Source: a virus. Taken from it: a stretch of DNA of 62,171 nucleotides. Positions 1-62,171 of the stretch are shown one piece after another (within the stretch, counting starts at the first letter, position 1; every line of letters starts with the position of its first letter). Below the pieces are notes generated by a model that ran no database searches, was not told where the DNA came from, and worked only from the letters and a program-made list of their open reading frames with translations. A program made the translations under genes and the position numbers. The stretch lies in IMG/VR virus record IMGVR_UViG_3300031772_000034, positions 1-62,171 of that record. One strand, written 5' to 3'.

Positions 1-66
1 CTGCAGCAGGAGACTACTGGGAAGCGATCCTACTGCGCCGCACAGATGGATAACAAAAGGAGGTAG
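1..66 (+). CDS. possible 3' end of an upstream gene (partial)
   Basis: Frame 1 is open from the left edge to a TAG at 64-66 that overlaps the ribosome binding site of the next gene, an arrangement common in this genome. Only 21 codons are visible, with no recognisable motif. Frame 2 is also open here, so this could be chance. Confidence 0.25.
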   Translation: MQQETTGKRSYCAAQMDNKRR

Positions 67-67
67 G

Positions 68-424
68 ATGAGGAAGGATTACGAGTACATACAGAACGCT
101 ATCTCAGTGCAATTGGTTAGTACTGAGGAGGGCTCGAAGGTCATCGAGGCTTTGATCGATGAGGACATAGAGAGCCCTGAACTGACCCAGTCGCCTGAGG
201 TAGAGACGTTACTGTTCCTGGATTCGGAGTATGTGACCATCCAGGCACAAGACGTCGACCGCAATCATGGAGTGTCGCTCAAGCAATGGTATGATCGCTT
301 ATGCGGTACATACATAGGCTATGACGCGGCATTCGATATCGAGAAGTTCGGTCTGACCTATGAACGGTTCGTTAAGATGTGGACCGATGAGTTTCTCGCA
401 GTCTCTGTAGTCATCTGGGACTAG
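68..424 (+). CDS. hypothetical protein, 118 aa
   Basis: Acidic protein of 118 residues that I do not recognise. The ATG follows a good AAAGGAGG site. No membrane segment, signal peptide or cysteine motif is visible. It is the only gene before a gene-poor stretch of about 650 bp. Its frame is open upstream to the window edge, so an earlier start is possible, but the Shine-Dalgarno sequence supports this one. Confidence 0.6.
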   Translation: MRKDYEYIQNAISVQLVSTEEGSKVIEALIDEDIESPELTQSPEVETLLFLDSEYVTIQAQDVDRNHGVSLKQWYDRLCGTYIGYDAAFDIEKFGLTYERFVKMWTDEFLAVSVVIWD

Positions 425-772
425 GATGTAGGGTCGAGTAAGTGGAGTGTTGAGAACCGAATCCGAATCTAGCCCTGCTAGTGGGGAATAAACACTAGCC
501 GCCTACCTATAAGAGAGTGCAACGGTAGAGGCATACGTCTGCTCATTTGTTGTACTATGTAGTCCCGACAACTACACACACCACCGGTCGTGGACAAGAG
601 TTCAGTCCGGACTCTATAGGGTAGGGTGGGGGCTTGAACATTTCATTCTCCCTAGTCCACCTGTCCATCACTAATGGTACTATAAGTATACTACAACCAT
701 CATGCTTGTGTCTAGCCTCATGACAGTCTACACTACAGTACAGCACACAGTGCAGGTAGGTAGTCATCTCTC
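425..772. other. gene-poor stretch with several short inverted repeats
   Basis: No ORF with a ribosome binding site is seen. Three short hairpins are visible: GCTAGTG/CACTAGC (477-499, 9-nt loop), TGTAGT/ACTACA (558-576, 7-nt loop) and AGAGT/ACTCT (597-615). None is followed by a T-run, so they do not look like intrinsic terminators. Function unknown; it could hold processing or operator sites, or an untranslated RNA. Confidence 0.4.
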
Positions 773-802
773 TTGCCACAATATGAGGTATGGTAGTATA
801 AT
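773..802 (+). promoter_or_regulatory. promoter of the repeated phage family, upstream of a non-coding stretch
   Basis: TTGCCA at 773-778, 18-bp spacer starting CAATATGAGG, TATAAT at 797-802, then TTATTTGG. The spacer and downstream bases match the family consensus (TTGACA, CAAAATGAGG, TATAATTTATTTAAG). Unlike other members it is not followed by AAGAAAGGAGG or a gene, which suggests an untranslated transcript. Confidence 0.6.
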
Positions 803-809
803 TTATTTG

Positions 810-997
810 GTAGAGACAGTTCGAACGGGAAAACTTTCCCCCCTCTCCACTCTACCCACCCCCCTGGGTCGCGCGCCTAAAGGGTTGCGCGGGGAGGCAG
901 GGAAGGTGGCGGGGCGCGCGGCTGTGAATCTTATGACCCCTTCACCTGTAGGTAGGGTGTTATCCCCTTCCCCCTTAAGAGTATGAATCTTATGATC
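810..997 (+). ncRNA. candidate structured non-coding RNA or leader
   Basis: The segment begins just after a family promoter (773-802) and ends at the next one (998-1027), with no credible ORF between. It is far more GC-rich than its neighbours. It contains an early pyrimidine tract (about 829-865), a purine-rich tract (about 888-920), a GGGAA/TTCCC mini-hairpin near 828-841, and an exact inverted repeat CGCGCGCC (870-877) / GGCGCGCG (913-920). Existence of a stable RNA is inferred from promoter position and pairing potential only. It could instead be a long 5' leader of the gene at 1073. Confidence 0.35.
925..995 (+). repeat. direct repeat TGAATCTTATGA x2
   Basis: The 12-mer TGAATCTTATGA occurs at 925-936 and 984-995, 59 bp apart. 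The second copy ends two bases before the -35 box of the next promoter, a position that suits an operator. No protein is known to bind it; this is inference from placement. Confidence 0.4.
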
Positions 998-1027
998 TTG
1001 ACACAAAATGATACTATCAATTATAAT
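998..1027 (+). promoter_or_regulatory. family promoter upstream of 1073
   Basis: TTGACA at 998-1003, 18-bp spacer beginning CAAAATGA, and TATAAT at 1022-1027. It has consensus sigma-70 boxes and the shared spacer sequence of the phage family. It reads into the small gene at 1073. Confidence 0.85.
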
Positions 1028-1072
1028 TATAGTAGCAAGACAGCTTGACCATACTTAATGAAAGGAGGCAAG

Positions 1073-1291
1073 ATGTGTTTTAGTGAACAGCAGGCCAAAA
1101 TGATGTTGAAAGAGTTCAAGATGGACCAGAAAACGCTTGTTGATGAGCTTTCCGTCTTTGCGGGCTCACAATTTGATTATGGCCCAAATGACTTCAGTCT
1201 GTATGAGAACCGGCTGAACGTGATGTTGCAATTCCTACGTGGCGCTGTTAAGATGATAGAGAACCGGTTCGCCAAAAAGGATAAAGAATAA
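1073..1291 (+). CDS. hypothetical protein, 72 aa
   Basis: Small predicted soluble protein, rich in Met, Lys and Phe, not recognised. The start at 1073 is chosen over 1058 because AAAGGAGG lies directly upstream of 1073 and would lie inside the longer version. It is the first gene after the promoter at 998, so probably an early-expressed accessory protein (inference). Confidence 0.65.
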   Translation: MCFSEQQAKMMLKEFKMDQKTLVDELSVFAGSQFDYGPNDFSLYENRLNVMLQFLRGAVKMIENRFAKKDKE

Positions 1292-1339
1292 TGAGGAATC
1301 GGTACAAACAAATTGTTACTTTATAATAAAGGAGGGGTC

Positions 1340-1660
1340 ATGGCAAACATTAAAAGGTTTCGGATTATCGGTGATGCCCCATACAATCTGTATGAGAATG
1401 CGGATGTATTGAAGATGCTTGGCTGGTGTGCGCTACCATCCTTCAATATGAACATCAAGTGGTCATCTGCGCCGACAAGATTTACCCCGACTGAACATGG
1501 CGGAAGCCTATCTCACTATAGCTTTGAGATTAATGGCGAAGAAGCAGTTAGGATGGAGTTCTTGCAAAACATTCTCACTGTCCTGATATCAGGTGGGGCT
1601 GAGATACATGCTAAAGAATGCATGGACTACGAAAACGGCGAATGGATTAACTGGGAATAA
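1340..1660 (+). CDS. hypothetical protein, 106 aa
   Basis: Unrecognised 106-residue protein. The start at 1340 has AAAGGAGG upstream; the longer frame from 1313 has none. Hydropathy suggests a soluble protein with no membrane segment. A TATAAT lies at 1322-1327 but no matching -35 is visible, so I do not call a promoter there. Confidence 0.65.
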   Translation: MANIKRFRIIGDAPYNLYENADVLKMLGWCALPSFNMNIKWSSAPTRFTPTEHGGSLSHYSFEINGEEAVRMEFLQNILTVLISGGAEIHAKECMDYENGEWINWE

Positions 1661-1694
1661 TAAGGAGGCGATGGCAATCAAGAAAGGAGGCAGG

Positions 1695-1874
1695 ATGGTA
1701 GAAAGTAATCGTGAGTGGCTTCGGGACCCAGTCAAGTGTGAGAACGGGAAATGGTATTTCTCCGAAGAGAATTGGTCCTTCCGTCATGGTCCCTATGCGA
1801 ATGAGGCCATGGCTCGGGAAGCATTCCGAGAATACTGCAAGAACTGCCTGCCTGAAGACAAGGAGGGGCCGTGA
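1695..1874 (+). CDS. hypothetical protein, 59 aa
   Basis: Small protein rich in Trp, Glu and Arg (motifs NREWLRD, ENWSFRHGPY), not recognised. Two in-frame ATGs, 1671 and 1695, each follow their own AAGGAGG. I prefer 1695 because its site (AAGAAAGGAGG) matches the leader used throughout this region. It overlaps the GTG start of the next gene by 4 bases. Confidence 0.6.
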   Translation: MVESNREWLRDPVKCENGKWYFSEENWSFRHGPYANEAMAREAFREYCKNCLPEDKEGP

Positions 1875-3055
1875 ACAGATTTGCCGATGCGAATTTTTCG
1901 GATATTGCCAAAGAGGTGGACTATCATTTCCAGCGAGCGCATCTTTCCTACGACGAGGACGACTGGATGAATCTGGCCCTAGAGTATTATTGCGACGAAG
2001 TGGGGGCGGAGTTCGACCAGGTGGATTACGATTGGTTCGTCAAGAAAATGCACGATGCCCGAAAGACCAAAAAGGTTACGGTGGGAACCGCGAACAGGTT
2101 CTCCGAGCGAATCAGCCGGGTAGTCCGATCCCTGGGTGCATCACCCGATCAACAAGAAATGAACGAGAGGTTTTCCGATTTTATTTACGACAAATTTCTC
2201 GGGGAGCGCGGGCAATTGCAGGATTATGGGGAATGCGAATTTGAACATTGGGGAGACGATTGGGGAGGGTTTGCCGGGGTTCACGTTACCGATAAGAAGA
2301 ATTTATATTCTATTGACTTTCTGCTTACCCCCAGAGGAAAGATGCAGGCCACGATTCATATGCCCCATTGGGGTGCTGAAGATTTTATTTCGGAAGAAGT
2401 GGTTGGCCGCCCAGAAGGAGCGTGGCTAGAGTTTTTCAACAAGATGATGCTTCGCTTTTATGGGGAGATAGAAAAGCATTTAGAGGGGAAGGCGACCCGC
2501 ACCGCCGCCAAGATCGAATGGCTCATCTATAACCCGAAGGAAAATCTTTTCTGGTCCAACAGAGATGGCTGGGTAGATAAGGATTCTGCCACTGTATTTC
2601 TCGACGACGAAAAAGATCGTTACTCCCATATCCCTGGGGTCGGAAGCAAATGGGTTCCGGTGGATTTCAAGCAACTTGAGAAGAAGGGGATCGACGATGG
2701 CCTTGTGGTGTACGTTCCGACCTCTCAAGTCCAAGAAGGAAGGGCACCATCGTCGGAAAAGACCGCGGTGAGGGGCAATAAGAGGGTAACCTCAATTATT
2801 ATTGATGACTCCAACGAAGGCCAAGTCATTCTTGATGCTTGCTGTGACCTACCAAATGGAGAAGGCAACACGTCCGTGAACGTGACTTTCTATTACAAAA
2901 AGGTTACCCTCTCTCATGGTGAGGAGGGGAAGTTAAACCTGTCCTTCTTCGCTGTGGGTGAGGATGACACTGACATTGAGGTCTCTCTGACAAAAGATAT
3001 GGTGGAGAAGATCCAAGAGAACATGTTCCAGTGGTTAATCAAAGGCAGCCTATAG
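1871..3055 (+). CDS. hypothetical protein, 394 aa
   Basis: Largest gene of the first 11 kb; not recognised. It starts at GTG 1871, with AAGGAGG just upstream and overlapping the previous stop. The first 160 residues are acidic, rich in Asp, Tyr and Trp. The middle (about 230-300) has aromatic-rich segments such as EWLIYNPKENLFWSN. The last 90 residues alternate beta-like stretches. There is no signal peptide, membrane helix or nucleotide-binding motif. Confidence 0.7.
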   Translation: MNRFADANFSDIAKEVDYHFQRAHLSYDEDDWMNLALEYYCDEVGAEFDQVDYDWFVKKMHDARKTKKVTVGTANRFSERISRVVRSLGASPDQQEMNERFSDFIYDKFLGERGQLQDYGECEFEHWGDDWGGFAGVHVTDKKNLYSIDFLLTPRGKMQATIHMPHWGAEDFISEEVVGRPEGAWLEFFNKMMLRFYGEIEKHLEGKATRTAAKIEWLIYNPKENLFWSNRDGWVDKDSATVFLDDEKDRYSHIPGVGSKWVPVDFKQLEKKGIDDGLVVYVPTSQVQEGRAPSSEKTAVRGNKRVTSIIIDDSNEGQVILDACCDLPNGEGNTSVNVTFYYKKVTLSHGEEGKLNLSFFAVGEDDTDIEVSLTKDMVEKIQENMFQWLIKGSL

Positions 3056-3063
3056 GAGGGCGC

Positions 3064-3306
3064 ATGAAGGTGATCGTGCCATTAATGTTGAGCGCAAAAG
3101 CACTTCAAGAATTCGGGGCCGCGCCACAGTTTGAGTTCGACGTCGTTAAGGAATCGGTGTATTACCTTATTCGTTATCAAGGTGCCGATATGTCCTTTAT
3201 CGGTGAAACAGCCGAAGAAGTTGTGGCCCAGCTGGTTGATTTCTTAAAAACCGATCCAGTCGTGATCTCTGTAGGGGATCCTATCATTGAGCTTGACACA
3301 AAATGA
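3064..3306 (+). CDS. hypothetical protein, 80 aa
   Basis: Small unrecognised protein starting at 3064 after AGGAGGGC. Its TGA stop (3304-3306) falls within the spacer of the promoter at 3293, so the end of the gene and the promoter share sequence. Confidence 0.65.
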   Translation: MKVIVPLMLSAKALQEFGAAPQFEFDVVKESVYYLIRYQGADMSFIGETAEEVVAQLVDFLKTDPVVISVGDPIIELDTK

Positions 3307-3322
3307 GGCCTTAAATTATAAT
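3293..3322 (+). promoter_or_regulatory. family promoter upstream of 3344
   Basis: TTGACA 3293-3298, 18-bp spacer beginning CAAAATGAGG, TATAAT 3317-3322, then TTATTCAAGAAAGGAGG. The likely start of transcription is only about 15 bases from the ATG, giving a minimal leader that is little more than a ribosome binding site. Confidence 0.9.
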
Positions 3323-3343
3323 TTATTCAAGAAAGGAGGCCCA

Positions 3344-3553
3344 ATGGCAGATAAGGTGGTGGCAGTCGTACGAACGACAAAGAATTGGATGGTTCTTTGC
3401 GAAGTCGACGGCATCCGGTGTCATCGGAGATACTACTATAAGAAGGACGCGATCAGATTGAAAGAGGCCCTGGATGCCGTCACTGCAAAGGGAGGACGGT
3501 TCTTGGATACTTATGGTTCAAACTTTTTCCAAACCTTTCGGGAGGGGCAATGA
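3344..3553 (+). CDS. hypothetical protein, 69 aa
   Basis: Basic protein with a YYYKKDA stretch, not recognised. Start at 3344 is fixed by AAAGGAGG and the promoter at 3293, which excludes the longer frame from 3287. Its TGA overlaps the ATG of the next gene (ATGA). Confidence 0.65.
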   Translation: MADKVVAVVRTTKNWMVLCEVDGIRCHRRYYYKKDAIRLKEALDAVTAKGGRFLDTYGSNFFQTFREGQ

Positions 3554-3717
3554 CGATAGAAGAGAAAGACCAAATTAATCAGGCAGTCCAAAGCGCATGG
3601 AATCACCTTCGGAAGCTGATAGAGCTCACAGGATCTGTTAGCGGGACCATGGGACCAATCGCGGGAGTGCAGGAAGAGCTGGCGAAGATCAAGCGCATCG
3701 CCGAAAAGGGGGCCTAA
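3550..3717 (+). CDS. hypothetical protein, 55 aa, helical
   Basis: Short, mostly helical protein with heptad-like spacing at its end (EELAKIKRIAEKG). It begins at an ATGA overlap with the previous gene, with GGGAGGGG upstream, and ends in TAATG overlapping the next start, so the three genes are translationally coupled. Confidence 0.55.
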   Translation: MTIEEKDQINQAVQSAWNHLRKLIELTGSVSGTMGPIAGVQEELAKIKRIAEKGA

Positions 3718-4181
3718 TGGGGTGCGACATTCACTGCTTTGCAGAAAAGTATCGGTGGGGAAAGTGGGTAAAGATTGGAGAGGTCTTCGATAACCCTTTT
3801 CATGACCCCACATTCCCCCGATCCAGTTGGAACTCTCGCAAAACCGACCAGCCGTATTCTGAACGTAATTACTACATGTTCTCGATTCTGGCAAATGTCC
3901 GAAATGATTGGGGCATCATTCCGATCGCAATGCCAAAGGGCTTTCCTGTGGACGTATCTTCTGATGTCTGGAACTATTCCAACGATAAGTACGGCCGAGA
4001 TGGCCATTCTCACAGCTGGCTTACAGTTGATGAGCTCCTTGCGTATGATTGGTATCGCACGATTACCATTGATAGAGTCCCGATGACTTATCGGGATCTC
4101 GCTTCTCCGAATATTCTCTTCTACAACCTGAGAAAGGTTGGCCAAAAGAAGGTGAGGATCGTTTTCTTCTTTGATTGCTGA
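3717..4181 (+). CDS. MGCDIH-type conserved phage protein, 154 aa
   Basis: Begins MGCDIHCFAEKYRWGKW, the opening typical of a widespread uncharacterised phage and bacterial family. A second conserved block, HSHSWLTVDELLAYDW, lies near residues 97-112. The N-terminal Cys and His residues suggest metal binding, but no function is established. Coupled to the previous gene by TAATG. Confidence 0.8.
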   Translation: MGCDIHCFAEKYRWGKWVKIGEVFDNPFHDPTFPRSSWNSRKTDQPYSERNYYMFSILANVRNDWGIIPIAMPKGFPVDVSSDVWNYSNDKYGRDGHSHSWLTVDELLAYDWYRTITIDRVPMTYRDLASPNILFYNLRKVGQKKVRIVFFFDC

Positions 4182-4183
4182 TC

Positions 4184-4213
4184 TTGACACATTATGATGC
4201 GATCGATTATAAT
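4184..4213 (+). promoter_or_regulatory. family promoter upstream of 4237
   Basis: TTGACA 4184-4189, 18-bp spacer beginning CATTATGATG, TATAAT 4208-4213, then TAAAGTAAGAAAGGAGG. It lies 2 bases after the preceding stop. The bases before the -35 (TTGCTGATC) are repeated before the promoter at 7413. Confidence 0.9.
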
Positions 4214-4236
4214 TAAAGTAAGAAAGGAGGCCAAGA

Positions 4237-4407
4237 ATGAGACGCCAGATAGATGTGAATGTCAATCATTGCTCAAGGAACAGAAACAAAGCCCATTGGC
4301 GAAAGGTTACCAATGAGGTAAAAGCGATCTTTCGGATCGATCGCAAGGCCGAGAAGGATTCAGACAATCGATTGGTCTGGTCGACAGAAAGGAGAGTCCA
4401 TGCTTAA
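4237..4407 (+). CDS. hypothetical protein, 56 aa, basic
   Basis: Very basic small protein (about 17 Arg and Lys among 56 residues), starting at 4237 after AAAGGAGG of the promoter leader. Such composition fits nucleic-acid or ribosome contact, but no family is recognised. Its last 8 bases overlap the start of the next gene. Confidence 0.5.
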   Translation: MRRQIDVNVNHCSRNRNKAHWRKVTNEVKAIFRIDRKAEKDSDNRLVWSTERRVHA

Positions 4408-4900
4408 AAGAGTATTCATTCAAGAAGGCTCCAAGCTCATTGGAGTCATTACCCTCAAGCCAGACGTATCCCACCAGCTCATAGAGCTGATCCCAGATGA
4501 TGGAAAGAAAGGCATTCAGGTTGTACAACCCCTCTGGGAAGACCATCCGAACGATCCGCCATCTCCGCCTTTGATCGACCTGACCGAAGAAGAAAAGAAT
4601 TTCGTTTACAATAACCTGATGGATTTCGACAAGGCCGATGTCATCGACATGCTTTTCGGCTACATCAGTTCGGATCCGGATGCGATCGTCTCCTGGAAAG
4701 CGGATTATAAGGACGAGCAGGATGAAGCGAACGAAGAAGTAGTGTCTACGGAGGCGATGAACAGGGAGATCCTGGAACTCTGGAATTCAAAGGTGGGCAT
4801 CGATGGCTTTGTGACGCGCATTTTAGAGCGCACATGGCCGATGGAGCCGGTACAAATATTGGCCCATGCGTTTAACTTGGTTTCGCTTACCACAAGATGA
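4400..4900 (+). CDS. hypothetical acidic protein, 166 aa
   Basis: Unrecognised protein. The second half is strongly acidic (KDEQDEANEEVV), followed by a helical C-terminus. Start 4400 is supported by AAAGGAGAG. Its TGA (4898-4900) lies within a degenerate copy of the family promoter. Confidence 0.65.
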   Translation: MLKRVFIQEGSKLIGVITLKPDVSHQLIELIPDDGKKGIQVVQPLWEDHPNDPPSPPLIDLTEEEKNFVYNNLMDFDKADVIDMLFGYISSDPDAIVSWKADYKDEQDEANEEVVSTEAMNREILELWNSKVGIDGFVTRILERTWPMEPVQILAHAFNLVSLTTR

Positions 4901-4921
4901 GGTCGTTAAGGGTAATTACCC
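4887..4921 (+). promoter_or_regulatory. degenerate family promoter with a perfect 12-bp palindrome
   Basis: TTACCA (4887-4892), 18-bp spacer beginning CAAGATGAGG, GGTAAT (4911-4916), then AAGAAAGGAG. The layout and spacer match the family, but both core boxes are mutated. GGGTAATTACCC at 4910-4921 is a perfect palindrome covering the -10 site, so this may be a decayed, weak or repressor-controlled promoter. Confidence 0.5.
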
Positions 4922-4939
4922 AAGAAAGGAGCTGCTGAA

Positions 4940-5149
4940 ATGGTGAACGATCGGAAGAGGAAAGAGAAGTCTCAGGAGAAGCGGGAAACGCCGGAACAAC
5001 AGGTCCGTCAGCAGATGGAAACAGATCGTCGGTGCGGGATTTCCAGGCCGGCGGGGCATTATTCGAACTCCATCATCCGGGCGCGGAATGGTGGCGTGAA
5101 GCATCAGTTTGAGGATTCCATCGGCGGGTGCTCGGCGAACTATAAATAG
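4940..5149 (+). CDS. hypothetical basic protein, 69 aa
   Basis: The first 30 residues are highly charged and helical; the C-terminal half has a SIIRARNGGVKHQFEDSIGG stretch. Not recognised. RBS AAAGGAG, spaced 8-9 bases from the ATG. Confidence 0.55.
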   Translation: MVNDRKRKEKSQEKRETPEQQVRQQMETDRRCGISRPAGHYSNSIIRARNGGVKHQFEDSIGGCSANYK

Positions 5150-5177
5150 TCACCGAGAACACCAGAAAGGAGACAAA

Positions 5178-5402
5178 ATGGACGTCCATCTTCATAACGT
5201 TGACCCGAAGACTGTCATCGTCTGCGCAGTTCTACCTGATTCGGTCGCGCATGAGTGGCAACGGAAAAACGGGACGATTTACTCATCGATCGACATCTAT
5301 CTCAAATCCGCTACCGAGACCCTTCATATTACAATGTTCTCGACCGACTATCCCGGTGCGCACGGTCTTTGGGGAGAACCTCTTCAGTGTTCAAGCTCTT
5401 GA
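5178..5402 (+). CDS. hypothetical protein, 74 aa
   Basis: Unrecognised small protein starting at 5178 after AAAGGAG. Its TGA stop (5400-5402) is part of the TTGACA box of the next promoter, the same economy seen at 10184. Confidence 0.6.
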   Translation: MDVHLHNVDPKTVIVCAVLPDSVAHEWQRKNGTIYSSIDIYLKSATETLHITMFSTDYPGAHGLWGEPLQCSSS

Positions 5403-5428
5403 CACAAAAAGGGGAACTGCTTTATAAT
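5399..5428 (+). promoter_or_regulatory. family promoter upstream of 5450
   Basis: TTGACA 5399-5404, 18-bp spacer beginning CAAAAAGGGG, TATAAT 5423-5428, then TAAAGTAAGAAAGGAGG. The -35 overlaps the preceding stop codon. Confidence 0.88.
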
Positions 5429-5449
5429 TAAAGTAAGAAAGGAGGCCAC

Positions 5450-5779
5450 ATGACAGAAAATGCGGTGATCACAATGGGCGGAATTGCCGACGCCCACGGC
5501 ATTGAATCCTTTATGTTGGAGGAGGAAGCCAAAAAGAACGGCAACATTCTCGTGCTCCGTGCGATGGCCAACCGCCAGCGGCATGCGGTCGTGTACTTCG
5601 CCGATCTCGATCAGAAAGGTGTCGATGCCGTGAACGCAATGATTCGGGCGAACGATTTCATCAATGCGCTCAAGGTTTTAAAAGTGCGCGCGAAAGAAGT
5701 TCGCCTCGCTGACGGCATGGGCAACGTTCATCAGAGCTGGGATATGATCCCGAATCCCAAGCTCGATCCTTGGAGGTAA
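5450..5779 (+). CDS. hypothetical protein, 109 aa
   Basis: Unrecognised soluble protein. RBS AAAGGAGG comes from the promoter leader. Alternating charged and hydrophobic segments suggest a small mixed alpha/beta fold. It overlaps nothing, and the next gene starts one base after its stop. Confidence 0.6.
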   Translation: MTENAVITMGGIADAHGIESFMLEEEAKKNGNILVLRAMANRQRHAVVYFADLDQKGVDAVNAMIRANDFINALKVLKVRAKEVRLADGMGNVHQSWDMIPNPKLDPWR

Positions 5780-5780
5780 T

Positions 5781-5948
5781 ATGCCCGAATTACTCTACGA
5801 GGTGATCTTGGGGCTTATAAGCATTGCCGCAGGCGTTATCGCATGCGTAGTCACCAACATCATTCTAATATGGTGGCGGATAAGAAAGCTCAAACTAAAG
5901 GCTCTCCGCCAAATGGATGAAGAGGAAAGGAGGCATCATGTTGTGTGA
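5781..5948 (+). CDS. small single-pass membrane protein, 55 aa
   Basis: One clear hydrophobic helix at residues 9-32 (ILGLISIAAGVIACVV and on), followed by WWRIRKLKLK and a charged tail, predicting an N-out/C-in inner-membrane protein. RBS TGGAGG. It overlaps the next gene by 11 bases. Role unknown. Confidence 0.6.
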   Translation: MPELLYEVILGLISIAAGVIACVVTNIILIWWRIRKLKLKALRQMDEEERRHHVV

Positions 5949-6132
5949 CTGCTGCGCAGCTCGGGACGCATTTGTTATGGATACCCGAGAGTTTAAAACG
6001 GGTTTCCATAAGTTCAAAGTATGTCGGCAATGCTACGGTCTGGCCGATGGAACTTTCAAACGGGTTTATGGTAAAACCCAACATCGCCTGAAGAGGATCC
6101 AGTGGTTCTTCGACAGGTTTCTCGGAATCTAA
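5938..6132 (+). CDS. small zinc-ribbon protein, 64 aa
   Basis: CDCC at residues 3-6 and CRQC near residues 30-33 form a likely four-cysteine zinc site; the C-terminal half is basic. Start 5938 is set by AAAGGAGG; the frame from 5917 would include that site. Function unknown, possibly nucleic-acid binding. Confidence 0.6.
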   Translation: MLCDCCAARDAFVMDTREFKTGFHKFKVCRQCYGLADGTFKRVYGKTQHRLKRIQWFFDRFLGI

Positions 6133-6145
6133 AAGGAGGCGCAAG

Positions 6146-6772
6146 ATGGCAGAGTTCAGAATCAAAGGAACCGCAGAAGTGTCGTATTCTTGGGAGTCGG
6201 ACTGTGAAGTAAACGGAACGATCGGCCATGATGGCCTCGATGTCAATGAACAGGGTCTTAGAGATCTCGAGGAAGGCCTTATCCAAGCTGGATCCGGATC
6301 GCAGGAGGTCGAAATCGATACCACGATTGAGGCCGATTCCGTTTCGGACCTTAAACGGATGCTCGATAAGTTCTCGGACGCCCGGTCGTGGGACATCTCT
6401 TGTGAGGTAGGCCATAACCAAGAAAAGCTCGTTTCCATGTCGGCGGATGAAGTCGAACTCAACGTGACAGCCTACGAGATCCGGGATGAGCTTACCGAGG
6501 ACGAAACACGCCTACTTAATCAGGCGAAAGAGCAGGTGGAAAAGCTCAACGCACTGTGCGCTCCCTTTACCGATATCATCAATCTCCTCAAGATCCCCAC
6601 GATTGAAGTTCACGCAGATCAGGAGCCCACACAGAATATTCCTCCCGCGAGCCCTCAAATCACCGCTGGAATACAGGCGTTGAGAACTCTCCAGGATCTC
6701 ACTGGGCGGCTCAAAGGGATGCTCGGGGAGTTCGAGAGACTTATGAAGGAAAAAGAAGTCAACCTGGATTAA
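6146..6772 (+). CDS. hypothetical acidic protein, 208 aa
   Basis: Unrecognised. The first 120 residues are acidic and beta-like; residues 120-150 and 175-205 are helical with coiled-coil character, separated by a proline-rich linker (IPPASPQ). RBS AAAGGAGG. Confidence 0.65.
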   Translation: MAEFRIKGTAEVSYSWESDCEVNGTIGHDGLDVNEQGLRDLEEGLIQAGSGSQEVEIDTTIEADSVSDLKRMLDKFSDARSWDISCEVGHNQEKLVSMSADEVELNVTAYEIRDELTEDETRLLNQAKEQVEKLNALCAPFTDIINLLKIPTIEVHADQEPTQNIPPASPQITAGIQALRTLQDLTGRLKGMLGEFERLMKEKEVNLD

Positions 6773-6783
6773 TAGGAGGCACG

Positions 6784-7047
6784 ATGCATCAATTTGGATT
6801 TTTCCGCATTCCAGAACGAATGATGGAGGGGATCGAACTTTACGTTCGGCATCATATTCGGCCGGGCGACTTCCTCTGCGCGGTAATATGCAACGATCTG
6901 AAGGAAGCTGTCGCAAGGGCCGATGATGAGAACATGATGAACCTTCCTGCGTTCGTTGATTACTTTTACAATAACGCTCCTCCTGCGTGTTGGGGGTCAA
7001 AGAAGAAGCTGGACGAGTGGCTCGCATTACGGAAGGTGCCCGAATGA
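6784..7047 (+). CDS. conserved phage protein, 87 aa
   Basis: Contains IPERMMEGIELYV, RPGDFLCAVICNDLKEAV and RADDEN, then FYNNAPPACWGS, a pattern I recognise from many phage and prophage small proteins of unknown function. RBS TAGGAGG. Stop overlaps the next start as ATGA. Confidence 0.7.
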   Translation: MHQFGFFRIPERMMEGIELYVRHHIRPGDFLCAVICNDLKEAVARADDENMMNLPAFVDYFYNNAPPACWGSKKKLDEWLALRKVPE

Positions 7048-7343
7048 GTAAACTAAAGTACGGTTCGAGGGTGAAAGTCGCGCGGGTGCCATCCAAGAAA
7101 GGGGGGGTTCGGATTTACCCGTGGGAAGAGTGGATGGATCCTATCGTAGGAGTAGAGGGGCTTGTGAAGGTTTTTGTTTCCAAATTAGATTTAGTTCTTG
7201 CTCCAACTTTTAAAAATAAAGACGGGTCACCTAATTTCGGTCTTCGCAGGAAATGGTTGTTGAGCCAGGGAATCGACCCGAACAAAGAATTTACGGTTGA
7301 TCCTGATTTTGAAAATAACGGTTTTGTTATTACCCGGGATTAA
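7044..7343 (+). CDS. hypothetical protein, 99 aa
   Basis: Coupled to the preceding gene by ATGA; the start at 7044 avoids the unsupported N-terminal extension from 6987. The first 20 residues are basic. No recognised motif. Followed by about 120 bp without a gene, ending in the promoter at 7413. Confidence 0.6.
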   Translation: MSKLKYGSRVKVARVPSKKGGVRIYPWEEWMDPIVGVEGLVKVFVSKLDLVLAPTFKNKDGSPNFGLRRKWLLSQGIDPNKEFTVDPDFENNGFVITRD

Positions 7344-7412
7344 AATCTCCGTCAGTCAAGTTGCTGAAACGCGTCCCGATAAAGAAGGCAAAAAAACGTC
7401 GCGTTGCTGATC

Positions 7413-7442
7413 TTGACACAAAATGAGGTCCTGGATTATAAT
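7413..7442 (+). promoter_or_regulatory. family promoter upstream of 7464
   Basis: TTGACA 7413-7418, 18-bp spacer beginning CAAAATGAGG, TATAAT 7437-7442, then TAAAGTAAGAAAGGAGG. TTGCTGATC precedes it, as at 4184. Confidence 0.92.
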
Positions 7443-7463
7443 TAAAGTAAGAAAGGAGGTCGG

Positions 7464-7718
7464 ATGGTTAACTGGAGATTCCGTGTAAAGGTTAAGCACC
7501 TTTTAACTGATCAGGAGGACCTCGCATCGGTTCAAGATTCAATGAACAAGATCGCGGAGGTGCTCGAGAAGTCAAGATATTTCGAGGGGTTTTCTCATCT
7601 CTCACAGTTTCACCGCATTCCAGTCGGTGACGACATCATTACTCCAGTTGAATATGCGAATAAGCTCCTGGAGAAGATGTTCGACTACGCGGATTTAAAC
7701 CTGATCTGGATCGAATAA
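7464..7718 (+). CDS. conserved phage protein, 84 aa
   Basis: Opens WRFRVKVKHLLT and continues with a helical segment (QDSMNKIAEVL), resembling a small uncharacterised phage family I have seen elsewhere. Expressed from the promoter at 7413 with a minimal leader. Confidence 0.6.
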   Translation: MVNWRFRVKVKHLLTDQEDLASVQDSMNKIAEVLEKSRYFEGFSHLSQFHRIPVGDDIITPVEYANKLLEKMFDYADLNLIWIE

Positions 7719-7720
7719 GG

Positions 7721-7738
7721 AATTGTTCTCGTTAACCA
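7721..7738 (+). repeat. repeated leader element AATTGTTCTCGTTAACCA, copy 1
   Basis: This 18-base sequence recurs exactly at 11334-11351. In both places it is followed by AAGGAGGCCATA and a start codon. It contains GTTAAC. It may be a shared operator or leader; no -35/-10 pair is evident inside it. Confidence 0.5.
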
Positions 7739-7751
7739 TAAGGAGGCCATA

Positions 7752-8162
7752 ATGCCAAAAGGTCCGGGAGTATGTACATCGTATAACGAATTTAATCAAC
7801 GGTTTTTCAAGAACGTTCCCATGATGTCCGGAACGCGGTGGTTCCAGAAGAAAGGGGTTCTACAGGGGCACGATGGGATGATGGCGGAAATCGAGCTCAC
7901 CACCTACAATACCCATCTGCAGTATGAGGGCTATAAAGTCACGATTCTGGATAAAAAGAATGGCTCGAAGCTCACTGCAACTAACTTCTGGTTCGGTGAG
8001 TACCTCGACAGAACCCAGCGAGCGGATGATCGGAAAGATCACGATGAGTCTTTCAAGATTATCGACCACTGTGGGAAGGATTGGTACATCGCGACGCCCA
8101 CAGAAAAAGAGATCCGCAAAATGGCCCTGATCATCAGTGAGTATATCGGTCTTTACCTTTAA
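7752..8162 (+). CDS. hypothetical protein, 136 aa
   Basis: Unrecognised soluble protein with several aromatic residues. Its leader (7721-7750) is nearly identical to that of the DUF932-like gene at 11364, which suggests co-regulation. RBS AAGGAGG. Confidence 0.6.
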   Translation: MPKGPGVCTSYNEFNQRFFKNVPMMSGTRWFQKKGVLQGHDGMMAEIELTTYNTHLQYEGYKVTILDKKNGSKLTATNFWFGEYLDRTQRADDRKDHDESFKIIDHCGKDWYIATPTEKEIRKMALIISEYIGLYL

Positions 8163-8174
8163 CAAGGAGGCAAG

Positions 8175-8783
8175 ATGGTAATCGACAAAGTACGGAAAGC
8201 GTTTGAGGTCTTAAACGCGAAAGGCATTCTCGCAGAAGGCCCTTGCGCGTGTTGTATGAGCTGTTCGAACGCGAAGCTCGGCACGATGATGGAGAAGGAT
8301 CCGACGAAATGGGGCGCGTGCTACTGGACGGATCAGGATGAGGAGAATCGCGTTCATGGAGATGGGTTCTACATCGGTTACTTCACGGCCAGCGGTGAAA
8401 GAGCGAAGGAAGTCGGCGACGCGATCGTCGCTGCCCTCAAAGAACAGGGCGTCACGGTGGAATGGGATGGCGACACCGGAACGAGGATCTACGTGGAATC
8501 GGATGAGCATCAGCCTCGCGTTCAAGAGGAGGAAGGGGACGAAGAAGCGGCCGAAGAAGGGGACGAAGAAGCGGCCGAAGTGCCGAGCGAAGATCCAAAC
8601 AAGCCCGCCTGCCAGCTTTCTGGTACAGACGGCAATGTCTTCGCGATCATCGGAAAAGTGCGCGGAGCTCTGAATAGCGCCGGCCTCCGGGACAAAGCAA
8701 AGGAGTTCCAGGATAAGGCGCTCAAAGCGGGTTCCTACGATGAAGTCCTGGCGATGTGCTGCGATTACGTTGATGTTCGCTAA
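8175..8783 (+). CDS. conserved phage protein with Cys motif and acidic linker, 202 aa
   Basis: Two parts. The N-terminal half (residues 1-115) has CACCMSC at 24-30, then GFYIGYF and TVEWDGDTGTRIYV, resembling DUF6891-type bacterial proteins. A duplicated acidic linker (GDEEAAE twice, about 120-138) follows. The C-terminal domain (NVFAIIGKVRGAL, AGSYDEVLAMCCDYVDV) matches a small module found alone in many phages. This looks like a fusion of two known small families; function unknown. Confidence 0.65.
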   Translation: MVIDKVRKAFEVLNAKGILAEGPCACCMSCSNAKLGTMMEKDPTKWGACYWTDQDEENRVHGDGFYIGYFTASGERAKEVGDAIVAALKEQGVTVEWDGDTGTRIYVESDEHQPRVQEEEGDEEAAEEGDEEAAEVPSEDPNKPACQLSGTDGNVFAIIGKVRGALNSAGLRDKAKEFQDKALKAGSYDEVLAMCCDYVDVR

Positions 8784-8797
8784 AAAGGAGGCCATGA

Positions 8798-9010
8798 ATG
8801 AAGTGCCACGTCTGTGAAGAGGAAATCGAAAGTGAATCCCCTTGTTATAGGATTCAAATCGGTGCCTTTGATGGAGAGGGGAAATTTGATGTCGAATCTT
8901 TAACTGGCTACGTTCATGAAGGATGCCTGGATCTTCCCGAAGCAGGGTTTGAGGACGAGAAAATCGATACCGAGAATCCTGAAGAGGAGGATCCTGAGGA
9001 AGGAGAATGA
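8798..9010 (+). CDS. small zinc-binding acidic protein, 70 aa
   Basis: CHVC at residues 3-6 with a later HEGC (about 50-53) suggests a two-part zinc knuckle; the C-terminal 25 residues are almost all Glu, Asp and Pro. An ATG at 8794 in another frame gives only a 7-codon ORF. Stop overlaps the next start. Confidence 0.6.
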   Translation: MKCHVCEEEIESESPCYRIQIGAFDGEGKFDVESLTGYVHEGCLDLPEAGFEDEKIDTENPEEEDPEEGE

Positions 9011-9330
9011 CTAAACTCGAGATTCTTAAAATCTGCACAATGGCAGGGAAGCATGAGTTTCCTCTTATGATTGACACCTTTACATCCCTTGTCAAACTCC
9101 TTAATCATGAGGGGTTCGACTTGAAGTTGGTCAGTTATGCATGGTATCATCAACTATCGAAGGGCAAGAGGGTCTACGTTCGAGGAGGAAACGTTGATGG
9201 ATCACATCGGATCGGAACAGTTGAGTCCGCTGTTATGCGTGGAGGAATTATCGTTGGATATAATATTCGATTCGGTACCGGAGTGATCTTCCGAAAACTG
9301 AAGCAGATCTCGAGCGTTGTTCCGGATTAG
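9007..9330 (+). CDS. hypothetical protein, 107 aa
   Basis: ATGA overlap with the preceding gene. The C-terminal 50 residues are Gly-rich and beta-like, resembling a small SH3-type barrel, but no family is recognised. Confidence 0.6.
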   Translation: MTKLEILKICTMAGKHEFPLMIDTFTSLVKLLNHEGFDLKLVSYAWYHQLSKGKRVYVRGGNVDGSHRIGTVESAVMRGGIIVGYNIRFGTGVIFRKLKQISSVVPD

Positions 9331-9333
9331 GTC

Positions 9334-9363
9334 TTGACACAAAATGAGGTAATCGATTATAAT
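9334..9363 (+). promoter_or_regulatory. family promoter upstream of 9385
   Basis: TTGACA 9334-9339, 18-bp spacer beginning CAAAATGAGG, TATAAT 9358-9363, then TTATTTAAGAAAGGAGG. Close to identical to the promoter at 10181. Confidence 0.92.
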
Positions 9364-9384
9364 TTATTTAAGAAAGGAGGCAGG

Positions 9385-9753
9385 ATGGACCAAAATATCG
9401 CTGATAAGCTTGACAGGATCTCTCGTATCCGCTATGCAGTTGGCCGAGATGAATATGGGGAGGATACCTGGAAGAAGCTGGACTGCATTAAGATGCTGGT
9501 TGAAGAGATTACGGACTCTCTCAATTACATCGTAATGCAGGTGAACAAAACCCAGGGGCTCCCTCGACAGACGATCCTGGATCTCTCGGAAGTTCGCATT
9601 TGGATCGCTGCGAATATCGATCTCATCAACTGGCTCTCGGGGCAAACCGTTGTCAGTGATCAGGTGAATGGCCTGATAAGATCCGAGGTGACCATGAGGG
9701 CGGAATCCTTAAACATGCAGGACGATCCGATCCTAATTGTGAAAAATCCGTAG
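9385..9753 (+). CDS. hypothetical protein, 122 aa
   Basis: Helical, mildly acidic protein, not recognised. Start 9385 follows AAAGGAGG; the longer frame from 9334 begins inside the promoter and is rejected. Confidence 0.65.
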   Translation: MDQNIADKLDRISRIRYAVGRDEYGEDTWKKLDCIKMLVEEITDSLNYIVMQVNKTQGLPRQTILDLSEVRIWIAANIDLINWLSGQTVVSDQVNGLIRSEVTMRAESLNMQDDPILIVKNP

Positions 9754-9764
9754 CCCAAGCCCCC

Positions 9765-9793
9765 TTGCGAAACGTTTACATTCATGTTAAAAT
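9765..9793 (+). promoter_or_regulatory. non-family sigma-70 promoter upstream of 9837
   Basis: TTGCGA 9765-9770, 17-bp spacer, TAAAAT 9788-9793. It lacks the family spacer sequence and the short leader: about 35 nt separate it from the ATG. Confidence 0.5.
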
Positions 9794-9836
9794 ACAGTCT
9801 GTTTTTCTTTTAATTTTACACGTTTAGGAGGTGAAT

Positions 9837-10184
9837 ATGTTTGGGATTGGCCAGGCTTCAAAGAAGAAAGAGAAGGAAAAAGAACTCGAGATTTTGAAAA
9901 ATCGTCGGGTGCATCATGCGCAATACTCTGCCCTTCGACGGTTTCGGAAGCGTCAAGAAAAGGAAGAAGTATGGGTGGGGCAAGTGAATCGGACTGCGAA
10001 AGCTCTTCATCGCAAGGGGGTTCCTACGAAGGTTATCGAGCGATATAAGGAGCTCGAACTCACTGAGCTCACCTGCGCTCGGGGGGTTAATGCGATTGGA
10101 AAGAACCTCCGGAAGAACTGCAAGCGGCGAAGGCTCAATCGAATTGCCCGGCTCTCTCGGAGGGTTCATCGACATGCATCTTGA
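9837..10184 (+). CDS. highly basic hypothetical protein, 115 aa
   Basis: About a third of residues are Arg or Lys, with a charged helical N-terminus (KKKEKEKELEI) and a basic C-terminus (RKNCKRRRLNRIARLSRRVHRH). Likely to contact nucleic acid or ribosomes (inference). Start 9837 follows TAGGAGGTGA. Stop TGA is the first part of the next -35 box. Confidence 0.6.
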   Translation: MFGIGQASKKKEKEKELEILKNRRVHHAQYSALRRFRKRQEKEEVWVGQVNRTAKALHRKGVPTKVIERYKELELTELTCARGVNAIGKNLRKNCKRRRLNRIARLSRRVHRHAS

Positions 10185-10210
10185 CACAAAATGAAGTAAT
10201 CGATTATAAT
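10181..10210 (+). promoter_or_regulatory. family promoter upstream of 10236
   Basis: TTGACA 10181-10186 (overlapping the stop of the preceding gene), 18-bp spacer beginning CAAAATGAAG, TATAAT 10205-10210, then TTATTTAAGAAAGGAGG. Confidence 0.92.
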
Positions 10211-10235
10211 TTATTTAAGAAAGGAGGCAAGTATT

Positions 10236-10583
10236 ATGGAACAAGAAAAAAAGGTGTCCTCAAAGAAGCCTGACGCGATCATTGGGTTTATCTTCGTGGG
10301 AATCATGCTTTTCGTCGTATTCATCGTCGGATCCTGGATGGGAAGCTCTTGGATGCCGCTTATCGGAAGGCCGTTACCTACAAAGGTCGCGGTTCTTGAG
10401 GAATGTCGGCACCTCAACGGCTTCCGACCGGACTGTACTCTGATCGAGATGCCGAATGACTACTCTTACCTTTTGAGGTGCCCGAACGAAGTTCTCCTCA
10501 TTCATGCAGATTATCTCATCGATAAGAAGATCGACGATATGCCCACCCGGCAACCTATCGGGGCGAAAAAGATTATCCAGTAG
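10236..10583 (+). CDS. single-pass membrane protein, 115 aa
   Basis: A basic N-terminus (EQEKKVSSKKPD) precedes a strong hydrophobic helix at about residues 14-36. The C-terminal 75 residues, with three cysteines, would lie outside the cytoplasm. Not recognised. It is the last gene before the terminator at 10601. Confidence 0.6.
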   Translation: MEQEKKVSSKKPDAIIGFIFVGIMLFVVFIVGSWMGSSWMPLIGRPLPTKVAVLEECRHLNGFRPDCTLIEMPNDYSYLLRCPNEVLLIHADYLIDKKIDDMPTRQPIGAKKIIQ

Positions 10584-10600
10584 GCTCGCCACCTCCTATT

Positions 10601-10648
10601 CCTCCCGGGTTGGCGGGTCTACCATCTTGGGCCCGGGGGGATTTTTTT
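10601..10648 (+). terminator. rho-independent terminator
   Basis: CCTCCCGGG (10601-10609) pairs with CCCGGGGGG (10632-10640), a 9-bp stem with one G-T pair and a 22-nt loop, followed by A and seven Ts (10642-10648). Confidence 0.75.
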
Positions 10649-10658
10649 GAAAGGGCAT

Positions 10659-10925
10659 ATGGAACCAATTGAGAGCGGTGAGAAGCACATTGAGTTAGTC
10701 GAGAATGATGAAGGACAGTTCGAATGTTCAGAATGCGGAAGTCAGTTATTCACTTTAAGGATGGAAGTACATCACGATGGCGGGATTATTCGAGAGCAGG
10801 ATGGTCGAATATTATTCCGCGCCATTGCAGGAATGGAACAAAAGTTACTCACTGTCGTTTGTTCTGGTTGTGAAACAGAGTTTAATTGTGATGAAAATAG
10901 CATCGAGGACGTTACCGAAACATAA
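10659..10925 (+). CDS. small zinc-ribbon protein, 88 aa
   Basis: CSEC (about residues 23-26) and CSGC (about 68-71) form a four-cysteine ribbon around a beta-rich core. I choose ATG 10659; a TTG at 10647 falls within the terminator T-run. The upstream GAAAGGG is a moderate RBS. Confidence 0.6.
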   Translation: MEPIESGEKHIELVENDEGQFECSECGSQLFTLRMEVHHDGGIIREQDGRILFRAIAGMEQKLLTVVCSGCETEFNCDENSIEDVTET

Positions 10926-10936
10926 GGAGGTGAAAA

Positions 10937-11314
10937 ATGGGTAAGGGAAAAGTAAGTTTTATAGTAAAGCCAATTGGGGCTTTACTCCTCACGCTTCTGA
11001 TTGTGGTTGTCGTAACGCTCGCCTTCCGTGGGCTTACGAAACCGCAGCCCGGATTTGATCAGGAAGGGCAGAAGCGATTCGTTCTTCTCGATGGAAACGG
11101 CCATGGGGATATATTAGGCGGCGTCTGTACTGGCATCGAGAGAATGTGGGGCCTCAATCAGTGGCTTTGTCGAGGAGGATTTATCGCTGGAACATGCGCC
11201 GGAGGAATTGGCGTTCCGGTATACATTTTCCTCTGGGTCTTCGTTCCTGATTGCGCGGAAGACTGTGGGAAGGTTTCGATTAATAAGAAGGAGGTGCCGA
11301 TGGGGAAGAAGTAG
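10937..11314 (+). CDS. membrane protein with PspC-like domain, 125 aa
   Basis: N-terminal membrane helix at about residues 10-30. Then GGVCTGIERMWGLNQWLCRG, about residues 61-80, and a second hydrophobic helix ending VYIFLWVFVP (about 94-103). GGVC-GI, RG-F and Y-LWVFVP are hallmarks of the PspC domain of membrane-stress and phage-shock proteins. A phage copy might dampen or mimic host envelope-stress signalling (inference). RBS AAGGAGGTGA. Confidence 0.6.
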   Translation: MGKGKVSFIVKPIGALLLTLLIVVVVTLAFRGLTKPQPGFDQEGQKRFVLLDGNGHGDILGGVCTGIERMWGLNQWLCRGGFIAGTCAGGIGVPVYIFLWVFVPDCAEDCGKVSINKKEVPMGKK

Positions 11315-11333
11315 TATTTGTTATCGCAATCGA

Positions 11334-11351
11334 AATTGTTCTCGTTAACCA
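11334..11351 (+). repeat. repeated leader element AATTGTTCTCGTTAACCA, copy 2
   Basis: Exact copy of 7721-7738, again directly before AAGGAGGCCATA and a start codon. See copy 1. Confidence 0.5.
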
Positions 11352-11363
11352 AAAGGAGGCCAT

Positions 11364-12335
11364 ATGGGCCAACAGACATGGGAAAGTATTCTTGCATCAT
11401 GCAAGACAGACGACATGGGCAAATGGGATGCAACCCTTCCTTTAGGGGATGCGCTCCTGTGTGGCGTTCACGACCACAAGCCGATCTTCAACATTCCGGT
11501 GGCAAAACATCCGACGGCTCCGAAGCCGATGGATGAACCCTTCATGATGTTCGATGAATGGGCTTTCGATCAATTCTGCCGCAGGTACTCGCTTCCGCAG
11601 CGATATCTGCGGCGTCTTCCGGATCAGCTCGTCCAGCCTCTTTACAAACACGAAATCGAGATGCATTCGCAGGACGAGGTTCTTCTGCGGTCGAAAGGAA
11701 ATACGATTCGGGCATTTCTGTCCGATTCGTATTCCGTGGTCAACAACGCTTTCCTGATCGGGGCCGTGCAGGAACTCAGCAAGTACGATCACGAAGTCCG
11801 CGGCTTCAATATGAACGAGCGCGGCTTCTGGCTGAAGCTCCTGGTGAAGGAAATGACGATCAACAAGAACGGCGAGGAATTCAAGGTCGGCATCATGTTC
11901 GGGAATTCCGAGGTCGGATGCCGGGTCGTTTCCGTGGAGCTCTTCATTTATCGGAAAGCGTGCACGAACGATCTCGTGGTGCTTTCCGAAGAGTCCATTC
12001 GGCAGCGGCATCTCTACCTGACCGAGCTTGAGATCAAATCTCGGGTCGCGGACGCTATCGGGAACTGCCTTCAAGCCGGCCCGGAAGCGATGGGAAAGTT
12101 CATCAATTCGATGGACGTGAAGATCCTGGAACCTCGCGATGTGATCAAGAAGCTCTGCGCGGACAATAAGTTCTCCCAGCTCGTGCAGGATCAGGTGGTT
12201 CTCGCGCACGAAACCGAAGGCGCGCAGAAGACTCTGTTCGGCGTCGTCAACGCGTTCACGCGCGTTGCGCAGGTGCTGGAGCCGGACGATCGCATTGAGA
12301 TGGAACGGTTCGCGGGCACGTTGCTTGCGGCGTAG
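11364..12335 (+). CDS. DUF932-like phage/plasmid protein, 323 aa
   Basis: The RAFLSDSYSVVNN segment near residue 113 and the overall length of about 320 match the DUF932 (phage/plasmid-like, TIGR03299-type) family, which is common in phages and plasmids. No enzymatic function is established. Codon use is more GC-rich than the flanking genes. RBS AAAGGAGGCC follows the repeated leader at 11334. Confidence 0.65.
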   Translation: MGQQTWESILASCKTDDMGKWDATLPLGDALLCGVHDHKPIFNIPVAKHPTAPKPMDEPFMMFDEWAFDQFCRRYSLPQRYLRRLPDQLVQPLYKHEIEMHSQDEVLLRSKGNTIRAFLSDSYSVVNNAFLIGAVQELSKYDHEVRGFNMNERGFWLKLLVKEMTINKNGEEFKVGIMFGNSEVGCRVVSVELFIYRKACTNDLVVLSEESIRQRHLYLTELEIKSRVADAIGNCLQAGPEAMGKFINSMDVKILEPRDVIKKLCADNKFSQLVQDQVVLAHETEGAQKTLFGVVNAFTRVAQVLEPDDRIEMERFAGTLLAA

Positions 12336-12344
12336 GAGACGCGA

Positions 12345-12659
12345 ATGTCTGAATATCGAAAACCATCATTACTTCGAATTGGGCGGAGTCCAGCAACAGA
12401 GAAGCTATACTCTCTAGAGGACGCGTTCCATTCGAAGTTCCGCAGCTGTGTTGAGGAATGGTGCCGCCTGATGAATATATCGGATCGAAATGATCTCTTT
12501 CGGATTGGGTATCCGCAGGGCGCGTATGACTTTCTCCATTCGATCGATCAGGCGGCCGCGCTTCTCAGTGCGCAGGCATTCCTGGAGTATTTCGGATATC
12601 AAGTTACTAAACCGAAGGAGACGGTAAATGTCGAAACCGAAAGCGGTAATCATCCTTAG
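12345..12659 (+). CDS. hypothetical protein, 104 aa
   Basis: Predicted helical; residues 25-90 form several amphipathic helices. Not recognised. Overlaps the start of queC by 32 bases, so it probably shares its transcript. Confidence 0.6.
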   Translation: MSEYRKPSLLRIGRSPATEKLYSLEDAFHSKFRSCVEEWCRLMNISDRNDLFRIGYPQGAYDFLHSIDQAAALLSAQAFLEYFGYQVTKPKETVNVETESGNHP

Positions 12660-13716
12660 TGGCGGGATGGATTCAGGGACACTTCTGGGTAAGCTTGTTT
12701 ACGAAAACCAATGTTCGGTTTACCCGATCACTTTCAATTACGGGCAACGCCATTCAAAGGAGATTGGCTGCGCGGAGGCATTATGCGACTGGTTTTCGCT
12801 CCGCCATAGGCATAAGGTTATCAACTTACCTGTGGCGGAGCTTCTTTCAAATTCCTCGTTGCTGGGGAGCGGCGACATTCCAGAGGGTAAATACGATGAT
12901 GAAGTCATGAAATCGACAGTTGTACCGAATCGTAACCCTATTATGGCTAACATTGCATTAGGGTACGCTATTAATATTGGGGCGAAAAGAATCGTTTTAG
13001 GCATTCATACAGGAGACCATCATATTTATGAGGATTGTAGAGAAACGGCGTTGGAGGCCCTAAACGATACCTCTTATATTTGGAGCAGCGATAACCGCGG
13101 ACGACTGTTGCCGTCTTATGTGAGGGCTTTTTTTGAAGCGGAAGGATGTTTTACGTCATCCCTATTTAAGCAGATTCAGTACCATCGAAAGACGAAAAAG
13201 CGGTTAGGCGTGAGCAAAGTCAAAAGGATACCTATTGTTATTATAAGCCAGAAGGATAAAACAATTTTAGAGGAAATTAAAAAGTTCTTTTATGGAAGGG
13301 GGTCGATTTATACCAACAAAAAAGGGTGTAGTGATTATAAACTTCAATGGCAAGATTGTAGGTTGATGATCGACCTAATGAACGGGATGTTTAAAACCGC
13401 TGCAAAAGAAGCGCAATTTATTTCTTGGTATCAAGAGTTCAAGGAGATGTTTGAGCGAGAGGTCGAGACGGATAATCCTGCGATAAAGGGAAAAACGTAT
13501 GAGATACAAAACATAAAGTTCATCGCCCCGTTTCTACATATGGATAAAGGCGATATCGCTTCCTATGGCGTCGCACATGGATTCCCATATCAATTCACGT
13601 GGACTTGTTATAAGGGAGGTCAAAAAGCCTGTGGGAAATGCGGCGCGTGCGTAGAGCGCCTAGAAGCATTTCAGAAAGCGAACATGAAAGATCCTCTTAT
13701 ATATATCGAGGAATAA
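12628..13716 (+). CDS. queC: QueC, 7-cyano-7-deazaguanine (preQ0) synthase, with LAGLIDADG insertion
   Basis: QueC converts 7-carboxy-7-deazaguanine to preQ0 using ATP and ammonia. The PP-loop SGGMDSGT is at residues 11-18, NYGQRH at 37-42, GDHHIYEDCR at 129-138, and the zinc cysteines at 327, 335, 338 and 341 (CYKGGQKACGKCGAC). Between about residues 149 and 290 an unrelated segment is inserted in frame; without it the protein would be about 220 residues, the usual QueC length. There is no fused amidotransferase domain, so the product should be preQ0 itself. RBS AAGGAGA; the start overlaps the previous gene. All visible catalytic and zinc motifs are intact; whether the unspliced protein folds is unknown. 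Confidence 0.9.
   Translation: MSKPKAVIILSGGMDSGTLLGKLVYENQCSVYPITFNYGQRHSKEIGCAEALCDWFSLRHRHKVINLPVAELLSNSSLLGSGDIPEGKYDDEVMKSTVVPNRNPIMANIALGYAINIGAKRIVLGIHTGDHHIYEDCRETALEALNDTSYIWSSDNRGRLLPSYVRAFFEAEGCFTSSLFKQIQYHRKTKKRLGVSKVKRIPIVIISQKDKTILEEIKKFFYGRGSIYTNKKGCSDYKLQWQDCRLMIDLMNGMFKTAAKEAQFISWYQEFKEMFEREVETDNPAIKGKTYEIQNIKFIAPFLHMDKGDIASYGVAHGFPYQFTWTCYKGGQKACGKCGACVERLEAFQKANMKDPLIYIEE
13072..13498 (+). mobile_element. LAGLIDADG homing-endonuclease domain inserted in queC
   Basis: Residues about 149-290 of the QueC frame carry YVRAFFEAEGCF (about 164-175), a LAGLIDADG motif. Then come a basic beta-hairpin, KTILEEIKKFFYGRGSIY, and WQDCRLMIDLMNGMF, all typical of a single-motif LAGLIDADG endonuclease. 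The frame is open across both junctions. I see no intein hallmarks: no Cys or Ser start block and no terminal His-Asn before Cys, Ser or Thr. At about 430 bp it is too short for a typical group I intron plus this ORF. It may be a degenerate intein, a free domain insertion, or a small intron read through in frame. Confidence 0.75.
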
Positions 13717-13720
13717 AATC

Positions 13721-13793
13721 GCCGGAGTAGCTCTAAGGGTAGAGCAGCGGTTTTGTAAACCGATGGTTGGGGGTTCAAGTCCTCTCTCCGGCT
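13721..13793 (+). tRNA. tRNA-Thr (anticodon TGT)
   Basis: 73 nt with acceptor GCCGGAG/CTCCGGC, D-stem GCTC/GAGC, anticodon loop TTTGTAA (TGT, reads ACA), and T-arm with loop TTCAAGT. CCA is not encoded. The first anticodon-stem pair is a mismatch, and the T-stem has G-U pairs. Thr(TGT) is not a queuosine tRNA, so it gives no support for a tRNA role of the que genes. Confidence 0.9.
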
Positions 13794-13818
13794 CTACATG
13801 AAGGAGGAGATCCTAAAC

Positions 13819-14115
13819 ATGTGTGAAGCAAAACATACTATCGTTCAAATTGCGGATGTATTTTGGGTCTGCCCGAATTGTGGCGCTCCTGCTCCAAGTG
13901 AGCACTCCTCAGAGATGGGCTTTATTATTGAAAGCTCCGTCGATGGATCTGATGAAGATTGCGATCTTCTTCACGAGGAAGATGAGTGTAAATGTTATAA
14001 ATGCGGTAAAGTATTTACCGGAAAGGAAGTCGCAGAATATCACATGAAGAAGATGTTCGTGGTCCCCTGTCCGCATTGTAAAGGAACTGGCGTTGTGCCA
14101 AAGAAGGAGGAATAA
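13819..14115 (+). CDS. zinc-ribbon protein with three CxxC pairs, 98 aa
   Basis: CPNC (about residues 18-21), CKCYKC (about 60-65) and CPHCKGTG (about 83-90; a DnaJ-like CxxCxGxG knuckle) suggest two or more zinc sites. Start 13819 is preferred over 13798 because AAGGAGGAG lies between them. Stop overlaps the next start. Confidence 0.6.
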   Translation: MCEAKHTIVQIADVFWVCPNCGAPAPSEHSSEMGFIIESSVDGSDEDCDLLHEEDECKCYKCGKVFTGKEVAEYHMKKMFVVPCPHCKGTGVVPKKEE

Positions 14116-14276
14116 TGGCAACATGTCAAAGATGTGGATGTACGAAACCGTGTGGATGTGATCAATATACCCCTGATCGCCAGGATACGTGCTCGCGATG
14201 TGGTTGCACGAAGCCTTGCCGCTGTGATGGATATACCAAAAGGGATCGAGAAGAAAAGGAGGAAAGAAAACGATGA
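14115..14276 (+). CDS. Cys-rich duplicated metal-binding miniprotein, 53 aa
   Basis: Two copies of a 14-residue unit, TCQRCGCTKPCGCD (3-16) and TCSRCGCTKPCRCD (26-39), give ten cysteines in 53 residues, followed by a very basic tail. It must be metal-binding or disulfide-rich; no known family is recognised. Overlaps both neighbours by TAATG and ATGA. Confidence 0.65.
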   Translation: MATCQRCGCTKPCGCDQYTPDRQDTCSRCGCTKPCRCDGYTKRDREEKEERKR

Positions 14277-14467
14277 ATGACCAGGAAGTGATTGCTTTTG
14301 GCTGTATCGCGAGGGCTTTGATCCTAAGCCTCGGGATGATGTCAGAGAACCTCCAACGGATTCAAAGGGGAGAATCGATTGCATATCCGTATGATGCTTT
14401 CGATAAAGTGATCGTCGCCGAAAGCGCTAGTTGGAATCAGGTAATGGAAAGAGTTCGGAGGGGCTAA
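14273..14467 (+). CDS. hypothetical protein, 64 aa
   Basis: Helical small protein with a hydrophobic N-terminal stretch (IAFGCIARALILSLGMM) that may be amphipathic rather than membrane-spanning. RBS AAGGAGG lies in the end of the previous gene. Not recognised. Confidence 0.55.
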   Translation: MNDQEVIAFGCIARALILSLGMMSENLQRIQRGESIAYPYDAFDKVIVAESASWNQVMERVRRG

Positions 14468-14468
14468 G

Positions 14469-14684
14469 ATGGATAGAATGGATTTCATTTTTGGGGTCTT
14501 GATCACGTTAATGGCATTATGTCTTGGGGTTACTACCTATTTCCATTATAAGGAACGGGAAGAAATCAGAACCTGCATCGTCGAAGGATGTCAGATAGAA
14601 GAGTATGACAGAGGCCTTTTTGGGGATGGCATAAAGTTTTGTCGATGCCCGAATGAAAAACCGTTTGAGTTAAAAGGATATTAA
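14469..14684 (+). CDS. single-pass membrane protein, 71 aa
   Basis: Hydrophobic helix at about residues 6-24 followed by a charged, four-cysteine domain. RBS GGAGGGG. Not recognised. Confidence 0.55.
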   Translation: MDRMDFIFGVLITLMALCLGVTTYFHYKEREEIRTCIVEGCQIEEYDRGLFGDGIKFCRCPNEKPFELKGY

Positions 14685-14694
14685 AGGAGGCCCA

Positions 14695-15012
14695 ATGGCA
14701 GACAAAAAGGAAAAATTTGTTACAAAAGATCAGCCGTACATAACGATCACCGTTCGAGCGCATCGAATGTGGCGCGAAGATGGAACGGGTGGTGTAATGA
14801 TGCTGACCGGTCCTGGAGGTGTGTCGTTTGAAGGCGCTGAAAGTAAAAAGGAGGTCGGACATATCCGGCCCGAAGTCGCGGGTAGGGCCCTAGAGATTTG
14901 TGATAATCGGCGGCCATACGATCATTCCTACTCACTCGATATGTCCGACCTCTGGGAAGCGTTTCAACATGCCTTGGATACTACTCCCGGGCAGGAGCTC
15001 AAGGAGGGGTAA
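14695..15012 (+). CDS. hypothetical protein, 105 aa
   Basis: Soluble protein not assigned to a family, with a Gly-rich centre (GTGGVMMLTGPGGVSF). RBS AAAGGAGG. Ends in TAATG coupling to the next gene. Confidence 0.6.
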   Translation: MADKKEKFVTKDQPYITITVRAHRMWREDGTGGVMMLTGPGGVSFEGAESKKEVGHIRPEVAGRALEICDNRRPYDHSYSLDMSDLWEAFQHALDTTPGQELKEG

Positions 15013-15485
15013 TGCCCAAAGACAGAAACTATGCGATCCGCCCAGACGCGCAGCCTTTCGATGAAATTCGGATTACCACGATTCCTCGATACAAGACATC
15101 TGGTATGTCCGGAGATGAGTGGAGGATCTCCGCGAAAGTTCAATTACTTCGAAAAGGTCGTGTTGTTCATGAAGACATCGGTTTAAGTAACATTAAAGCA
15201 GCCATTGACTTTCTTCCTTCAATATTCCATCGGGCTCACGATAACGCGAAAGGCTACTTTGCAGGAGAAGTAGGATTCTGCGACCAGGAGGGGTGTCGTA
15301 AGCCACCAACTATTTTCTATCAAATGAAGCATTCGTATTGTCAGGAAGGACATCGTACAGAATGTAGTAAATCTCTTGATGGGCATACTCCAATTCGAAA
15401 GTTCTGTGATGAACATAAAGAGAGAGGGGATTGTGGATTGGATGATGCCGATTCTAATTACGAGAAAATTGAAGTGGGGGAATAA
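15012..15485 (+). CDS. hypothetical protein with Cys/His cluster, 157 aa
   Basis: N-terminal 75 residues are beta-rich. Residues about 92-145 hold CDQEGC, HSYCQEGHRTEC and CDEHKERGDC, a dense cluster of Cys and His that probably binds zinc. No family recognised. RBS AAGGAGG. Confidence 0.6.
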   Translation: MPKDRNYAIRPDAQPFDEIRITTIPRYKTSGMSGDEWRISAKVQLLRKGRVVHEDIGLSNIKAAIDFLPSIFHRAHDNAKGYFAGEVGFCDQEGCRKPPTIFYQMKHSYCQEGHRTECSKSLDGHTPIRKFCDEHKERGDCGLDDADSNYEKIEVGE

Positions 15486-15486
15486 C

Positions 15487-15696
15487 ATGCAATTACGAAT
15501 CACAATTAAAAGTCTCTGTACAAAAACCTTTCCTAATAGTGCCGGCGAATTAATTCCCTCTGAAGAAGTGAAAATAGTTCTGGAAGGGAAAGCCAAAATT
15601 AAAGGTCCGATCGATAAAGTTCGGAAACTTCTTTTTCAAACAGAGCTCAATGCCAATACAGACGGCACTCGCCGCGTATGGATAGAGGAGGTGTGA
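15487..15696 (+). CDS. hypothetical protein, 69 aa
   Basis: Small beta-rich basic protein. Start 15487 immediately follows the previous stop; the RBS is weak (GGGG). ATGA overlap with the next gene. Confidence 0.5.
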   Translation: MQLRITIKSLCTKTFPNSAGELIPSEEVKIVLEGKAKIKGPIDKVRKLLFQTELNANTDGTRRVWIEEV

Positions 15697-16067
15697 TGAG
15701 AACGATAACAGTAAAAGAGTTTCACGCTGAATTACGGGCACAGGGGGTTCCGAAAGAACATCTCGCCCTAAAATGTCCTCTTTGTGGTACTATCCAAAGC
15801 GCGGCAGATTTGATCCGGGTTGGCGCAGGAAAGGATTTCGAAGAGGTGGAAGGGTATATTGGATTTTCGTGTATCGGTCGATGGACCAATGCGGGATCGT
15901 TCAAGGAAGAAAATCCCCCTGGAAAGGGTTGTGATTGGACGCTCGGGGGATTACTCCAGTTACATCAGTTGGAAGTAATAACGGAGGAGGGCGAAAAACA
16001 TCCAAGATTTGAGATATGCACGCCTGAGGAAGCCCAAGCGCACATGAATACGTCGAAGGAGGGATAA
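15696..16067 (+). CDS. VVA0879-family phage protein, 123 aa
   Basis: Matches a well-conserved uncharacterised phage family: FHAELRAQGVPKEHLALKCP, CGTIQSAADLI, GYIGFSCIGRWTNAG and GCDWTLGGLLQLHQLEVI are all present in order. Two or more conserved cysteines suggest a metal site. No function is established. Start 15696 follows AGGAGGTGTG and overlaps the previous stop. Confidence 0.8.
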   Translation: MRTITVKEFHAELRAQGVPKEHLALKCPLCGTIQSAADLIRVGAGKDFEEVEGYIGFSCIGRWTNAGSFKEENPPGKGCDWTLGGLLQLHQLEVITEEGEKHPRFEICTPEEAQAHMNTSKEG

Positions 16068-16204
16068 TGCTTACAACTTCGGAATTCTGGATTCAGGTCC
16101 GTTGTATAATGATACAATGCCTTGACTATCTTATGGGAGAGATTACTCGTGACACGCTCATTTTTAATCTTCGACTGATCTTAAAGAAAATGGAGGCCAA
16201 ATGA
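16067..16204 (+). CDS. small ORF, 45 aa
   Basis: Starts at TAATG overlapping the previous stop, with a strong AAGGAGGG site, and ends in ATGA overlapping the next start. The coupling on both sides is the main support. Mostly helical, with Ile, Leu and Met; not recognised. Confidence 0.55.
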   Translation: MLTTSEFWIQVRCIMIQCLDYLMGEITRDTLIFNLRLILKKMEAK

Positions 16205-16524
16205 AGCTCAGAGCCATCCCAGAAGGCCGAAAGGATATCTGGGTTCCGGAAAAGGAATCCCTTAAAGAGTTCATTAAGTCGAGGGGCCTGGAAGATATTC
16301 ATAATTTTGTGCAAACCGGTCCAGGTGGCGGGCTCCTTTTGGGGGCCGATCATGATGTTGAAAGCGTTCTTAATGATATCGATCACGCTGTTCGACTGGC
16401 TGTTTTTACCGATCCTAATGCGAATGCAGCTCATTCCCTCGCCTTAATTTTGGATTCTCCCCCGATGGGAGAGCATCTTGAAATGTACGATATTGGCGAA
16501 ATCACAATAGGAGATCTCGAATGA
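16201..16524 (+). CDS. hypothetical protein, 107 aa
   Basis: Soluble protein with TGPGGGLLLGADHD in the middle, otherwise unremarkable. RBS TGGAGG. ATGA overlap on both ends. Confidence 0.6.
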   Translation: MKLRAIPEGRKDIWVPEKESLKEFIKSRGLEDIHNFVQTGPGGGLLLGADHDVESVLNDIDHAVRLAVFTDPNANAAHSLALILDSPPMGEHLEMYDIGEITIGDLE

Positions 16525-16766
16525 CGACGTGTAATTATTGCCATCGGCTTTTTGATCCGCTCAAAAACCAACCTAGATTCAGGTCTCGGTTATTAAAGAT
16601 TCTCGAGCTGACGCCTGACGGCGGGAAGACTTGGCAATTTGGCGGTATAATGTGTCAACCGTGTCGAGATTATTTAATGGGACTCTGGCGATATGTAACA
16701 TCTAAAGGAGGCGGTAATGTCAACAAGGGAAAAGCTCCGCGAAGAGTTAAGCGTCGTTCTCAATAA
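16521..16766 (+). CDS. zinc-ribbon protein, 81 aa
   Basis: CNYC (4-7) and CQPC (about 45-48) bracket a 37-residue loop, as in small zinc ribbons; the C-terminus is strongly basic (KGKAPRRVKRR). Its last 50 bases overlap the next gene. Confidence 0.6.
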   Translation: MTTCNYCHRLFDPLKNQPRFRSRLLKILELTPDGGKTWQFGGIMCQPCRDYLMGLWRYVTSKGGGNVNKGKAPRRVKRRSQ

Positions 16767-17037
16767 ACACTGCACAGAGAATGGGAGTAATACGCCCGAC
16801 TTTCTCCTAGCGGAATTCCTACTCAAGTGCTTGGAAGCATTTGATGCGGCGGTCATAGCAAGGGACAAATGGTATGGGGTTAAGCTCCATCCCGTTTCAT
16901 CGAAAACCTATAAGCGCGGTCTTATCGAGGGAGTTACCAGGTTCGCGTGGTGGAAGGACGGAACGCAATATGTCGGGACCTGCGGAACTACGTTAAAAGA
17001 TGCGATCGAAGAAATCGAAAAGGAGGTCAAATGGTAG
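16717..17037 (+). CDS. hypothetical protein, 106 aa
   Basis: Helical N-terminus and a beta-like, Trp- and Tyr-rich C-terminal half. Start 16717 follows AAAGGAGG. Overlaps queE by 7 bases, so it is cotranscribed with it. Confidence 0.6.
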   Translation: MSTREKLREELSVVLNKHCTENGSNTPDFLLAEFLLKCLEAFDAAVIARDKWYGVKLHPVSSKTYKRGLIEGVTRFAWWKDGTQYVGTCGTTLKDAIEEIEKEVKW

Positions 17038-17729
17038 AAGAGAAGCAACTACGAATCAGCGAATACTTCACGACGATTCAAGGCGAAGGACCTCGTGCGG
17101 GCGTTCCTTCTAACTTCATTCGTCTTTGGGGGTGTAATTTAAAGTGCACCTTCTGCGATACCAAATTCTCGCGAGAGACGAACGAAGATGGAAGAGTTAA
17201 CTGGACATGGGAGCTAGCGAGCTGTATTATAGATTGCTTCCGCCATCCGTGTTTCCTTCGCAATGATTTTGTGATCACTGGCGGAGAACCATTTCTTCAG
17301 TGGACAGCATTAGCTGATCTGGTCCTCAAGATCCCGAAAGATCGCGTTTATATTGAAACGAACGGGACTCTCTTCCATTATTTAGCACAGAAGGCGTTCC
17401 CGCAATATGTTGCTCGACGACTACAACGAAAAATCATTCCTATCGTTAGCCCGAAGGGACCTCTTCCTGAGGTTAACCGATGGACTTGGTTTGAGGAAGT
17501 ATACCTGAAAATCGTCCTTCCTCAGAAGGGCGCAGAAACGCTCAAAAAGATGTCCAAGTATATCCAGCCATTCCTACAAAGCCAAATCCCGCATGAGAAT
17601 ATTTACATAATGCCGAAAGGCGTTACTCCGGATGAGGTCGCGAAGTCTGTGAGTAAGATCATGCCAATTATTATGGACTACAACCTGAAACTGTCCCCGC
17701 GGCATCAGATCTCATATTACTTTAAATAG
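17031..17729 (+). CDS. queE: QueE, 7-carboxy-7-deazaguanine synthase
   Basis: Radical-SAM enzyme that ring-contracts 6-carboxytetrahydropterin to CDG, the QueC substrate. The iron-sulfur motif CNLKCTFC is at residues 35-42 (CX3CX2C). FTTIQGEGPRAG (13-24) is the family signature, and FVITGGEPFLQW (about 83-94) the SAM-binding GGEP block. At 232 residues it has normal QueE length. Start 17031 follows AAAGGAGG. Confidence 0.92.
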   Translation: MVEEKQLRISEYFTTIQGEGPRAGVPSNFIRLWGCNLKCTFCDTKFSRETNEDGRVNWTWELASCIIDCFRHPCFLRNDFVITGGEPFLQWTALADLVLKIPKDRVYIETNGTLFHYLAQKAFPQYVARRLQRKIIPIVSPKGPLPEVNRWTWFEEVYLKIVLPQKGAETLKKMSKYIQPFLQSQIPHENIYIMPKGVTPDEVAKSVSKIMPIIMDYNLKLSPRHQISYYFK

Positions 17730-17737
17730 GAGGTCTA

Positions 17738-18076
17738 ATGGCTGAACATATTCCACCGCTTGACCTTTACGGAAAGTGCGCTGAAGTAACTCAGCAGATG
17801 GCAGCTGCTAATCCAAGTCTTCGACGTGTACGAGGACATTATTATTGCCCAATTTGGGGAGAGCGGGCGCATTGGTGGTTGGTTGATCGAGACGGAAAAA
17901 TCATCGATCCAACTGCTGCGCAGTTCCCATCGAAGGGGAATGGGACTTATGTCGAATGGCAGGAGGGAGAAAAGGAACCGTCGGGTAAGTGCTACAACTG
18001 TGGGGACTACTGTTATGATGGTAAAGTATTCTGTCCTGAATGCATTGCAAATCATCAGGATCATTTTGACTTTTAA
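17738..18076 (+). CDS. phage protein with C-terminal zinc ribbon, 112 aa
   Basis: The first 75 residues (RRVRGHYYCP, HWWLVD-DGKIIDPTAAQFP) resemble a widespread phage small-protein family; the C-terminus has CYNCGDYCYDGKVFCPEC, a compact zinc ribbon. No function established. RBS AGGAGG. Confidence 0.65.
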   Translation: MAEHIPPLDLYGKCAEVTQQMAAANPSLRRVRGHYYCPIWGERAHWWLVDRDGKIIDPTAAQFPSKGNGTYVEWQEGEKEPSGKCYNCGDYCYDGKVFCPECIANHQDHFDF

Positions 18077-18090
18077 GGGGGGAGGTGCCA

Positions 18091-18171
18091 ATGGATAAAT
18101 TTTTACATATTTTAATTGGGATTGCGATAGGATTGCTTTTATCGCTTCTCATACATTTTAAAGGTGGTTAA
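18091..18171 (+). CDS. tiny membrane peptide, 26 aa
   Basis: MDKFLHILIGIAIGLLLSLL and a short basic tail: almost entirely one membrane helix. A strong GGAGG site spaced 6-7 bases from the ATG supports translation. Function unknown. Confidence 0.5.
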   Translation: MDKFLHILIGIAIGLLLSLLIHFKGG

Positions 18172-18182
18172 AGTCGTTGATC

Positions 18183-18212
18183 TTGACACAAATAGAGCGC
18201 TTGCTTGATAAT
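18183..18212 (+). promoter_or_regulatory. family promoter upstream of 18233
   Basis: TTGACA 18183-18188, 18-bp spacer beginning CAAATAGAG, GATAAT 18207-18212, then an AGGAGG leader. Less conserved in the spacer than most members. Confidence 0.75.
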
Positions 18213-18232
18213 TATATTTAGGAGGAAATAGA

Positions 18233-18391
18233 GTGTCGAAGATACCGATATTCGTAACTGGACTGAAGATGCATTTGCGCCATCGATGGGGGTTCTTCCT
18301 TATCGGATGTAAGTTGATTTGGTGTTCGATCACTGGAAGGTTGAATTATACTGACGTTTTACAGGAGTTACTATACGTTCCTTGGAGGTAA
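18233..18391 (+). CDS. small protein with GTG start, 52 aa
   Basis: GTG at 18233 preceded by TTAGGAGG within the leader of the promoter at 18183. The sequence is basic with a hydrophobic centre (WGFFLIGCKLIWCSI) that may be membrane-active. Not recognised. Confidence 0.5.
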   Translation: MSKIPIFVTGLKMHLRHRWGFFLIGCKLIWCSITGRLNYTDVLQELLYVPWR

Positions 18392-18392
18392 A

Positions 18393-18593
18393 ATGGATTG
18401 CCCAAGATGTAAAGCAACAGGTTGGAAAGCCAAATGGCAACGGCTCGGTAACGATCTCGTAAGGTGTCCGAAATGCAAGGTGGTGTTTAACGAAGATACC
18501 CACGTAATAGTTGAACAAACAAAGGAGGCCCCAGATGTCAGAAAAGAAGACGATCACGGGAAAGGACGTAGCGGAGTGGGAGGAGCTCTTTAA
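18393..18593 (+). CDS. zinc-ribbon protein, 66 aa
   Basis: CPRC (3-6) and CPKC (about 25-28) frame a short basic ribbon; the C-terminus is charged. RBS TTGGAGG. The final 59 bases overlap the next gene in another frame. Confidence 0.55.
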   Translation: MDCPRCKATGWKAKWQRLGNDLVRCPKCKVVFNEDTHVIVEQTKEAPDVRKEDDHGKGRSGVGGAL

Positions 18594-19161
18594 GCAGGGC
18601 TGGAGTTATTCCCAGATTGCGCGGAAGTATGATCGCGTTCCACAGGTGGTAAGGCACCACTTGATGAAACGGGGTCATAAAGCGCACGAGGAAAAAACCT
18701 CCGTCGTTCCGGACGAAGAGTCGAAATGGATCACAAGATTCCTCGCGGGAGAAGATCCTGAGAATCTCGCTCCGCAAAGAACATCCCTTACAGTCTATCG
18801 GCATCTCGCATTTCGACTTCGTGATATGGTTCAGGGCAATAAAGGAGCCCCTGCTCCTGTAGCGCCGAAGAAGGAAGTCCCAGAACCGCCCAAAGAAGTG
18901 ACGATGTTTACCAAGATATATCGTGCGTCAAAGAAGCTTTGTGATGAGCTTAGATGGATTTACACAACTCTTCCTGAGGCACCTGATTTTATTCCTGTTA
19001 CTGAAATCTCCGATCGGTTAAAGGATCTCGAGCGGGAGATCGAATTGAACGCGATCGCGCTTGGCCTTCCGTTTAAATCTGCCCTTCGAGAAGGATGCGT
19101 CGCCGCAGCGTATGAGCAGGCGTTCGACATCCAGCAGCAGCACGAAGAACACGATGTATAG
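18535..19161 (+). CDS. HTH DNA-binding protein, 208 aa (paralogue of 23985)
   Basis: Residues about 12-48 form a helix-turn-helix (EELFKQGWSYSQIARKYDRV, then RHHLMKRG) like transposase or resolvase-type HTHs. A second module, WITRFLAGEDPENLA (about 62-76), recurs in the 100-aa protein at 23985 (WTNAFLAGENPVEKA), so the two are paralogues. A Pro/Ala linker (GAPAPVAPKKEVPEPP) leads to a helical C-terminal domain absent from the shorter copy. It is a candidate regulator of the phage promoter family (inference). Start 18535 follows AAAGGAGG. Confidence 0.65.
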   Translation: MSEKKTITGKDVAEWEELFKQGWSYSQIARKYDRVPQVVRHHLMKRGHKAHEEKTSVVPDEESKWITRFLAGEDPENLAPQRTSLTVYRHLAFRLRDMVQGNKGAPAPVAPKKEVPEPPKEVTMFTKIYRASKKLCDELRWIYTTLPEAPDFIPVTEISDRLKDLEREIELNAIALGLPFKSALREGCVAAAYEQAFDIQQQHEEHDV

Positions 19162-19253
19162 GCAGCCGATTTTGGCGATTGATTAGGGAAGATTAAAAGT
19201 AAAGACCAACGGGCGTGACTCTTACATTTTCGTAAATTAAAATAGGAGGTAAG

Positions 19254-19679
19254 ATGGCAACAATAATTTCAAGTGTATTTTCGATTTCTTCTGCACACCG
19301 GCTGCTCCATCACGAAGGGCTTTGCCACAATCTTCACGGACATAATTGGGAGGTCCGCGTCGACATTTACGGCGACCCGGATCGTGATACTGGTATGGTG
19401 ATCGACTTTCATCTCTTAAAAGAGGTAGTGAAGAATTACCTTCGCCCGTTCGATCATACTACGATCCTGAACACTGCAGATGAGGATACCATCCGAATGC
19501 TTCAGGTGGCCGGCTTTCCATTTATTATCGTCCATGGAGAGCCGACATGTGAAAATTTGGCAAAGCAGTTTTTCTGGGAGCTCCGCGATTTGATTAAAGC
19601 CGCTAATCCACTCGTTGATATCAAGCGAATTACCATCGAAGAGACCAAAGGGAATTTCGCAGTCTACGAGCGACCTTAA
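19254..19679 (+). CDS. queD: QueD, 6-carboxy-5,6,7,8-tetrahydropterin synthase
   Basis: Converts dihydroneopterin triphosphate to 6-carboxytetrahydropterin, the QueE substrate. Zinc ligands H15, H28 and H30 (SSAHRL, CHNLHGHN), catalytic C24, DFHLLK at 51-56, DHTTILN at 67-73, PTCENLA at 97-103 and the IEETKGN end block are all present. Length of 141 is normal. RBS TAGGAGG; stop overlaps the next start. Confidence 0.92.
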   Translation: MATIISSVFSISSAHRLLHHEGLCHNLHGHNWEVRVDIYGDPDRDTGMVIDFHLLKEVVKNYLRPFDHTTILNTADEDTIRMLQVAGFPFIIVHGEPTCENLAKQFFWELRDLIKAANPLVDIKRITIEETKGNFAVYERP

Positions 19680-20677
19680 TGTTTAAAATCATCCATACAG
19701 CTGATATCCATTTAGGGCGTAGGGCGTTTAACTATACCTATAATGGCCTAAATGCTCGAGAGTTCGAGATCTATCTTGGATGGTGGTTCTTCCTTCAACG
19801 AGTTCGAGAAATCAATCCCGCCCTTCTCATTATTGCTGGAGACCTATATGATGGAAAGTTTCCTCCCGTAGCCGCTATTTTAGCATCCCTGTGGTTAGGG
19901 GATCTTGATATTCCCGTTTTAATTGTCGAAGGCAACCACGATCAGACCAACGCAACGTCTCCGTCACCATTAAACATTCTTCGGATCTTTCCAAACGTCC
20001 ACGTCTTTTCTGATCCTGGATATTATATCATGCCGAATGGTGGATTAAAGATTTTCCTCGCTCCTCCTGATACTGAGGAGTATAAGCCGGCGGATATACT
20101 TGTTGCGCATGATAAGTTCATCGGACCAAAAGAGTATCATTACGCTCATCCGAGAACGCTCCAACCAGAGAATTATAAGTATGTTGCATTAGGAGATCTG
20201 CATCGATATTGTGAAATCGCTTATAACGCGATTTATCCCGGCCCCTTAGATACGTTTGCACATGCGAGCGAGAAGGAAACCTATTCAGAAGCGAGGGGCT
20301 TTATGGAGGTTGATGTTGATACACATCCTAAACCAATCGTAAAGAAGTTCCATGAGATGTATCCTCGTGCCTATCGAACATTTGAAATCACCAAATTAGA
20401 GGATATTGAGGCAATCCTTCCATTAGCCCTCCATGCAGTATGTAGAATATTCGTCGAAGGTGATCTTGATGTTTCAAAGTATTTTAAAGATATCGCATGG
20501 CATGTCCAAACTTTCCGGCGACGCTCTCCGGGCTCGACTGTAAAGCCATCGGAAGCACCGCAGAGTAAAACGCTTCAAGATTCATTAGTTGAGTATTGTC
20601 ATAAAATGGGGACGTCAGAGGATATAATGAAAGAGGCGGTTAAAACACTGAAAGAGATCAATGATAAGAGAAGTTAG
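19679..20677 (+). CDS. SbcD/Mre11-like nuclease subunit
   Basis: Calcineurin-like metallophosphoesterase that partners an SbcC/Rad50 ATPase (T4 gp47 role) in processing double-strand ends for recombination-dependent replication. Metal motifs: TADIHLG (7-13), IIAGDLYD (about 51-58), VEGNHDQ (about 82-88), VAHDKF and LGDLHRY. At 332 residues it is typical. It overlaps the partner gene by 17 bases. Confidence 0.88.
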   Translation: MFKIIHTADIHLGRRAFNYTYNGLNAREFEIYLGWWFFLQRVREINPALLIIAGDLYDGKFPPVAAILASLWLGDLDIPVLIVEGNHDQTNATSPSPLNILRIFPNVHVFSDPGYYIMPNGGLKIFLAPPDTEEYKPADILVAHDKFIGPKEYHYAHPRTLQPENYKYVALGDLHRYCEIAYNAIYPGPLDTFAHASEKETYSEARGFMEVDVDTHPKPIVKKFHEMYPRAYRTFEITKLEDIEAILPLALHAVCRIFVEGDLDVSKYFKDIAWHVQTFRRRSPGSTVKPSEAPQSKTLQDSLVEYCHKMGTSEDIMKEAVKTLKEINDKRS

Positions 20678-22139
20678 GATAAATAATCTTCGATCGATTT
20701 CCCATCTTTATTGGGAATTCCCAGAAGGCCTGATCTTGATTAAAGGATTAAACGGCGCTGGGAAGTCTACTTTTGTTGAGGCAATCCTATATGCATTATT
20801 TGGCCCCGATGCGTTAAGAACTCCAAAGACGTTCGCATCCACTGGAAATGCGGAGGTGACCGTATCGGGTAAGTTCCATACCCCATTTGAGGTGCTCCGA
20901 ACCTTTGGCGGGGTAACTTCATTAAAAACAACCGTCACAATCTCAAGCACAAAAGAAATTAACGCTTGGTTCCGCCGCCTTGTCGATCTTAAAACGTTTT
21001 GTCAGACATACGTGTCCCAGCAAACAGAGATTAATAACATCGCAAGAGCTCGACCTTATGAGAGGAAGAAGATCCTTTCCGAACTCTTAGGATTCGGATT
21101 AATCGAAGATTGTGTATCGGCTGTAAAGGTACCGAAAATAGTCGGCGCTGACGGTGTTTCGACTCTTCCCGAAAAACGGGCTACCTTAGAAGAGATCGAA
21201 AAGCTTACCCAAGGTATTACGATTCAAGAGGTTATGCGAGTACAATCCCTTTGGCAGGAACTCGAGCAAATCATCACAGCTGAGAAGCAGCGCATCACTG
21301 TCGCGGATTTAGAGCAGAATCTTCCGGATGCAAGAGAAAATCTATCCAAGCTACAATATAGAAAATCGCTTCTCGAGACCGCGCTCCAGCGAAAAGGTCA
21401 ACCAGCGAAAGATGAAATCATTTCTTGTCCATTATGTGGTCACGATGTAACCGAGCACACTCGAATGCAGTGGCAGAGAGAACTCGTTGATAATCTTAAT
21501 CCTACGATCACCGAGCTTCTTCAAATAGTGCGAACGGCCGAATCTGCTGTTTCCGCAATTCCTCGAGGCCTTCGAAAGGAAGAGTCCGTTCGAAGCGATA
21601 TTCAGAAGTATGGTGATATCCCTCCGACTGAGACAGCTGAGGCGTTATCATTACTAAGTCGACTAAAGGCAGAGGTCTCGATGTTAGAGCGACTTCAAAA
21701 GGAGGTCGAGACTTCTATGAAGTTAGAGAAGGTAAAGAGCCTCTTTGTTGGGTTTCGAGATTGGATGATCTCGCATAATCTCCAGCTGCTTTCTGAAATG
21801 GTTTCGTATTATCTATCCTCGTATACAAAGTGGTCTCAATTCATTATAAACGAGGATTACTCCATTTATGTTAACGATCGTCCAATTGAAACATATTCTG
21901 AAGGCGAGAAGAACATTTGCTGCACTGTATTCCGTTTTGCGATCACGAAACTTTTATCTGAACAATTCTTTGGTTTCACCCCGTTCCTTATTTTAGATTC
22001 AAGTTTCGATGCGGTTGATGAACCGAATTTCAGGAACGCGATTTCGCTGGCCCATATGTGCGCCGGAGAGTTTAGTCAGATCATTGTTACAACCCATCAT
22101 GATATTGAGGTACCAGAAGCTGCGGTATTTGTACTATGA
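20661..22139 (+). CDS. SbcC/Rad50-like ATPase
   Basis: ABC-type ATPase partner of the preceding nuclease (T4 gp46-like). Walker A GLNGAGKST at 29-37, zinc hook CPLC at 256-259, ABC signature YSEGEKN near 412, Walker B FLILDSSFDA near 441, and the H-loop TTHHD at the end. At 492 residues it is short for SbcC, so the coiled-coil arms are reduced, as in other phage versions. Confidence 0.88.
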   Translation: MIREVRINNLRSISHLYWEFPEGLILIKGLNGAGKSTFVEAILYALFGPDALRTPKTFASTGNAEVTVSGKFHTPFEVLRTFGGVTSLKTTVTISSTKEINAWFRRLVDLKTFCQTYVSQQTEINNIARARPYERKKILSELLGFGLIEDCVSAVKVPKIVGADGVSTLPEKRATLEEIEKLTQGITIQEVMRVQSLWQELEQIITAEKQRITVADLEQNLPDARENLSKLQYRKSLLETALQRKGQPAKDEIISCPLCGHDVTEHTRMQWQRELVDNLNPTITELLQIVRTAESAVSAIPRGLRKEESVRSDIQKYGDIPPTETAEALSLLSRLKAEVSMLERLQKEVETSMKLEKVKSLFVGFRDWMISHNLQLLSEMVSYYLSSYTKWSQFIINEDYSIYVNDRPIETYSEGEKNICCTVFRFAITKLLSEQFFGFTPFLILDSSFDAVDEPNFRNAISLAHMCAGEFSQIIVTTHHDIEVPEAAVFVL

Positions 22140-22342
22140 AAAAAGGGCTCTTAATTATAGCGTGCCTCTTTTTGTTTTCTTGTGGGGAAACTTGTGAGGA
22201 CCATTGTAAATCTCAATGGAAGAATTGCGCGAACAATTGTGGTGAGAATACTTTATGTCATCAAAATTGTTCGGATCTCGAAAGCCAGTGTACTTGGTGC
22301 TGTGATGATTGGAGCGGGATGTGTGATGAAAACAGTTTATAA
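22136..22342 (+). CDS. Cys-rich small lipoprotein, 68 aa
   Basis: The N-terminus MKKGLLIIACLFLFSC is a lipoprotein signal peptide with lipobox-like LFSC (C16). The mature part has 11 further cysteines in about 52 residues (CEDHCKSQWKNC, CHQNC, CTWCC). It would be anchored in the periplasm or cell surface and stabilised by disulfides. Candidates are superinfection exclusion or an envelope-active moron product (inference). ATGA overlap with SbcC. Confidence 0.6.
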   Translation: MKKGLLIIACLFLFSCGETCEDHCKSQWKNCANNCGENTLCHQNCSDLESQCTWCCDDWSGMCDENSL

Positions 22343-22451
22343 CGCAGTGGTTCAAGGTTTAGAGGCGGATCGAATTGTCTTTATGCTGATCATGTCGTTC
22401 GAATTCGCCCGGTTTCTTGAACTTCTGATTTTAGGATTGGAGGTCAAATGA
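22326..22451 (+). CDS. possible small membrane protein, 41 aa
   Basis: Frame open from ATG 22326, 12 bases after a GGAG, ending in ATGA overlap with the next gene. Hydrophobic C-terminal half (FARFLELLILGL). A longer frame from 22182 lies in the shadow of the lipoprotein gene and is rejected. Confidence 0.35.
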   Translation: MKTVYNAVVQGLEADRIVFMLIMSFEFARFLELLILGLEVK

Positions 22452-22618
22452 CTTGCAAGGATTTCTTGACCTTTAATATTTATATCCTCCTCGCGAACAT
22501 CCTAATTTTAGGGGTGTCGATTAAAATTTATACTGAGTACGTTAAGGATAAATTATCCTCAAGAAGGAAGAATGAAGACCCGAAGGAACCGCCCAAAGCA
22601 TCGGATGCCAAAACCTAA
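22448..22618 (+). CDS. small single-pass membrane protein, 56 aa
   Basis: Membrane helix at about residues 7-27 (LTFNIYILLANILILGVSI) and a charged C-terminal tail (RRKNEDPKEPPK). RBS TTGGAGG spaced 5 bases. It overlaps the next gene by 47 bases. Role unknown. Confidence 0.5.
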   Translation: MTCKDFLTFNIYILLANILILGVSIKIYTEYVKDKLSSRRKNEDPKEPPKASDAKT

Positions 22619-22910
22619 CCCCTCGATCCGGCCAGTCTTAAACTGTTGGCAGACGAAAGATGGGCGAAAGATTCGTGTTCATAAAATGACGAACGCTCAT
22701 CTAATGAACGCAGTTCTGTTTCTCGAACGACGTCAGAAGAAGGCGGAGGGCTTACACTTATTTCCGGATAATGATTGTTTTGATATTGATTGCCAAGACG
22801 GGTGCTTTTTCATTTCTGAATCTGATCGTCTTTATGACGCTTTAACTGCTGAAGTCGCGCGGCGGGGTCTTAATATTAAACAGTATGCTAAAGAGGTGAA
22901 AAGGTTATAA
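22572..22910 (+). CDS. conserved phage protein, 112 aa
   Basis: Basic N-terminus, then HKMTNAHLMNAVLFLERR (about 37-54), a segment shared by many small phage proteins of unknown function, and an acidic Cys-bearing stretch. RBS AGAAGGAAG is moderate. TAATG-type overlap with the next gene. Confidence 0.6.
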   Translation: MKTRRNRPKHRMPKPNPSIRPVLNCWQTKDGRKIRVHKMTNAHLMNAVLFLERRQKKAEGLHLFPDNDCFDIDCQDGCFFISESDRLYDALTAEVARRGLNIKQYAKEVKRL

Positions 22911-23128
22911 TGAGTACAGAGGTTTTAGAGTTTGGCTATATCGAATTTGAATGTACTGAATGTGGTGCGACGATTGAAGTCGAATGCCCTGATGATCACG
23001 CAGATTTTAAATTTGCCGCAAGTGAAATAAAAGGTCTCGGATGGATAATTATATTTGATAAAGATAAACATGAATTTATGCACTACTGCCCAGAATGTAA
23101 GATCCCGTTTTTAAAGGAGATCAAATGA
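22910..23128 (+). CDS. zinc-ribbon protein, 72 aa
   Basis: CTEC (about residues 15-18) and CPEC (about 61-64) with a further Cys at about 26: a small acidic zinc ribbon. Coupled at both ends. Confidence 0.55.
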   Translation: MSTEVLEFGYIEFECTECGATIEVECPDDHADFKFAASEIKGLGWIIIFDKDKHEFMHYCPECKIPFLKEIK

Positions 23129-23364
23129 CGAAGGATAAAATTATATCGTTAGTCCTTGCTGAACGGGAATCCCAGGATAAGTTATGGGGTGACCAAAGTC
23201 AACATGATCATTTTGTATTTAATGCGATTTTGGGCGAAGAGGTGGGAGAGGTAAGTAGGGCATTATTAGAACGCAAATTCAATCGAGAAAACGATCATCA
23301 TATTGAAGATGAACTTATCCAAGTGATTGCAGTAGCTGTCGCATGGCTTGAGTTTAAATTTTAA
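23125..23364 (+). CDS. MazG-like nucleotide pyrophosphohydrolase, 79 aa
   Basis: LGEEVGEVSRALLE (about 36-49) gives the ExxE half and EDELIQVIAVAVAWLE (about 61-76) the ExxxD-like half of the all-alpha MazG-type NTP-PPase fold. Such phage enzymes hydrolyse NTPs or alarmones; the substrate here is unknown. RBS AAAGGAG; ATGA overlap. Confidence 0.7.
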   Translation: MTKDKIISLVLAERESQDKLWGDQSQHDHFVFNAILGEEVGEVSRALLERKFNRENDHHIEDELIQVIAVAVAWLEFKF

Positions 23365-23380
23365 TCCGGGGAAAGTAAAA

Positions 23381-23941
23381 ATGAAGTCGGGAGCAGGTAA
23401 AAGAAAAGGCGGAGCGTACGAACGTAAGATCGCTCCTATTATAGGGCAATGGTGGTTTGGAAATCCTGATGCGTGTTGGAGAGGTCAATCTTCCGGTGCG
23501 AGGAAGACCTTTCGCAATGAGTTAGATATCGACGTCGGCGACATCGTTCCAGTTAAAGGAGGTTTCTGGCCTTGGGGAATAGAAACGAAAACCCGGAAGA
23601 GCTGGTCATTTGGACAACTCTTTACTTTAGCAGAGAAAAGCCCCTTGATGACTTGGTACTCGGAGATTTATAATAAGGCATCATTAAATCAGTGTCATGC
23701 AATCTTAATTGTAACAGGACCTTGGGAACCAGATTATGTCGTATTTGCGCTTTCAATTTTTAAGAATCCACAGGAATTCCTTGGTCTTTTAAATGATCGA
23801 GCATTCCCCTATGTTTTATTTAAAACATCGCATATAATCATGGTTTTGCAAGATTTTATTACGATAAATCGACAATCCTTTGAAGAAAGAATTGTTCAAT
23901 TTTCTAATTGTAACGATGTCGAAGAGATTGACACAAGATGA
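23381..23941 (+). CDS. PD-(D/E)XK nuclease, resolvase-like, 186 aa
   Basis: KGGAYERKIAPII (9-21), SGARKTFRNELDIDVGDIV (38-56) and WGIETKTRKSW (65-75) form the E...D...ExK active site of Hjc or restriction-like nucleases, with E14, D49/D51 and E68-x-K70. Possible roles are Holliday-junction resolution, host-DNA breakdown or packaging-related cutting. Start 23381 is chosen over TTG 23348 because the nuclease motif begins just after it. The stop lies within the next promoter. Confidence 0.7.
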   Translation: MKSGAGKRKGGAYERKIAPIIGQWWFGNPDACWRGQSSGARKTFRNELDIDVGDIVPVKGGFWPWGIETKTRKSWSFGQLFTLAEKSPLMTWYSEIYNKASLNQCHAILIVTGPWEPDYVVFALSIFKNPQEFLGLLNDRAFPYVLFKTSHIIMVLQDFITINRQSFEERIVQFSNCNDVEEIDTR

Positions 23942-23957
23942 GGTCTTGTGTTAAAAT
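23928..23957 (+). promoter_or_regulatory. family promoter upstream of 23985
   Basis: TTGACA 23928-23933, 18-bp spacer beginning CAAGATGAGG, TAAAAT 23952-23957. The leader carries AGAAAGGAGGTGA. It overlaps the end of the nuclease gene. Confidence 0.85.
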
Positions 23958-23984
23958 TTAATTATAGAAAGGAGGTGACAACTC

Positions 23985-24287
23985 ATGAAAAAGGTAACTG
24001 ACGAGGAAAGGACCCAGTGGGCGAAGTTGTATAACGACGGAACTCCGATCAAAAAGATCGCCGCCGATACCGGCCGCAATCAGATGGTCGTCCGGAAAGC
24101 CCTGCAGAAGGCCGGCGTTCAGTTCCGAGGCGGAGGCGCTTCCGTGTCCGCCGACGAGGTGAAGCAATGGACGAACGCTTTTTTGGCCGGCGAGAACCCG
24201 GTGGAGAAGGCTGGTCGCACCGCCCAGTTGGTGTGGCGCCTGGTCTGCTTCGATCTCAAAACGCGCCTGGAACGGCTCGGCAAATAA
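23985..24287 (+). CDS. HTH DNA-binding protein, 100 aa (paralogue of 18535)
   Basis: HTH at about residues 5-40 (WAKLYNDGTPIKKIAADTGR, VVRKALQKAG). It is followed by the module VKQWTNAFLAGENPVEKA shared with the larger protein at 18535. Clearly more GC-rich than neighbours (many GCC and GGC codons). It has its own strong promoter, a near-perfect Shine-Dalgarno and its own terminator (24304), so it is an independent, probably highly expressed unit. Likely a transcription regulator (inference). Confidence 0.7.
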   Translation: MKKVTDEERTQWAKLYNDGTPIKKIAADTGRNQMVVRKALQKAGVQFRGGGASVSADEVKQWTNAFLAGENPVEKAGRTAQLVWRLVCFDLKTRLERLGK

Positions 24288-24303
24288 CCGACGCCAAGGT
24301 CTG

Positions 24304-24343
24304 ACGGGAGCTCGAGTTCAACCCTCGGGCTCCCGTTTATTTT
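24304..24343 (+). terminator. rho-independent terminator
   Basis: ACGGGAGCTCGAG (24304-24316) pairs over 13 bp with CTCGGGCTCCCGT (24324-24336) around a 7-nt loop, followed by TTATTTT. It closes the single-gene unit 23985. Confidence 0.88.
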
Positions 24344-24356
24344 GAAAGGAGCTATC

Positions 24357-24746
24357 ATGTACGCGGTTCAATCATTACAGTTGTTAGGAAGCGGCTTCGT
24401 TCTTCTCTTCGCTGTCTTCGTGCTCTCTGCTTGTTATGTTCTATTTACGGGCCTCTCTGTATGGAGACAACCAGTTGATCGGAAGTCCCTTTTCGATCGG
24501 ATTGACTACCTCTTCTCTCTTTGGCTCGCCAACATGTCAACGGGGTTAAAATCCGCGTTGATCTGTTCATTGAGCGAAGGGACAACCGGATTTGTCCAGC
24601 CGGAAATGAAAGAGCTGGCCGCCTACCTGAAGGAGCTGTTAACAAAGCAAGAGCAACGGATGTTGGGCGATTGGTTGGCAATCGATTGCGACAAGGAAGA
24701 AGATCTGATTCGATTCGCCGTCACGCGCATACGTAAGTTGTTATAG
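24357..24746 (+). CDS. membrane protein, 129 aa, near lysis genes
   Basis: One long hydrophobic helix at about residues 8-32 (GSGFVLLFAVFVLSACYVLF), then a soluble helical domain. It sits just before the endolysin gene and could be a lysis accessory protein or moron; no holin family is recognised. RBS AAAGGAG. Confidence 0.55.
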   Translation: MYAVQSLQLLGSGFVLLFAVFVLSACYVLFTGLSVWRQPVDRKSLFDRIDYLFSLWLANMSTGLKSALICSLSEGTTGFVQPEMKELAAYLKELLTKQEQRMLGDWLAIDCDKEEDLIRFAVTRIRKLL

Positions 24747-24784
24747 CCCGTGGAAAAATCCTCGGCATAATTTATAATTTCTAT

Positions 24785-25306
24785 ATGTCGAGGTGGCAAA
24801 AAATAGTTGTTCATCATTCGGCTACTAAAGACGGGATCGTCAACGATTGGGTAGCTATTAAAAGGTATCATACAAGCTATCGAATCGATGGCGTTATCGT
24901 TTCAAAGGAAGAATTCCTTGATCGTTCCATGAAACATAAGGGAACGTTATTCGAGGAACCAGATCGAGATATTGCATATCATTTTGGTATCGAGCAAATC
25001 TCAGGTAAGTTACTTCTCCAAATTGGTCGCTCTCTCGATATGGATGGCGCCCATACAAAGGGGCAAAATCAAACCTCAATAGGCATTTGTTGTATTGGTA
25101 ATTACGATCTTGCACCTCCATCAGTGGAGATGAAAGATCTTTTAGTTGATGTCCTCACAGGACTATGTTTTATCTTTAAGATCTCCCCAATCGAAATTTA
25201 TCCTCATAGTAAATTCGCTGTTAAGACGTGCCCTGGAAAACTGTTCCCGCTTTCGGAAATCCAAATAAGGGTGGGCGTTAAGTTCGCGATCGCCGATATC
25301 GGGTAA
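24785..25306 (+). CDS. endolysin, N-acetylmuramoyl-L-alanine amidase
   Basis: Amidase_2/PGRP-fold peptidoglycan hydrolase, 173 residues. VVHHSA (8-13) provides the first zinc His; then YHF, GAHTKGQNQTSIGICCIGN, and PHSKFAVKTCPG, which supplies the second His and the Cys. No signal peptide or cell-wall-binding domain, so release depends on a holin. TATAAT at 24773-24778 lies close to the ATG, with a weak -35 (TGGAAA). Confidence 0.88.
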   Translation: MSRWQKIVVHHSATKDGIVNDWVAIKRYHTSYRIDGVIVSKEEFLDRSMKHKGTLFEEPDRDIAYHFGIEQISGKLLLQIGRSLDMDGAHTKGQNQTSIGICCIGNYDLAPPSVEMKDLLVDVLTGLCFIFKISPIEIYPHSKFAVKTCPGKLFPLSEIQIRVGVKFAIADIG

Positions 25307-25321
25307 AACGTGGAGACCTTT

Positions 25322-25615
25322 ATGGATCAGGAGCTTCGAGAGTCTTTTGCAGAGGTTTTTAGAAAGTTAAATGATTTAAAGGATGATGGATTTAAGTTTC
25401 AATTAGGCATGTCGGAGAGAGTCACCGGGATGGAATCGGACCTCAAATCAATCAATAAAACTCTTGGATATCATTGCGCTGATAGGGGTCTTCACGGATC
25501 CAACGGAAACGGTAAGAATAGCGTTAAGATCGGCGCGAAAGAGATTATTTATATCATCTTAACTCTCGCGGGCGTTATAGGCATTCTTGCAACAGTAATT
25601 AATAAGGGCGCCTGA
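25322..25615 (+). CDS. holin-like protein, 97 aa
   Basis: Helical, charged N-terminal 70 residues and one C-terminal membrane helix (EIIYIILTLAGVIGILATVI), the layout of XhlA-type holin or hemolysin proteins. Directly follows the amidase. Start ATG 25322 has GGAG 6 bases upstream; a GTG at 25310 is possible. Confidence 0.6.
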   Translation: MDQELRESFAEVFRKLNDLKDDGFKFQLGMSERVTGMESDLKSINKTLGYHCADRGLHGSNGNGKNSVKIGAKEIIYIILTLAGVIGILATVINKGA

Positions 25616-25634
25616 TCGATTAGGAGATAATAGT

Positions 25635-25868
25635 ATGGCAGAAGACAAAATCTTAACCGGGCCACTAACTACGATTCCAGTTCGAAAATTCCGAGAGGTT
25701 CCAAAAGGGAGTCTTAACCCAATGATTAAGATAATTGCAGAAAAGGCCTCTCACTGTCTAACATCTTGGGCTGAACGAAATTCCGTTTCCCCAGAAAATC
25801 CTAACCTTGTTCGCGTAACCAGTATTGTTGATAACTTAAAAAAGGTCGCTGAAATTAAGGGAGAGTAG
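25635..25868 (+). CDS. hypothetical protein, 77 aa
   Basis: Short soluble protein between the lysis genes and the spike, 3 bases before the spike start. It may be a spike or fibre accessory (position only). RBS AGGAGAT. Confidence 0.55.
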   Translation: MAEDKILTGPLTTIPVRKFREVPKGSLNPMIKIIAEKASHCLTSWAERNSVSPENPNLVRVTSIVDNLKKVAEIKGE

Positions 25869-25871
25869 CCA

Positions 25872-28775
25872 ATGTCTTCAGTATCTGATCTGATTCGAGA
25901 TATATCGAACCCACTTTCAAAGAATTGGTGCGTTGATCCAGTTAGTGGAAGCGATTCGAATGACGGATCCCCCGCAGCTCCTTTTCAGCATTTACGAAAA
26001 GCTCTTCAAACAATTGGTGGGATTACAAGTATTACTTGGGCTGATGGTAGTCCTCCTTCGTGGGTATCAGAGGTTAGGGATCTTGAACGATTACCCGCAA
26101 CGGTTGGTAGTGATATCGGATTTCAACTTCGTTGGCGCAAACCAGGAGATGGGTTCATATATATAAGCTTAGGATTTGATCCAACTATATCCTCATCTCA
26201 AACACCTTTAGGTCTTACCGAACAGTGGGGCCCGGAAGTAAAATTTGCGGAAAGCACAACTCCATCGGATGTTTGGCTTTATGATGGCCTTGTAACAGCG
26301 AGCCGAAATCGTCATGTCGCTTCTTTTGGAATCAAACTCAGTTTCAGTTTAAATCCTACGTTCTTCTTTGAAACAACCGAACTAACGAGTTTAGATAAAG
26401 GCGATGGAAGTCAGGTTTTATTCACCGGAACATTGCCACATTTTCCTGTCGTGTCTCCGTTCACAACTTTATACGGATCTACAACCGGTGGGACCGAAAC
26501 CTTTACAGATGATGGATTGGGAAATCTTACAGGAGATCTTGGGGGATCCGGTACAATTAATTATACCAACGGAAACTATTCTATCACCTTTGCAAATCCT
26601 CTTATCCTTGACGCGGATTTATTTGCACAATGGAATTACGATGATGGAGAAGGTACTGCCAAGTTTGTATCAAATGTAAGTGGCGCGTCCGCGTGTGACG
26701 TGAATATGCGGTGCGCCCACAATATTTATGTCCTTGGCGGACCGATTACAGAAACAATCCCGTGTATCCGAAATTACGTAACCCTAATTGGTCGTGGAAT
26801 AAGCTTAGGGATGGAGCTACTCTATTTCATGCTCGGCTTCGGTGATATGGAAACGAGTATTACGCCATCCATAGGAAGTGATGCGAACCTACTTCCCGTC
26901 GTTACTGTCTTCAACGGAACCCTTCGATCGATCGGAGTAAGTTTCGGTTTCCAGACAACCCTAAGTGGTGGTGGCGAATTGGTCGCACCTGTTTCGGCGG
27001 GCGCGACAGAAATTGAAGTTGATGACGCGAGTGGATTTACCCTCGGGGGACAGGTATATGGATTTCTTAAACTCGGCGCTACGTCGGATCCTCATGAAAT
27101 CTTAAAGTTTTCGGACCTTAATTTTTACGCTTTCGATATGTCAGATAGCCCTGAGCTAAGAGAATCTGTTCCGGGGGCGGGGTATGATGTAATTGTTCTG
27201 AATGCAGATAATGGTCGAGTAGGTACGACATGGCCTGCGGCGGGAAAGTTTACTCTGTCTTTAGCTATCACAGGCTTTGTTTGGGATTACACGGCAGTCG
27301 GAACACTCAGTGAAGGCGGGCTCACAAAGTCTTACATTCTTTTAGCCACCCCGATTTCGCAGACTCTAGTCGATGCATGGAATTTCATGATGAGCGCGTT
27401 TCCCACTATTCCGGGCATCGTTGCTCTTGGGGGGATTAACAACAAAATTCCGTTATTACGGCCACTTGATGCAAGTTGGCCAAGCGGAACAGGGATTACG
27501 TATTGGAGCCCTCCGTGTATTTGCGAACTCTGGTCTGTAAAAACAAAGCTGAACGATTGTTCTTTGATCACATCCTCTGCAGGTATTTTCGTTCCTCCAG
27601 TTGTTGGTGCTCCAATTGCGACAAATTTAATGGCGGGGTTATGGGAGGTTGATATCTCTGAAGAGCGAAATGCTATGTTTATCGTCGGAAAAGGAACCCC
27701 AGGGATTTTAAATTATTCTTTCATGCCTCACCGATATAAGATTGAGCAGTTATACTTTTTAGGTTTTGGGGATTGCCACCTCTTCGATTATCCAGCATTC
27801 GATTTGATCTTACCCTGGGCTGTAACCCCGATCCCGTTCTCAGAGCCGATGATCAATGAATTTACTGATGTTATGCATAGTATGTTCGCGTATTTGGATC
27901 GTGGCGGCCCTGAATTCTTGATTCGCGAAAGAGGTGGAAAAAAGTATAAAGTTCATTTCGAACAAAATGCATATGCGAAAACGAACAAAGACCTCCCAGT
28001 CTTTATTCAGGAATTCTTACTTGGCACAGCGATTCCAGATGATTTACTGGTTGAGTTCGACACTTCTCCGGGACTTTGGCCGACAAACGCGTTAACTCAA
28101 GATCCAAATCCGATGGCATATCCTGATCAATATAAAGCAGGTGGCTCCGTTCAAAGTCTTATCGGGCCCGAAACGGTATTGATGGTCGTTCGAACGATAA
28201 CAACTCATTTACCAATAAGCGGCGTAGCTGTTGCGATTTGTGATGCTACGGGCGTATCGATATTGGCGACAGGAAAAACAAATGGGAGTGGTAATGTTGT
28301 TCTTGATGGAAATACTTCCGCTGGTTATACTTGCCCTGTCGGAGCGTATAGTATCAAGCTTTATAAGGGAGGCGCTAATTTCGAACCGTCTTACCCGATT
28401 TCCGTTGTCGCTGGCGGTCCAAATGCGTTCATTTTAGAAGGGACTGAAATCGTTATTCCAGGGCCCGTAGATCCCACGCTTTGTCGTGTTTATGGGTGGG
28501 CCACAGACGGTGGAACGAGAATCGCGAATTGTAAAGTTACCGCGTTATTGACCGAGCCAGGTGCGAAGGCGGGACTTTTTAAAATAATTTCTCATAAGAT
28601 TGAAGTTATAACCGACGCTACGGGATATTGGCAATTAGACTTGATTCCTAACGCATCGATTACTCAGCCCGGAACTCGTTATCGATTTGCCTTTGAACGA
28701 GAAGACATCGATTATCATTACGATGTTCAGAAGGTCGTCCCTATTGGTCCGGTCGTAAATTTTAACTCTCTATGA
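25872..28775 (+). CDS. tail spike / fibre protein, 967 aa
   Basis: Residues 15-45 (NWCVDPVSGSDSNDGSPAAP) are the usual opening of right-handed beta-helix (pectate-lyase-like, DUF1565-type) surface proteins. The middle is Gly-, Thr- and Ser-rich with many short beta strands. The last 210 residues hold two carboxypeptidase-regulatory/Ig-like modules (TNGSGNVVLDG; TDATGYWQLDLIP). Likely a host-binding or depolymerising spike. It is 15 kb upstream of the head genes, next to the lysis cassette. RBS GGAGAG. Confidence 0.7.
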   Translation: MSSVSDLIRDISNPLSKNWCVDPVSGSDSNDGSPAAPFQHLRKALQTIGGITSITWADGSPPSWVSEVRDLERLPATVGSDIGFQLRWRKPGDGFIYISLGFDPTISSSQTPLGLTEQWGPEVKFAESTTPSDVWLYDGLVTASRNRHVASFGIKLSFSLNPTFFFETTELTSLDKGDGSQVLFTGTLPHFPVVSPFTTLYGSTTGGTETFTDDGLGNLTGDLGGSGTINYTNGNYSITFANPLILDADLFAQWNYDDGEGTAKFVSNVSGASACDVNMRCAHNIYVLGGPITETIPCIRNYVTLIGRGISLGMELLYFMLGFGDMETSITPSIGSDANLLPVVTVFNGTLRSIGVSFGFQTTLSGGGELVAPVSAGATEIEVDDASGFTLGGQVYGFLKLGATSDPHEILKFSDLNFYAFDMSDSPELRESVPGAGYDVIVLNADNGRVGTTWPAAGKFTLSLAITGFVWDYTAVGTLSEGGLTKSYILLATPISQTLVDAWNFMMSAFPTIPGIVALGGINNKIPLLRPLDASWPSGTGITYWSPPCICELWSVKTKLNDCSLITSSAGIFVPPVVGAPIATNLMAGLWEVDISEERNAMFIVGKGTPGILNYSFMPHRYKIEQLYFLGFGDCHLFDYPAFDLILPWAVTPIPFSEPMINEFTDVMHSMFAYLDRGGPEFLIRERGGKKYKVHFEQNAYAKTNKDLPVFIQEFLLGTAIPDDLLVEFDTSPGLWPTNALTQDPNPMAYPDQYKAGGSVQSLIGPETVLMVVRTITTHLPISGVAVAICDATGVSILATGKTNGSGNVVLDGNTSAGYTCPVGAYSIKLYKGGANFEPSYPISVVAGGPNAFILEGTEIVIPGPVDPTLCRVYGWATDGGTRIANCKVTALLTEPGAKAGLFKIISHKIEVITDATGYWQLDLIPNASITQPGTRYRFAFEREDIDYHYDVQKVVPIGPVVNFNSL

Positions 28776-28787
28776 TGTACACCAGGC

Positions 28788-28816
28788 TTGACACAAAACC
28801 TTTTTTAAATTATAAT
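28788..28816 (+). promoter_or_regulatory. family promoter upstream of the replication region
   Basis: TTGACA 28788-28793, 17-bp spacer beginning CAAAACC, TATAAT 28811-28816. One base shorter in spacer than the others. It lies between the spike and the replication block. Confidence 0.85.
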
Positions 28817-28820
28817 TAAA

Positions 28821-29633
28821 GTGAAAGAATGTTTTCGATGTAATTTCGATAAGTTACCTGATTGTAGTTCGTGCGTCGATAGGTTAGTTTGTCAAGATAA
28901 CGTTCCGAAGGAAACGTTTTTTATTTGCGCCATGAATTCAAATTTGACTAAAAGTGAAAAAACGAAGCTGTACTCGAGAACGTATTCTAAAGCGCCCCAG
29001 ACATCGTTAAGGAGATTTAAAATGGCGCCTGCTTCTATTACAACCGTTGAAGAACATATTGGTCAAACCGCTCTCGCGTTAAAACTCCGCAATTGCTTTG
29101 TCTGTGGCTTTGGTGTTAACACCCTCGAGCTCGGTCAATACTTTGGACAGGTCTTTTATCCCCCCCAAAATATCGCGATTGATTATCTTGTGAATCATGA
29201 GGGACGCTCGATCATCGATGCATATCATGCCGCCGCCGGGCCGCTAGAAAAGTTGTTTCCTCTGGAAGTCGTGCACAATATTTTCCGCGCGGTAAAGCGT
29301 ATCGACGGGTCTATGTTAGGATTGATCGGGCTTGGATTATATTTCCAAATGAAAGAAAGGACCAAGGCGCCCCTTGCGTTTCACGTAGAGGAATTCAAAG
29401 TATTCTTCAGGAAATTAAAATTCCCATCCCCCATAAATTTTGTCAAGCAGATTCCCAGAGAATTAGACGTATACGTTGAATATACCCACGATATTGTTGG
29501 CGGGCTACTTAACGGAACAATTTACTCATTCCCTCAGACGGCCAACTCTGCATTGAAGAGATTTCATATTTCTCCCTTTGTAGTTGGTCGTTGGGGTGTA
29601 AAGATCGGAGATGATTGGATCAATGAGTCCTAA
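28821..29633 (+). CDS. hypothetical protein, 270 aa (or 203 aa from 29022)
   Basis: Unrecognised. The N-terminal part has CFRCNFDKLPDCSSC and CQ, a likely zinc site; the C-terminal 200 residues are mixed alpha/beta. The GTG at 28821 is only 4 bases after the -10 box, so the promoter's own transcript could hardly use it. ATG 29022 has a good AAGGAG site. Either the zinc-bearing N-terminus is made from a longer transcript, or the short form is the real product. Confidence 0.6.
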   Translation: MKECFRCNFDKLPDCSSCVDRLVCQDNVPKETFFICAMNSNLTKSEKTKLYSRTYSKAPQTSLRRFKMAPASITTVEEHIGQTALALKLRNCFVCGFGVNTLELGQYFGQVFYPPQNIAIDYLVNHEGRSIIDAYHAAAGPLEKLFPLEVVHNIFRAVKRIDGSMLGLIGLGLYFQMKERTKAPLAFHVEEFKVFFRKLKFPSPINFVKQIPRELDVYVEYTHDIVGGLLNGTIYSFPQTANSALKRFHISPFVVGRWGVKIGDDWINES

Positions 29634-29838
29634 TGCAGGTAGAAACTCGTTTAAGCTACCATCTGAGGTAAATCGGGAGTACCTTACAGTGAAGGACTTC
29701 GCGCATGAATGCAGTCTTTCTTCTGCTGAGATATACTATTTGATTCGTAAGGGAAAACTTACTCCAGATCAGAGGTTTGGAATTTTAATTTTATCGCGAA
29801 AATCGTTGGATCAATTTCGATCCACCAAAAGGAGGTGA
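29623..29838 (+). CDS. small HTH (excisionase/MerR-like) protein, 71 aa
   Basis: YLTVKDFAHECSLSSAEIYY through SRKSLDQF is the HTH_17 pattern of excisionases and small DNA-binding adaptors. Start ATG 29623 is spaced 11 bases from GGAG; ATG 29611 is too close to that site. No integrase is seen, so a regulatory role is more likely than excision. Confidence 0.6.
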   Translation: MSPNAGRNSFKLPSEVNREYLTVKDFAHECSLSSAEIYYLIRKGKLTPDQRFGILILSRKSLDQFRSTKRR

Positions 29839-29843
29839 TCCAA

Positions 29844-30161
29844 ATGGTACCTGAAAAGCCCGAAGAGGCGAAAGAAACCAAAGAAAAGCCGTTGGATGAC
29901 GCCCTATTCGTTCGCGCAGATTTTACTGCCGTTGCGAAGAAGGGGCGGGGTCGGAGAGGAAGATTTTCAAGACCTATCTGCGATCGGTTTATGTCAACGG
30001 GCGAAAAGTGTGTGAAGCTACAGCTTATGGCCATCGCGCCGGAACGCGAACCCGCGAGCGCTGCTTCCACTCTCGTGAGTTATCTACGGCTGCATCCGGA
30101 GTTACCGATCAACATCGTTTTCAGCAACGAAGAGATCGTTATGATCAGAACGGATATGTAG
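29844..30161 (+). CDS. hypothetical protein, 105 aa
   Basis: N-terminal 30 residues are rich in Glu, Lys and Pro; then comes a basic KKGRGRRGRFSRP stretch and a mixed C-terminus. The layout suggests nucleic-acid binding; no family recognised. Start ATG 29844 after AAAGGAGGTGATC. Confidence 0.55.
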   Translation: MVPEKPEEAKETKEKPLDDALFVRADFTAVAKKGRGRRGRFSRPICDRFMSTGEKCVKLQLMAIAPEREPASAASTLVSYLRLHPELPINIVFSNEEIVMIRTDM

Positions 30162-30162
30162 A

Positions 30163-30687
30163 ATGAAAATCGTCCATATCGTTCCACATTTCTTTAACTA
30201 TCGCGAGGCAGTTCTTGTTGAAACATGGTTTCCGGACGCTATTAAGATGTCAACAGGGCCTCTCGCGATATCGGAGTTATGCGATAAGGAATACGAAATC
30301 AAAACGGAAAAGTTATACTATGATCTCTTTGACGTTGTTATTCAAACAAGCGGCGGACCGGTTCCGACGAATCAACTTGGCGCAAGCCTAATCGTTCAAG
30401 AGATTTTCAAAAAGTGTCACGATAACGGTGGAATTGTTGCCACAATATGTTTAGGTGCGAACACATTAGCTTATGCGCTCGATTTGCATGGTGTAACGAT
30501 TACTTGTTTTCCTCTGAAAGTGTTGGTGCGGAAACTTCGAAGTAAGGGTGCAACAGTTACCAGCAGCGCGGTGGAAAGTTATAACAGAATCGTGACCGCA
30601 CAAACACAAATTGATACGTCAAACTGGATCCGAGAAATCCAGAGATTAATCGCGGCAAAAGATCCTAAAAAGTCCAAAAGAGTTTGA
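30163..30687 (+). CDS. DJ-1/PfpI-family (class I amidotransferase-like) protein, 174 aa
   Basis: Flavodoxin-like fold with GGP at 64-66 and the nucleophile-elbow segment ATICLGANTLAYALDLHGV (93-111), placing the predicted nucleophile at C96. E15 or E20 is the likely partner acid. Family members are amidases, glyoxalases, deglycases or proteases; a glutaminase role is also conceivable for this superfamily. In a phage with preQ0 genes it might act on the modified base or its amidation, but that is speculation. Ends at the hairpin 30688. Confidence 0.7.
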   Translation: MKIVHIVPHFFNYREAVLVETWFPDAIKMSTGPLAISELCDKEYEIKTEKLYYDLFDVVIQTSGGPVPTNQLGASLIVQEIFKKCHDNGGIVATICLGANTLAYALDLHGVTITCFPLKVLVRKLRSKGATVTSSAVESYNRIVTAQTQIDTSNWIREIQRLIAAKDPKKSKRV

Positions 30688-30714
30688 TCTCTTAAATACG
30701 AAGTATTTAAGAGA
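30688..30714 (+). promoter_or_regulatory. perfect 12-bp hairpin between genes
   Basis: TCTCTTAAATAC (30688-30699), loop GAA, GTATTTAAGAGA (30703-30714). No T-run follows, so it is not a classical terminator. It could be an operator (two-fold symmetric DNA site) or an mRNA processing or stability structure. Confidence 0.6.
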
Positions 30715-30730
30715 CGAAACCATCTTGAAC

Positions 30731-32041
30731 ATGCGCATATTGATTGGAAACCGTTTTTCGGTTATTGAGGGAGATTTTCCCCGTGCAAAAGTATTCCCAG
30801 TTACGACTATAAAAACTCCCCCAATTTGGTTGGGTCCGAAAAAGAAAATAGCAGGGAAAACGATCCAGCTGCTAAAGCCAGACGGATCATTTCCAGTAGG
30901 ATTATCAGAACGCGTCGCTCGAACTTTACCCGAAGCAGAAGTTATCGATATGCGCGATCTTCCAGCATTTCAAACACCATGGTCTTGTAACTATACTCTT
31001 CGCGATTATCAACAGGCGGCGGTCGAAAAACTTATTGCATATCCACATCGGGGGGTTTGTTGGACTCCCACCGCATCAGGAAAGACGTACATTGCAGCAG
31101 AAGTAATTCGCCGGATCGGTCTTCCTGCTTTATATTTAGTGCATCGAAATGAAATCGTTAAACAGGTTCACGAGAAGTTAAGCAAATGGTTCCCATTTAA
31201 GATTGGTATTTGCACAGGAAAAGAATTTGAACCAAGCGACCTTGTAATGGTCTCATCCGTTTATTCAGTTCATAAAATCGCGAACTTTGATCGTTATATC
31301 ACGCTCATCTGTGATGAAGCACATCATTGCCCAATGGAAACGTATCAGGAGATCTTGTTGGGTACCCCTGCGCCATATCGTTTTGGATTTAGCGGAACGC
31401 CAACAGGCCGCGCCGACCAGAAAGATTTATTGTTAATCGCGGCAACGGGCGAAATCCGATATCAGATGACGACAAAAGAATTGGGTGATATGGGCTTAAC
31501 GCCGAAAGCGGGCGTGGTATTCTTTCCGTTTACCTTTACCGATCGTCAAAGTCTTCTATATGAGCGCCGCCCGTGGAATGTTATTGAAGGGGAACTACTA
31601 TCTGAGAATGCGCCACGAAACCAAATGATATCCGAGATTTGCAAATCAGCACCTGGAAAGATTCTTGTTTTTGTGAATCGAGTTTCGCACGGGCTTCGAT
31701 TGGTAGAATTATTAAAGGGCGAGGACGTTACCTTTTGCAGCGGATCAGATGATATCCATACCAGAGTTGCGGCCTTAACAAACCGTTGTAAAATTACAAT
31801 CGCAACAAAAATTTTCGATGAAGGCATTGACGTTGAAGACTTTGAAACCCTTGTAATTGCATCTGGCGGTAAATCTGCGATAACTACGATGCAACGAGTC
31901 GGTCGCGGGATGCGTAATTTTGAAGGGAAGTTCTTAAACATTATCGATATCTTTGATAAGGGTATTCCCATGTTAGAGCGACACTCGAAGACGAGAGAAA
32001 AGATTTATCGCTCACTTGGGTTCCAAATATACTCTGCATGA
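30731..32041 (+). CDS. SF2 DEAD/DEAH-type helicase (UvsW-like), 436 aa
   Basis: LRDYQQAAVEK (Q-motif region, 90-100), Walker A TPTASGKT (112-119), DEAH near 196, SGTPTG motif III, and VGRGMR motif VI near the C-terminus. Two RecA-like domains are complete. Likely roles are branch migration, fork remodelling or origin unwinding in recombination-dependent replication. ATG 30731 is chosen over TTG 30725; the RBS is weak, so translation may depend on the upstream hairpin region. Confidence 0.85.
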   Translation: MRILIGNRFSVIEGDFPRAKVFPVTTIKTPPIWLGPKKKIAGKTIQLLKPDGSFPVGLSERVARTLPEAEVIDMRDLPAFQTPWSCNYTLRDYQQAAVEKLIAYPHRGVCWTPTASGKTYIAAEVIRRIGLPALYLVHRNEIVKQVHEKLSKWFPFKIGICTGKEFEPSDLVMVSSVYSVHKIANFDRYITLICDEAHHCPMETYQEILLGTPAPYRFGFSGTPTGRADQKDLLLIAATGEIRYQMTTKELGDMGLTPKAGVVFFPFTFTDRQSLLYERRPWNVIEGELLSENAPRNQMISEICKSAPGKILVFVNRVSHGLRLVELLKGEDVTFCSGSDDIHTRVAALTNRCKITIATKIFDEGIDVEDFETLVIASGGKSAITTMQRVGRGMRNFEGKFLNIIDIFDKGIPMLERHSKTREKIYRSLGFQIYSA

Positions 32042-32418
32042 CTACATATACTATGCATGATGTTGCACGTGCTTACGAGCGGTTTCGTAGGCAGCGACAT
32101 CCTTATTTCCGCGTAAGGCCAGAAGATCTTTTACCTGGAACGGAAAAAGCCGCCCAGTTTGCCTGTGCTGCGGATTTAATAAACCAAATTAAAGTAGATA
32201 TCGAAACGTTCATGTATATCCTTTTTCAACAGTTACGTGTTCCGAGCGTTCGCGAGTTGGCATCGAAAAAAGCAATCCAAAAGGTCCACAAGTTTCTGGA
32301 GCATTCGTTACCACCCGGCGCGGAGATGGTAGCGGTGAAGTCTTGGTATATTAAGTTGCTTCAAGACAATTGGGGATTAAGCCGAGAGGAGGCGGCTGAA
32401 TTCTTATCAATCCTATGA
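32038..32418 (+). CDS. hypothetical replication-region protein, 126 aa
   Basis: Helical, basic protein coupled by ATGA to the helicase before and to the DnaB-like helicase after. Its size and place fit a helicase loader or small accessory factor, but no motif confirms it. Confidence 0.55.
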   Translation: MTTYTMHDVARAYERFRRQRHPYFRVRPEDLLPGTEKAAQFACAADLINQIKVDIETFMYILFQQLRVPSVRELASKKAIQKVHKFLEHSLPPGAEMVAVKSWYIKLLQDNWGLSREEAAEFLSIL

Positions 32419-33677
32419 ACCCAACCTTTGAAGACAAGTTCGTTAAGGTAGTCTTGACGGATTTAAACTTTGCTCGAATGGTGGCGACCGACTTGAAGAG
32501 CGCGCGGATTGATAATAATTCTAACGCTTTGATATTCGACGTTTTCGGTCGTATATTCGAATCCCTAAAGACCCTTCCCACGATGGAGATCATGCTCAAT
32601 GAAATTGGTCTAACCTTGAAGGCCCGCCCAGAAGGGTTACACGAAACCGAGATCGTCGATATAGCACAGCGACTTCATTTTGTTTATAACGAGAACGGGC
32701 TGGCTGAATCAGAATATCTTTATCTAAAAACGGAATACAAGAACCTTTTCTTTTTACGTAGCGCACGGAAAGCACTCGTAGAAGTTATTCAGAAAGTTGA
32801 TGCAGAGGGAGTTCTTGATGAACAGGCGTTACATAAGTTAGCAAAGGGCGCCGCACCACGAGAAGAACCAATTGACTGGTTCTCCTCTGTAGAAGATAGA
32901 ACCTCATTACAACTATATGATGATTCAAAGGTGCCAACACTAATTCCACCTCTGGATGCAGCGCTGCAGGGCGGCCTCGGCGCAGGTGAGCTAGGCATCA
33001 TCATGGCAGGCCCTAAACAGGGTAAATCAATGCTCTTGATAAACTTTGGGTTCGCGGCCGTGGCGGTAGGAAAACGGGTTCTACATGTTACATTGGAGCT
33101 GTCTGCGAAGCAAACACTTAAAAGATACGATTCAATATTCACAGGGATACCGATTAATAACCTGAAGAACTCTCGAGAGCAGCTTCTTCTGAAATTCCAA
33201 GACTTTTCAAAGTTCAAAGATTTATTAATAATTCAACAATATCCCACAAAAGGCGTTTCAGCGATTGGCTTAGAGCCTCTGATCCAATATGTACAAGATC
33301 AGAAAGGAAAGATCGATTGTGTAATCGTTGACTATGGCGACCTATTAAAAGCAAATTCTAAGAAGGATCAGGTTCGATTTGAGTTAGAAGAGATATTCTA
33401 TACTCTTCGACAACTCGCATCAGTTCATAAAGTAGGTGTATGGACCGCGACACAGACAAATCGCTTGGCAGTAGGTAAGACAGATGTTGACGAACGCCAT
33501 CTGGCAGAAGCGTTTTCGAAAGCCATGATCTGTGATATTTTGATGTCATTGACTCCTTGGGGCGATTTGAAAAAGCTTTCCGTTGTTTTAACTCGTGATA
33601 GTGGCGCGCAATCGTTATTTATACCCTTACGACCTCAATTTGAATCAGCAAGGTTACGATATGAACAGACTTCCTAA
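32415..33677 (+). CDS. DnaB-like replicative helicase, 420 aa
   Basis: The N-terminal 170 residues are helical. The RecA-fold motor has PLDAALQGGLGAGELGIIMA and Walker A AGPKQGKS near 199-206, Walker B CVIVDYGDL near 300, and the ATQTN block near 350. These are the features of SF4 hexameric helicases that unwind DNA at the fork. Overlaps the primase gene by 17 bases, consistent with a helicase-primase pair. Confidence 0.85.
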   Translation: MNPTFEDKFVKVVLTDLNFARMVATDLKSARIDNNSNALIFDVFGRIFESLKTLPTMEIMLNEIGLTLKARPEGLHETEIVDIAQRLHFVYNENGLAESEYLYLKTEYKNLFFLRSARKALVEVIQKVDAEGVLDEQALHKLAKGAAPREEPIDWFSSVEDRTSLQLYDDSKVPTLIPPLDAALQGGLGAGELGIIMAGPKQGKSMLLINFGFAAVAVGKRVLHVTLELSAKQTLKRYDSIFTGIPINNLKNSREQLLLKFQDFSKFKDLLIIQQYPTKGVSAIGLEPLIQYVQDQKGKIDCVIVDYGDLLKANSKKDQVRFELEEIFYTLRQLASVHKVGVWTATQTNRLAVGKTDVDERHLAEAFSKAMICDILMSLTPWGDLKKLSVVLTRDSGAQSLFIPLRPQFESARLRYEQTS

Positions 33678-34515
33678 TAAAGAGATAACACGCGAAAGCC
33701 TCGGGCGCCCCGTTAAAGAGACCCGGCGGGATATCGTTTACCACTGCCCACTTTGTGATGATACTACAGGTCATTTTTATGTTCGCCGTAGTAATGGGGT
33801 TTGGCATTGTTTTAAATGTGATCGGGGCGGAAGACTTTTGGGATTTAAACCGCTTAGCCGCACCGACGCGACTATTCCTGATACCCCAAAAGTATTTGGG
33901 CAACCCAAATTCGTTAGCTGGGATATCCCACAATATTTAACTCTTCGGCAACCGCATGATTGGTTTCTTGGTGAACGGGGCGTTGTTATGCCACTATACT
34001 TCAATTCGAAAAAGATCGGCTGGCAGATCCGAACATTCAGTGGGAAACCAAAATATCTTACGATTGGAAATCGTTCGATGATGGTTTATAATTACGATAT
34101 TGTCAAAGCGTTTTGCGGTAATAAGGCCATAGTTGTTGAGGGAATATTTGATGCAGTTACATTATCTCCGTTCGCCATCGCAGCGTTAGGAACCGGAATT
34201 TCAGATCGACAATGGCAGTTAATTAAAACTTTTGATACCGTGATCTTTCTTCTCGACAGCGATGCGATCGCAAAAGCGAAAAATTATTGCTTCATAGCGT
34301 ATGGATTGGGAATTCAAAAGGTTTTTATAGCACCAATGAGTGGATATAAATTATCCCCGTGGCGTATCGGAAGGAATTTAGGATCCGTTGAAGTTTTAGA
34401 TCCCGTGACAACAAGCATTGTTGATAGGTTAGATGGATTTTTTGATTTTTCTATTTCACCAATTTATCAGGAGGAGGGACCAAATGGAATCGAATTTACC
34501 CGACCTAATGGTTGA
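33661..34515 (+). CDS. DnaG-type primase (zinc finger plus TOPRIM), 284 aa
   Basis: Zinc ribbon C29, C32, C50, C53 (CPLCDDTT, CFKCDRGG). TOPRIM glutamate in VVEGIFDAVT (about 157-166) and DSD near 200. It makes RNA primers and partners the helicase just upstream. Start 33661 lies inside the helicase end; the 22-residue extension from 33595 reads through helicase-coding sequence and is rejected. Shorter than DnaG: no helicase-binding domain is visible. Confidence 0.85.
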   Translation: MNRLPNKEITRESLGRPVKETRRDIVYHCPLCDDTTGHFYVRRSNGVWHCFKCDRGGRLLGFKPLSRTDATIPDTPKVFGQPKFVSWDIPQYLTLRQPHDWFLGERGVVMPLYFNSKKIGWQIRTFSGKPKYLTIGNRSMMVYNYDIVKAFCGNKAIVVEGIFDAVTLSPFAIAALGTGISDRQWQLIKTFDTVIFLLDSDAIAKAKNYCFIAYGLGIQKVFIAPMSGYKLSPWRIGRNLGSVEVLDPVTTSIVDRLDGFFDFSISPIYQEEGPNGIEFTRPNG

Positions 34516-35263
34516 ACAGCGCGTTGACCGCCAAATTCAAAAGGTCGGGATCAGAAATTTCCATCAGTTCGCGCATTTCGGCCTTCAAATGGTTCTCGGA
34601 GAATTTTCCCTATATGTCGGCCTAAATGGAACCCGTGGCGTTCATATGAGCCGGTTTGTTGCTGCGATGGAATACTTCACCGAGATCTGTGATAACTCGA
34701 TCTTTCAATTGAATAAGCGCCTCTGCCTTGTACAGAGCGCAAGATCATCTCACGTGAAGATTCGAACAAAGGTACAAATCGGAGATCAAATTGTGCCCAT
34801 CGTTTTGGAAGGCCATTTTAAATACTCTGCTGACGATACGAGCACTTACGTGAAAACCTTCCAATTCGTTGTCCAGAATATTACAACATGCCCGTGCTCC
34901 CTCGAGTTGTGTCGATCCCAGAAGAAGGGCGTTCCACATATTCAACGAGGATTTGTAACTTCTACGGTTAAAACAGCTTCTTTCGAGCCACCCCATCTGA
35001 TATCCATTTATAATGCCGTCGCCTCCCGCCTGGTCCTTCCTCAGAGATTTGTAAAGCGCCCCGACGAACATAACCTTGCAGTAAGATGCGAAGAGAATCC
35101 CGTGTTCGTTGAAGACGTTGTCGAGCTCGTGAAAAAGAGTCTAACCGAATTCGGGTTCGACGATTTCTCCGTTGTTGCAGAGCATGAGGAATCAATACAT
35201 CAACACAACGCGGTCGCAGTACTTTCCGCGGCAGATAAGGATTTCGGTTCTAAACTAACATAG
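34484..35263 (+). CDS. folE2: FolE2 (GTP cyclohydrolase IB)
   Basis: Makes dihydroneopterin triphosphate from GTP, the first step toward preQ0 (and folate). GVHMSRFV (52-59), the likely catalytic Cys in TTCPCSLEL (C138; C136 also nearby), RLVLPQRFVKRPDEH (182-196), ENPVFVEDVV (204-213) and ESIHQHNA (236-243) are family blocks. It is the metal-flexible FolE2 type rather than the zinc-dependent FolE1 common in phages. Start 34484 follows AGGAGGAGGG and overlaps the primase end. No QueF NADPH motif is present. Confidence 0.85.
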   Translation: MESNLPDLMVEQRVDRQIQKVGIRNFHQFAHFGLQMVLGEFSLYVGLNGTRGVHMSRFVAAMEYFTEICDNSIFQLNKRLCLVQSARSSHVKIRTKVQIGDQIVPIVLEGHFKYSADDTSTYVKTFQFVVQNITTCPCSLELCRSQKKGVPHIQRGFVTSTVKTASFEPPHLISIYNAVASRLVLPQRFVKRPDEHNLAVRCEENPVFVEDVVELVKKSLTEFGFDDFSVVAEHEESIHQHNAVAVLSAADKDFGSKLT

Positions 35264-35271
35264 GAGGACTT

Positions 35272-35454
35272 ATGGGAAGAGATCGTATAGATGACTTTTG
35301 GTTTTGGCTGTCTTATCGGTTACCTCGACGACTCGTTTACTTTTGTATGATTCGAGCTTTCGCGTGGGCGTCCTGTGGAAAGTGGTCAGGATGTGAATGT
35401 CCTGCGATCACCGTTCAGGATGCCCTTGAGAGATGGAATCAATCTAACGAATAG
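35272..35454 (+). CDS. small protein, 60 aa, possible membrane association
   Basis: Trp- and Arg-rich (DDFWFWLSYRLPRRLVYFCM), then WASCGKWSGCECPAI, resembling small phage proteins of unknown function. RBS TAGGAGG. Confidence 0.55.
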   Translation: MGRDRIDDFWFWLSYRLPRRLVYFCMIRAFAWASCGKWSGCECPAITVQDALERWNQSNE

Positions 35455-35468
35455 AAAGGAGCGCCGCG

Positions 35469-35639
35469 ATGCATCCTCCGATACACATAAGAATAATGTT
35501 TACTGATGGAGAGTTGGCAAAATGGGACGATATCGTCGCATTTAGTGAAACAGATAATTCAATCCGATTCAGGAAAGACGACAGGTTATTCTTTATCCCA
35601 TTTGCAAATATGTTTTATTATGAATTATGGGAAGAATAG
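35469..35639 (+). CDS. hypothetical protein, 56 aa
   Basis: Small beta-rich protein with strong RBS AAAGGAG. Not recognised. Confidence 0.55.
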   Translation: MHPPIHIRIMFTDGELAKWDDIVAFSETDNSIRFRKDDRLFFIPFANMFYYELWEE

Positions 35640-35669
35640 CGGTAAAAGAAAGGAAGGGGGGTGATTAGA

Positions 35670-36002
35670 ATGTGTGACTTCTGTAATATGAAAATCGAAG
35701 ATGCTCTATATGTATCGCAATATAGTTTCATCACGGTTTGCCCGTTTTGCAACAGTATTTGTGCGGTAGCTAAAGAGCATAATCAGGAAAAGATCTGGCA
35801 CGAGCGAACGACCATTTCGTCAGAGCTTACATCCTTTTTCGAACGCGCGATGAAGTCTTTCGATATGACCCCAGAACCGTTTTTTATAACCGAGGCGTGT
35901 AAGCGGCCGGACTATAATCACTTTATCATTCATCTTCGCCTTCTTGGAGATCCAGCGGACTTCCTTGAGCGACTGAAAAAGGAGGAGAAAATATGCCGTT
36001 AA
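35670..36002 (+). CDS. zinc-ribbon protein, 110 aa
   Basis: CDFC (2-5) and CPFC (about 24-27) form a ribbon at the N-terminus; the rest is helical. Start ATG 35670 follows GGAAGGGGGGTG. Overlaps dUTPase by 10 bases. Confidence 0.55.
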   Translation: MCDFCNMKIEDALYVSQYSFITVCPFCNSICAVAKEHNQEKIWHERTTISSELTSFFERAMKSFDMTPEPFFITEACKRPDYNHFIIHLRLLGDPADFLERLKKEEKICR

Positions 36003-36388
36003 AGATTAAGTGGGTGGTACATCATTCGGATGCGATTATACCAACTCGAAAAACAGATCGTGAAGCCGGCTTTGACCTCTTCGCGATGGAAGAGCGCACC
36101 ATTGACCCAGGTATTCGGGTCTTCGTTCCAATTGGCGTTGGTGCGATCATGGAAGGATGCTTTGGAATTATCTTCTCGAATTCCAGCATGAAGTTCAAAA
36201 ATCTTCTCGTGATGAACGGCGTCATTGACCAGGATTACATTTGGGATATCGGACCTTGCCTGGTTAACATTCAGCAAACCTCGCTCAAAGTTCATCGCGG
36301 AGACCCAATCGGTCAAATCGTTTTCTTTCCTCAGTTAGAGTTTGAAACAATTGTGACAAGGGCGAAGAAACCCGAATACGGAGGATAA
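35993..36388 (+). CDS. dut: dUTPase-like protein, 131 aa
   Basis: Hydrolyses dUTP to dUMP, keeping uracil out of DNA and feeding thymidylate synthesis. Motif 1 EAGFDLFA (about 24-31), motif 2-like SNSSMKFKN (about 62-70), motif 3 NGVIDQDYIWDI (about 74-85) and motif 4 GDPIGQIVFFP (about 103-113) are present. The Gly-rich motif 5 that closes over the active site is missing or reduced to a short RAKKPEYGG tail, and motif 2 is atypical, so activity is less certain. Confidence 0.8.
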   Translation: MPLKIKWVVHHSDAIIPTRKTDREAGFDLFAMEERTIDPGIRVFVPIGVGAIMEGCFGIIFSNSSMKFKNLLVMNGVIDQDYIWDIGPCLVNIQQTSLKVHRGDPIGQIVFFPQLEFETIVTRAKKPEYGG

Positions 36389-36389
36389 C

Positions 36390-38726
36390 ATGTTTCAAGT
36401 ATGCGAAAAATGCCCGGTAAGAGGCGTGAAGCAATTCGTTCCAAGTGAAATAAAACCTTCCGCGAAGTTCGTACTGATCGCGGAGGCACCGGGAGCGGAG
36501 GAAGTAATCGAACGAAGGCCGATGGTCGGCCCAAGTGGCAAGCTCAACGATTACCTGATGTATCAGGCGGGGCTATATCGGGAGGACGTCGATATTATTA
36601 ATGTCTGCTCCTGTTATCCAAAAGCGAGCCCTGATGAGATCGAGCTATTTTGTCGCCATCGATTATATGAGGAACTGAAACCCCTTGTTCACCTCCCGTG
36701 GATGTCTGTTGGTGAAGAGGCGATAAAGGCCATCCATGAGACAGATAAAAAGATAACGCCTCTTCGAGGTAAAATCCATCCCTGCGATAAAGTCGCCGAT
36801 ATTATCCCGGGAGCAGAAAAGAAGACTACATTCACGACATTTCATCCTGCGTATGTGCTCCGCTCAGGTGATCGACAGAAGCAAGACTCCAATCCGTCGA
36901 TCATGTTCGTCCTCGCGGAAGACTATAAAGTATTCGCGAGAACGCTTTCCGGCCGCCCCCTCATTCGGCATACTCCAGAGTTCACTATCGCGAAGACTGA
37001 GATGGAAATCAACGCCGCTTTATCTATTGCCCTTCGACAAGAGATCTTATTCTTAGACCTTGAAACAACGTCTCTTGATCGATATAAAGCGGATGTTATT
37101 CTCGCACAGTTTTCGTGCATGGACGGCACGTACGTGATGCAATTTTATGATAATCCGGCCATTTCTCCTGCGTTTAAATATTCGGTCCTACAGCAGCTGT
37201 TCGCATTAAATAATATTCCCAAAGTCTTTCAAAATGGAAAGTATGATATCGGCGTCCTTCGAGCGCAAGGGATTCAATGCAATAACTTCTATTTCGATTC
37301 CTTTGCGGCGCATTGCGTCCTGCGGGAGAACCTTGAAAGAAATCACGCTCTCGATGATATTGCATTGTGGTATTTGAATTATTCGGATTGGGATGTATCT
37401 GGGTTTATTTCTGGCGAGCAAACTTACGCGGATATTCCTCCGGCGGTTTTACTTCCATATTCCGCGACAGACGTGGACGTACTCCGAGAGGTATTCCCGA
37501 TTATGATGGAGGAACTCCATCAGCGCGGTATGCTCGATTACTTTATCAATCATGCGATGAAGTCTTTTCGATCCCTTATCGATATGGAGGAACGAGGGGT
37601 TCTTATTGATGTAAAGAAGGCGTCTGAGGTCGAAAGGGATTACGTGACCAAGATTGAATCGGAAAAAGTAAAGTTATTCCGAATCGCAGGTGAAGAGTTT
37701 AATCCAAATTCAACAAAGCAATTACGCACAATTTTGTTTGAAAAACTGAAATTAAAACCGATAAAACAAACGAAAAAGGGGAACCTAAGTACTGATGCGG
37801 AAGTCCTTGAACAACTCAATCATCCGATCGCTGATTCATTGATGTCGCTTCGTCGATTAAACAAAATTTGCAGCACATACTTATCTCGTGGGATGTTAAG
37901 CAATTTATATAAAAACCGCGTTCACTGTTCTTATAAGTTCGGTCCTGCAACTGGTCGGTTAGCATCAGAGGATCCGAATCTACAAAATATCCCTCGTCTT
38001 GGTGGTATTCGGCCGCTCTTTATTGCGCCGGAAGGATTCTGTTTCCTAAGCACTGACTATCGGCTAGCCGAGATGTTTGTTCTCGCATTCTTATCTGGCT
38101 CGGAACAGTTAGAGAGAGACTGCGAGAAGGATGTTCATCGGAAGGTTGCAGCGATGTTGTTTAAGATCTCCGAAGAGGCGGTTACATCAGAGCAGCGCGT
38201 TCTCGCAAAGTTTATCGACTTTGGGATCATATACGGTAGAACAGCCGAAAGCATTGCAGAAGAAAATAAAATCCCCGTCTCTGAGGCCCAAGTATTCATT
38301 GATATGTTCCTATCTCATTACGCAGAGGTGCGCCAGTTCCGAGAAGGGTTGATCGATCAAATTTTTAAGGTTGGATACCTGGAGAATCTATTTGGAAAGA
38401 AACGACATTTTCCTCCTCTTCAATTCTTCGACCACTATCTTCAGGAGGAATGGATTCGTGTCGGGTATAACTTCCCATGTCAATCTAACGTTGCGGAACT
38501 GACTCTTCGAACGGGTTATATGGTGACCGAAGAGTTAAAGAAGGCAAACGCGCAATCTGGAATGATCATGAACCTTCACGATGGGTTGGTTTTCGAAGTT
38601 CATTTAAGTGAACTGGATGCGGTGAAGTCTCTTGTGGAAGAGGTCGCAGCAATGCCACTACCGAAGATTGGCAAGAGCATCCCGTTTGAATTTAAACTGA
38701 GCGATTACTGGGAGGAAAAGGAATGA
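36390..38726 (+). CDS. family-4 UDG-like domain fused to 3'-5' exonuclease and family A DNA polymerase
   Basis: 778 residues. The N-terminal domain (1-180) has EAPGAEEVIE (32-41), HPAYVL (152-157) and four possible iron-sulfur cysteines (C5, C8, C73 or C75, C88) of family-4 uracil-DNA glycosylases. The exonuclease follows with LFLDLETTSL (D223, E225), FQNGKYDIG and YSATDVDVL. The polymerase has motif A DYRLAEMFV (D556, E561), motif B RVLAKFIDFGIIYG (R603, K607) and motif C HDG (H730, D731). The usual third residue of motif C, Glu, is Gly here. A UDG-PolA arrangement is known in SPO1-like phages. Likely the replicative polymerase. Confidence 0.88.
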   Translation: MFQVCEKCPVRGVKQFVPSEIKPSAKFVLIAEAPGAEEVIERRPMVGPSGKLNDYLMYQAGLYREDVDIINVCSCYPKASPDEIELFCRHRLYEELKPLVHLPWMSVGEEAIKAIHETDKKITPLRGKIHPCDKVADIIPGAEKKTTFTTFHPAYVLRSGDRQKQDSNPSIMFVLAEDYKVFARTLSGRPLIRHTPEFTIAKTEMEINAALSIALRQEILFLDLETTSLDRYKADVILAQFSCMDGTYVMQFYDNPAISPAFKYSVLQQLFALNNIPKVFQNGKYDIGVLRAQGIQCNNFYFDSFAAHCVLRENLERNHALDDIALWYLNYSDWDVSGFISGEQTYADIPPAVLLPYSATDVDVLREVFPIMMEELHQRGMLDYFINHAMKSFRSLIDMEERGVLIDVKKASEVERDYVTKIESEKVKLFRIAGEEFNPNSTKQLRTILFEKLKLKPIKQTKKGNLSTDAEVLEQLNHPIADSLMSLRRLNKICSTYLSRGMLSNLYKNRVHCSYKFGPATGRLASEDPNLQNIPRLGGIRPLFIAPEGFCFLSTDYRLAEMFVLAFLSGSEQLERDCEKDVHRKVAAMLFKISEEAVTSEQRVLAKFIDFGIIYGRTAESIAEENKIPVSEAQVFIDMFLSHYAEVRQFREGLIDQIFKVGYLENLFGKKRHFPPLQFFDHYLQEEWIRVGYNFPCQSNVAELTLRTGYMVTEELKKANAQSGMIMNLHDGLVFEVHLSELDAVKSLVEEVAAMPLPKIGKSIPFEFKLSDYWEEKE

Positions 38727-39118
38727 ACAAATTTGAGCTAGAGAGTCAGGAAGCTCTAGGTGAAATGAGGTTCAAACTTTACGGCCTCCTATTTCTTCAG
38801 GATTGGGTTCACGCTTATATGAATACTGAACCGAATAAGGACGCATTGTATCGGGCGAATATCTGCACCTATGAGTTGGGCGATCTGATTAAACAGATCG
38901 TCTATGAGAAGGCGTATGGCCCGAGCCGGTGGAATAAGGACGAGGCTCAGAATGCCTTGGGCGATCTGCTGCTGATGGTTTTCTGCTTGGCGGAGATCAA
39001 GGACATCGATATTTATCGAGCGGTGATCGGGGCGGTCGAGAAGCTGGCGAATAAAGAGTGGACGAAGAAAATGTCCTTTGAGATCGTTGATACGAAAAAG
39101 AAGGAGGAAGGCAAATGA
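38723..39118 (+). CDS. MazG-like helical protein, 131 aa
   Basis: Helical protein with YELGDLIKQIVYEKAYG (about 51-67) and EAQNALGDLLLMVFCLAE (about 77-94), laid out like MazG-type NTP-PPases. The second acidic motif is altered (NALGD where ELGD is usual), so it may be a diverged or inactive member. Coupled by ATGA on both sides. Confidence 0.5.
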   Translation: MNKFELESQEALGEMRFKLYGLLFLQDWVHAYMNTEPNKDALYRANICTYELGDLIKQIVYEKAYGPSRWNKDEAQNALGDLLLMVFCLAEIKDIDIYRAVIGAVEKLANKEWTKKMSFEIVDTKKKEEGK

Positions 39119-39468
39119 CGTTTGATTCAATCATCGATCATTTATCCAAGCGTGGATTCGTAACCCGCAAACAATGGAGCGGTAGGATGGTTTTATTTTT
39201 TGGAATGGACAACCTCCCGTGGTTATCGTATCGGCGGAATAAGGTCAGGGCAAAAGAATCCCAAAGGCTTGAAATCTGGACTCCTTGCTTGGCTGACATG
39301 AAAGCCGACGATTGGATTCGCCTTGCTTGTTTTTGGGATGGAAGCAAGGACGATTTTCTCCCTTTTAAAAGGAAAGATGATTTCCTGCGACGGTTATATC
39401 AGGACAGAAAAATTGCGGACTCATTAGCTCGGGGACAAAATCGGGAACGCAGAAAGGAGAAAAAATAA
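39115..39468 (+). CDS. Tad2-like (DUF2829-type) protein, 117 aa, possible Thoeris inhibitor
   Basis: TFDSIIDHLSKRGFVTRKQW at the start, a beta core, then WTPCLADMKADDWI (about 55-68). This resembles the opening (helix, GK-V-R--W) and closing (W-P---D--A-DW) blocks of the DUF2829/Tad2 family, whose characterised members bind cyclic ADP-ribose signals and block Thoeris defence. The match is by pattern only. The basic C-terminal tail is extra. Confidence 0.5.
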   Translation: MTFDSIIDHLSKRGFVTRKQWSGRMVLFFGMDNLPWLSYRRNKVRAKESQRLEIWTPCLADMKADDWIRLACFWDGSKDDFLPFKRKDDFLRRLYQDRKIADSLARGQNRERRKEKK

Positions 39469-40184
39469 TGTTCAAGCCGGTAATTATCAACGCCAAGACC
39501 ATCAACGATGCCTGGCATCAGTTGGTCTTCCAGGTCGAGGAGAAGGGGCGTAAATACAAGATCACCCAGGGGAGCTTCGCTGGTCAGTTCCGGTATGAGT
39601 TCGAGTTCGTCTTGGTGGAGATCGAGCGTCCCTGGGAAGATATGGTTCCGGTGTTTCCGCCGGGGATTGTCTTGCCTCCGCCGACTACTGCGGAGAACAA
39701 CGAGCTTTACTTCGCCAATTATATTTTCAATCCCGATCTGGCGAAGGACGAACAATATACCTACGGGGAGCGGATTGCGGGGTTCAAGAGGGTAAATCGA
39801 GTGGACCCCCTGAATGATTCCGGTATTGAAAAAATTAATCAAATCGAGGAGGTGATCAAGAAATACAAAACCGGAGGATACGGAAATAACCAATGCACCA
39901 TCGAGATCGGGATGCCGTCCGATATTCTCTTGCCTGATCCTCCGTGTCTTCGGGTGATTGATACACGGATCGAGCAGGACATCCTTCATTTCTTTGTATA
40001 TTTCCGGAGCTGGGATCTCTGGGGAGGATTTCCGGTTAACCTAGGTGGAATCGAGTTGCTCAAGCAGTATATGGCCAAGGAGATCGGGGTGGGTAACGGC
40101 AAGATCATCGCCGCCAGCAAGGGGCTCCACATTTATGATCATGCGCTGAAATATGTGCGGATTAGAAGGGGTGAGGTAGCGTAA
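39468..40184 (+). CDS. thymidylate-synthase-family protein (archaeal-like ThyA), 238 aa
   Basis: YTYGERI (97-103), LLPDPPCLRVIDT (154-166; predicted nucleophile C160), VYFRSWDLWGGFPVNLGGI (167-185) and SKGLHIYD (about 217-224) are ThyA-family blocks, closest in style to the short archaeal enzymes. The Asn in FPVN (N181) corresponds to the residue that selects dUMP; dCMP hydroxymethylases have Asp there. So it should methylate or hydroxymethylate dUMP. It sits between the Tad2-like gene and dpdA. RBS AAAGGAG. Confidence 0.75.
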   Translation: MFKPVIINAKTINDAWHQLVFQVEEKGRKYKITQGSFAGQFRYEFEFVLVEIERPWEDMVPVFPPGIVLPPPTTAENNELYFANYIFNPDLAKDEQYTYGERIAGFKRVNRVDPLNDSGIEKINQIEEVIKKYKTGGYGNNQCTIEIGMPSDILLPDPPCLRVIDTRIEQDILHFFVYFRSWDLWGGFPVNLGGIELLKQYMAKEIGVGNGKIIAASKGLHIYDHALKYVRIRRGEVA

Positions 40185-40957
40185 TGGATCTTTTTCATGT
40201 CGTGCCGTATTGGTATTGGGAAGAGAATAAGGGGTGTAGAAAACTCGCGGAGGCATCGGAGATCAGGAAACATTCTGCAGTGGCGCTACATTTAATTGGA
40301 AGCGAGTGGATCCTCGATAAGTCGCCATTCGTTCCAGGTGTTTCGCTTAATATGTTTTACACTCTTATCGAGAGGTACTGTCCTGCGTATATTATCATTC
40401 CCGATGCACTTCAAGATCATGCGAAAACTTGTGATTTGTTTTTCAATTTCTTTCGCTCCTTTGATCCGAAAAAGTGCCGTGTCCGACCTATCTTCATTCC
40501 GATGATCCAAGGGAAAACCCATTCTCGACGCTTCGATATGATTCAATTTTTCATTCGGAATCTCAGCGATAAACTCGACCATATTCGTTTAGGAATCCCG
40601 AAGTATATGGTAGATATCAAGAAAGCTACCCCAAAGGAAATGGCGACCACGAGAATCAAGTTCGTCGCAGAGGTTCGTACTGCCCATCCAAGCTTTGAGA
40701 TTCATTGCGCCGGCGCGAATAGCGTCGCAGAAATCAACGCTCTTCGAGGTCTTGGTGTAACATCTCTCGATACATCCATCGGTGTAAAGATCATTCAAGA
40801 ATTATGTATTGAGGGGAAATACTGGACTACCAAAAACATTCCCAGGGAGAAAATCATGTCATTCGAGCCGTGTGTCAAAATGAAAAATAGTTTATCATTA
40901 CCTCAGCAATACGTAGTTCAACTCTCAAATATCATTCAACTACTGGAGGTTATATAA
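40184..40957 (+). CDS. dpdA: DpdA-like DNA 7-deazaguanine transglycosylase
   Basis: TGT-superfamily TIM barrel of 257 residues. AVALHLIGSEW (32-42), IIPDALQDHAKT (71-82; predicted catalytic D74), FIPMIQGKTH (104-113), EIHCAGANS (172-180) and LRGLGVTSLDTS (187-198; D196) follow the order of phage DpdA proteins, which exchange guanine in DNA for preQ0 or a derivative. The four-cysteine zinc site of tRNA TGTs is not apparent. Coupled by TAATG to the ThyA-like gene. Together with FolE2, QueD, QueE and QueC it completes a DNA-modification pathway. Confidence 0.78.
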   Translation: MDLFHVVPYWYWEENKGCRKLAEASEIRKHSAVALHLIGSEWILDKSPFVPGVSLNMFYTLIERYCPAYIIIPDALQDHAKTCDLFFNFFRSFDPKKCRVRPIFIPMIQGKTHSRRFDMIQFFIRNLSDKLDHIRLGIPKYMVDIKKATPKEMATTRIKFVAEVRTAHPSFEIHCAGANSVAEINALRGLGVTSLDTSIGVKIIQELCIEGKYWTTKNIPREKIMSFEPCVKMKNSLSLPQQYVVQLSNIIQLLEVI

Positions 40958-41304
40958 TGGATGACGTCCAATTAACTATTGAATTGCAAGCGTTATTGGA
41001 TACGTTACCGCAAGTTTATTCGCAGTTAATCGCTTCGAAAGGGCAAGAGCAATGGCAGAAGTTTCAGCTGGATGTTTTTGAAACCGATTTAGCAGACTTA
41101 CACCGACGGAATGCAGAAGCAAATGGTTCGCAATATACAGAGAAGTCCCTGCAACGTGATGTTAAACTTAACCCAGAGTGGAAAGCACTCAAGGAGGATG
41201 TGCTCCGTCAAAGTGAACAAGTGGAAGCGTTAGAGCTACGTCGTGAGGAGTGGAATCGAAAAAAGGAAGTGTTACTTGCAATGGTCAAAATGAGGCAAAA
41301 CTAA
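40957..41304 (+). CDS. hypothetical coiled-coil protein, 115 aa
   Basis: Almost wholly helical; residues 60-110 show coiled-coil-like heptads (LKEDVLRQSEQVEALELRRE). Between dpdA and the SSB gene, coupled by TAATG with GGAGG upstream. It could assist either neighbour; no family recognised. Confidence 0.6.
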   Translation: MDDVQLTIELQALLDTLPQVYSQLIASKGQEQWQKFQLDVFETDLADLHRRNAEANGSQYTEKSLQRDVKLNPEWKALKEDVLRQSEQVEALELRREEWNRKKEVLLAMVKMRQN

Positions 41305-41323
41305 CCTAGAAAGGAGTCATACC

Positions 41324-42124
41324 ATGCCTTACTATCCGCTGAATCAGAAGAGAGCCGAAGAGTCCCAAAAAGAGCTCCAGCAAGGTGTAACCTGGACGCC
41401 GAAAGAAGGAAACAACTACGTTCGGGTGATGCCTCCGTGGAATGAGAAGGGTGAGATCTACACCAAGGTCTTTTTCCATTGGAGAGTCGGCCCGGATGAG
41501 CAGTCATTCCCGTGCTTAAAGCAGTTCGGTCAGGAATGCCCGATTTGCACCGCCTGTGAAGTTCTCGCAAAATCGAATTCCTCGATGGCGAGGGAGCTTT
41601 CCGCGCGTCCGAGGTACATGCTGAACATCATCGATCTGGAAAACGTCAACTTCGGAGTCCAGGTTTGGGGATGCGGCAAAACCGTTCTTCAGGAAGTCCT
41701 GGGCTACATCAACGATCCGAAGTGGGGAGATCTGACCCATCCGGATAAAGGTCGCAACATCGTCATCCATCGGATTGGAACCGGCAGGGATACCGAGTTT
41801 CAGATTCGCCCTGACCCGGAAGTTTCTCCTCTGGCTGATATGGCCTGGCTCGACAATCTTCATAACCTCGATGTTTTGGTTTCGATCCCCGACGTGGCCG
41901 TGATGATGAAAGCCGTAGAGGGCGCGATCACTCGAGCAGCTATCGCGATTCCTTCCAGTCGCTCTGCTCCGGCGCCTGCGGTTCTTCCTCCTCCGGCTGC
42001 GCGTCCGACTCCGCCGTCCAATCCGAATCCTCCCGCCCCTACTCCGCCTGGCGGTGTCGATGAAGTGAAAAACCGTCTGAACGCCGCGATCAGTCGGATG
42101 AAAGAAGGAGGGGCAGCGAAATGA
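41324..42124 (+). CDS. T4 gp32-like single-stranded DNA-binding protein, 266 aa
   Basis: Zinc subdomain ligands H52, C64, C72 and C75 (FFHWRVG, FPCL, CPIC) follow the His-Cys-Cys-Cys pattern of T4 gp32. The OB-like core carries MLNIIDLENVNFGVQVWGCG. A Pro/Ala/Ser linker (about 210-245) leads to a short helical tail rather than a strongly acidic one. It coats ssDNA for RecA and polymerase; ATGA overlap with recA supports this. Confidence 0.8.
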   Translation: MPYYPLNQKRAEESQKELQQGVTWTPKEGNNYVRVMPPWNEKGEIYTKVFFHWRVGPDEQSFPCLKQFGQECPICTACEVLAKSNSSMARELSARPRYMLNIIDLENVNFGVQVWGCGKTVLQEVLGYINDPKWGDLTHPDKGRNIVIHRIGTGRDTEFQIRPDPEVSPLADMAWLDNLHNLDVLVSIPDVAVMMKAVEGAITRAAIAIPSSRSAPAPAVLPPPAARPTPPSNPNPPAPTPPGGVDEVKNRLNAAISRMKEGGAAK

Positions 42125-43149
42125 CGGAACCGAAAGATCGCGCAAACAATCTCGTTAAAGCCGTCACCGATAAGTACGGCAGCTTTGCTGCGAATCTTTT
42201 GGGTAATTGCGAACAATCTAACGAATTCCTTTCTACCGGGAGCTTCGCACTGGATGATCTTTTAGGGAAAGGACTTCCCTGCGGTCGGCTGGTCGAAATT
42301 TCTGGATGGGAGTCCGTTGGCAAAAGCACCCTCGCAGCGTCTTGTTTAGGTGCGGTGCAAAGAGCCGGAGGGCTTGCAGTTCTACTTGATACAGAGCATA
42401 GTTATCGGGCGGAGTGGGCTTCGTGGTTTGGGATCGATCCCCAACAGTTGGTTACAATTCAACCTGGGACGATGGAACAGGTGAGCGAACTGATTCCATT
42501 TATGGTCGAGTTCCTCCGTAAAGACTCCCCCGATATTCCGGCTCTGATCGTCTGGGATTCCGTTGCTGCGACGCCGTTACAGAAAGAGGTCGATGGAGAG
42601 TTCACGTCGAAGGATGTCGGTCTACACGCTCGTGTCATGTCCGCATTACTTCGACGACTCACCAATATCGCATGGGCAAGGAAAGTAGGCTTGCTTTTCA
42701 TTAACCAGCTTCGAGAGCGGCCAATGGGATTTGGAGCTGGAGAAACCAAAATCTGCGGCCATGCGATTGACTTCTATGCGGCGTGTTTGATTCGGGTGTC
42801 AAGAACGGAAATCAAACCGGATCGCATTCGATGTAAAGGACACTGCACCAAAAACAAAGTTGCCACGCCGTTCAAGACGCGGGCTTTCGACATCGTATTC
42901 GATCAAGGCATCGATGATACCTTGGCATACTTAGACTACGGTGTCGAAACCAAGATCATCGACAAGAAGGGCGGCGGTTGGTATGATAGCATGGGACATA
43001 AATTCCGTCAGGGAGATCCGATCCCTGAGATCGTGAGGAAAAAACTTGCCGAACGAATTAAATCAGGAGAGCCTACAAAAGCACCTGATCCAGAGCAAAG
43101 CAGCCCGGACGGAGTATCAGTTCCTGAAAAAGTTGGAGAGGGTACTTAA
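42121..43149 (+). CDS. RecA/UvsX-like recombinase, 342 aa
   Basis: Walker A GWESVGKST (62-70), DTEHS with the catalytic Glu (90-94), Walker B ALIVWDSVA near 140-148, and FINQLRERPMGFG near 198-210 (loop L2 region). It drives strand exchange in phage recombination and repair with the adjacent SSB and the SbcCD-like nuclease. Confidence 0.9.
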   Translation: MTEPKDRANNLVKAVTDKYGSFAANLLGNCEQSNEFLSTGSFALDDLLGKGLPCGRLVEISGWESVGKSTLAASCLGAVQRAGGLAVLLDTEHSYRAEWASWFGIDPQQLVTIQPGTMEQVSELIPFMVEFLRKDSPDIPALIVWDSVAATPLQKEVDGEFTSKDVGLHARVMSALLRRLTNIAWARKVGLLFINQLRERPMGFGAGETKICGHAIDFYAACLIRVSRTEIKPDRIRCKGHCTKNKVATPFKTRAFDIVFDQGIDDTLAYLDYGVETKIIDKKGGGWYDSMGHKFRQGDPIPEIVRKKLAERIKSGEPTKAPDPEQSSPDGVSVPEKVGEGT

Positions 43150-43525
43150 ACCCTTTACCGACGAATCTACCGGCGGGTTGATCGTTGTTTCAACGTCAAT
43201 TGGCGTTAGGAAATTTTCTTTCCCATTTTGCCGCTCAGGAACGCCAATGTACTTGAAGACGGTGGTCAACCCGCCGGTAAATCTTTCTTACTTTTTTCAA
43301 ATGAAAGTTGATTCACTTGTTAACCTCTTAAATGAGGCGTACGGTGAATCTGCCGATTTGACACGGGCTGAAGTCGCGTTAGTGATCTTAAAAGATTCCT
43401 GCCCCGAACTTGTTTTTACTTCCGATGATTGGGGTCTTCACGGAGGCTTTGCGGAAATGACTCTCCCATCAGATGCGGGAACATACAAAGTTTTCCCTCT
43501 TATCGATTTTCTTCGGACCATATAA
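43046..43525 (+). CDS. hypothetical protein, up to 159 aa (start uncertain)
   Basis: The frame is open from within the end of recA. The listed start is a TTG at 43046; a TTG at 43133 would remove 29 residues. The part after recA is well conserved in codon style, with beta-rich content (LIVVSTSIGVRKFSFPFC; TYKVFPLIDFL). Not recognised; the fold could resemble sliding-clamp-like or single-domain accessory proteins, but nothing proves it. Confidence 0.55.
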   Translation: MPNELNQESLQKHLIQSKAARTEYQFLKKLERVLKPFTDESTGGLIVVSTSIGVRKFSFPFCRSGTPMYLKTVVNPPVNLSYFFQMKVDSLVNLLNEAYGESADLTRAEVALVILKDSCPELVFTSDDWGLHGGFAEMTLPSDAGTYKVFPLIDFLRTI

Positions 43526-43529
43526 CCAC

Positions 43530-43557
43530 TTGCCGAATCAATTTTTTATATTAAAAT
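43530..43557 (+). promoter_or_regulatory. probable promoter upstream of terminase genes
   Basis: TTGCCG 43530-43535, 16-bp AT-rich spacer, TAAAAT 43552-43557, directly before the ATG at 43564. It lacks the family spacer and the AAGGAGG leader, so the first structural gene would be read from an almost leaderless transcript. Confidence 0.4.
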
Positions 43558-43563
43558 TATAGT

Positions 43564-44025
43564 ATGGCAAGATCCAAAGATGAATCCCGAAGAGAGTTGG
43601 CGTTTTTAGAGTACGCAAAGAATGGGCGAAGTCTTTCAAAAACCTCGAAGGTGGTCGGAACTCCAGTACAAACAATTCGTCGATGGCGCGACCAAGAGGA
43701 GTGGGACAAAAAGTTGGCTGGAGTTGAAGATTCGGCCAAAGCAGAGTTGAGTGCTCTTGCGAATGTCACCGCCCCTCTTGCACAATTAGTTCGGGACGAA
43801 AAAATGTTCCTGAGCGTTCTTCGACAAATGACCGTTTTTTATGTTTCGACAGGAAAAATTCGACCTGAGAAATGGGGCGATGTTATATCCACTCTTCGAT
43901 ATATTAACGAACGCGAACGTATCGCTCCGCTTAAACCAGGTAAGAATACCGAGGATGAGGATATCCTAGAAGCAGAGGTATTATCCGGTGCTATCGGAAA
44001 AACTGATCCAAGCAGCGCAAACTGA
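43564..44025 (+). CDS. terminase small subunit, 153 aa
   Basis: N-terminal HTH (EYAKNGRSLSKTSKVVGTPV then IRRWRDQEEWDKKL, about 13-52) typical of TerS DNA recognition, then helical oligomerisation segments. No ribosome binding site is visible before the ATG. Overlaps TerL by 38 bases. Confidence 0.8.
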   Translation: MARSKDESRRELAFLEYAKNGRSLSKTSKVVGTPVQTIRRWRDQEEWDKKLAGVEDSAKAELSALANVTAPLAQLVRDEKMFLSVLRQMTVFYVSTGKIRPEKWGDVISTLRYINERERIAPLKPGKNTEDEDILEAEVLSGAIGKTDPSSAN

Positions 44026-45418
44026 TCCCGGTGTATTTATTCGCGCAACAACGGGTTTTCCGTTATCTGATCTTCATAAAGAATGGATCCGACATTTTCG
44101 CCGCGAAGTATCACCGGCAGAGAGAGAGCAGGGACAAGGGTTTAAAATTGTTAGTGGCGTAGTAGCTCCTCGGGAACATGGGAAGTCATCCGTCGTTATA
44201 GGACTAGTTCCAGATGAGATCGGTCGCAACCCAAATATCCGGATTAAATATGTTACAAACTCTGATGATAAAGCCGCTGAGGTGTGTCAAACGGTCGAAG
44301 AGGTTTTGGAGTCCGATCATTACCGACAGATATACTCGAATGTTCGATGGCATAAGGATCGGCGAAAAGGTACTCAGAAGTTTACCGTCCAAAGGGAAAA
44401 GATTTATCGAGACTCGACATTTGAATCCTGTGGTATCTTGGCAACCGGAGTCGGTGGTCGTTGCGATTTACTCATCCTCGACGATGTTTGTGACCTTAGA
44501 AATTCCAAAACGCCTGGCCTCCGGCGAGTGGTGCACGATACGATTTGGGATGTCTTTATGAAAACAGTCGTATCTGGTGGAAGGATTTGGATTACAGCAA
44601 CCGTGTGGCATAAAGAAGATTACGTTTCGGAGTTGTTAAGAAAGAAAACATATCCCTTTCTTGTGTATATAATCAACGAAAATTTCGACTCTATTTGGGA
44701 ATCTGTTTGGCCTCGCCCTAGGCTTGTTCAAGAGTTCCGAGATAATCCATCTTCATTTAATCTCGGCTTTAGGATGCTCCCCCACGAACCAGAGGAACAC
44801 TTTGTTCAGGAAGCTTGGCTTGCGGCCTGTGTCGATAAGGGCTTAACTGTCGGTCCTTTTGGGATTAACATCTCAAAGGAGATAAGGAATTACTTTGCAG
44901 GCGTCGATCCTGCAATCGCGAAAACGGTTCGTGCAAAGTATACTGCGATCGTAACAATTGGAATCGACGACAAAGGATATCGCGTCCTTTCTGATATTAA
45001 GCGAGCAAAACTTACTTCTCCAGAACAAGCCCGAACAATCCTCCATACTTATAATGTATTTCATCATGCGATGCTTTTCGTTGAAAATAATCAATATCAG
45101 CAGGCGTTAATTGAATGGCTAGATGAATTGAAAAAAATCCCTCTGCATGCATTTTATACTGGCGAACAAAAACACGACGACATCATTGGGCTTAATTCAT
45201 TGGCGGCCGAATTTAAAGCAGGCCTTTGGAAGATCCCCGATGTAAGTAGCCACGTACCTGAATGCGATTGTGGTTATTGTGAGTGGCGAAATGAGTTAAT
45301 GTTTTACCCCGACTATCCTACGTCGGATTTACTTATGGCAACCTGGCTCGCGAGAGAGGCACTGCGATCTTGCGAACGGAAAACAGACGCAATCAAAGTT
45401 GCAGTCTGGAGGTACTAA
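43988..45418 (+). CDS. terminase large subunit, 476 aa
   Basis: DNA-packaging motor. Walker A APREHGKSS (60-68), Walker B LLILDDV near 160, coupling motif ITATVWH near 200. The RNase H-like nuclease has FAGVDPA near 302 and VENNQYQ near 362, with a distal Asp near LLMATW. A CDCGYC cluster near 425 may bind zinc. TAATG overlap with the portal gene. Confidence 0.9.
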   Translation: MLSEKLIQAAQTDPGVFIRATTGFPLSDLHKEWIRHFRREVSPAEREQGQGFKIVSGVVAPREHGKSSVVIGLVPDEIGRNPNIRIKYVTNSDDKAAEVCQTVEEVLESDHYRQIYSNVRWHKDRRKGTQKFTVQREKIYRDSTFESCGILATGVGGRCDLLILDDVCDLRNSKTPGLRRVVHDTIWDVFMKTVVSGGRIWITATVWHKEDYVSELLRKKTYPFLVYIINENFDSIWESVWPRPRLVQEFRDNPSSFNLGFRMLPHEPEEHFVQEAWLAACVDKGLTVGPFGINISKEIRNYFAGVDPAIAKTVRAKYTAIVTIGIDDKGYRVLSDIKRAKLTSPEQARTILHTYNVFHHAMLFVENNQYQQALIEWLDELKKIPLHAFYTGEQKHDDIIGLNSLAAEFKAGLWKIPDVSSHVPECDCGYCEWRNELMFYPDYPTSDLLMATWLAREALRSCERKTDAIKVAVWRY

Positions 45419-46653
45419 TGTGGCCCTTTGATGATAAAAGACCTATCGACGTAACTAGGTTCCACGAGAGTGTGAAAGACTTTGAGATAAAAAAGTTACG
45501 CAACGACATCTCGCGAATGGAAAGTGACGACGCGAATGTTAAAGGCCACGCAGGTGTATGGCGATTTGAGATCACTCAAGGGCTTTTAAAGCAGACCGTC
45601 TTCGTTATCGCTCGGAATGTTTATGAGCAGTCTATTCATGTTCGTCGATGCGTTGATTGTATTTGCGACGCCGTCGGCAGAACTAAAGTAGAGTTTTTCG
45701 GATCCAATACCGTCGCCGCTGAAGAGATGACCAAAGGGCTTAACCTATGCGGCCTTTCGTGGTATGAAACAATTTCCGCTGCAGTAAAAGATTTACTCTG
45801 CATTGATCGGATGGCCATCGAGATCGTTCGAAATCCTTTAGGACAACCACTTCAATTAATTACTCGAGACGCCGCATATATAAACGCGCAGCGATTAGCG
45901 ACCGGACAAATTCTTCGATTCGTTCAATATCCAAATGCGGATCAAATCCCTTTCGCTTTAAATGAAATGATTTTCGTTGAAGGGCTCCCTAAGACGTGGA
46001 CCATCCAAAGTCTTCCCCTGGTATTGACCGCGTCCATACAGCTCGCTTCTGTGATTAATACCGCAAAACGGGTATCGAAGGAAGCAGGTGGGTCACAACT
46101 ACGAGAAGCGTTACTTTCTTTTGGGGACATTAGCGATCAGGCCTATGAGCGAATAAAGAATCAATTCGAGACTCCCACGACATCTGGGATTCGAGTCATT
46201 TCAGGTGTTAAAGATACAGTCTATACCGCGTTCATGGCATCGCAGAGAGAGATGCAGGCGATGGATTTTTATCGTTCATTTGAAGGGGCGATATATTCTA
46301 CTTTTGGATTTACTGCCCCACCGAAAAATGGCTACGAATCCGATCTTTACTACCCCCTCATCGAGATCCTTCAATCGCATTTGAATGAGAAGGTTTTCAA
46401 AGAGATGGACGTCTCGATTCTATTTAAGAAATACATGTCCGTGCCACTCCCGATACTTCAGAATGCCGTTCGTTCCGGAATCGTTACAAAAAATGAATGG
46501 CGAGACGTCGTCGATCTTGAGGCGAAAGAAGGTGGCGACGATCTTGAAATGATGAGCCCAATGGGGGTTCAAGCAGCTGGCAGCGAAACCGCCGCAGGGG
46601 CCGGAGAAGAGGGGGATCAAGCTTCGCGAAGTTTTTTCGGCGAGATCAAATAA
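45418..46653 (+). CDS. portal protein, 411 aa
   Basis: Position after TerL and the length suggest an HK97-type portal. MWPFDDK opening, then RMAIEIVRNPLGQPLQLI, and RVISGVKDTVYTAFMASQREMQAMD (tunnel-loop region), are portal-like. The Gly/Ala-rich tail (AGSETAAGAGEEGD) is disordered. Start 45418 overlaps the terminase stop; the frame from 45370 is an extension into TerL. Confidence 0.82.
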   Translation: MWPFDDKRPIDVTRFHESVKDFEIKKLRNDISRMESDDANVKGHAGVWRFEITQGLLKQTVFVIARNVYEQSIHVRRCVDCICDAVGRTKVEFFGSNTVAAEEMTKGLNLCGLSWYETISAAVKDLLCIDRMAIEIVRNPLGQPLQLITRDAAYINAQRLATGQILRFVQYPNADQIPFALNEMIFVEGLPKTWTIQSLPLVLTASIQLASVINTAKRVSKEAGGSQLREALLSFGDISDQAYERIKNQFETPTTSGIRVISGVKDTVYTAFMASQREMQAMDFYRSFEGAIYSTFGFTAPPKNGYESDLYYPLIEILQSHLNEKVFKEMDVSILFKKYMSVPLPILQNAVRSGIVTKNEWRDVVDLEAKEGGDDLEMMSPMGVQAAGSETAAGAGEEGDQASRSFFGEIK

Positions 46654-46670
46654 TTAATAAGAAAAATTGG

Positions 46671-49600
46671 ATGAAAAAAATGCGCTCCCATTATGGGCGC
46701 AGTATGTTTAAATCCCCTCCCGTCCGCCGGTTACTTATCGATCGTGAAAAATTAGTTAATGATCTTCGAAAGCGCTCTTGGCCTGCTTGGCAGCAGATGA
46801 CCAAAGATATCGGGATCGCCTTGGATGGATTCAAGAGAGATTTCGAAAGCGCGAATAGATTCGATCAAGTTGATAATGCGGTATCTACCTTTACCGGCTA
46901 CGTTAATTCAACAGCTTCAGATGTCTATGATCGCGCACTTGTTAGTGGCACCCGCTATGCAGAGAGCTATTACGGGAAAATTCCCTGGGATTATAATTCA
47001 CTTCGGAATGCTTCTCTTAAAACTCAGGTGGAAGTCGCTCGGTGGAACAGGGAGAAGCTTTTCAACCAATTTAACAATATAGTCCAGACACAATTTCACG
47101 AGAGCATGACGCCTGAAGAAACGGAACAGGCGACAGCTCGAACTAAACACTCCCTTCTTTCAACAGCATTTCAATTTTTAATGTACACTCAGATAGTCGG
47201 GGATCTTCAACATATTCCCCTTTTCTTAGGTGCGTCTGCGTTTAAAGCTCAAACAGGTGAAGAGCCTCTTTACGAATGGCTTACCACAAGCGGCGATCCG
47301 TGCAATGGCTGCCTCGCGATGGAAAGAATGGGTCCGATGACAAGAGCGGAATTCGCGGGGATTTATCCAAAAACTTGTGATCATGAGTGCCATTCGAATT
47401 GCCACTGTACTTTAGGACTTGTTAATCGGAAGAATACCGTCGTAGATGTTTTAGTCAACCGAATGGTTAGTAGGCAGGCACCTCTTCCAGCGGTAGACTT
47501 TTCGATGGATGTTTTACGTACTAATTACGTAAACGCTGCAATCCCAGAGTTCTTTTCTTTAGTTGAGAAATCCCCTTCGATGCAGCGGTGGGAAAATTTC
47601 CTTTCCCTCGGATCTGTTTCAGAGGGCGCTAAATTTGATGTTGCGTTTGAATCGGGTGTTGGATACAAAATAACCGTCCCAGCGGCTGTAACTTCCCAAC
47701 AGAAGCAATCTCTTATTCTTCGAGGCATAGCAAAGGTACAGAATAATAATTTACACGCTGCTTATGGCGATAGCTTTACAAATTACGCGGAAGATTTTTA
47801 TTCCTATGTTGTACAGGACTTTTCGAATACTATCGCTGGAGAGCAGGGCGTCACAGCCGCCATTCGAAAACAGCTTGTTACAAATCCCAATGCAGCCTTT
47901 AACAGATTGAAAGAACTTGGCATTTATCCAAAAACATATGCCGTTGATGTAGATTTTCTTTATAATCACGATCTCAATGGGCTAACAGAATATTATATTA
48001 AATCATTCTACTCCAATTATAATAGCTTCCGGTCTCTTCCTGGCGCAGCGCAGTTTGAATCTTTTTATAGGGACTTTGCGTTCTCGCTACCAGAACATAA
48101 ACAATACATTACGAGAGAATTCCATGATCTTCCGAAGTTCTGGCATCGGAACGCGACGCCAGAAACATTAACAAAGAAATTTTTACTTCGTCCTGACGGT
48201 ACTCCTGGGCCTAGCGCATTATATGGACAGGCAAACGCCGCTGAGTGGGTAAAGGAGCTTTTAACTGCATATCCTTCATTAAGCAGAAAAGAATTTTTTG
48301 AGGGTCTCGACTACATCGCCACATACGGTGAATATGACGGTGTTTGGACAAGTAAGGAGTTATCAGGGCTGGTTGAAAAAACGCTTCTCAGTTCATCTCT
48401 TCCTAAGAAGCTTCGAGATGAAGCGATGTCTCGTGTAGTAGAAATCTACGGCGCTGATGTCGCTAAGGACGTCACGATTGATAGTATGATATTATCTCGA
48501 CCAAATGCGCGTATATTCGCTCATGAGCTTGGCCACCATGTCTGGGGCACTCAATTATGGTCTCCATTGGCGAGCGCAGGATTCCAAATTCATAAGGCCG
48601 TGGGATATCAGGAGTTTTATGCGTTATGGAAATCCCATATTGCGGTAGCGTCAACGGCTTTTAAGGATGCGCTCATTCAAGCGAGCACGAAAGAATTAGA
48701 CCTATGGAAGTGGTGGCAGTGGGCTTACACTACTGCTTTGAAGTACGCTGAAAAGGGGGAGGTCGGTAAAATTCTCCCGAAAGTGATTGACGCCCTTCCG
48801 AATGAATTACGGACGGCCGTTACGTTATATTCGAAGATGCCGATGGAAAAACTTCTGCAATTCCACGAATGGTTCGCAGAAATGTTTTCGCTTATTAATA
48901 TCGCACCTGGTGCGATTAACGCCACCGCGATGCCAATCGCAGATGAATTTCAGTATCTAATTCGAAAGAATATTTTAGGGTTAAAGACAGCGATTCCTTT
49001 AACTGGCCCCGCGGCTTCTGTTGACGTGAGAATCCTTACCGCCATGAAAGAATTTGATCCCGAGCTTACTTCTGAACAGGCTATTCAAGAGCTCACGAAG
49101 ACGCTTGAGAAAACGAAGAAGCCCGCTGCAACAGCCACTGGTGTTGTAAAGAAACGTAGCCTAATTGAATACGACTCTGAAAGCTCCCTCCCCGAGTTAT
49201 CTCGACCATGGAAATCAGACTTCCCTACAGATGCTGAAATAACTAAATATCAGGCTCCTTGGGAAGCCATAAAAGTAAAATCTATTATGGAGGAAACGGG
49301 CTTTAATAAGGAAAAAGCCACTCGTATTTCTGCGGCTATTGATGACTTTACAACGGGCGGAGATTGGGCAGGTATTCGAGACGTTCAAATGACTCTGGAT
49401 AAAGCGAACCCACTTTTCACCATTGCTGAGGATCTCGAAGAATACATTGCAGTAGCACCGAAATGGACTGGCCCGATATATCGTGGATTATCATTTGATT
49501 CAGAGCAAACGTGGAATCGACTTCGTCGATTGAAACCTGGCGAATCATTTGATATGCTCGGATTGTCGTCCTGGTCTTTAGATGAAGGTGCCGCTGAATT

Positions 49601-51242
49601 ATTTATGGGTGAAGGGAAGTATAGCGTTCTTATTTCATGCAAGAACCCTGATACTGCGGCACTCGTATCTCATTACATAATCGATCCTGGGGCGAAGGAA
49701 GTCATCGTGTCTGGTAAATCCGCTTTTAAGATAAAGCATCTAAAGGTAGACACTGTGGCTAAACAGATTCTAGTTGATGTTGAAGAGGAGACAACTGATC
49801 GCGCTCTTGTAGCGTCTTCCTTTAAAGCAGCTACCAAAGAAGGCGAAGTTGTTAAAGGTATTCCGAAGACGACGTCCAAGATGAAGAAACCTCTTCCTGA
49901 AGTGGAGAGCGAGTATAAGACCGGAGATTGGGAGCAGAAGTTTACCGAAGCTCGCGTTAATATTGTAATGGAAGATACTGGTCTTCCTCGAATAAATGCG
50001 GAGGGAGCTGTCCTAGCAATCGACCAGTATTCAGAGTCCTATTATGCGAGTATTCGCCAGGCACAACGAATGGGTCGATTAGATACTCCTTCTGGTAAGC
50101 TTGCGACTGCGATTGAAGATTATATTGAAGCTGCGCCTAAGTGGGTTGGCGATCCTATTTATCGAAAGATGTCCTGGATAGAATCTGATCAGTGGAATAA
50201 ATACATTGCGTTAAAGGAGGGTGAGAAGTTCGATATGATGGGGCTATCCTCCTGGACGACTGATATGGACTGGCTTAAAAAATGGCAAGAGTTACCGCCT
50301 TATAAAGGATACTTTGTGTGTAAGAAGCCTTTAACTGCAACGCCCATCCCACAACTTTCTCGACGTCCGAATGAGCGCGAACTCCTTATGTCGGGGAATT
50401 CTACGTTTAAGGTCGTATCGATGAAGGTGGATCGCGCGAAGAGAACCTTTACTATGGAAGTCGAAGAACTTCCTCGGACTGCAAAAGTATTAACGCCCGC
50501 ACAGTTTAGTGCGGCACAAACTAAAGGAGTCCCGAAGGTTCAATATTTAACCGAACAAAAGAAATTAAACGCCTCGCTTCCTACAGTTGTACAAGAAGCC
50601 GGCCGCGAAGTTTATGAGAAAGTAGGCTATGAAAAATGGACTGAGGCCCGCATTTTAGATGTCATGGCAGATACGGGATATACCCGTGAGAAGGCGACCG
50701 AATTTATAGACTCATATATAGAGTATTCAATGTATAGCGATTTTGCGGCTGCAATTAAAAAGGCACAAAGACAAAAAATCTTTAATCATGCTTTTTCTCA
50801 AGCAGAAGCAATAGAGGGATATATTGCTGATGGCCCGAAATGGCGTGGTGGGCCTATTTATAGAAAATTATCATTCACCGATCGTTGGGCTAATAAAGCA
50901 CTCTCTTCTGTTAAATCGGGGCAATCGTTAGATTTACAGGGACTTACTTCTTGGTCCTCAAGTAAACAATTTGCTAAAGAATTTCAAGGACCCGCAAACT
51001 TTGAATATTTACTCGTATGCGAAAAGCCTATTACCGCAACTCCGGTGGCCCATCTTTCGCTCTTTCAACAAGAGGAGCTTTTAATGTCTGGGTATTCAAC
51101 GGCCCGGGTCAATAAGGTTTATAAGGAGGGGAAACTTACTATAATCGAAGTTGAAGAAGTCCCGAGTGTCGGACTTTCTCAAAAACTGTTAGATAGCGAA
51201 ATGCAGAAGAAGGCCGAAGAAAAAGCGGCAAAGGAGGTGTAA
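46671..51242 (+). CDS. MuF-type head protein with HExxH motif and three ADP-ribosyltransferase-like repeats, 1523 aa
   Basis: Residues 1-260 resemble Mu F-type head morphogenesis proteins, ending in a Cys/His cluster (CNGC near 211; CDHECHSNCHC near 237). A middle region (about 270-830) has HELGHH near 617, a zinc-metallopeptidase-like motif. Residues about 860-1500 hold three homologous units of about 180-230 residues. Each has IYR[GK], then L[ST]SW[ST], then EL[LV]MSG-type blocks, the R-S-E order of ARTs. The ExE position reads AxE, ExE and QxE in repeats 1, 2 and 3. It is probably packaged or ejected with the DNA (inference from MuF toxins). The RBS is weak. Confidence 0.75.
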   Translation: MKKMRSHYGRSMFKSPPVRRLLIDREKLVNDLRKRSWPAWQQMTKDIGIALDGFKRDFESANRFDQVDNAVSTFTGYVNSTASDVYDRALVSGTRYAESYYGKIPWDYNSLRNASLKTQVEVARWNREKLFNQFNNIVQTQFHESMTPEETEQATARTKHSLLSTAFQFLMYTQIVGDLQHIPLFLGASAFKAQTGEEPLYEWLTTSGDPCNGCLAMERMGPMTRAEFAGIYPKTCDHECHSNCHCTLGLVNRKNTVVDVLVNRMVSRQAPLPAVDFSMDVLRTNYVNAAIPEFFSLVEKSPSMQRWENFLSLGSVSEGAKFDVAFESGVGYKITVPAAVTSQQKQSLILRGIAKVQNNNLHAAYGDSFTNYAEDFYSYVVQDFSNTIAGEQGVTAAIRKQLVTNPNAAFNRLKELGIYPKTYAVDVDFLYNHDLNGLTEYYIKSFYSNYNSFRSLPGAAQFESFYRDFAFSLPEHKQYITREFHDLPKFWHRNATPETLTKKFLLRPDGTPGPSALYGQANAAEWVKELLTAYPSLSRKEFFEGLDYIATYGEYDGVWTSKELSGLVEKTLLSSSLPKKLRDEAMSRVVEIYGADVAKDVTIDSMILSRPNARIFAHELGHHVWGTQLWSPLASAGFQIHKAVGYQEFYALWKSHIAVASTAFKDALIQASTKELDLWKWWQWAYTTALKYAEKGEVGKILPKVIDALPNELRTAVTLYSKMPMEKLLQFHEWFAEMFSLINIAPGAINATAMPIADEFQYLIRKNILGLKTAIPLTGPAASVDVRILTAMKEFDPELTSEQAIQELTKTLEKTKKPAATATGVVKKRSLIEYDSESSLPELSRPWKSDFPTDAEITKYQAPWEAIKVKSIMEETGFNKEKATRISAAIDDFTTGGDWAGIRDVQMTLDKANPLFTIAEDLEEYIAVAPKWTGPIYRGLSFDSEQTWNRLRRLKPGESFDMLGLSSWSLDEGAAELFMGEGKYSVLISCKNPDTAALVSHYIIDPGAKEVIVSGKSAFKIKHLKVDTVAKQILVDVEEETTDRALVASSFKAATKEGEVVKGIPKTTSKMKKPLPEVESEYKTGDWEQKFTEARVNIVMEDTGLPRINAEGAVLAIDQYSESYYASIRQAQRMGRLDTPSGKLATAIEDYIEAAPKWVGDPIYRKMSWIESDQWNKYIALKEGEKFDMMGLSSWTTDMDWLKKWQELPPYKGYFVCKKPLTATPIPQLSRRPNERELLMSGNSTFKVVSMKVDRAKRTFTMEVEELPRTAKVLTPAQFSAAQTKGVPKVQYLTEQKKLNASLPTVVQEAGREVYEKVGYEKWTEARILDVMADTGYTREKATEFIDSYIEYSMYSDFAAAIKKAQRQKIFNHAFSQAEAIEGYIADGPKWRGGPIYRKLSFTDRWANKALSSVKSGQSLDLQGLTSWSSSKQFAKEFQGPANFEYLLVCEKPITATPVAHLSLFQQEELLMSGYSTARVNKVYKEGKLTIIEVEEVPSVGLSQKLLDSEMQKKAEEKAAKEV

Positions 51243-51243
51243 T

Positions 51244-51402
51244 ATGGGACTTTTAAATCAGGATAGCAGCTTCGCAATTCTAGATGAAAAGGGGAACCCG
51301 GTTTTCATCTACATCGAACCAAAGTCCTCCATCACTGCGAAAGAGAAGCTGGCGAAGGTACGGGAAGAGGAAGAAAAAGCCGCAAAAGCGAAGGAGAAGT
51401 AA
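51244..51402 (+). CDS. small charged protein, 52 aa
   Basis: Begins one base after the MuF-type stop with AAAGGAGGTG upstream. First half beta-like (FAILDEKGNPVFIYIE), second half a Lys/Glu helix. Ends 1 base before the next start. Not recognised. Confidence 0.55.
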   Translation: MGLLNQDSSFAILDEKGNPVFIYIEPKSSITAKEKLAKVREEEEKAAKAKEK

Positions 51403-51403
51403 T

Positions 51404-52018
51404 ATGGGTCCGAAGGGATTAGTTGTCCGGACAAAAGACGGGCTTGTAGTGGGCGCTTTCAATACCCTCTTTGATAGCGTTACGCTATTCCCCTCTACCG
51501 AGGACTTCAGGCATATTGTCGATGAGTACATGTCGAACGGGATTCTAAACTCTTCTTCAGATGGTGAGATCCTTCCGTTTAAGAAAGCTAAGTTCAGCGA
51601 CATCATATTCGATCTCTCTGTTCGTGGATATGCTCTAACGGATGATGTCGACTTATTGAATATTCCTGTCGACATAAATCCGAAAAAGATGGAAGTCCCG
51701 ATGTCTGGATGGACAGACGATGGGTTCGTCGTTCGCGCAAAGGATAACCAGATCGTCGGGTCATTTAGGATTTCTCAGGGAAAGGTTTCTTACGCTGATA
51801 TCTCTAACGACTTCAGAGACGCACTCCATGAAGTCTCTCGAACAGGATATTGGAATTCATCCAACGAATCATTCGGGCTTATATTTTCTATCGATAAGTT
51901 TGACGTCGCGTCTCCAGAAGATACTCTTCCTAATGTTATGGACACCCTTATTCAGAAAGGATACTACTTACTCCCATCTTGGATATTTAGTCAGGGAGTT
52001 AGGACGTTAAAAACATAG
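51404..52018 (+). CDS. hypothetical protein with internal duplication, 204 aa
   Basis: Two halves begin alike: GLVVRTKDGLVVGAF (5-19) and GFVVRAKDNQIVGSF (about 106-120). Each continues with a beta/alpha segment ending in a ...GY turn. This points to a tandem duplication. Start 51404 is chosen over 51284 because it follows AAGGAGAAG and the earlier part shadows the preceding gene. Function unknown. Confidence 0.6.
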   Translation: MGPKGLVVRTKDGLVVGAFNTLFDSVTLFPSTEDFRHIVDEYMSNGILNSSSDGEILPFKKAKFSDIIFDLSVRGYALTDDVDLLNIPVDINPKKMEVPMSGWTDDGFVVRAKDNQIVGSFRISQGKVSYADISNDFRDALHEVSRTGYWNSSNESFGLIFSIDKFDVASPEDTLPNVMDTLIQKGYYLLPSWIFSQGVRTLKT

Positions 52019-52027
52019 GAGGCCATC

Positions 52028-53161
52028 ATGCCAAAACAGGTAGAACATTGTGTAACGGCTTTAATGAAGAGCGGAGACTTCAATCCGAAGATGGAACACG
52101 ATAAGCGGAAATCCGCCGCATACGCTGTTTGCTGGGGACAGTACCAAAAGACTCGTCGTGAGTATGTCGAGAGGGTTAAGAAGAATCGGGATGTCATCAA
52201 AATGACCGATCAGCAGTTGTTATTCGACAACGCAATTTTTGTTGCGTGGGAGAACAAGCTAAAGGCGGGCGGCACGATCAGTGGTTGGTCACAAGAAGAG
52301 ATCCTAACATCTCATCAGGAAATCATTTCAGAATTGCGGAAGCGGGGATATAAACCTGCCGACGCACCAACTCATCTAAGTTCGCTTTCCCAATCGCTCG
52401 GCATGACCGATTTCCCGATTCGGATCCCGTTCATTTCAATCGCAGGCAGTTTTGAAGGGGCGGAACAGCAAAAGAAGGGACCTGATATTTTAGTCTATTC
52501 TCCCGATGTCCCTCTTCTCGAGAAGGACGTTTTATCATTTACCGTCGGCGCATTATTCGAACGTATTGGAAATTTTACCATTCACTTCCTTCCGGATAAT
52601 CATACTGGTCCCTTCACTAAATTCGTTCCGCTTTACAGTCTCGTTTGCCGCTTGGTTGGAAGCGATGCTCCTTTAGCGAGCCCGAGTACTCCCTCTTTAC
52701 CCGATACAGAAACTAAATCACTTCGTCAAATTGTAGCCACTCTCGGTGATGGAGATATTATGTTGTCCGTGAACGCGCTTTGGTTTGACTTCGTTCGAGA
52801 CACTCCTATTGTGGATGTTTACTCTTCCATTCAAATTCCCGAAGATCTTCAGGCTTCAATTGAAGAACAAGTTTCAAGTCTCGTCCCCGCAGAGTATCGC
52901 GATCTCTTTCAATTCCATTTTGATGACACCATCCCCGAATCCGCATCGCCGATGTATGATATCGTTTTACGTCGAATCAATACAATGGATTTGGATGTTC
53001 AAAGGGGGATGGAAGCCTTTTGGAGTAGAATGGCATATCCCAAATATACCACTCCTCTTTTGCCGGAAAAGCCGATTCAATCGTTTAACGTATTAAGTAA
53101 AACATTTCAAAAAGAAAACGTTTTGTCCAAGGAAGACGGTGCGGCCCTAAAAAGGGATTAG
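52028..53161 (+). CDS. hypothetical structural-region protein, 377 aa
   Basis: The N-terminal motif CVTALMKSGDFNPKM, followed by RKSAAYAVCWGQYQKTRRE (about 8-45), recurs in phage head-region proteins of unknown function. Residues 55-100 are helical; the remainder is beta-rich with several Pro-Asp turns. RBS AGGAGG. Role in the head is inferred from place only. Confidence 0.55.
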   Translation: MPKQVEHCVTALMKSGDFNPKMEHDKRKSAAYAVCWGQYQKTRREYVERVKKNRDVIKMTDQQLLFDNAIFVAWENKLKAGGTISGWSQEEILTSHQEIISELRKRGYKPADAPTHLSSLSQSLGMTDFPIRIPFISIAGSFEGAEQQKKGPDILVYSPDVPLLEKDVLSFTVGALFERIGNFTIHFLPDNHTGPFTKFVPLYSLVCRLVGSDAPLASPSTPSLPDTETKSLRQIVATLGDGDIMLSVNALWFDFVRDTPIVDVYSSIQIPEDLQASIEEQVSSLVPAEYRDLFQFHFDDTIPESASPMYDIVLRRINTMDLDVQRGMEAFWSRMAYPKYTTPLLPEKPIQSFNVLSKTFQKENVLSKEDGAALKRD

Positions 53162-53219
53162 CATTCAATATAGTCCGTAGAGTTAATCAGCCCATAGAGG
53201 CACAACAAAAGGAGGCGGT

Positions 53220-55505
53220 ATGATTTCAATCGTGATCCCCTGCTACAATAACTTGGAGTATACGATCGGATGTATTCATTCGATTCGGAAAAATACTCCT
53301 CCCATTGAATACGAGATCATCCTCGTTGATAACGGCTCGACCGATGGCACCAGGGAATGGGCCTGCGCGCAGTCGGATATCATTTATCATCGAGAAGAGA
53401 AAAACCTTGGATTCGGCCCCGCGATAAATGATGGAATGATCCTCGCTAAAGGGAATCAGATCGTTTGGTTAAACAACGATACGATCGTTACCCCGAAATG
53501 GGCCGAACAGATGTTGGATTGTTTAAGCGATGCGGACGTGAAACTTCACTGTCCTAAAGTGGGCCTCGTCGGACCCGCGTCCAATCACGCCATTCCACAG
53601 CAATGTGTCGGAATGGAAGTTCCGCTTAATCGACTCGATGAATTCGCCTCCAGATTTCGGCAGGAGAATTATGATAACTGGATTTACGTTCCATCGCTTT
53701 CTGGCTTCTGTTTAATGATCTCCCGTGAGTGCTATGAAGCAGTCGGACCGGTCGATGACAAGACTTTCCCTGGCGGTGGTTTTGAAGATAATGATTACTG
53801 TGTTCGAGCAATCCAAGCCGGATTCGCGCCAGTGATCGCAGGAGATACCTTTGTCTATCATCATCCCTCAATGACGATGACCAAGTTCTTCGATCCCCTT
53901 ATGTGGCAGAAGAATGAAGTTCCGTTTTACGACAAGCATTTTAAATTACTCCCGAAGGAACAGAAGCTGATCTTCATTTATCGGGTTAAGATTTTGAACG
54001 AGTTGAATCGGAAGCATTTGGTAATGAGTCTCCGTAAATCAGCTACCTTAGCTGACGAGATTTTGATACTCGATGACGGATCCACTACTCCGTGGGAAGG
54101 AGAACAGATCGACGGGTGTCCGATATCTATGCGTCGATACACTCGAGAGTTCGATGAATACCGCGATCGATGGGAGCTCATTCAATGGGCAAAGGAAGAA
54201 GGCGCGTCTTGGGTTGTGAGCATTGATAGCGATGAAGTTTTCGAACCGAAAGTGACAAAGGAATCATTCACTCGCTTAATGAATATGCCCAACCCACAGA
54301 TTTTTTCTTTCGGATTCCCCTTTCGGACTCTTTGGGATAGAGAAGATCAATTTCTTGTAGACTCTACTACACGCGGCGCCCACTTTCGGATGTACAAAGT
54401 TCTTCCTGGCCAAAAGTTAATGCCTGGAAGTGGGAAAGGGCTCCATTGCGGTAACATTCCCTACATGCCCGTTGGAAGCGGCTGTATTACCAACCTGAAG
54501 GTTCTTCATTACGGCTACGTTGATCCGGAAGAGCGGCTTCGGAAGTACAACTTTTATCAGGAGATCGATAAGGAGAAAGACCCTACGCTGGTCGGCGGCG
54601 TAGATTACCGCCACTTGATTACTCGAAATATAACTCTTGCCCCTCTTAAATTAGACACAAAACTTTCTTTGTGCATGATTGGCAAGAATGAGGAAAATCA
54701 AATGGCTGGATTCCTTACGCGGTTCTGGTCAATGGCGGATGAATTTTGTTATGTTGATACGGGATCTACAGATCGATCGTTGAACATCACCAAAATGTGG
54801 GGGGCGAAGACCACCACTCTTCCGATTAGTGAAGGGTTTGCTGCAGCCCGAAATAAATCGAAATCGATGGCCTCTGGCAACTGGATCTGGCAGATGGACT
54901 GGGATGAAGAAATTGAGGAACAGAGTTTTATCCTTTTCCCCACCCTTCTTGAATTAGACTCAACGGGATTCGTTTTTGAAGTCGAGAATCGCCATCGAGA
55001 TGGGAAGATGAACATTACGGAGATCACGAGGTTATTCCGAAATATTCCGGAACTCGTTTATCAGGGGAACGTTCACGAACAAATCGATCGGTGCTGGAAA
55101 GCTCTTCGGGGTAAAGTGAAAGTCACACAGGCACCGATTAAGATAATCCATAATGGGTACCTGAAGGATCCGGCGAAACTGCAGAAGAAATGGGACTTCT
55201 ATAAGAAGATTTGTGAGCGGGAAGCTGAATTGAATCCGAAAGATCCCTTGCCTTTTTATAGTCTTGCGTTATACTTAATAAATGAGAGGGGATTGAAGTC
55301 ATTGAGAAAGGCAGAGGAACTGCTGCTTCGATCGGCTATAAATGATCCAGAATTTTACCAAGCAAAGCACGAACTCGCAGTTGTGTATCTTCGACTCGCA
55401 CAACACTGGGCTTCTCAAGGAGCTCAGCTGGTCCCTGATTCTTTTATCTCCCATAAATTCCTCAAAAGAGTTTCGGATTTTGTTACTAAGTTAATTGGAG
55501 AGTAA
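53220..55505 (+). CDS. glycosyltransferase with three GT-A-like segments, 761 aa
   Basis: Segment 1 (1-250) is a clear GT2 domain: ISIVIPCYNN, ILVDNGSTDGT (34-44), WLNNDT (82-87), GGGFEDNDYC. Segment 2 (about 255-440) has ILILDDGSTTP (about 280-290) and VSIDSDEVF (about 332-340). Segment 3 (about 475-640) has LSLCMIGKNEE, CYVDTGSTD (about 511-519) and QMDWDEE (about 557-563). The tail (650-761) is TPR-like. It sits inside the head operon between MuF-type genes and the protease, so the acceptor may be a virion protein or the modified DNA (inference). Confidence 0.8.
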   Translation: MISIVIPCYNNLEYTIGCIHSIRKNTPPIEYEIILVDNGSTDGTREWACAQSDIIYHREEKNLGFGPAINDGMILAKGNQIVWLNNDTIVTPKWAEQMLDCLSDADVKLHCPKVGLVGPASNHAIPQQCVGMEVPLNRLDEFASRFRQENYDNWIYVPSLSGFCLMISRECYEAVGPVDDKTFPGGGFEDNDYCVRAIQAGFAPVIAGDTFVYHHPSMTMTKFFDPLMWQKNEVPFYDKHFKLLPKEQKLIFIYRVKILNELNRKHLVMSLRKSATLADEILILDDGSTTPWEGEQIDGCPISMRRYTREFDEYRDRWELIQWAKEEGASWVVSIDSDEVFEPKVTKESFTRLMNMPNPQIFSFGFPFRTLWDREDQFLVDSTTRGAHFRMYKVLPGQKLMPGSGKGLHCGNIPYMPVGSGCITNLKVLHYGYVDPEERLRKYNFYQEIDKEKDPTLVGGVDYRHLITRNITLAPLKLDTKLSLCMIGKNEENQMAGFLTRFWSMADEFCYVDTGSTDRSLNITKMWGAKTTTLPISEGFAAARNKSKSMASGNWIWQMDWDEEIEEQSFILFPTLLELDSTGFVFEVENRHRDGKMNITEITRLFRNIPELVYQGNVHEQIDRCWKALRGKVKVTQAPIKIIHNGYLKDPAKLQKKWDFYKKICEREAELNPKDPLPFYSLALYLINERGLKSLRKAEELLLRSAINDPEFYQAKHELAVVYLRLAQHWASQGAQLVPDSFISHKFLKRVSDFVTKLIGE

Positions 55506-55518
55506 CCAAGGAGGACCA

Positions 55519-56565
55519 ATGCCAGAATTAAACGTTCCAATCACTTCCGGAGGCGTAGTACCGATCGATCTCCTAAGTCGGGTACCGCCACTGGACTTTT
55601 CCTTCGATCTCTCTCGAGCAGCGACGGATCAGAAAGGCCGATGGATTATCGAAGGATATGTGACCACAACTGAGCTCGCGTCAGACGGCATTCGGATTCT
55701 TCCTGAGGCCCTTGCGGCTGCAAAGGATGACCTCATGAAGCGGCCGTCCATTCTCTTCAACCACAATCCTGATTTGGTGATCGGACGTGTTCTGGAGACT
55801 TCCGTCGATGAGAAGGGCTTACTCGTGAAAGCGCTGATCTCACGGGAGGAGGAGTCCCTTTGGAAGAAAATCCAAGAAGGAGTTCTTTCAAAGTTTTCCG
55901 TTCGCGGTAAAATCACCGGCGCCGTCGATGAATGGGATGCGGCTTCGAGAAAGATCACCCGCGTCGCCACCGCCATCGAGCTGTATGAAGCTTCAATCGT
56001 CAGTGTTCCAGGAGCTGCTGGGGCTGACATTACGAAGTGGTACGTAGAAAGATCAAGAAAGGAGGTGAAAGAAATGCCAGAACCGGAAATCAAAGTAACT
56101 CCCCCGGCCGCGGCACCGGCTCCTGCTGTTGCCCCGGCTGCTCCGGCCGCGGTACCGGCTGCTGCTGTCGCTCCTCCGCCCGTCGAGATCGTAAGGGGCG
56201 AATCCGGCCCGGACATGAAGCCCGTGCTGGATAAGCTCAATTCGATCATGGCGATGGTCGAGAAGCTCATGCAGTCGCAGCCTGTGCCTGTCCCGGACGC
56301 ACAGCGGACCGCCGTTCCTCCGGCAGAACCTTCCGAAGACTCGAAGAAGATCGCTGGCCTCGTCCAAGAGGTCGCCGATTTGAAACGTGCGATCGAGAAG
56401 GTCCCTATCGTGAAGGGCCAGGAGACGATCCCGGCGCCTCCGGCAACAAAGACGGAGGAAGAGATGAGACGGGAACTGTTAGGGGCCGACTTCGATAAGT
56501 TGACTCCGCAGGAACAGCTTTCCCGGGTCCTCGACAAGCTCACGACCTTGCCGGAGAAGAAGTAA
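55519..56565 (+). CDS. prohead protease fused to scaffold, 348 aa
   Basis: HK97-type (S78) maturation protease. ILFNHNP with H82, SKFSVRG with S127, and ELYEASIVSVPG with E157 form the expected catalytic triad. Residues 186-348 are an Ala/Pro-rich then helical scaffold-like region (coiled coil near 250-275 and 290-305). Start 55519 follows AAGGAGGACC. An internal start makes the scaffold alone (see 56074). Confidence 0.85.
   Translation: MPELNVPITSGGVVPIDLLSRVPPLDFSFDLSRAATDQKGRWIIEGYVTTTELASDGIRILPEALAAAKDDLMKRPSILFNHNPDLVIGRVLETSVDEKGLLVKALISREEESLWKKIQEGVLSKFSVRGKITGAVDEWDAASRKITRVATAIELYEASIVSVPGAAGADITKWYVERSRKEVKEMPEPEIKVTPPAAAPAPAVAPAAPAAVPAAAVAPPPVEIVRGESGPDMKPVLDKLNSIMAMVEKLMQSQPVPVPDAQRTAVPPAEPSEDSKKIAGLVQEVADLKRAIEKVPIVKGQETIPAPPATKTEEEMRRELLGADFDKLTPQEQLSRVLDKLTTLPEKK
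56055..56068 (+). promoter_or_regulatory. internal Shine-Dalgarno for nested scaffold gene
   Basis: AAGAAAGGAGGTGA, one of the strongest ribosome binding sites in the window, lies inside the protease frame with an in-frame ATG 5 bases later. Confidence 0.75.
56074..56565 (+). CDS. nested scaffold protein, 163 aa (same frame as protease)
   Basis: ATG 56074 is codon 186 of the protease gene and is preceded by AAGAAAGGAGGTGA. It would yield a scaffold consisting of the Ala/Pro-rich linker and the helical C-terminus. Nested in-frame scaffolds are known in lambda (C/Nu3) and others. The site falls just after the protease domain ends. Confidence 0.7.
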   Translation: MPEPEIKVTPPAAAPAPAVAPAAPAAVPAAAVAPPPVEIVRGESGPDMKPVLDKLNSIMAMVEKLMQSQPVPVPDAQRTAVPPAEPSEDSKKIAGLVQEVADLKRAIEKVPIVKGQETIPAPPATKTEEEMRRELLGADFDKLTPQEQLSRVLDKLTTLPEKK

Positions 56566-56615
56566 CCATGAATTTCGCGTTACAAAATTTAAAAAAGGAA
56601 GGGAGGTGAATAGAA

Positions 56616-57554
56616 ATGCCATTCGATCCTAATTCTCAGCCAATCGTTGAATTGCGTCGGGCTATCCAACAGTCCGACATCTCTGCAGTCCTCGTGAAGA
56701 AGGAGCTGGACCCGATCATCACTCGGTTAGTCGAGTATAATAACCCCCTCCGGGTTAACCTTACTCGCAAACCGGGTTCGGGCGCTGGGTATTACCTGAA
56801 CAGCCGCACACCGGGAACCACCCCGGCGGCGTTCATCAATGATACCGAGAGCCTGACTGAACAGACCGGGACTTATGCTCAGGAGTTCTTCGAGCATAAG
56901 ACCTTCGGTACGCAGGGGAAGATCACGCGCAAAGCGCAGAAGATCGCCGCTTCGTACAAGAACATCCTTCAGGACGAGCTGGAGGCGAAGGCCGAGGAGT
57001 TCAGGGACTTCGAGGAATGGGCCATTATTTGGGGAAGTAAGACGAACCCGAAAGAGTTCGACGGTCTTCACAAACTGGCCGGCACTGTTTATGCGGTTAC
57101 CGTGGGCACCTCTGGCGCCCGTATGACCGCCGAACAGCTCGATGAAGCGATTGATAAAGTTCGCGGGATGCCCAATATGATCATCTGTTCCAAACGGACC
57201 AGACGTCAGATGTGGGCCATCCTGGCGACCAAGCAATCCTTCGTTAACCAGGTCGAGGTCCGTGGTGGGTTCAAACTGACCACCTATTCGGATGTTCCGA
57301 TCTACGTTAACTCGCGAATCCCTGACACTTGCACCTTCGATGGAACCAAGGTAACGGCGGCTACCGGCGGAGCCACTTCCGTCATGTACATTCTGGATAA
57401 CGCCAAAGTTTTCCTGAGCGTACTGACCGATATCGAAGTGATCCCGTTGGACAAAGTCTCTTCGCAGTACGATGCCTTTGACATGGTCTGCGACGAGGTG
57501 CTCGTCGTTCGTGATCCGGTCGCAGTCGTCGAGGTTGTCGGAATCGGCGTATAA
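56616..57554 (+). CDS. major capsid protein (HK97 fold), 312 aa
   Basis: Located after protease/scaffold. Pattern of an HK97-type capsid: helical N-terminus, E-loop-like stretch near 45-70 (KPGSGAGYYLNSR), spine helix near 125-145, P-domain and A-domain strands (TTYSDVPIYVNSRIPD; VRDPVAVVEV). Strong RBS GGGAGGTGA. More GC-rich than the neighbours, as expected of a highly expressed gene. Confidence 0.85.
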   Translation: MPFDPNSQPIVELRRAIQQSDISAVLVKKELDPIITRLVEYNNPLRVNLTRKPGSGAGYYLNSRTPGTTPAAFINDTESLTEQTGTYAQEFFEHKTFGTQGKITRKAQKIAASYKNILQDELEAKAEEFRDFEEWAIIWGSKTNPKEFDGLHKLAGTVYAVTVGTSGARMTAEQLDEAIDKVRGMPNMIICSKRTRRQMWAILATKQSFVNQVEVRGGFKLTTYSDVPIYVNSRIPDTCTFDGTKVTAATGGATSVMYILDNAKVFLSVLTDIEVIPLDKVSSQYDAFDMVCDEVLVVRDPVAVVEVVGIGV

Positions 57555-57573
57555 AGAAGGGAGGTAGAGGCCT

Positions 57574-57846
57574 GTGAGTTACAAACTTATCAGAACGAGG
57601 CCTGGTTTTCTTTTAAATACTGAGATATCGACTTATAGGGAGAACCTCAAGGTGAAAGACGGTATCGTCGAATGCCAGTTTCCTGAGTCGCGGGATCGCC
57701 TCTTAAAAGAGGGATTCGTTATGATGGAAGAAGGCGTGAAACCCGAGGCACCCAAAGTCGATCCTCAGATCGAATCTCGATCAATGGATTCCGGTCCAAA
57801 GGTTGAGGGTACGAAAATCTTCTTCCGCAGAGGGAAGAAAAAATGA
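57574..57846 (+). CDS. hypothetical protein, 90 aa, after capsid
   Basis: GTG start preceded by GGGAGGT. Basic C-terminus (FFRRGKKK). It could be a head-decoration or small connector protein by position. ATGA overlap with next gene. Confidence 0.6.
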   Translation: MSYKLIRTRPGFLLNTEISTYRENLKVKDGIVECQFPESRDRLLKEGFVMMEEGVKPEAPKVDPQIESRSMDSGPKVEGTKIFFRRGKKK

Positions 57847-58655
57847 GGCAAGTCGCCATCGGACAGACTGTCGCATTGCGATTCGGATTCCAATCCGGAG
57901 GGCTTCCAGTTGATCCGGTAGATCCGAAGGTTTCGATCTTCGGACCTATCGATCGACTATATACTCAAGAGGCTCTCACGATAGTAGAACCTGGATCATA
58001 TAGGTTCGATTATCCTGTGGGAGGCACTTTAGGAATCTATTCCGCATTTGCAGACGGTATCCTTGATGGCGAACAAATTCCCGCTTCAAGCGAACAACTC
58101 TTCGAAGTATCTTCAGTGGGAAAACAAATCCCCCTTGTTACTCTTGAAGAGACAAAAGCGTATCTCGCTGATATGCCGGTAATACCGGAGGATGCGCAGC
58201 TACGTGAGTTCGTTTACGCGGCCTCAAACATGGTGCGGAATTTCTGTAAAAGAGAGTTTACTCCCACTCTTAAAATGGAATTCCTTCATGTTCAATGCGC
58301 GGATCGGGTTTACTTAACCGGATATCCAGTTTTGCAATTGGTGTCCCTTATCGATACGTTTGAGAAAACGGACATCGAGTATAAGACATTGATTGCGAAT
58401 CTTGGATTACTTATTCTTAACGATTCTGTTGACGATCTTTCCATTGACGCGACTTATTATGTTGGCGACAGTTCTATTCCACCGGAGGCGTCGTTGGCGT
58501 GCAAGAAGATCGTTTCGTTCATGTTACAACGGTGGCATCGTGAGGGCGCGTCTGCTGAAAGCTTACTCTCGTATGATTATACCCTCAATGCTGAGTGGTT
58601 TAAAACGGATATTGAGCCACTCATAAGTCGCATTAGACTAGTGAGGATGTCTTGA
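57843..58655 (+). CDS. head-tail connector (gp6-like) protein, 270 aa
   Basis: The N-terminal 90 residues form a beta domain; residues about 100-265 (LEETKAYLAD, LREFVYAASNMVRNFCKREF, ASLACKKIVSFMLQRW) match the helical DNA-packaging/gp6-type connector family. Placed as expected after the capsid. Overlaps both neighbours. Confidence 0.7.
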   Translation: MRQVAIGQTVALRFGFQSGGLPVDPVDPKVSIFGPIDRLYTQEALTIVEPGSYRFDYPVGGTLGIYSAFADGILDGEQIPASSEQLFEVSSVGKQIPLVTLEETKAYLADMPVIPEDAQLREFVYAASNMVRNFCKREFTPTLKMEFLHVQCADRVYLTGYPVLQLVSLIDTFEKTDIEYKTLIANLGLLILNDSVDDLSIDATYYVGDSSIPPEASLACKKIVSFMLQRWHREGASAESLLSYDYTLNAEWFKTDIEPLISRIRLVRMS

Positions 58656-59233
58656 TTCATGGATTGTTCACGGAGCAATACGAGCTTTTCGAACGGACCT
58701 CCCAAGTATACCGTGGACCAATGGGAACCGCTGGGCTTCATATCGGTATCGTATTCAACACCCCCGTTCGATTTTCTGCAGCGGTTTCAACCACGTGTGG
58801 AGTTTCCCTCGGATTCATTGGTGCGGAAGATGAGGAAGAGTGGCTGTTTTTCGGTGACGACACCGCACGAATTGGATCCAGAGAATTCGGGGCGCTCTCC
58901 ACGGTTTCAATATCTCCTGCTGGTACCACAGGAACAGTTGAAATCCGATCTGTGGACTCTGGAGGTCAGCCAATAGAGTTTACTCGATCAAAAGGAATCC
59001 TTCGTGGAAAGAGCAATTTCAAAAAATACAGTTATGTTAAGTTACCCTCCGGAACTGTCATCCGAACTGATGGCACTATCACATGCCAGAAAAGTCCTGA
59101 AGTTAAGCCTGGAGATCTTATTGCATTTAACGGCGTTGAATATATCGTCGATCAAAGAGTGCTGGCCAATTGGATCGCGGGAGTAAGTCACCAAGAACTT
59201 GTTGTGAGGCGCCGTGGGCAAGAAGAGCTTTAA
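58652..59233 (+). CDS. head-closure-like protein, 193 aa
   Basis: TTG start overlapping the previous stop. The C-terminal domain (EVKPGDLIAFNGVEYIVDQ, VVRRRGQ) resembles head-closure/stopper proteins of siphophages. Position supports this. Confidence 0.6.
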   Translation: MIHGLFTEQYELFERTSQVYRGPMGTAGLHIGIVFNTPVRFSAAVSTTCGVSLGFIGAEDEEEWLFFGDDTARIGSREFGALSTVSISPAGTTGTVEIRSVDSGGQPIEFTRSKGILRGKSNFKKYSYVKLPSGTVIRTDGTITCQKSPEVKPGDLIAFNGVEYIVDQRVLANWIAGVSHQELVVRRRGQEEL

Positions 59234-59660
59234 TCAATTAGTTCTCGATATTCAAGGATGGACTGAGGAACGGGCTAAATTAGCCATCCGTGAAATTAGC
59301 GATCTACTTAAAACCAAAATGCATGATAACATTACCCTTACAGATCACTCATTACGTGAACTAAAAGTATTGGATCATCCATATGCAGCGAGCAATCCGA
59401 GCAATCCACATAATCCTCCTTATTTAGTCCATAAGCAGGATGGCGATCTTGCAAGTGCAATGTATTCCAAAATCGTTGAAACGCCAACAAAGAAAACCGC
59501 AATTTGTGGAATCGATGAACAGGCCGCACCGCATGTTGCACACGTTGTTTTCGGTACAAGTCGAATGGTTCCAAGAGATTTTATTCGAGGGACTTTGGAC
59601 GAAATTAAACCTGGAATCGATAAGATTATGGCCGATTCTATGGGAGTGACAAAGAAGTGA
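59214..59660 (+). CDS. neck/tail-completion (HK97 gp10-like) protein, 148 aa
   Basis: GTG start within the end of the previous gene. The helical N-terminus followed by SNPHNPPYLVHKQDGDLASA, then HVVFGTSRMVPRDFIRGTLD, is typical of HK97 gp10-type proteins joining head and tail. GTGA overlap with next gene. Confidence 0.7.
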   Translation: MGKKSFNQLVLDIQGWTEERAKLAIREISDLLKTKMHDNITLTDHSLRELKVLDHPYAASNPSNPHNPPYLVHKQDGDLASAMYSKIVETPTKKTAICGIDEQAAPHVAHVVFGTSRMVPRDFIRGTLDEIKPGIDKIMADSMGVTKK

Positions 59661-60064
59661 ATTGGTATACCGATTTAGGTGAGATCGTTGAGAAAACGTT
59701 TATGCGAGAACCAGTTGTTCGCGGAGCGTTTTTGAATCATTTGTTCCAAGGTGAATGGTCTGAACAAAGAAATCCCGCGCCCCCAATAATGTGTTATGTT
59801 ATTTATCCTCGCGCTGAAGATGTTGGGACTTTTGACGGAACTCTTAAATGCCAGTTTGCATTAGGCGTTACAAAGAAGGATGGGGAGCTTTACAATATAT
59901 TCGAAAAGGTGGATAAGCTACTCCTACGTCAGAATCTCAAAAACGATTCGGTGTCGCTTGTCGTCTTAGAAAAAGTCGACGGCCCGATAAAGATTTGGGA
60001 TCCTGATACGAAGTGCAACCAATTGGTGGGTCAATGGAGCCTAAGAGGAATCAAAATCCAGTAG
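59657..60064 (+). CDS. tail terminator-like protein, 135 aa
   Basis: GTG start coupled by GTGA. Size, order and alpha/beta content (YVIYPRAEDVG, LKCQFALGV, IWDPDTKCNQLVGQWSLRG) fit the siphophage tail-terminator slot before the tube gene. Assigned mainly by synteny. Confidence 0.6.
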   Translation: MNWYTDLGEIVEKTFMREPVVRGAFLNHLFQGEWSEQRNPAPPIMCYVIYPRAEDVGTFDGTLKCQFALGVTKKDGELYNIFEKVDKLLLRQNLKNDSVSLVVLEKVDGPIKIWDPDTKCNQLVGQWSLRGIKIQ

Positions 60065-60342
60065 ACCGCGATCAGCGGCAGGCCGAGCGCGACCCGATCT
60101 ATCAACGTGGCCGCGAACGGTTGGAAAGCAGATTTTGGAGATGTTCAGATTGCCGCGCAGTCTTGGGGATCATGTCTTCAGATATGGAAACCCTTCGAAT
60201 TAAGAAGGGAGACCTGATCATCCATATTAAAGGCGGCAGCGTTTCAAGAGTTTGTAAGTCGTGCGGTTCTTGGAATTCAATAGAACACACGCCTACAATA
60301 AAAGTTAACACAGGAAAGGAGGTGATAAAGAATGCCATTTAA
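60034..60342 (+). CDS. zinc-ribbon protein (Com-like), 102 aa
   Basis: CSDC and CKSC pairs (about 37-40 and 75-78) frame a beta hairpin, similar to small Mu Com-type translational regulators. A Com role is only a guess. Start 60034 lies inside the previous gene; GTG 60013 is also open. Overlaps the tail tube start. Confidence 0.5.
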   Translation: MEPKRNQNPVDRDQRQAERDPIYQRGRERLESRFWRCSDCRAVLGIMSSDMETLRIKKGDLIIHIKGGSVSRVCKSCGSWNSIEHTPTIKVNTGKEVIKNAI

Positions 60343-60910
60343 CATGCCAGACATCAATACCAAGAAGTACAGTTTCGGTCCCGGGAGAGTGTTTCTGGGG
60401 GCACCGGGAGAGACTCCGTCCAAAGACGTCGGGTCGGTTCGGTCCGGTGCTGAATTGACCGTGACCCGCGAACGCCTCGAGGTTTATCAGGGGAGTCCTC
60501 GGACCCTCGTGAAACAGTACGTCACCAACGAGACCGCTCAGCTGGTTGTAACCGGAATTGAGTGGGATCTCGAGCTGATCGCTCAGGCGATCGGGTACGA
60601 TCCGAACGTCGCCGTTGGAGGCACCTCTGGTCTGACCATCACCCTCGGATTGGGTGGTGACATGGACGTTTCCCAGGTGGCCCTGCGGTTCCAGCACGTG
60701 ACGCCGGTTGGCGCCACGATCATGATCGACTTCTTCAAGGCGGAGGGCTCCGGAGAGTTCAAGAACACCTTCGGGGATGAACTCCATGAGTTCCCCTACA
60801 CCTTCAAGGCGATCGCCGCAACCTGCGGATGGGCAGGCGTCTCGGATATCCTGGACGCGAAGAAATCGCTTCTCCGGATGATCTACATCAAGGCTCCGTC
60901 TGAAGCGTAA
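60332..60910 (+). CDS. major tail tube protein, 192 aa
   Basis: Size, beta-rich content (AELTVTRERLEVYQGSPRTL; VALRFQHV) and location after the tail terminator and before the chaperones support the tube protein. GC-rich codon use and a strong RBS AAAGGAGGTGA suggest high expression. Confidence 0.75.
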   Translation: MPFNMPDINTKKYSFGPGRVFLGAPGETPSKDVGSVRSGAELTVTRERLEVYQGSPRTLVKQYVTNETAQLVVTGIEWDLELIAQAIGYDPNVAVGGTSGLTITLGLGGDMDVSQVALRFQHVTPVGATIMIDFFKAEGSGEFKNTFGDELHEFPYTFKAIAATCGWAGVSDILDAKKSLLRMIYIKAPSEA

Positions 60911-60930
60911 CCAAGAAAGGAGAAGATCCC

Positions 60931-61353
60931 ATGTCGAGGGACGAATTTTCTATTTTCAAACCAGGTAAGGAAGTCCTCTTAGAGAATGGCGACAAGATCG
61001 AACTTCCGAAGGTATCCTGGCGCAAAGAAATTAAGATCCTTGAGATCGCAAGTGCGCTCTTCCAAGAGCTCGAACTGAGTAAGGTCAATTTTGACCAAAT
61101 GGCGGTGGGAGACATGGTGACGCTTTTTTCGGGTCTGTTCACCAAAGCGCCCAACAAGTTCACGGATATTGTGGTGTTACTTACGAACCAAAATACCGAC
61201 TTCGTAAATGACCACATGACATCGCAGGACATCCTGGGGCTGGTTGTCCCTTTTTTCGTAAAGTTTTTCAAGAACGCGAGCAGCGTCTTGGACATGGGGG
61301 CAGCTGGGAAAGAGGCCGTGGATTCGGCGATACCGGGTCTGAAGAAGAAGTAA
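60931..61353 (+). CDS. tail assembly chaperone (G-like), 140 aa
   Basis: Located between tube and tape measure, with the helical makeup of tail assembly chaperones. It carries a TTTTTTC slippery site (61251-61257) in its 3' part, from which a -1 shift gives a longer G-T-like product. RBS AAAGGAG. Confidence 0.75.
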   Translation: MSRDEFSIFKPGKEVLLENGDKIELPKVSWRKEIKILEIASALFQELELSKVNFDQMAVGDMVTLFSGLFTKAPNKFTDIVVLLTNQNTDFVNDHMTSQDILGLVVPFFVKFFKNASSVLDMGAAGKEAVDSAIPGLKKK

Positions 61354-61610
61354 CGATATCCACAATCTTTGACCTGATCTGTTCTTCTTACGGTTGGACG
61401 GTCTCCCAAGTTTTCGAACATTCCGTAGACGAGGTAATGCTACTCGTTCGCGCGCTCAGTGTGAGAAAATTGGAAGAGATGAGGTTCCAAGCAAAAGTCA
61501 TGGGGGCGGAGTTCAAAGAAGGGGACTTGCCCCCTGCTCCTTTTTCTCAGAATTCTAAAAAGTCGGTCAAAGATTTCATCGCAGATGGCGGTAATGTGGA
61601 GGTCAAGTGA
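60931..61610 (+). CDS. frameshifted tail assembly chaperone (GT-like fusion), about 226 aa
   Basis: With a -1 shift at 61257 the frame runs on to TGA 61608-61610, adding 117 residues: 32 before the zero-frame stop and 85 after (ISTIFDLICSSYGWTVSQVF, then VMLLVRALSVRKLEEMRF). No start codon with an RBS opens that frame independently. Such frameshifts are conserved in long-tailed phages and couple chaperone ratios to tape-measure assembly. Confidence 0.7.
61251..61290 (+). promoter_or_regulatory. -1 frameshift site (TTTTTTC slip plus hairpin)
   Basis: T TTT TTC at 61251-61257 is in the correct phase (X XXY YYZ) for simultaneous -1 slippage at two Phe codons. An overlapping C CCT TTT (61248-61254) is also in phase. 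CAAGA-ACGC/GCG-TCTTG forms a hairpin at 61269-61290, 11 nt downstream. Confidence 0.7.
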
Positions 61611-62171
61611 GTGAGCAGTATGAAGCCTCAGTATCACTAGATTTTAAGTCAGCGTTAAAATCGCTCGTCGAGCTTAAAGACAATATACAAAAAGTCGGGC
61701 AGACTCTGAAGGATCTTCAAGGGTATGTCAAGGACGTTTCTAACGCCATTGATGTAACCTCAAAGACCCTTTCTAAGATGAATGCTCTATTCGATCTCCG
61801 CCCAATTAGACAGCAATTCGGTGATTGGAGAAAGGAGATTGATGGCGCAAGCGAATCTATTGCGCAGTTAAACGCGACCTTTAAAACGCTTTCCTCTACT
61901 ATTTCCCTCAGTAAAGGGTACTCTGCTGATCAAGTAAAGAATCTCGGGACACAGCTCAAAGACGTTAGTGGCATCATGCGTGATATGATGAAGGCCCCTT
62001 TTGCGTTAGCAGGCTCTATTGCAACGGGCTTCGCGAAAGTGGGTGCTGCGATTGCATCACTTAAAATCGTTTCGGATATCCGAACGCAATTTGAGCGGGT
62101 AGGTGCTACTATAAAAGTTGCGACCAAAGAATTAGGAGATTTCTTTAAGATCGTCGCAAGTGAATCAAAAG
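61607..62171 (+). CDS. tape measure protein, N-terminal part (runs off the window)
   Basis: GTG at 61607 overlaps the frameshift ORF stop (GTGA), with GGAGGT just upstream. The visible 188 residues are helical coiled coil (SVSLDFKSALKSLVELKDNI...), then a hydrophobic segment (FALAGSIATGFAKVGAAIA), as expected for a tape measure. The gene is open to the right edge. Confidence 0.8.
   Translation, partial: MSEQYEASVSLDFKSALKSLVELKDNIQKVGQTLKDLQGYVKDVSNAIDVTSKTLSKMNALFDLRPIRQQFGDWRKEIDGASESIAQLNATFKTLSSTISLSKGYSADQVKNLGTQLKDVSGIMRDMMKAPFALAGSIATGFAKVGAAIASLKIVSDIRTQFERVGATIKVATKELGDFFKIVASESK

Follow-up and report, generated by a model that had tools for sequence, protein, structure and literature searches.

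A LAGLIDADG_1 domain inserted in frame into a viral queC gene, with no detectable intein or intron

The queC locus of the viral contig

The window analysed here is the whole of the viral IMG/VR record IMGVR_UViG_3300031772_000034, 62,171 bases in length. As shown in Table 1, the only queC gene of this contig has an open frame of 362 residues, in which the QueC profile PF06508 matches in two stretches (E=1.2e-50; 172.3 bits against a cut-off of 22), and the LAGLIDADG_1 profile PF00961 matches between them. TIGR00364, another QueC model, gave 159.4 bits against a cut-off of 150.3. Thus, a sequence-only reading of this DNA was correct in placing a LAGLIDADG domain in frame inside queC. The queE-like and queD-like genes lie on the same strand as queC, no more than 7 kb downstream. 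For the former, the best NCBIfam QueE model reached E=7.9e-18, which is under the curated cut-offs, while TIGR03367 matched the latter at E=3.2e-24, slightly under its cut-off.

Table 1. Features of the queC locus and of the pathway genes downstream (positions in the window)
Feature	Position	Strand	Basis
queC::LAGLIDADG ORF, 362 aa	12628..13716	+	translation and profile matches
Shine-Dalgarno-like AGGAGA, 6 nt 5′ of the queC ATG	12616..12621	+	read from the sequence
QueC N-terminal part, residues 1-153; PP-loop SGGMDS (12658-12675), VVPNRN and D-CR motifs	12628..13086	+	
In-frame insert, 139 aa / 417 nt	13087..13503	+	excess over the modal 27-residue loop; borders +/- ~6 codons
LAGLIDADG_1 domain, residues 168-269, motif AFFEAEGCF	13129..13434	+	profile, AF2, Foldseek
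E172, catalytic-acid position	13141-13143	+	domain alignment
K260, lysine invariant in the LAGLIDADG family alignment	13405-13407	+	domain alignment
QueC C-terminal part; zinc cysteines C327, C335, C338, C341 (13606-13650)	13504..13713	+	
queE-like radical SAM gene, same pathway	16947..17729	+	NCBIfam QueE models, Pfam Radical_SAM
queD-like gene, same pathway	19254..19679	+	Pfam PTPS E=2.8e-31

The QueC motifs are intact on both sides of the insert, with the P-loop in the N-terminal part and the four zinc cysteines in the C-terminal part. Residues S11, G12, G13, D15, S16, P100, R102, N103, D136, C137, and R138, which are invariant across 39 QueC sequences, are all kept, and the same is true of the whole PP-loop SGGxDS (S11-S16) and of C327, C335, C338, and C341. 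When the full-length protein was modelled by AF2 with the insert present, the pLDDT was mostly 90-98 for the N-terminal QueC part and mostly 94-98 for the C-terminal part, and the best structural matches of the model were the QueC crystal structures 2pg3 and 3bl5. The insert itself was not modelled in this run because no other row of the alignment covers it. QueC and the LAGLIDADG domain were modelled separately, since a combined alignment misplaced the domain rows. The QueC part of the fusion is predicted to work as a preQ0 synthase.

A tRNA gene (13721..13793, plus strand; anticodon TGT for Thr, by eye) begins 5 nt past the queC stop codon. It was detected by Rfam RF00005 with 60.3 bits and was not called by ARAGORN. 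This gene is treated here as a neighbour of queC. Elsewhere in the contig, the gene at 36390-38726 encodes a DNA polymerase A with a 3′-5′ exonuclease and a fused N-terminal domain of the uracil-DNA-glycosylase superfamily (PF03167, E=1.2e-13). The gene at 46671-51242 encodes a minor-head-like protein of 1523 residues that weakly matches ADP-ribosyltransferase families, perhaps within repeated C-terminal segments. A 257-residue product (40184-40957), whose gene directly follows a thymidylate-synthase-like gene, was taken by eye for a TGT/DpdA-type transglycosylase; it matched no family and no phage record, and it was therefore not used as evidence.

The insert, its site, and its LAGLIDADG domain

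In order to delimit the insert, 126 distinct QueC sequences including that of the window were collected from annotated phage proteins and viral contigs, and the spacing was measured between the conserved DCR and the AP ahead of the last core strand. This spacing is 25-34 residues in 125 of the 126 sequences, with a mode of 27, and 166 residues in the window alone. The excess over the mode is 139 residues, located between approximately residues 153 and 293, and the variability of the linker leaves the borders uncertain by about 6 codons. The alignment with phage QueC proteins had been proposed in the sequence-only reading for setting the borders; its estimate of about 140 residues inserted at about residue 149 agrees with the result to within a few residues, and the segment is not a normal part of the QueC relatives, the outcome by which that reading would have been disproved.

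The open frame across the insert is not due to chance, since only 3 of 20,000 dinucleotide shuffles of the 417 nt remained open; the five other reading frames have 5-13 stops each. The GC content of the insert is 0.40, locally down to 0.34, whereas the flanks have 0.45 and the contig 0.46, and about 4% of the contig stretches of this size are equally low in GC. The positions beside the insert have an entropy of 2.1-2.7 bits, while the QueC mean is 1.62 and the nearby H-GDH-YEDCR motif has 0.30. The insertion site is thus a poorly conserved linker of QueC, variable in length, and such a linker could be a place where an unremoved domain is tolerated. Inteins and introns usually occupy conserved motifs, unlike this linker. 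Homing endonucleases likewise usually target conserved sequence, and therefore the variable site argues against a broad homing target.

The PF00961 match covers residues 168-269 (E=3.5e-6; 28.3 bits against a cut-off of 23.1), and the insert alone gave 30.7 bits. Among solved structures, the insert alone matched I-PanMI (E=5.2e-8) and also I-SmaMI. The AF2 model of the domain has the alpha-beta-beta-alpha-beta-beta-alpha order at low confidence (mean pLDDT 59); in a Foldseek search with this low-confidence model, LAGLIDADG endonucleases ranked at the top with probabilities up to 1.00 and a best E of 6.3e-3, none being below 0.001. When the LAGLIDADG motif was compared between the window and 22 relatives, E172 was found to be invariant in the 23 aligned sequences, and the following Gly-Cys-Phe and K260 were also kept. 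In contrast, the Gly of the motif helix that is nearly invariant in the 22 relatives is Ala167 here, preceded by Arg166; the motif reads VRAFFEAEG against xVGFxDGEG in the relatives, so that the small residue (Gly) for helix packing is missing. Ala167 and Arg166 may weaken dimer packing, and the endonuclease could be decaying. The missing Gly bears more on activity than on descent.

Where do the relatives of this domain occur? A query with the LAGLIDADG alignment found 26 genome loci, mainly of CPR bacteria, plus some of Acidimicrobiia and other Actinomycetota, and the best bacterial relatives of the insert reached E-values down to 3e-8 by tblastn. All of the four bacterial loci that were checked sit in or beside 23S rRNA genes. 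Four of the five matches of the alignment in the viral collection were set aside because of their fungal mitochondrial look. By sequence, the domain of the insert is related to the single-domain LAGLIDADG_1 proteins of bacterial rRNA introns. Close relatives of the whole QueC-LAGLIDADG protein were not found in IMG/VR, and exact peptide patterns of the insert revealed no near relatives in IMG/VR or in the genome collection. No near relative was found in annotated phages, and the plasmid search gave a single match without weight (E=0.8). Two DNA-pattern scans for a DCR motif followed by a LAGLIDADG motif were too loose, with chance matches among those listed, and none of the frames at the listed loci matched the insert. 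Two large viral contigs (L373 and L374) that seemed to have a QueC with a long insert, in a match of 1254 nt, turned out to have an ordinary QueC behind a C-terminal QueC-like gene. In L373 (1171-2763), a full QueC is immediately preceded by the QueC-like C-terminal protein, which has a CxxC zinc motif, and this tandem was seen in both contigs.

Possible fates of the insert: splicing, homing, and decay

The sequence-only reading had offered a fused enzyme, a minimal intein, and an in-frame intron as the possible outcomes, and only the fusion is favoured by the present results. It had also rightly pointed out that intein hallmarks are absent and that the insert is too short for a usual intron plus ORF. 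The idea of a new kind of minimal intein, excising itself from the protein, draws on the in-frame position and the endonuclease domain of the insert, both familiar from inteins, and on a Ser at the left border (S153/S154). Nevertheless, it is scarcely credible: at least 102 of the 139 residues belong to the LAGLIDADG domain, which leaves no room for a Hint or other splicing domain, and no intein/Hint profile matched in Pfam (E≤1) or NCBIfam (E≤0.01). The right border, YEIQN-IKFIAP, has no Asn-Cys/Ser/Thr as read from the sequence, and the site is the variable linker instead of a conserved motif. A very small intron, in which the ribozyme core would share sequence with the LAGLIDADG frame and the 417 nt would leave the mRNA, might be suggested by the four bacterial relatives in or beside LSU rRNA genes, the home of such introns. 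Size is the main argument that makes it very unlikely, because about 111 nt of the insert lie outside the domain, whereas known group I intron cores need roughly 200 nt. In addition, the frame continues through both borders, and weak support comes from RNA folding, which is ordinary for the insert region as compared with shuffles (z=-0.41). No Rfam intron was found at the insert at E≤10, a weak test since a control 23S gene that is clearly interrupted (L352) likewise gave none. Because inspection by eye showed no Shine-Dalgarno-like sequence ahead of an internal start, the LAGLIDADG domain is most simply translated within QueC, and there is no stop codon between the domain and the C-terminal part of QueC. 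Indirectly, the sequence thus points to an insert that is most likely unspliced.

The explanation that probably holds is an unspliced in-frame insertion of LAGLIDADG_1, giving one QueC-endonuclease fusion that, if active, homes into empty queC genes. A single-domain LAGLIDADG_1 coding sequence would sit in frame in the variable linker of queC without any splicing device, and the gene would be translated from the own start codon of queC as one protein of 362 residues. The protein is predicted to be a folded QueC, active as a preQ0 synthase, with the LAGLIDADG domain bulging from the linker ahead of the last core strand. The insertion may be tolerated because the frame is kept and the site is outside the catalytic motifs. 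Single-domain members of the LAGLIDADG family cut DNA as pairs, and two of the fusion proteins would have to pair their LAGLIDADG domains for cleavage. The fusion, if active, would cut at the insertion site in any uninterrupted queC that a co-infecting phage brings along, and the insert would be copied in during repair of the cut. Homing activity of the fusion is plausible, while decay is a serious alternative. Against this explanation, the insert is known from one contig, and neither the insert nor this queC had a near relative in the collections searched, so that homing and persistence cannot be seen.

The alternative of decay overlaps with this explanation and differs from it in the homing step only: the domain would be unspliced and in frame, QueC would work, and the LAGLIDADG part would be a decayed or domesticated endonuclease that does not cut or only binds DNA. 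This is quite possible, while falling somewhat short of probable. It would account for the change from the helix Gly to Ala with an Arg before it, as compared with the 22 relatives, and for the variable insertion site; in the parallel case of phage methylases, the divergence of the LAGLIDADG domain mostly tracks the host gene (PMC9957025). On the other hand, the domain retains its catalytic-acid position as well as the invariant lysine, and the low GC content suggests a fairly recent arrival. The open frame is uninformative on decay because QueC itself needs it. That the contig is an assembly chimera, or the gene a dead queC allele, is most improbable. A single contig without close relatives would fit such an origin, but misassembly is unlikely because both joins are in frame. 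Moreover, the insert has no stops, all QueC motifs are intact, the LAGLIDADG domain is complete, and queD-like and queE-like genes are nearby.

In a further reading, the fusion would be bifunctional and selected as a unit, modifying its own DNA and cutting the queC of rivals that lack the insert, with the pairing of QueC holding the endonuclease halves together. This seems unlikely. A model for it is the intron-borne HNH homing endonuclease of phage PhiPA3, which harms a competing phage (PMC11620839). If it were true, a DNA-modification enzyme would double as a weapon against co-infecting relatives.

Relation to known LAGLIDADG insertions

No published link between LAGLIDADG and queC in this arrangement was found in the literature. 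The QueC of the window has all invariant residues in common with phage QueC proteins of the preQ0 DNA-modification pathway and is up to about 50% identical to its relatives in IMG/VR, and none of the 125 other phage QueC sequences compared has an insert. Like the insert, the LAGLIDADG_1 proteins of 23S rRNA insertions in CPR bacteria and Acidimicrobiia (e.g. I-ShaI, PMC11270868) have the catalytic acid, the EGCF, and the lysine, and their N-terminal stretch is similar (SSDN-RGRL against ADNQQGRL). They differ in that the insertions around them measure about 640 nt or more and in that they have their own stop codon, whereas the queC frame continues into the host protein. The I-PanMI, I-SmaMI, and I-OnuI group, the best sequence matches of solved structure and among the best by fold, consists of two-domain monomers, while the queC insert is one domain that would have to pair. 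By the account cited in PMC5626475, LAGLIDADG-rps3 fusions occur in Ophiostoma mitochondria; there, too, an endonuclease is fused to the frame of a host protein, but the fusion is mitochondrial and lies inside an rnl group I intron. In Mycobacterium phage BaboJay (L365:1297-3126), two genes both named RNA ligase flank a LAGLIDADG-like frame that bears the annotation HNH endonuclease, and the pair is perhaps one gene split by the insertion.

The usual view is that a homing endonuclease spares its host gene only with the help of an intron or an intein. The arrangement closest to that of queC was described by Gosselin et al. in 2023: DNA methylases of actinophages carry a LAGLIDADG domain that does not belong to an intein; it measures 139 residues in Akhila_67, and the structure predicted for Taj_79 shows it as a separate domain (PMC9957025). 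In the record of phage Taj, N6_N4_Mtase was found in Taj_79 together with LAGLIDADG_1 at residues 63-160 (E=6.9e-16). The same domain is present in 14 mycobacteriophage records and in the methylases of three Rhodobacter phages (37% identity). The methylases of Taj_79, Wee_78, Akhila_67, and Kersh have, like queC, an in-frame non-intein single LAGLIDADG_1 of about 139 residues in a phage DNA-modification enzyme that is still recognisable by its own domain; the window fits this architecture, with both parts of the host enzyme recognisable. The sequence-only reading had called homing into a DNA-modification gene striking, which is softened by this parallel. The methylase cases differ in their host, an N6/N4 methylase instead of QueC, in the insertion site, and in their spread over 17 phage records, as compared with one contig for queC. 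The methylase domain and the queC insert are only 17% identical, so that the queC case looks independent. Since the methylase precedent exists, queC is a new host gene for a kind of in-frame, spliceless LAGLIDADG insertion that is known and rare. This second case seems to be independent and concerns another DNA-modification enzyme of phages, with an insert of nearly equal size; it suggests that a tolerant loop may be all that a small single-domain LAGLIDADG protein needs in order to persist in an enzyme. The compact fusion also lends itself to testing whether the two activities exist side by side and whether modification genes are targeted preferentially.
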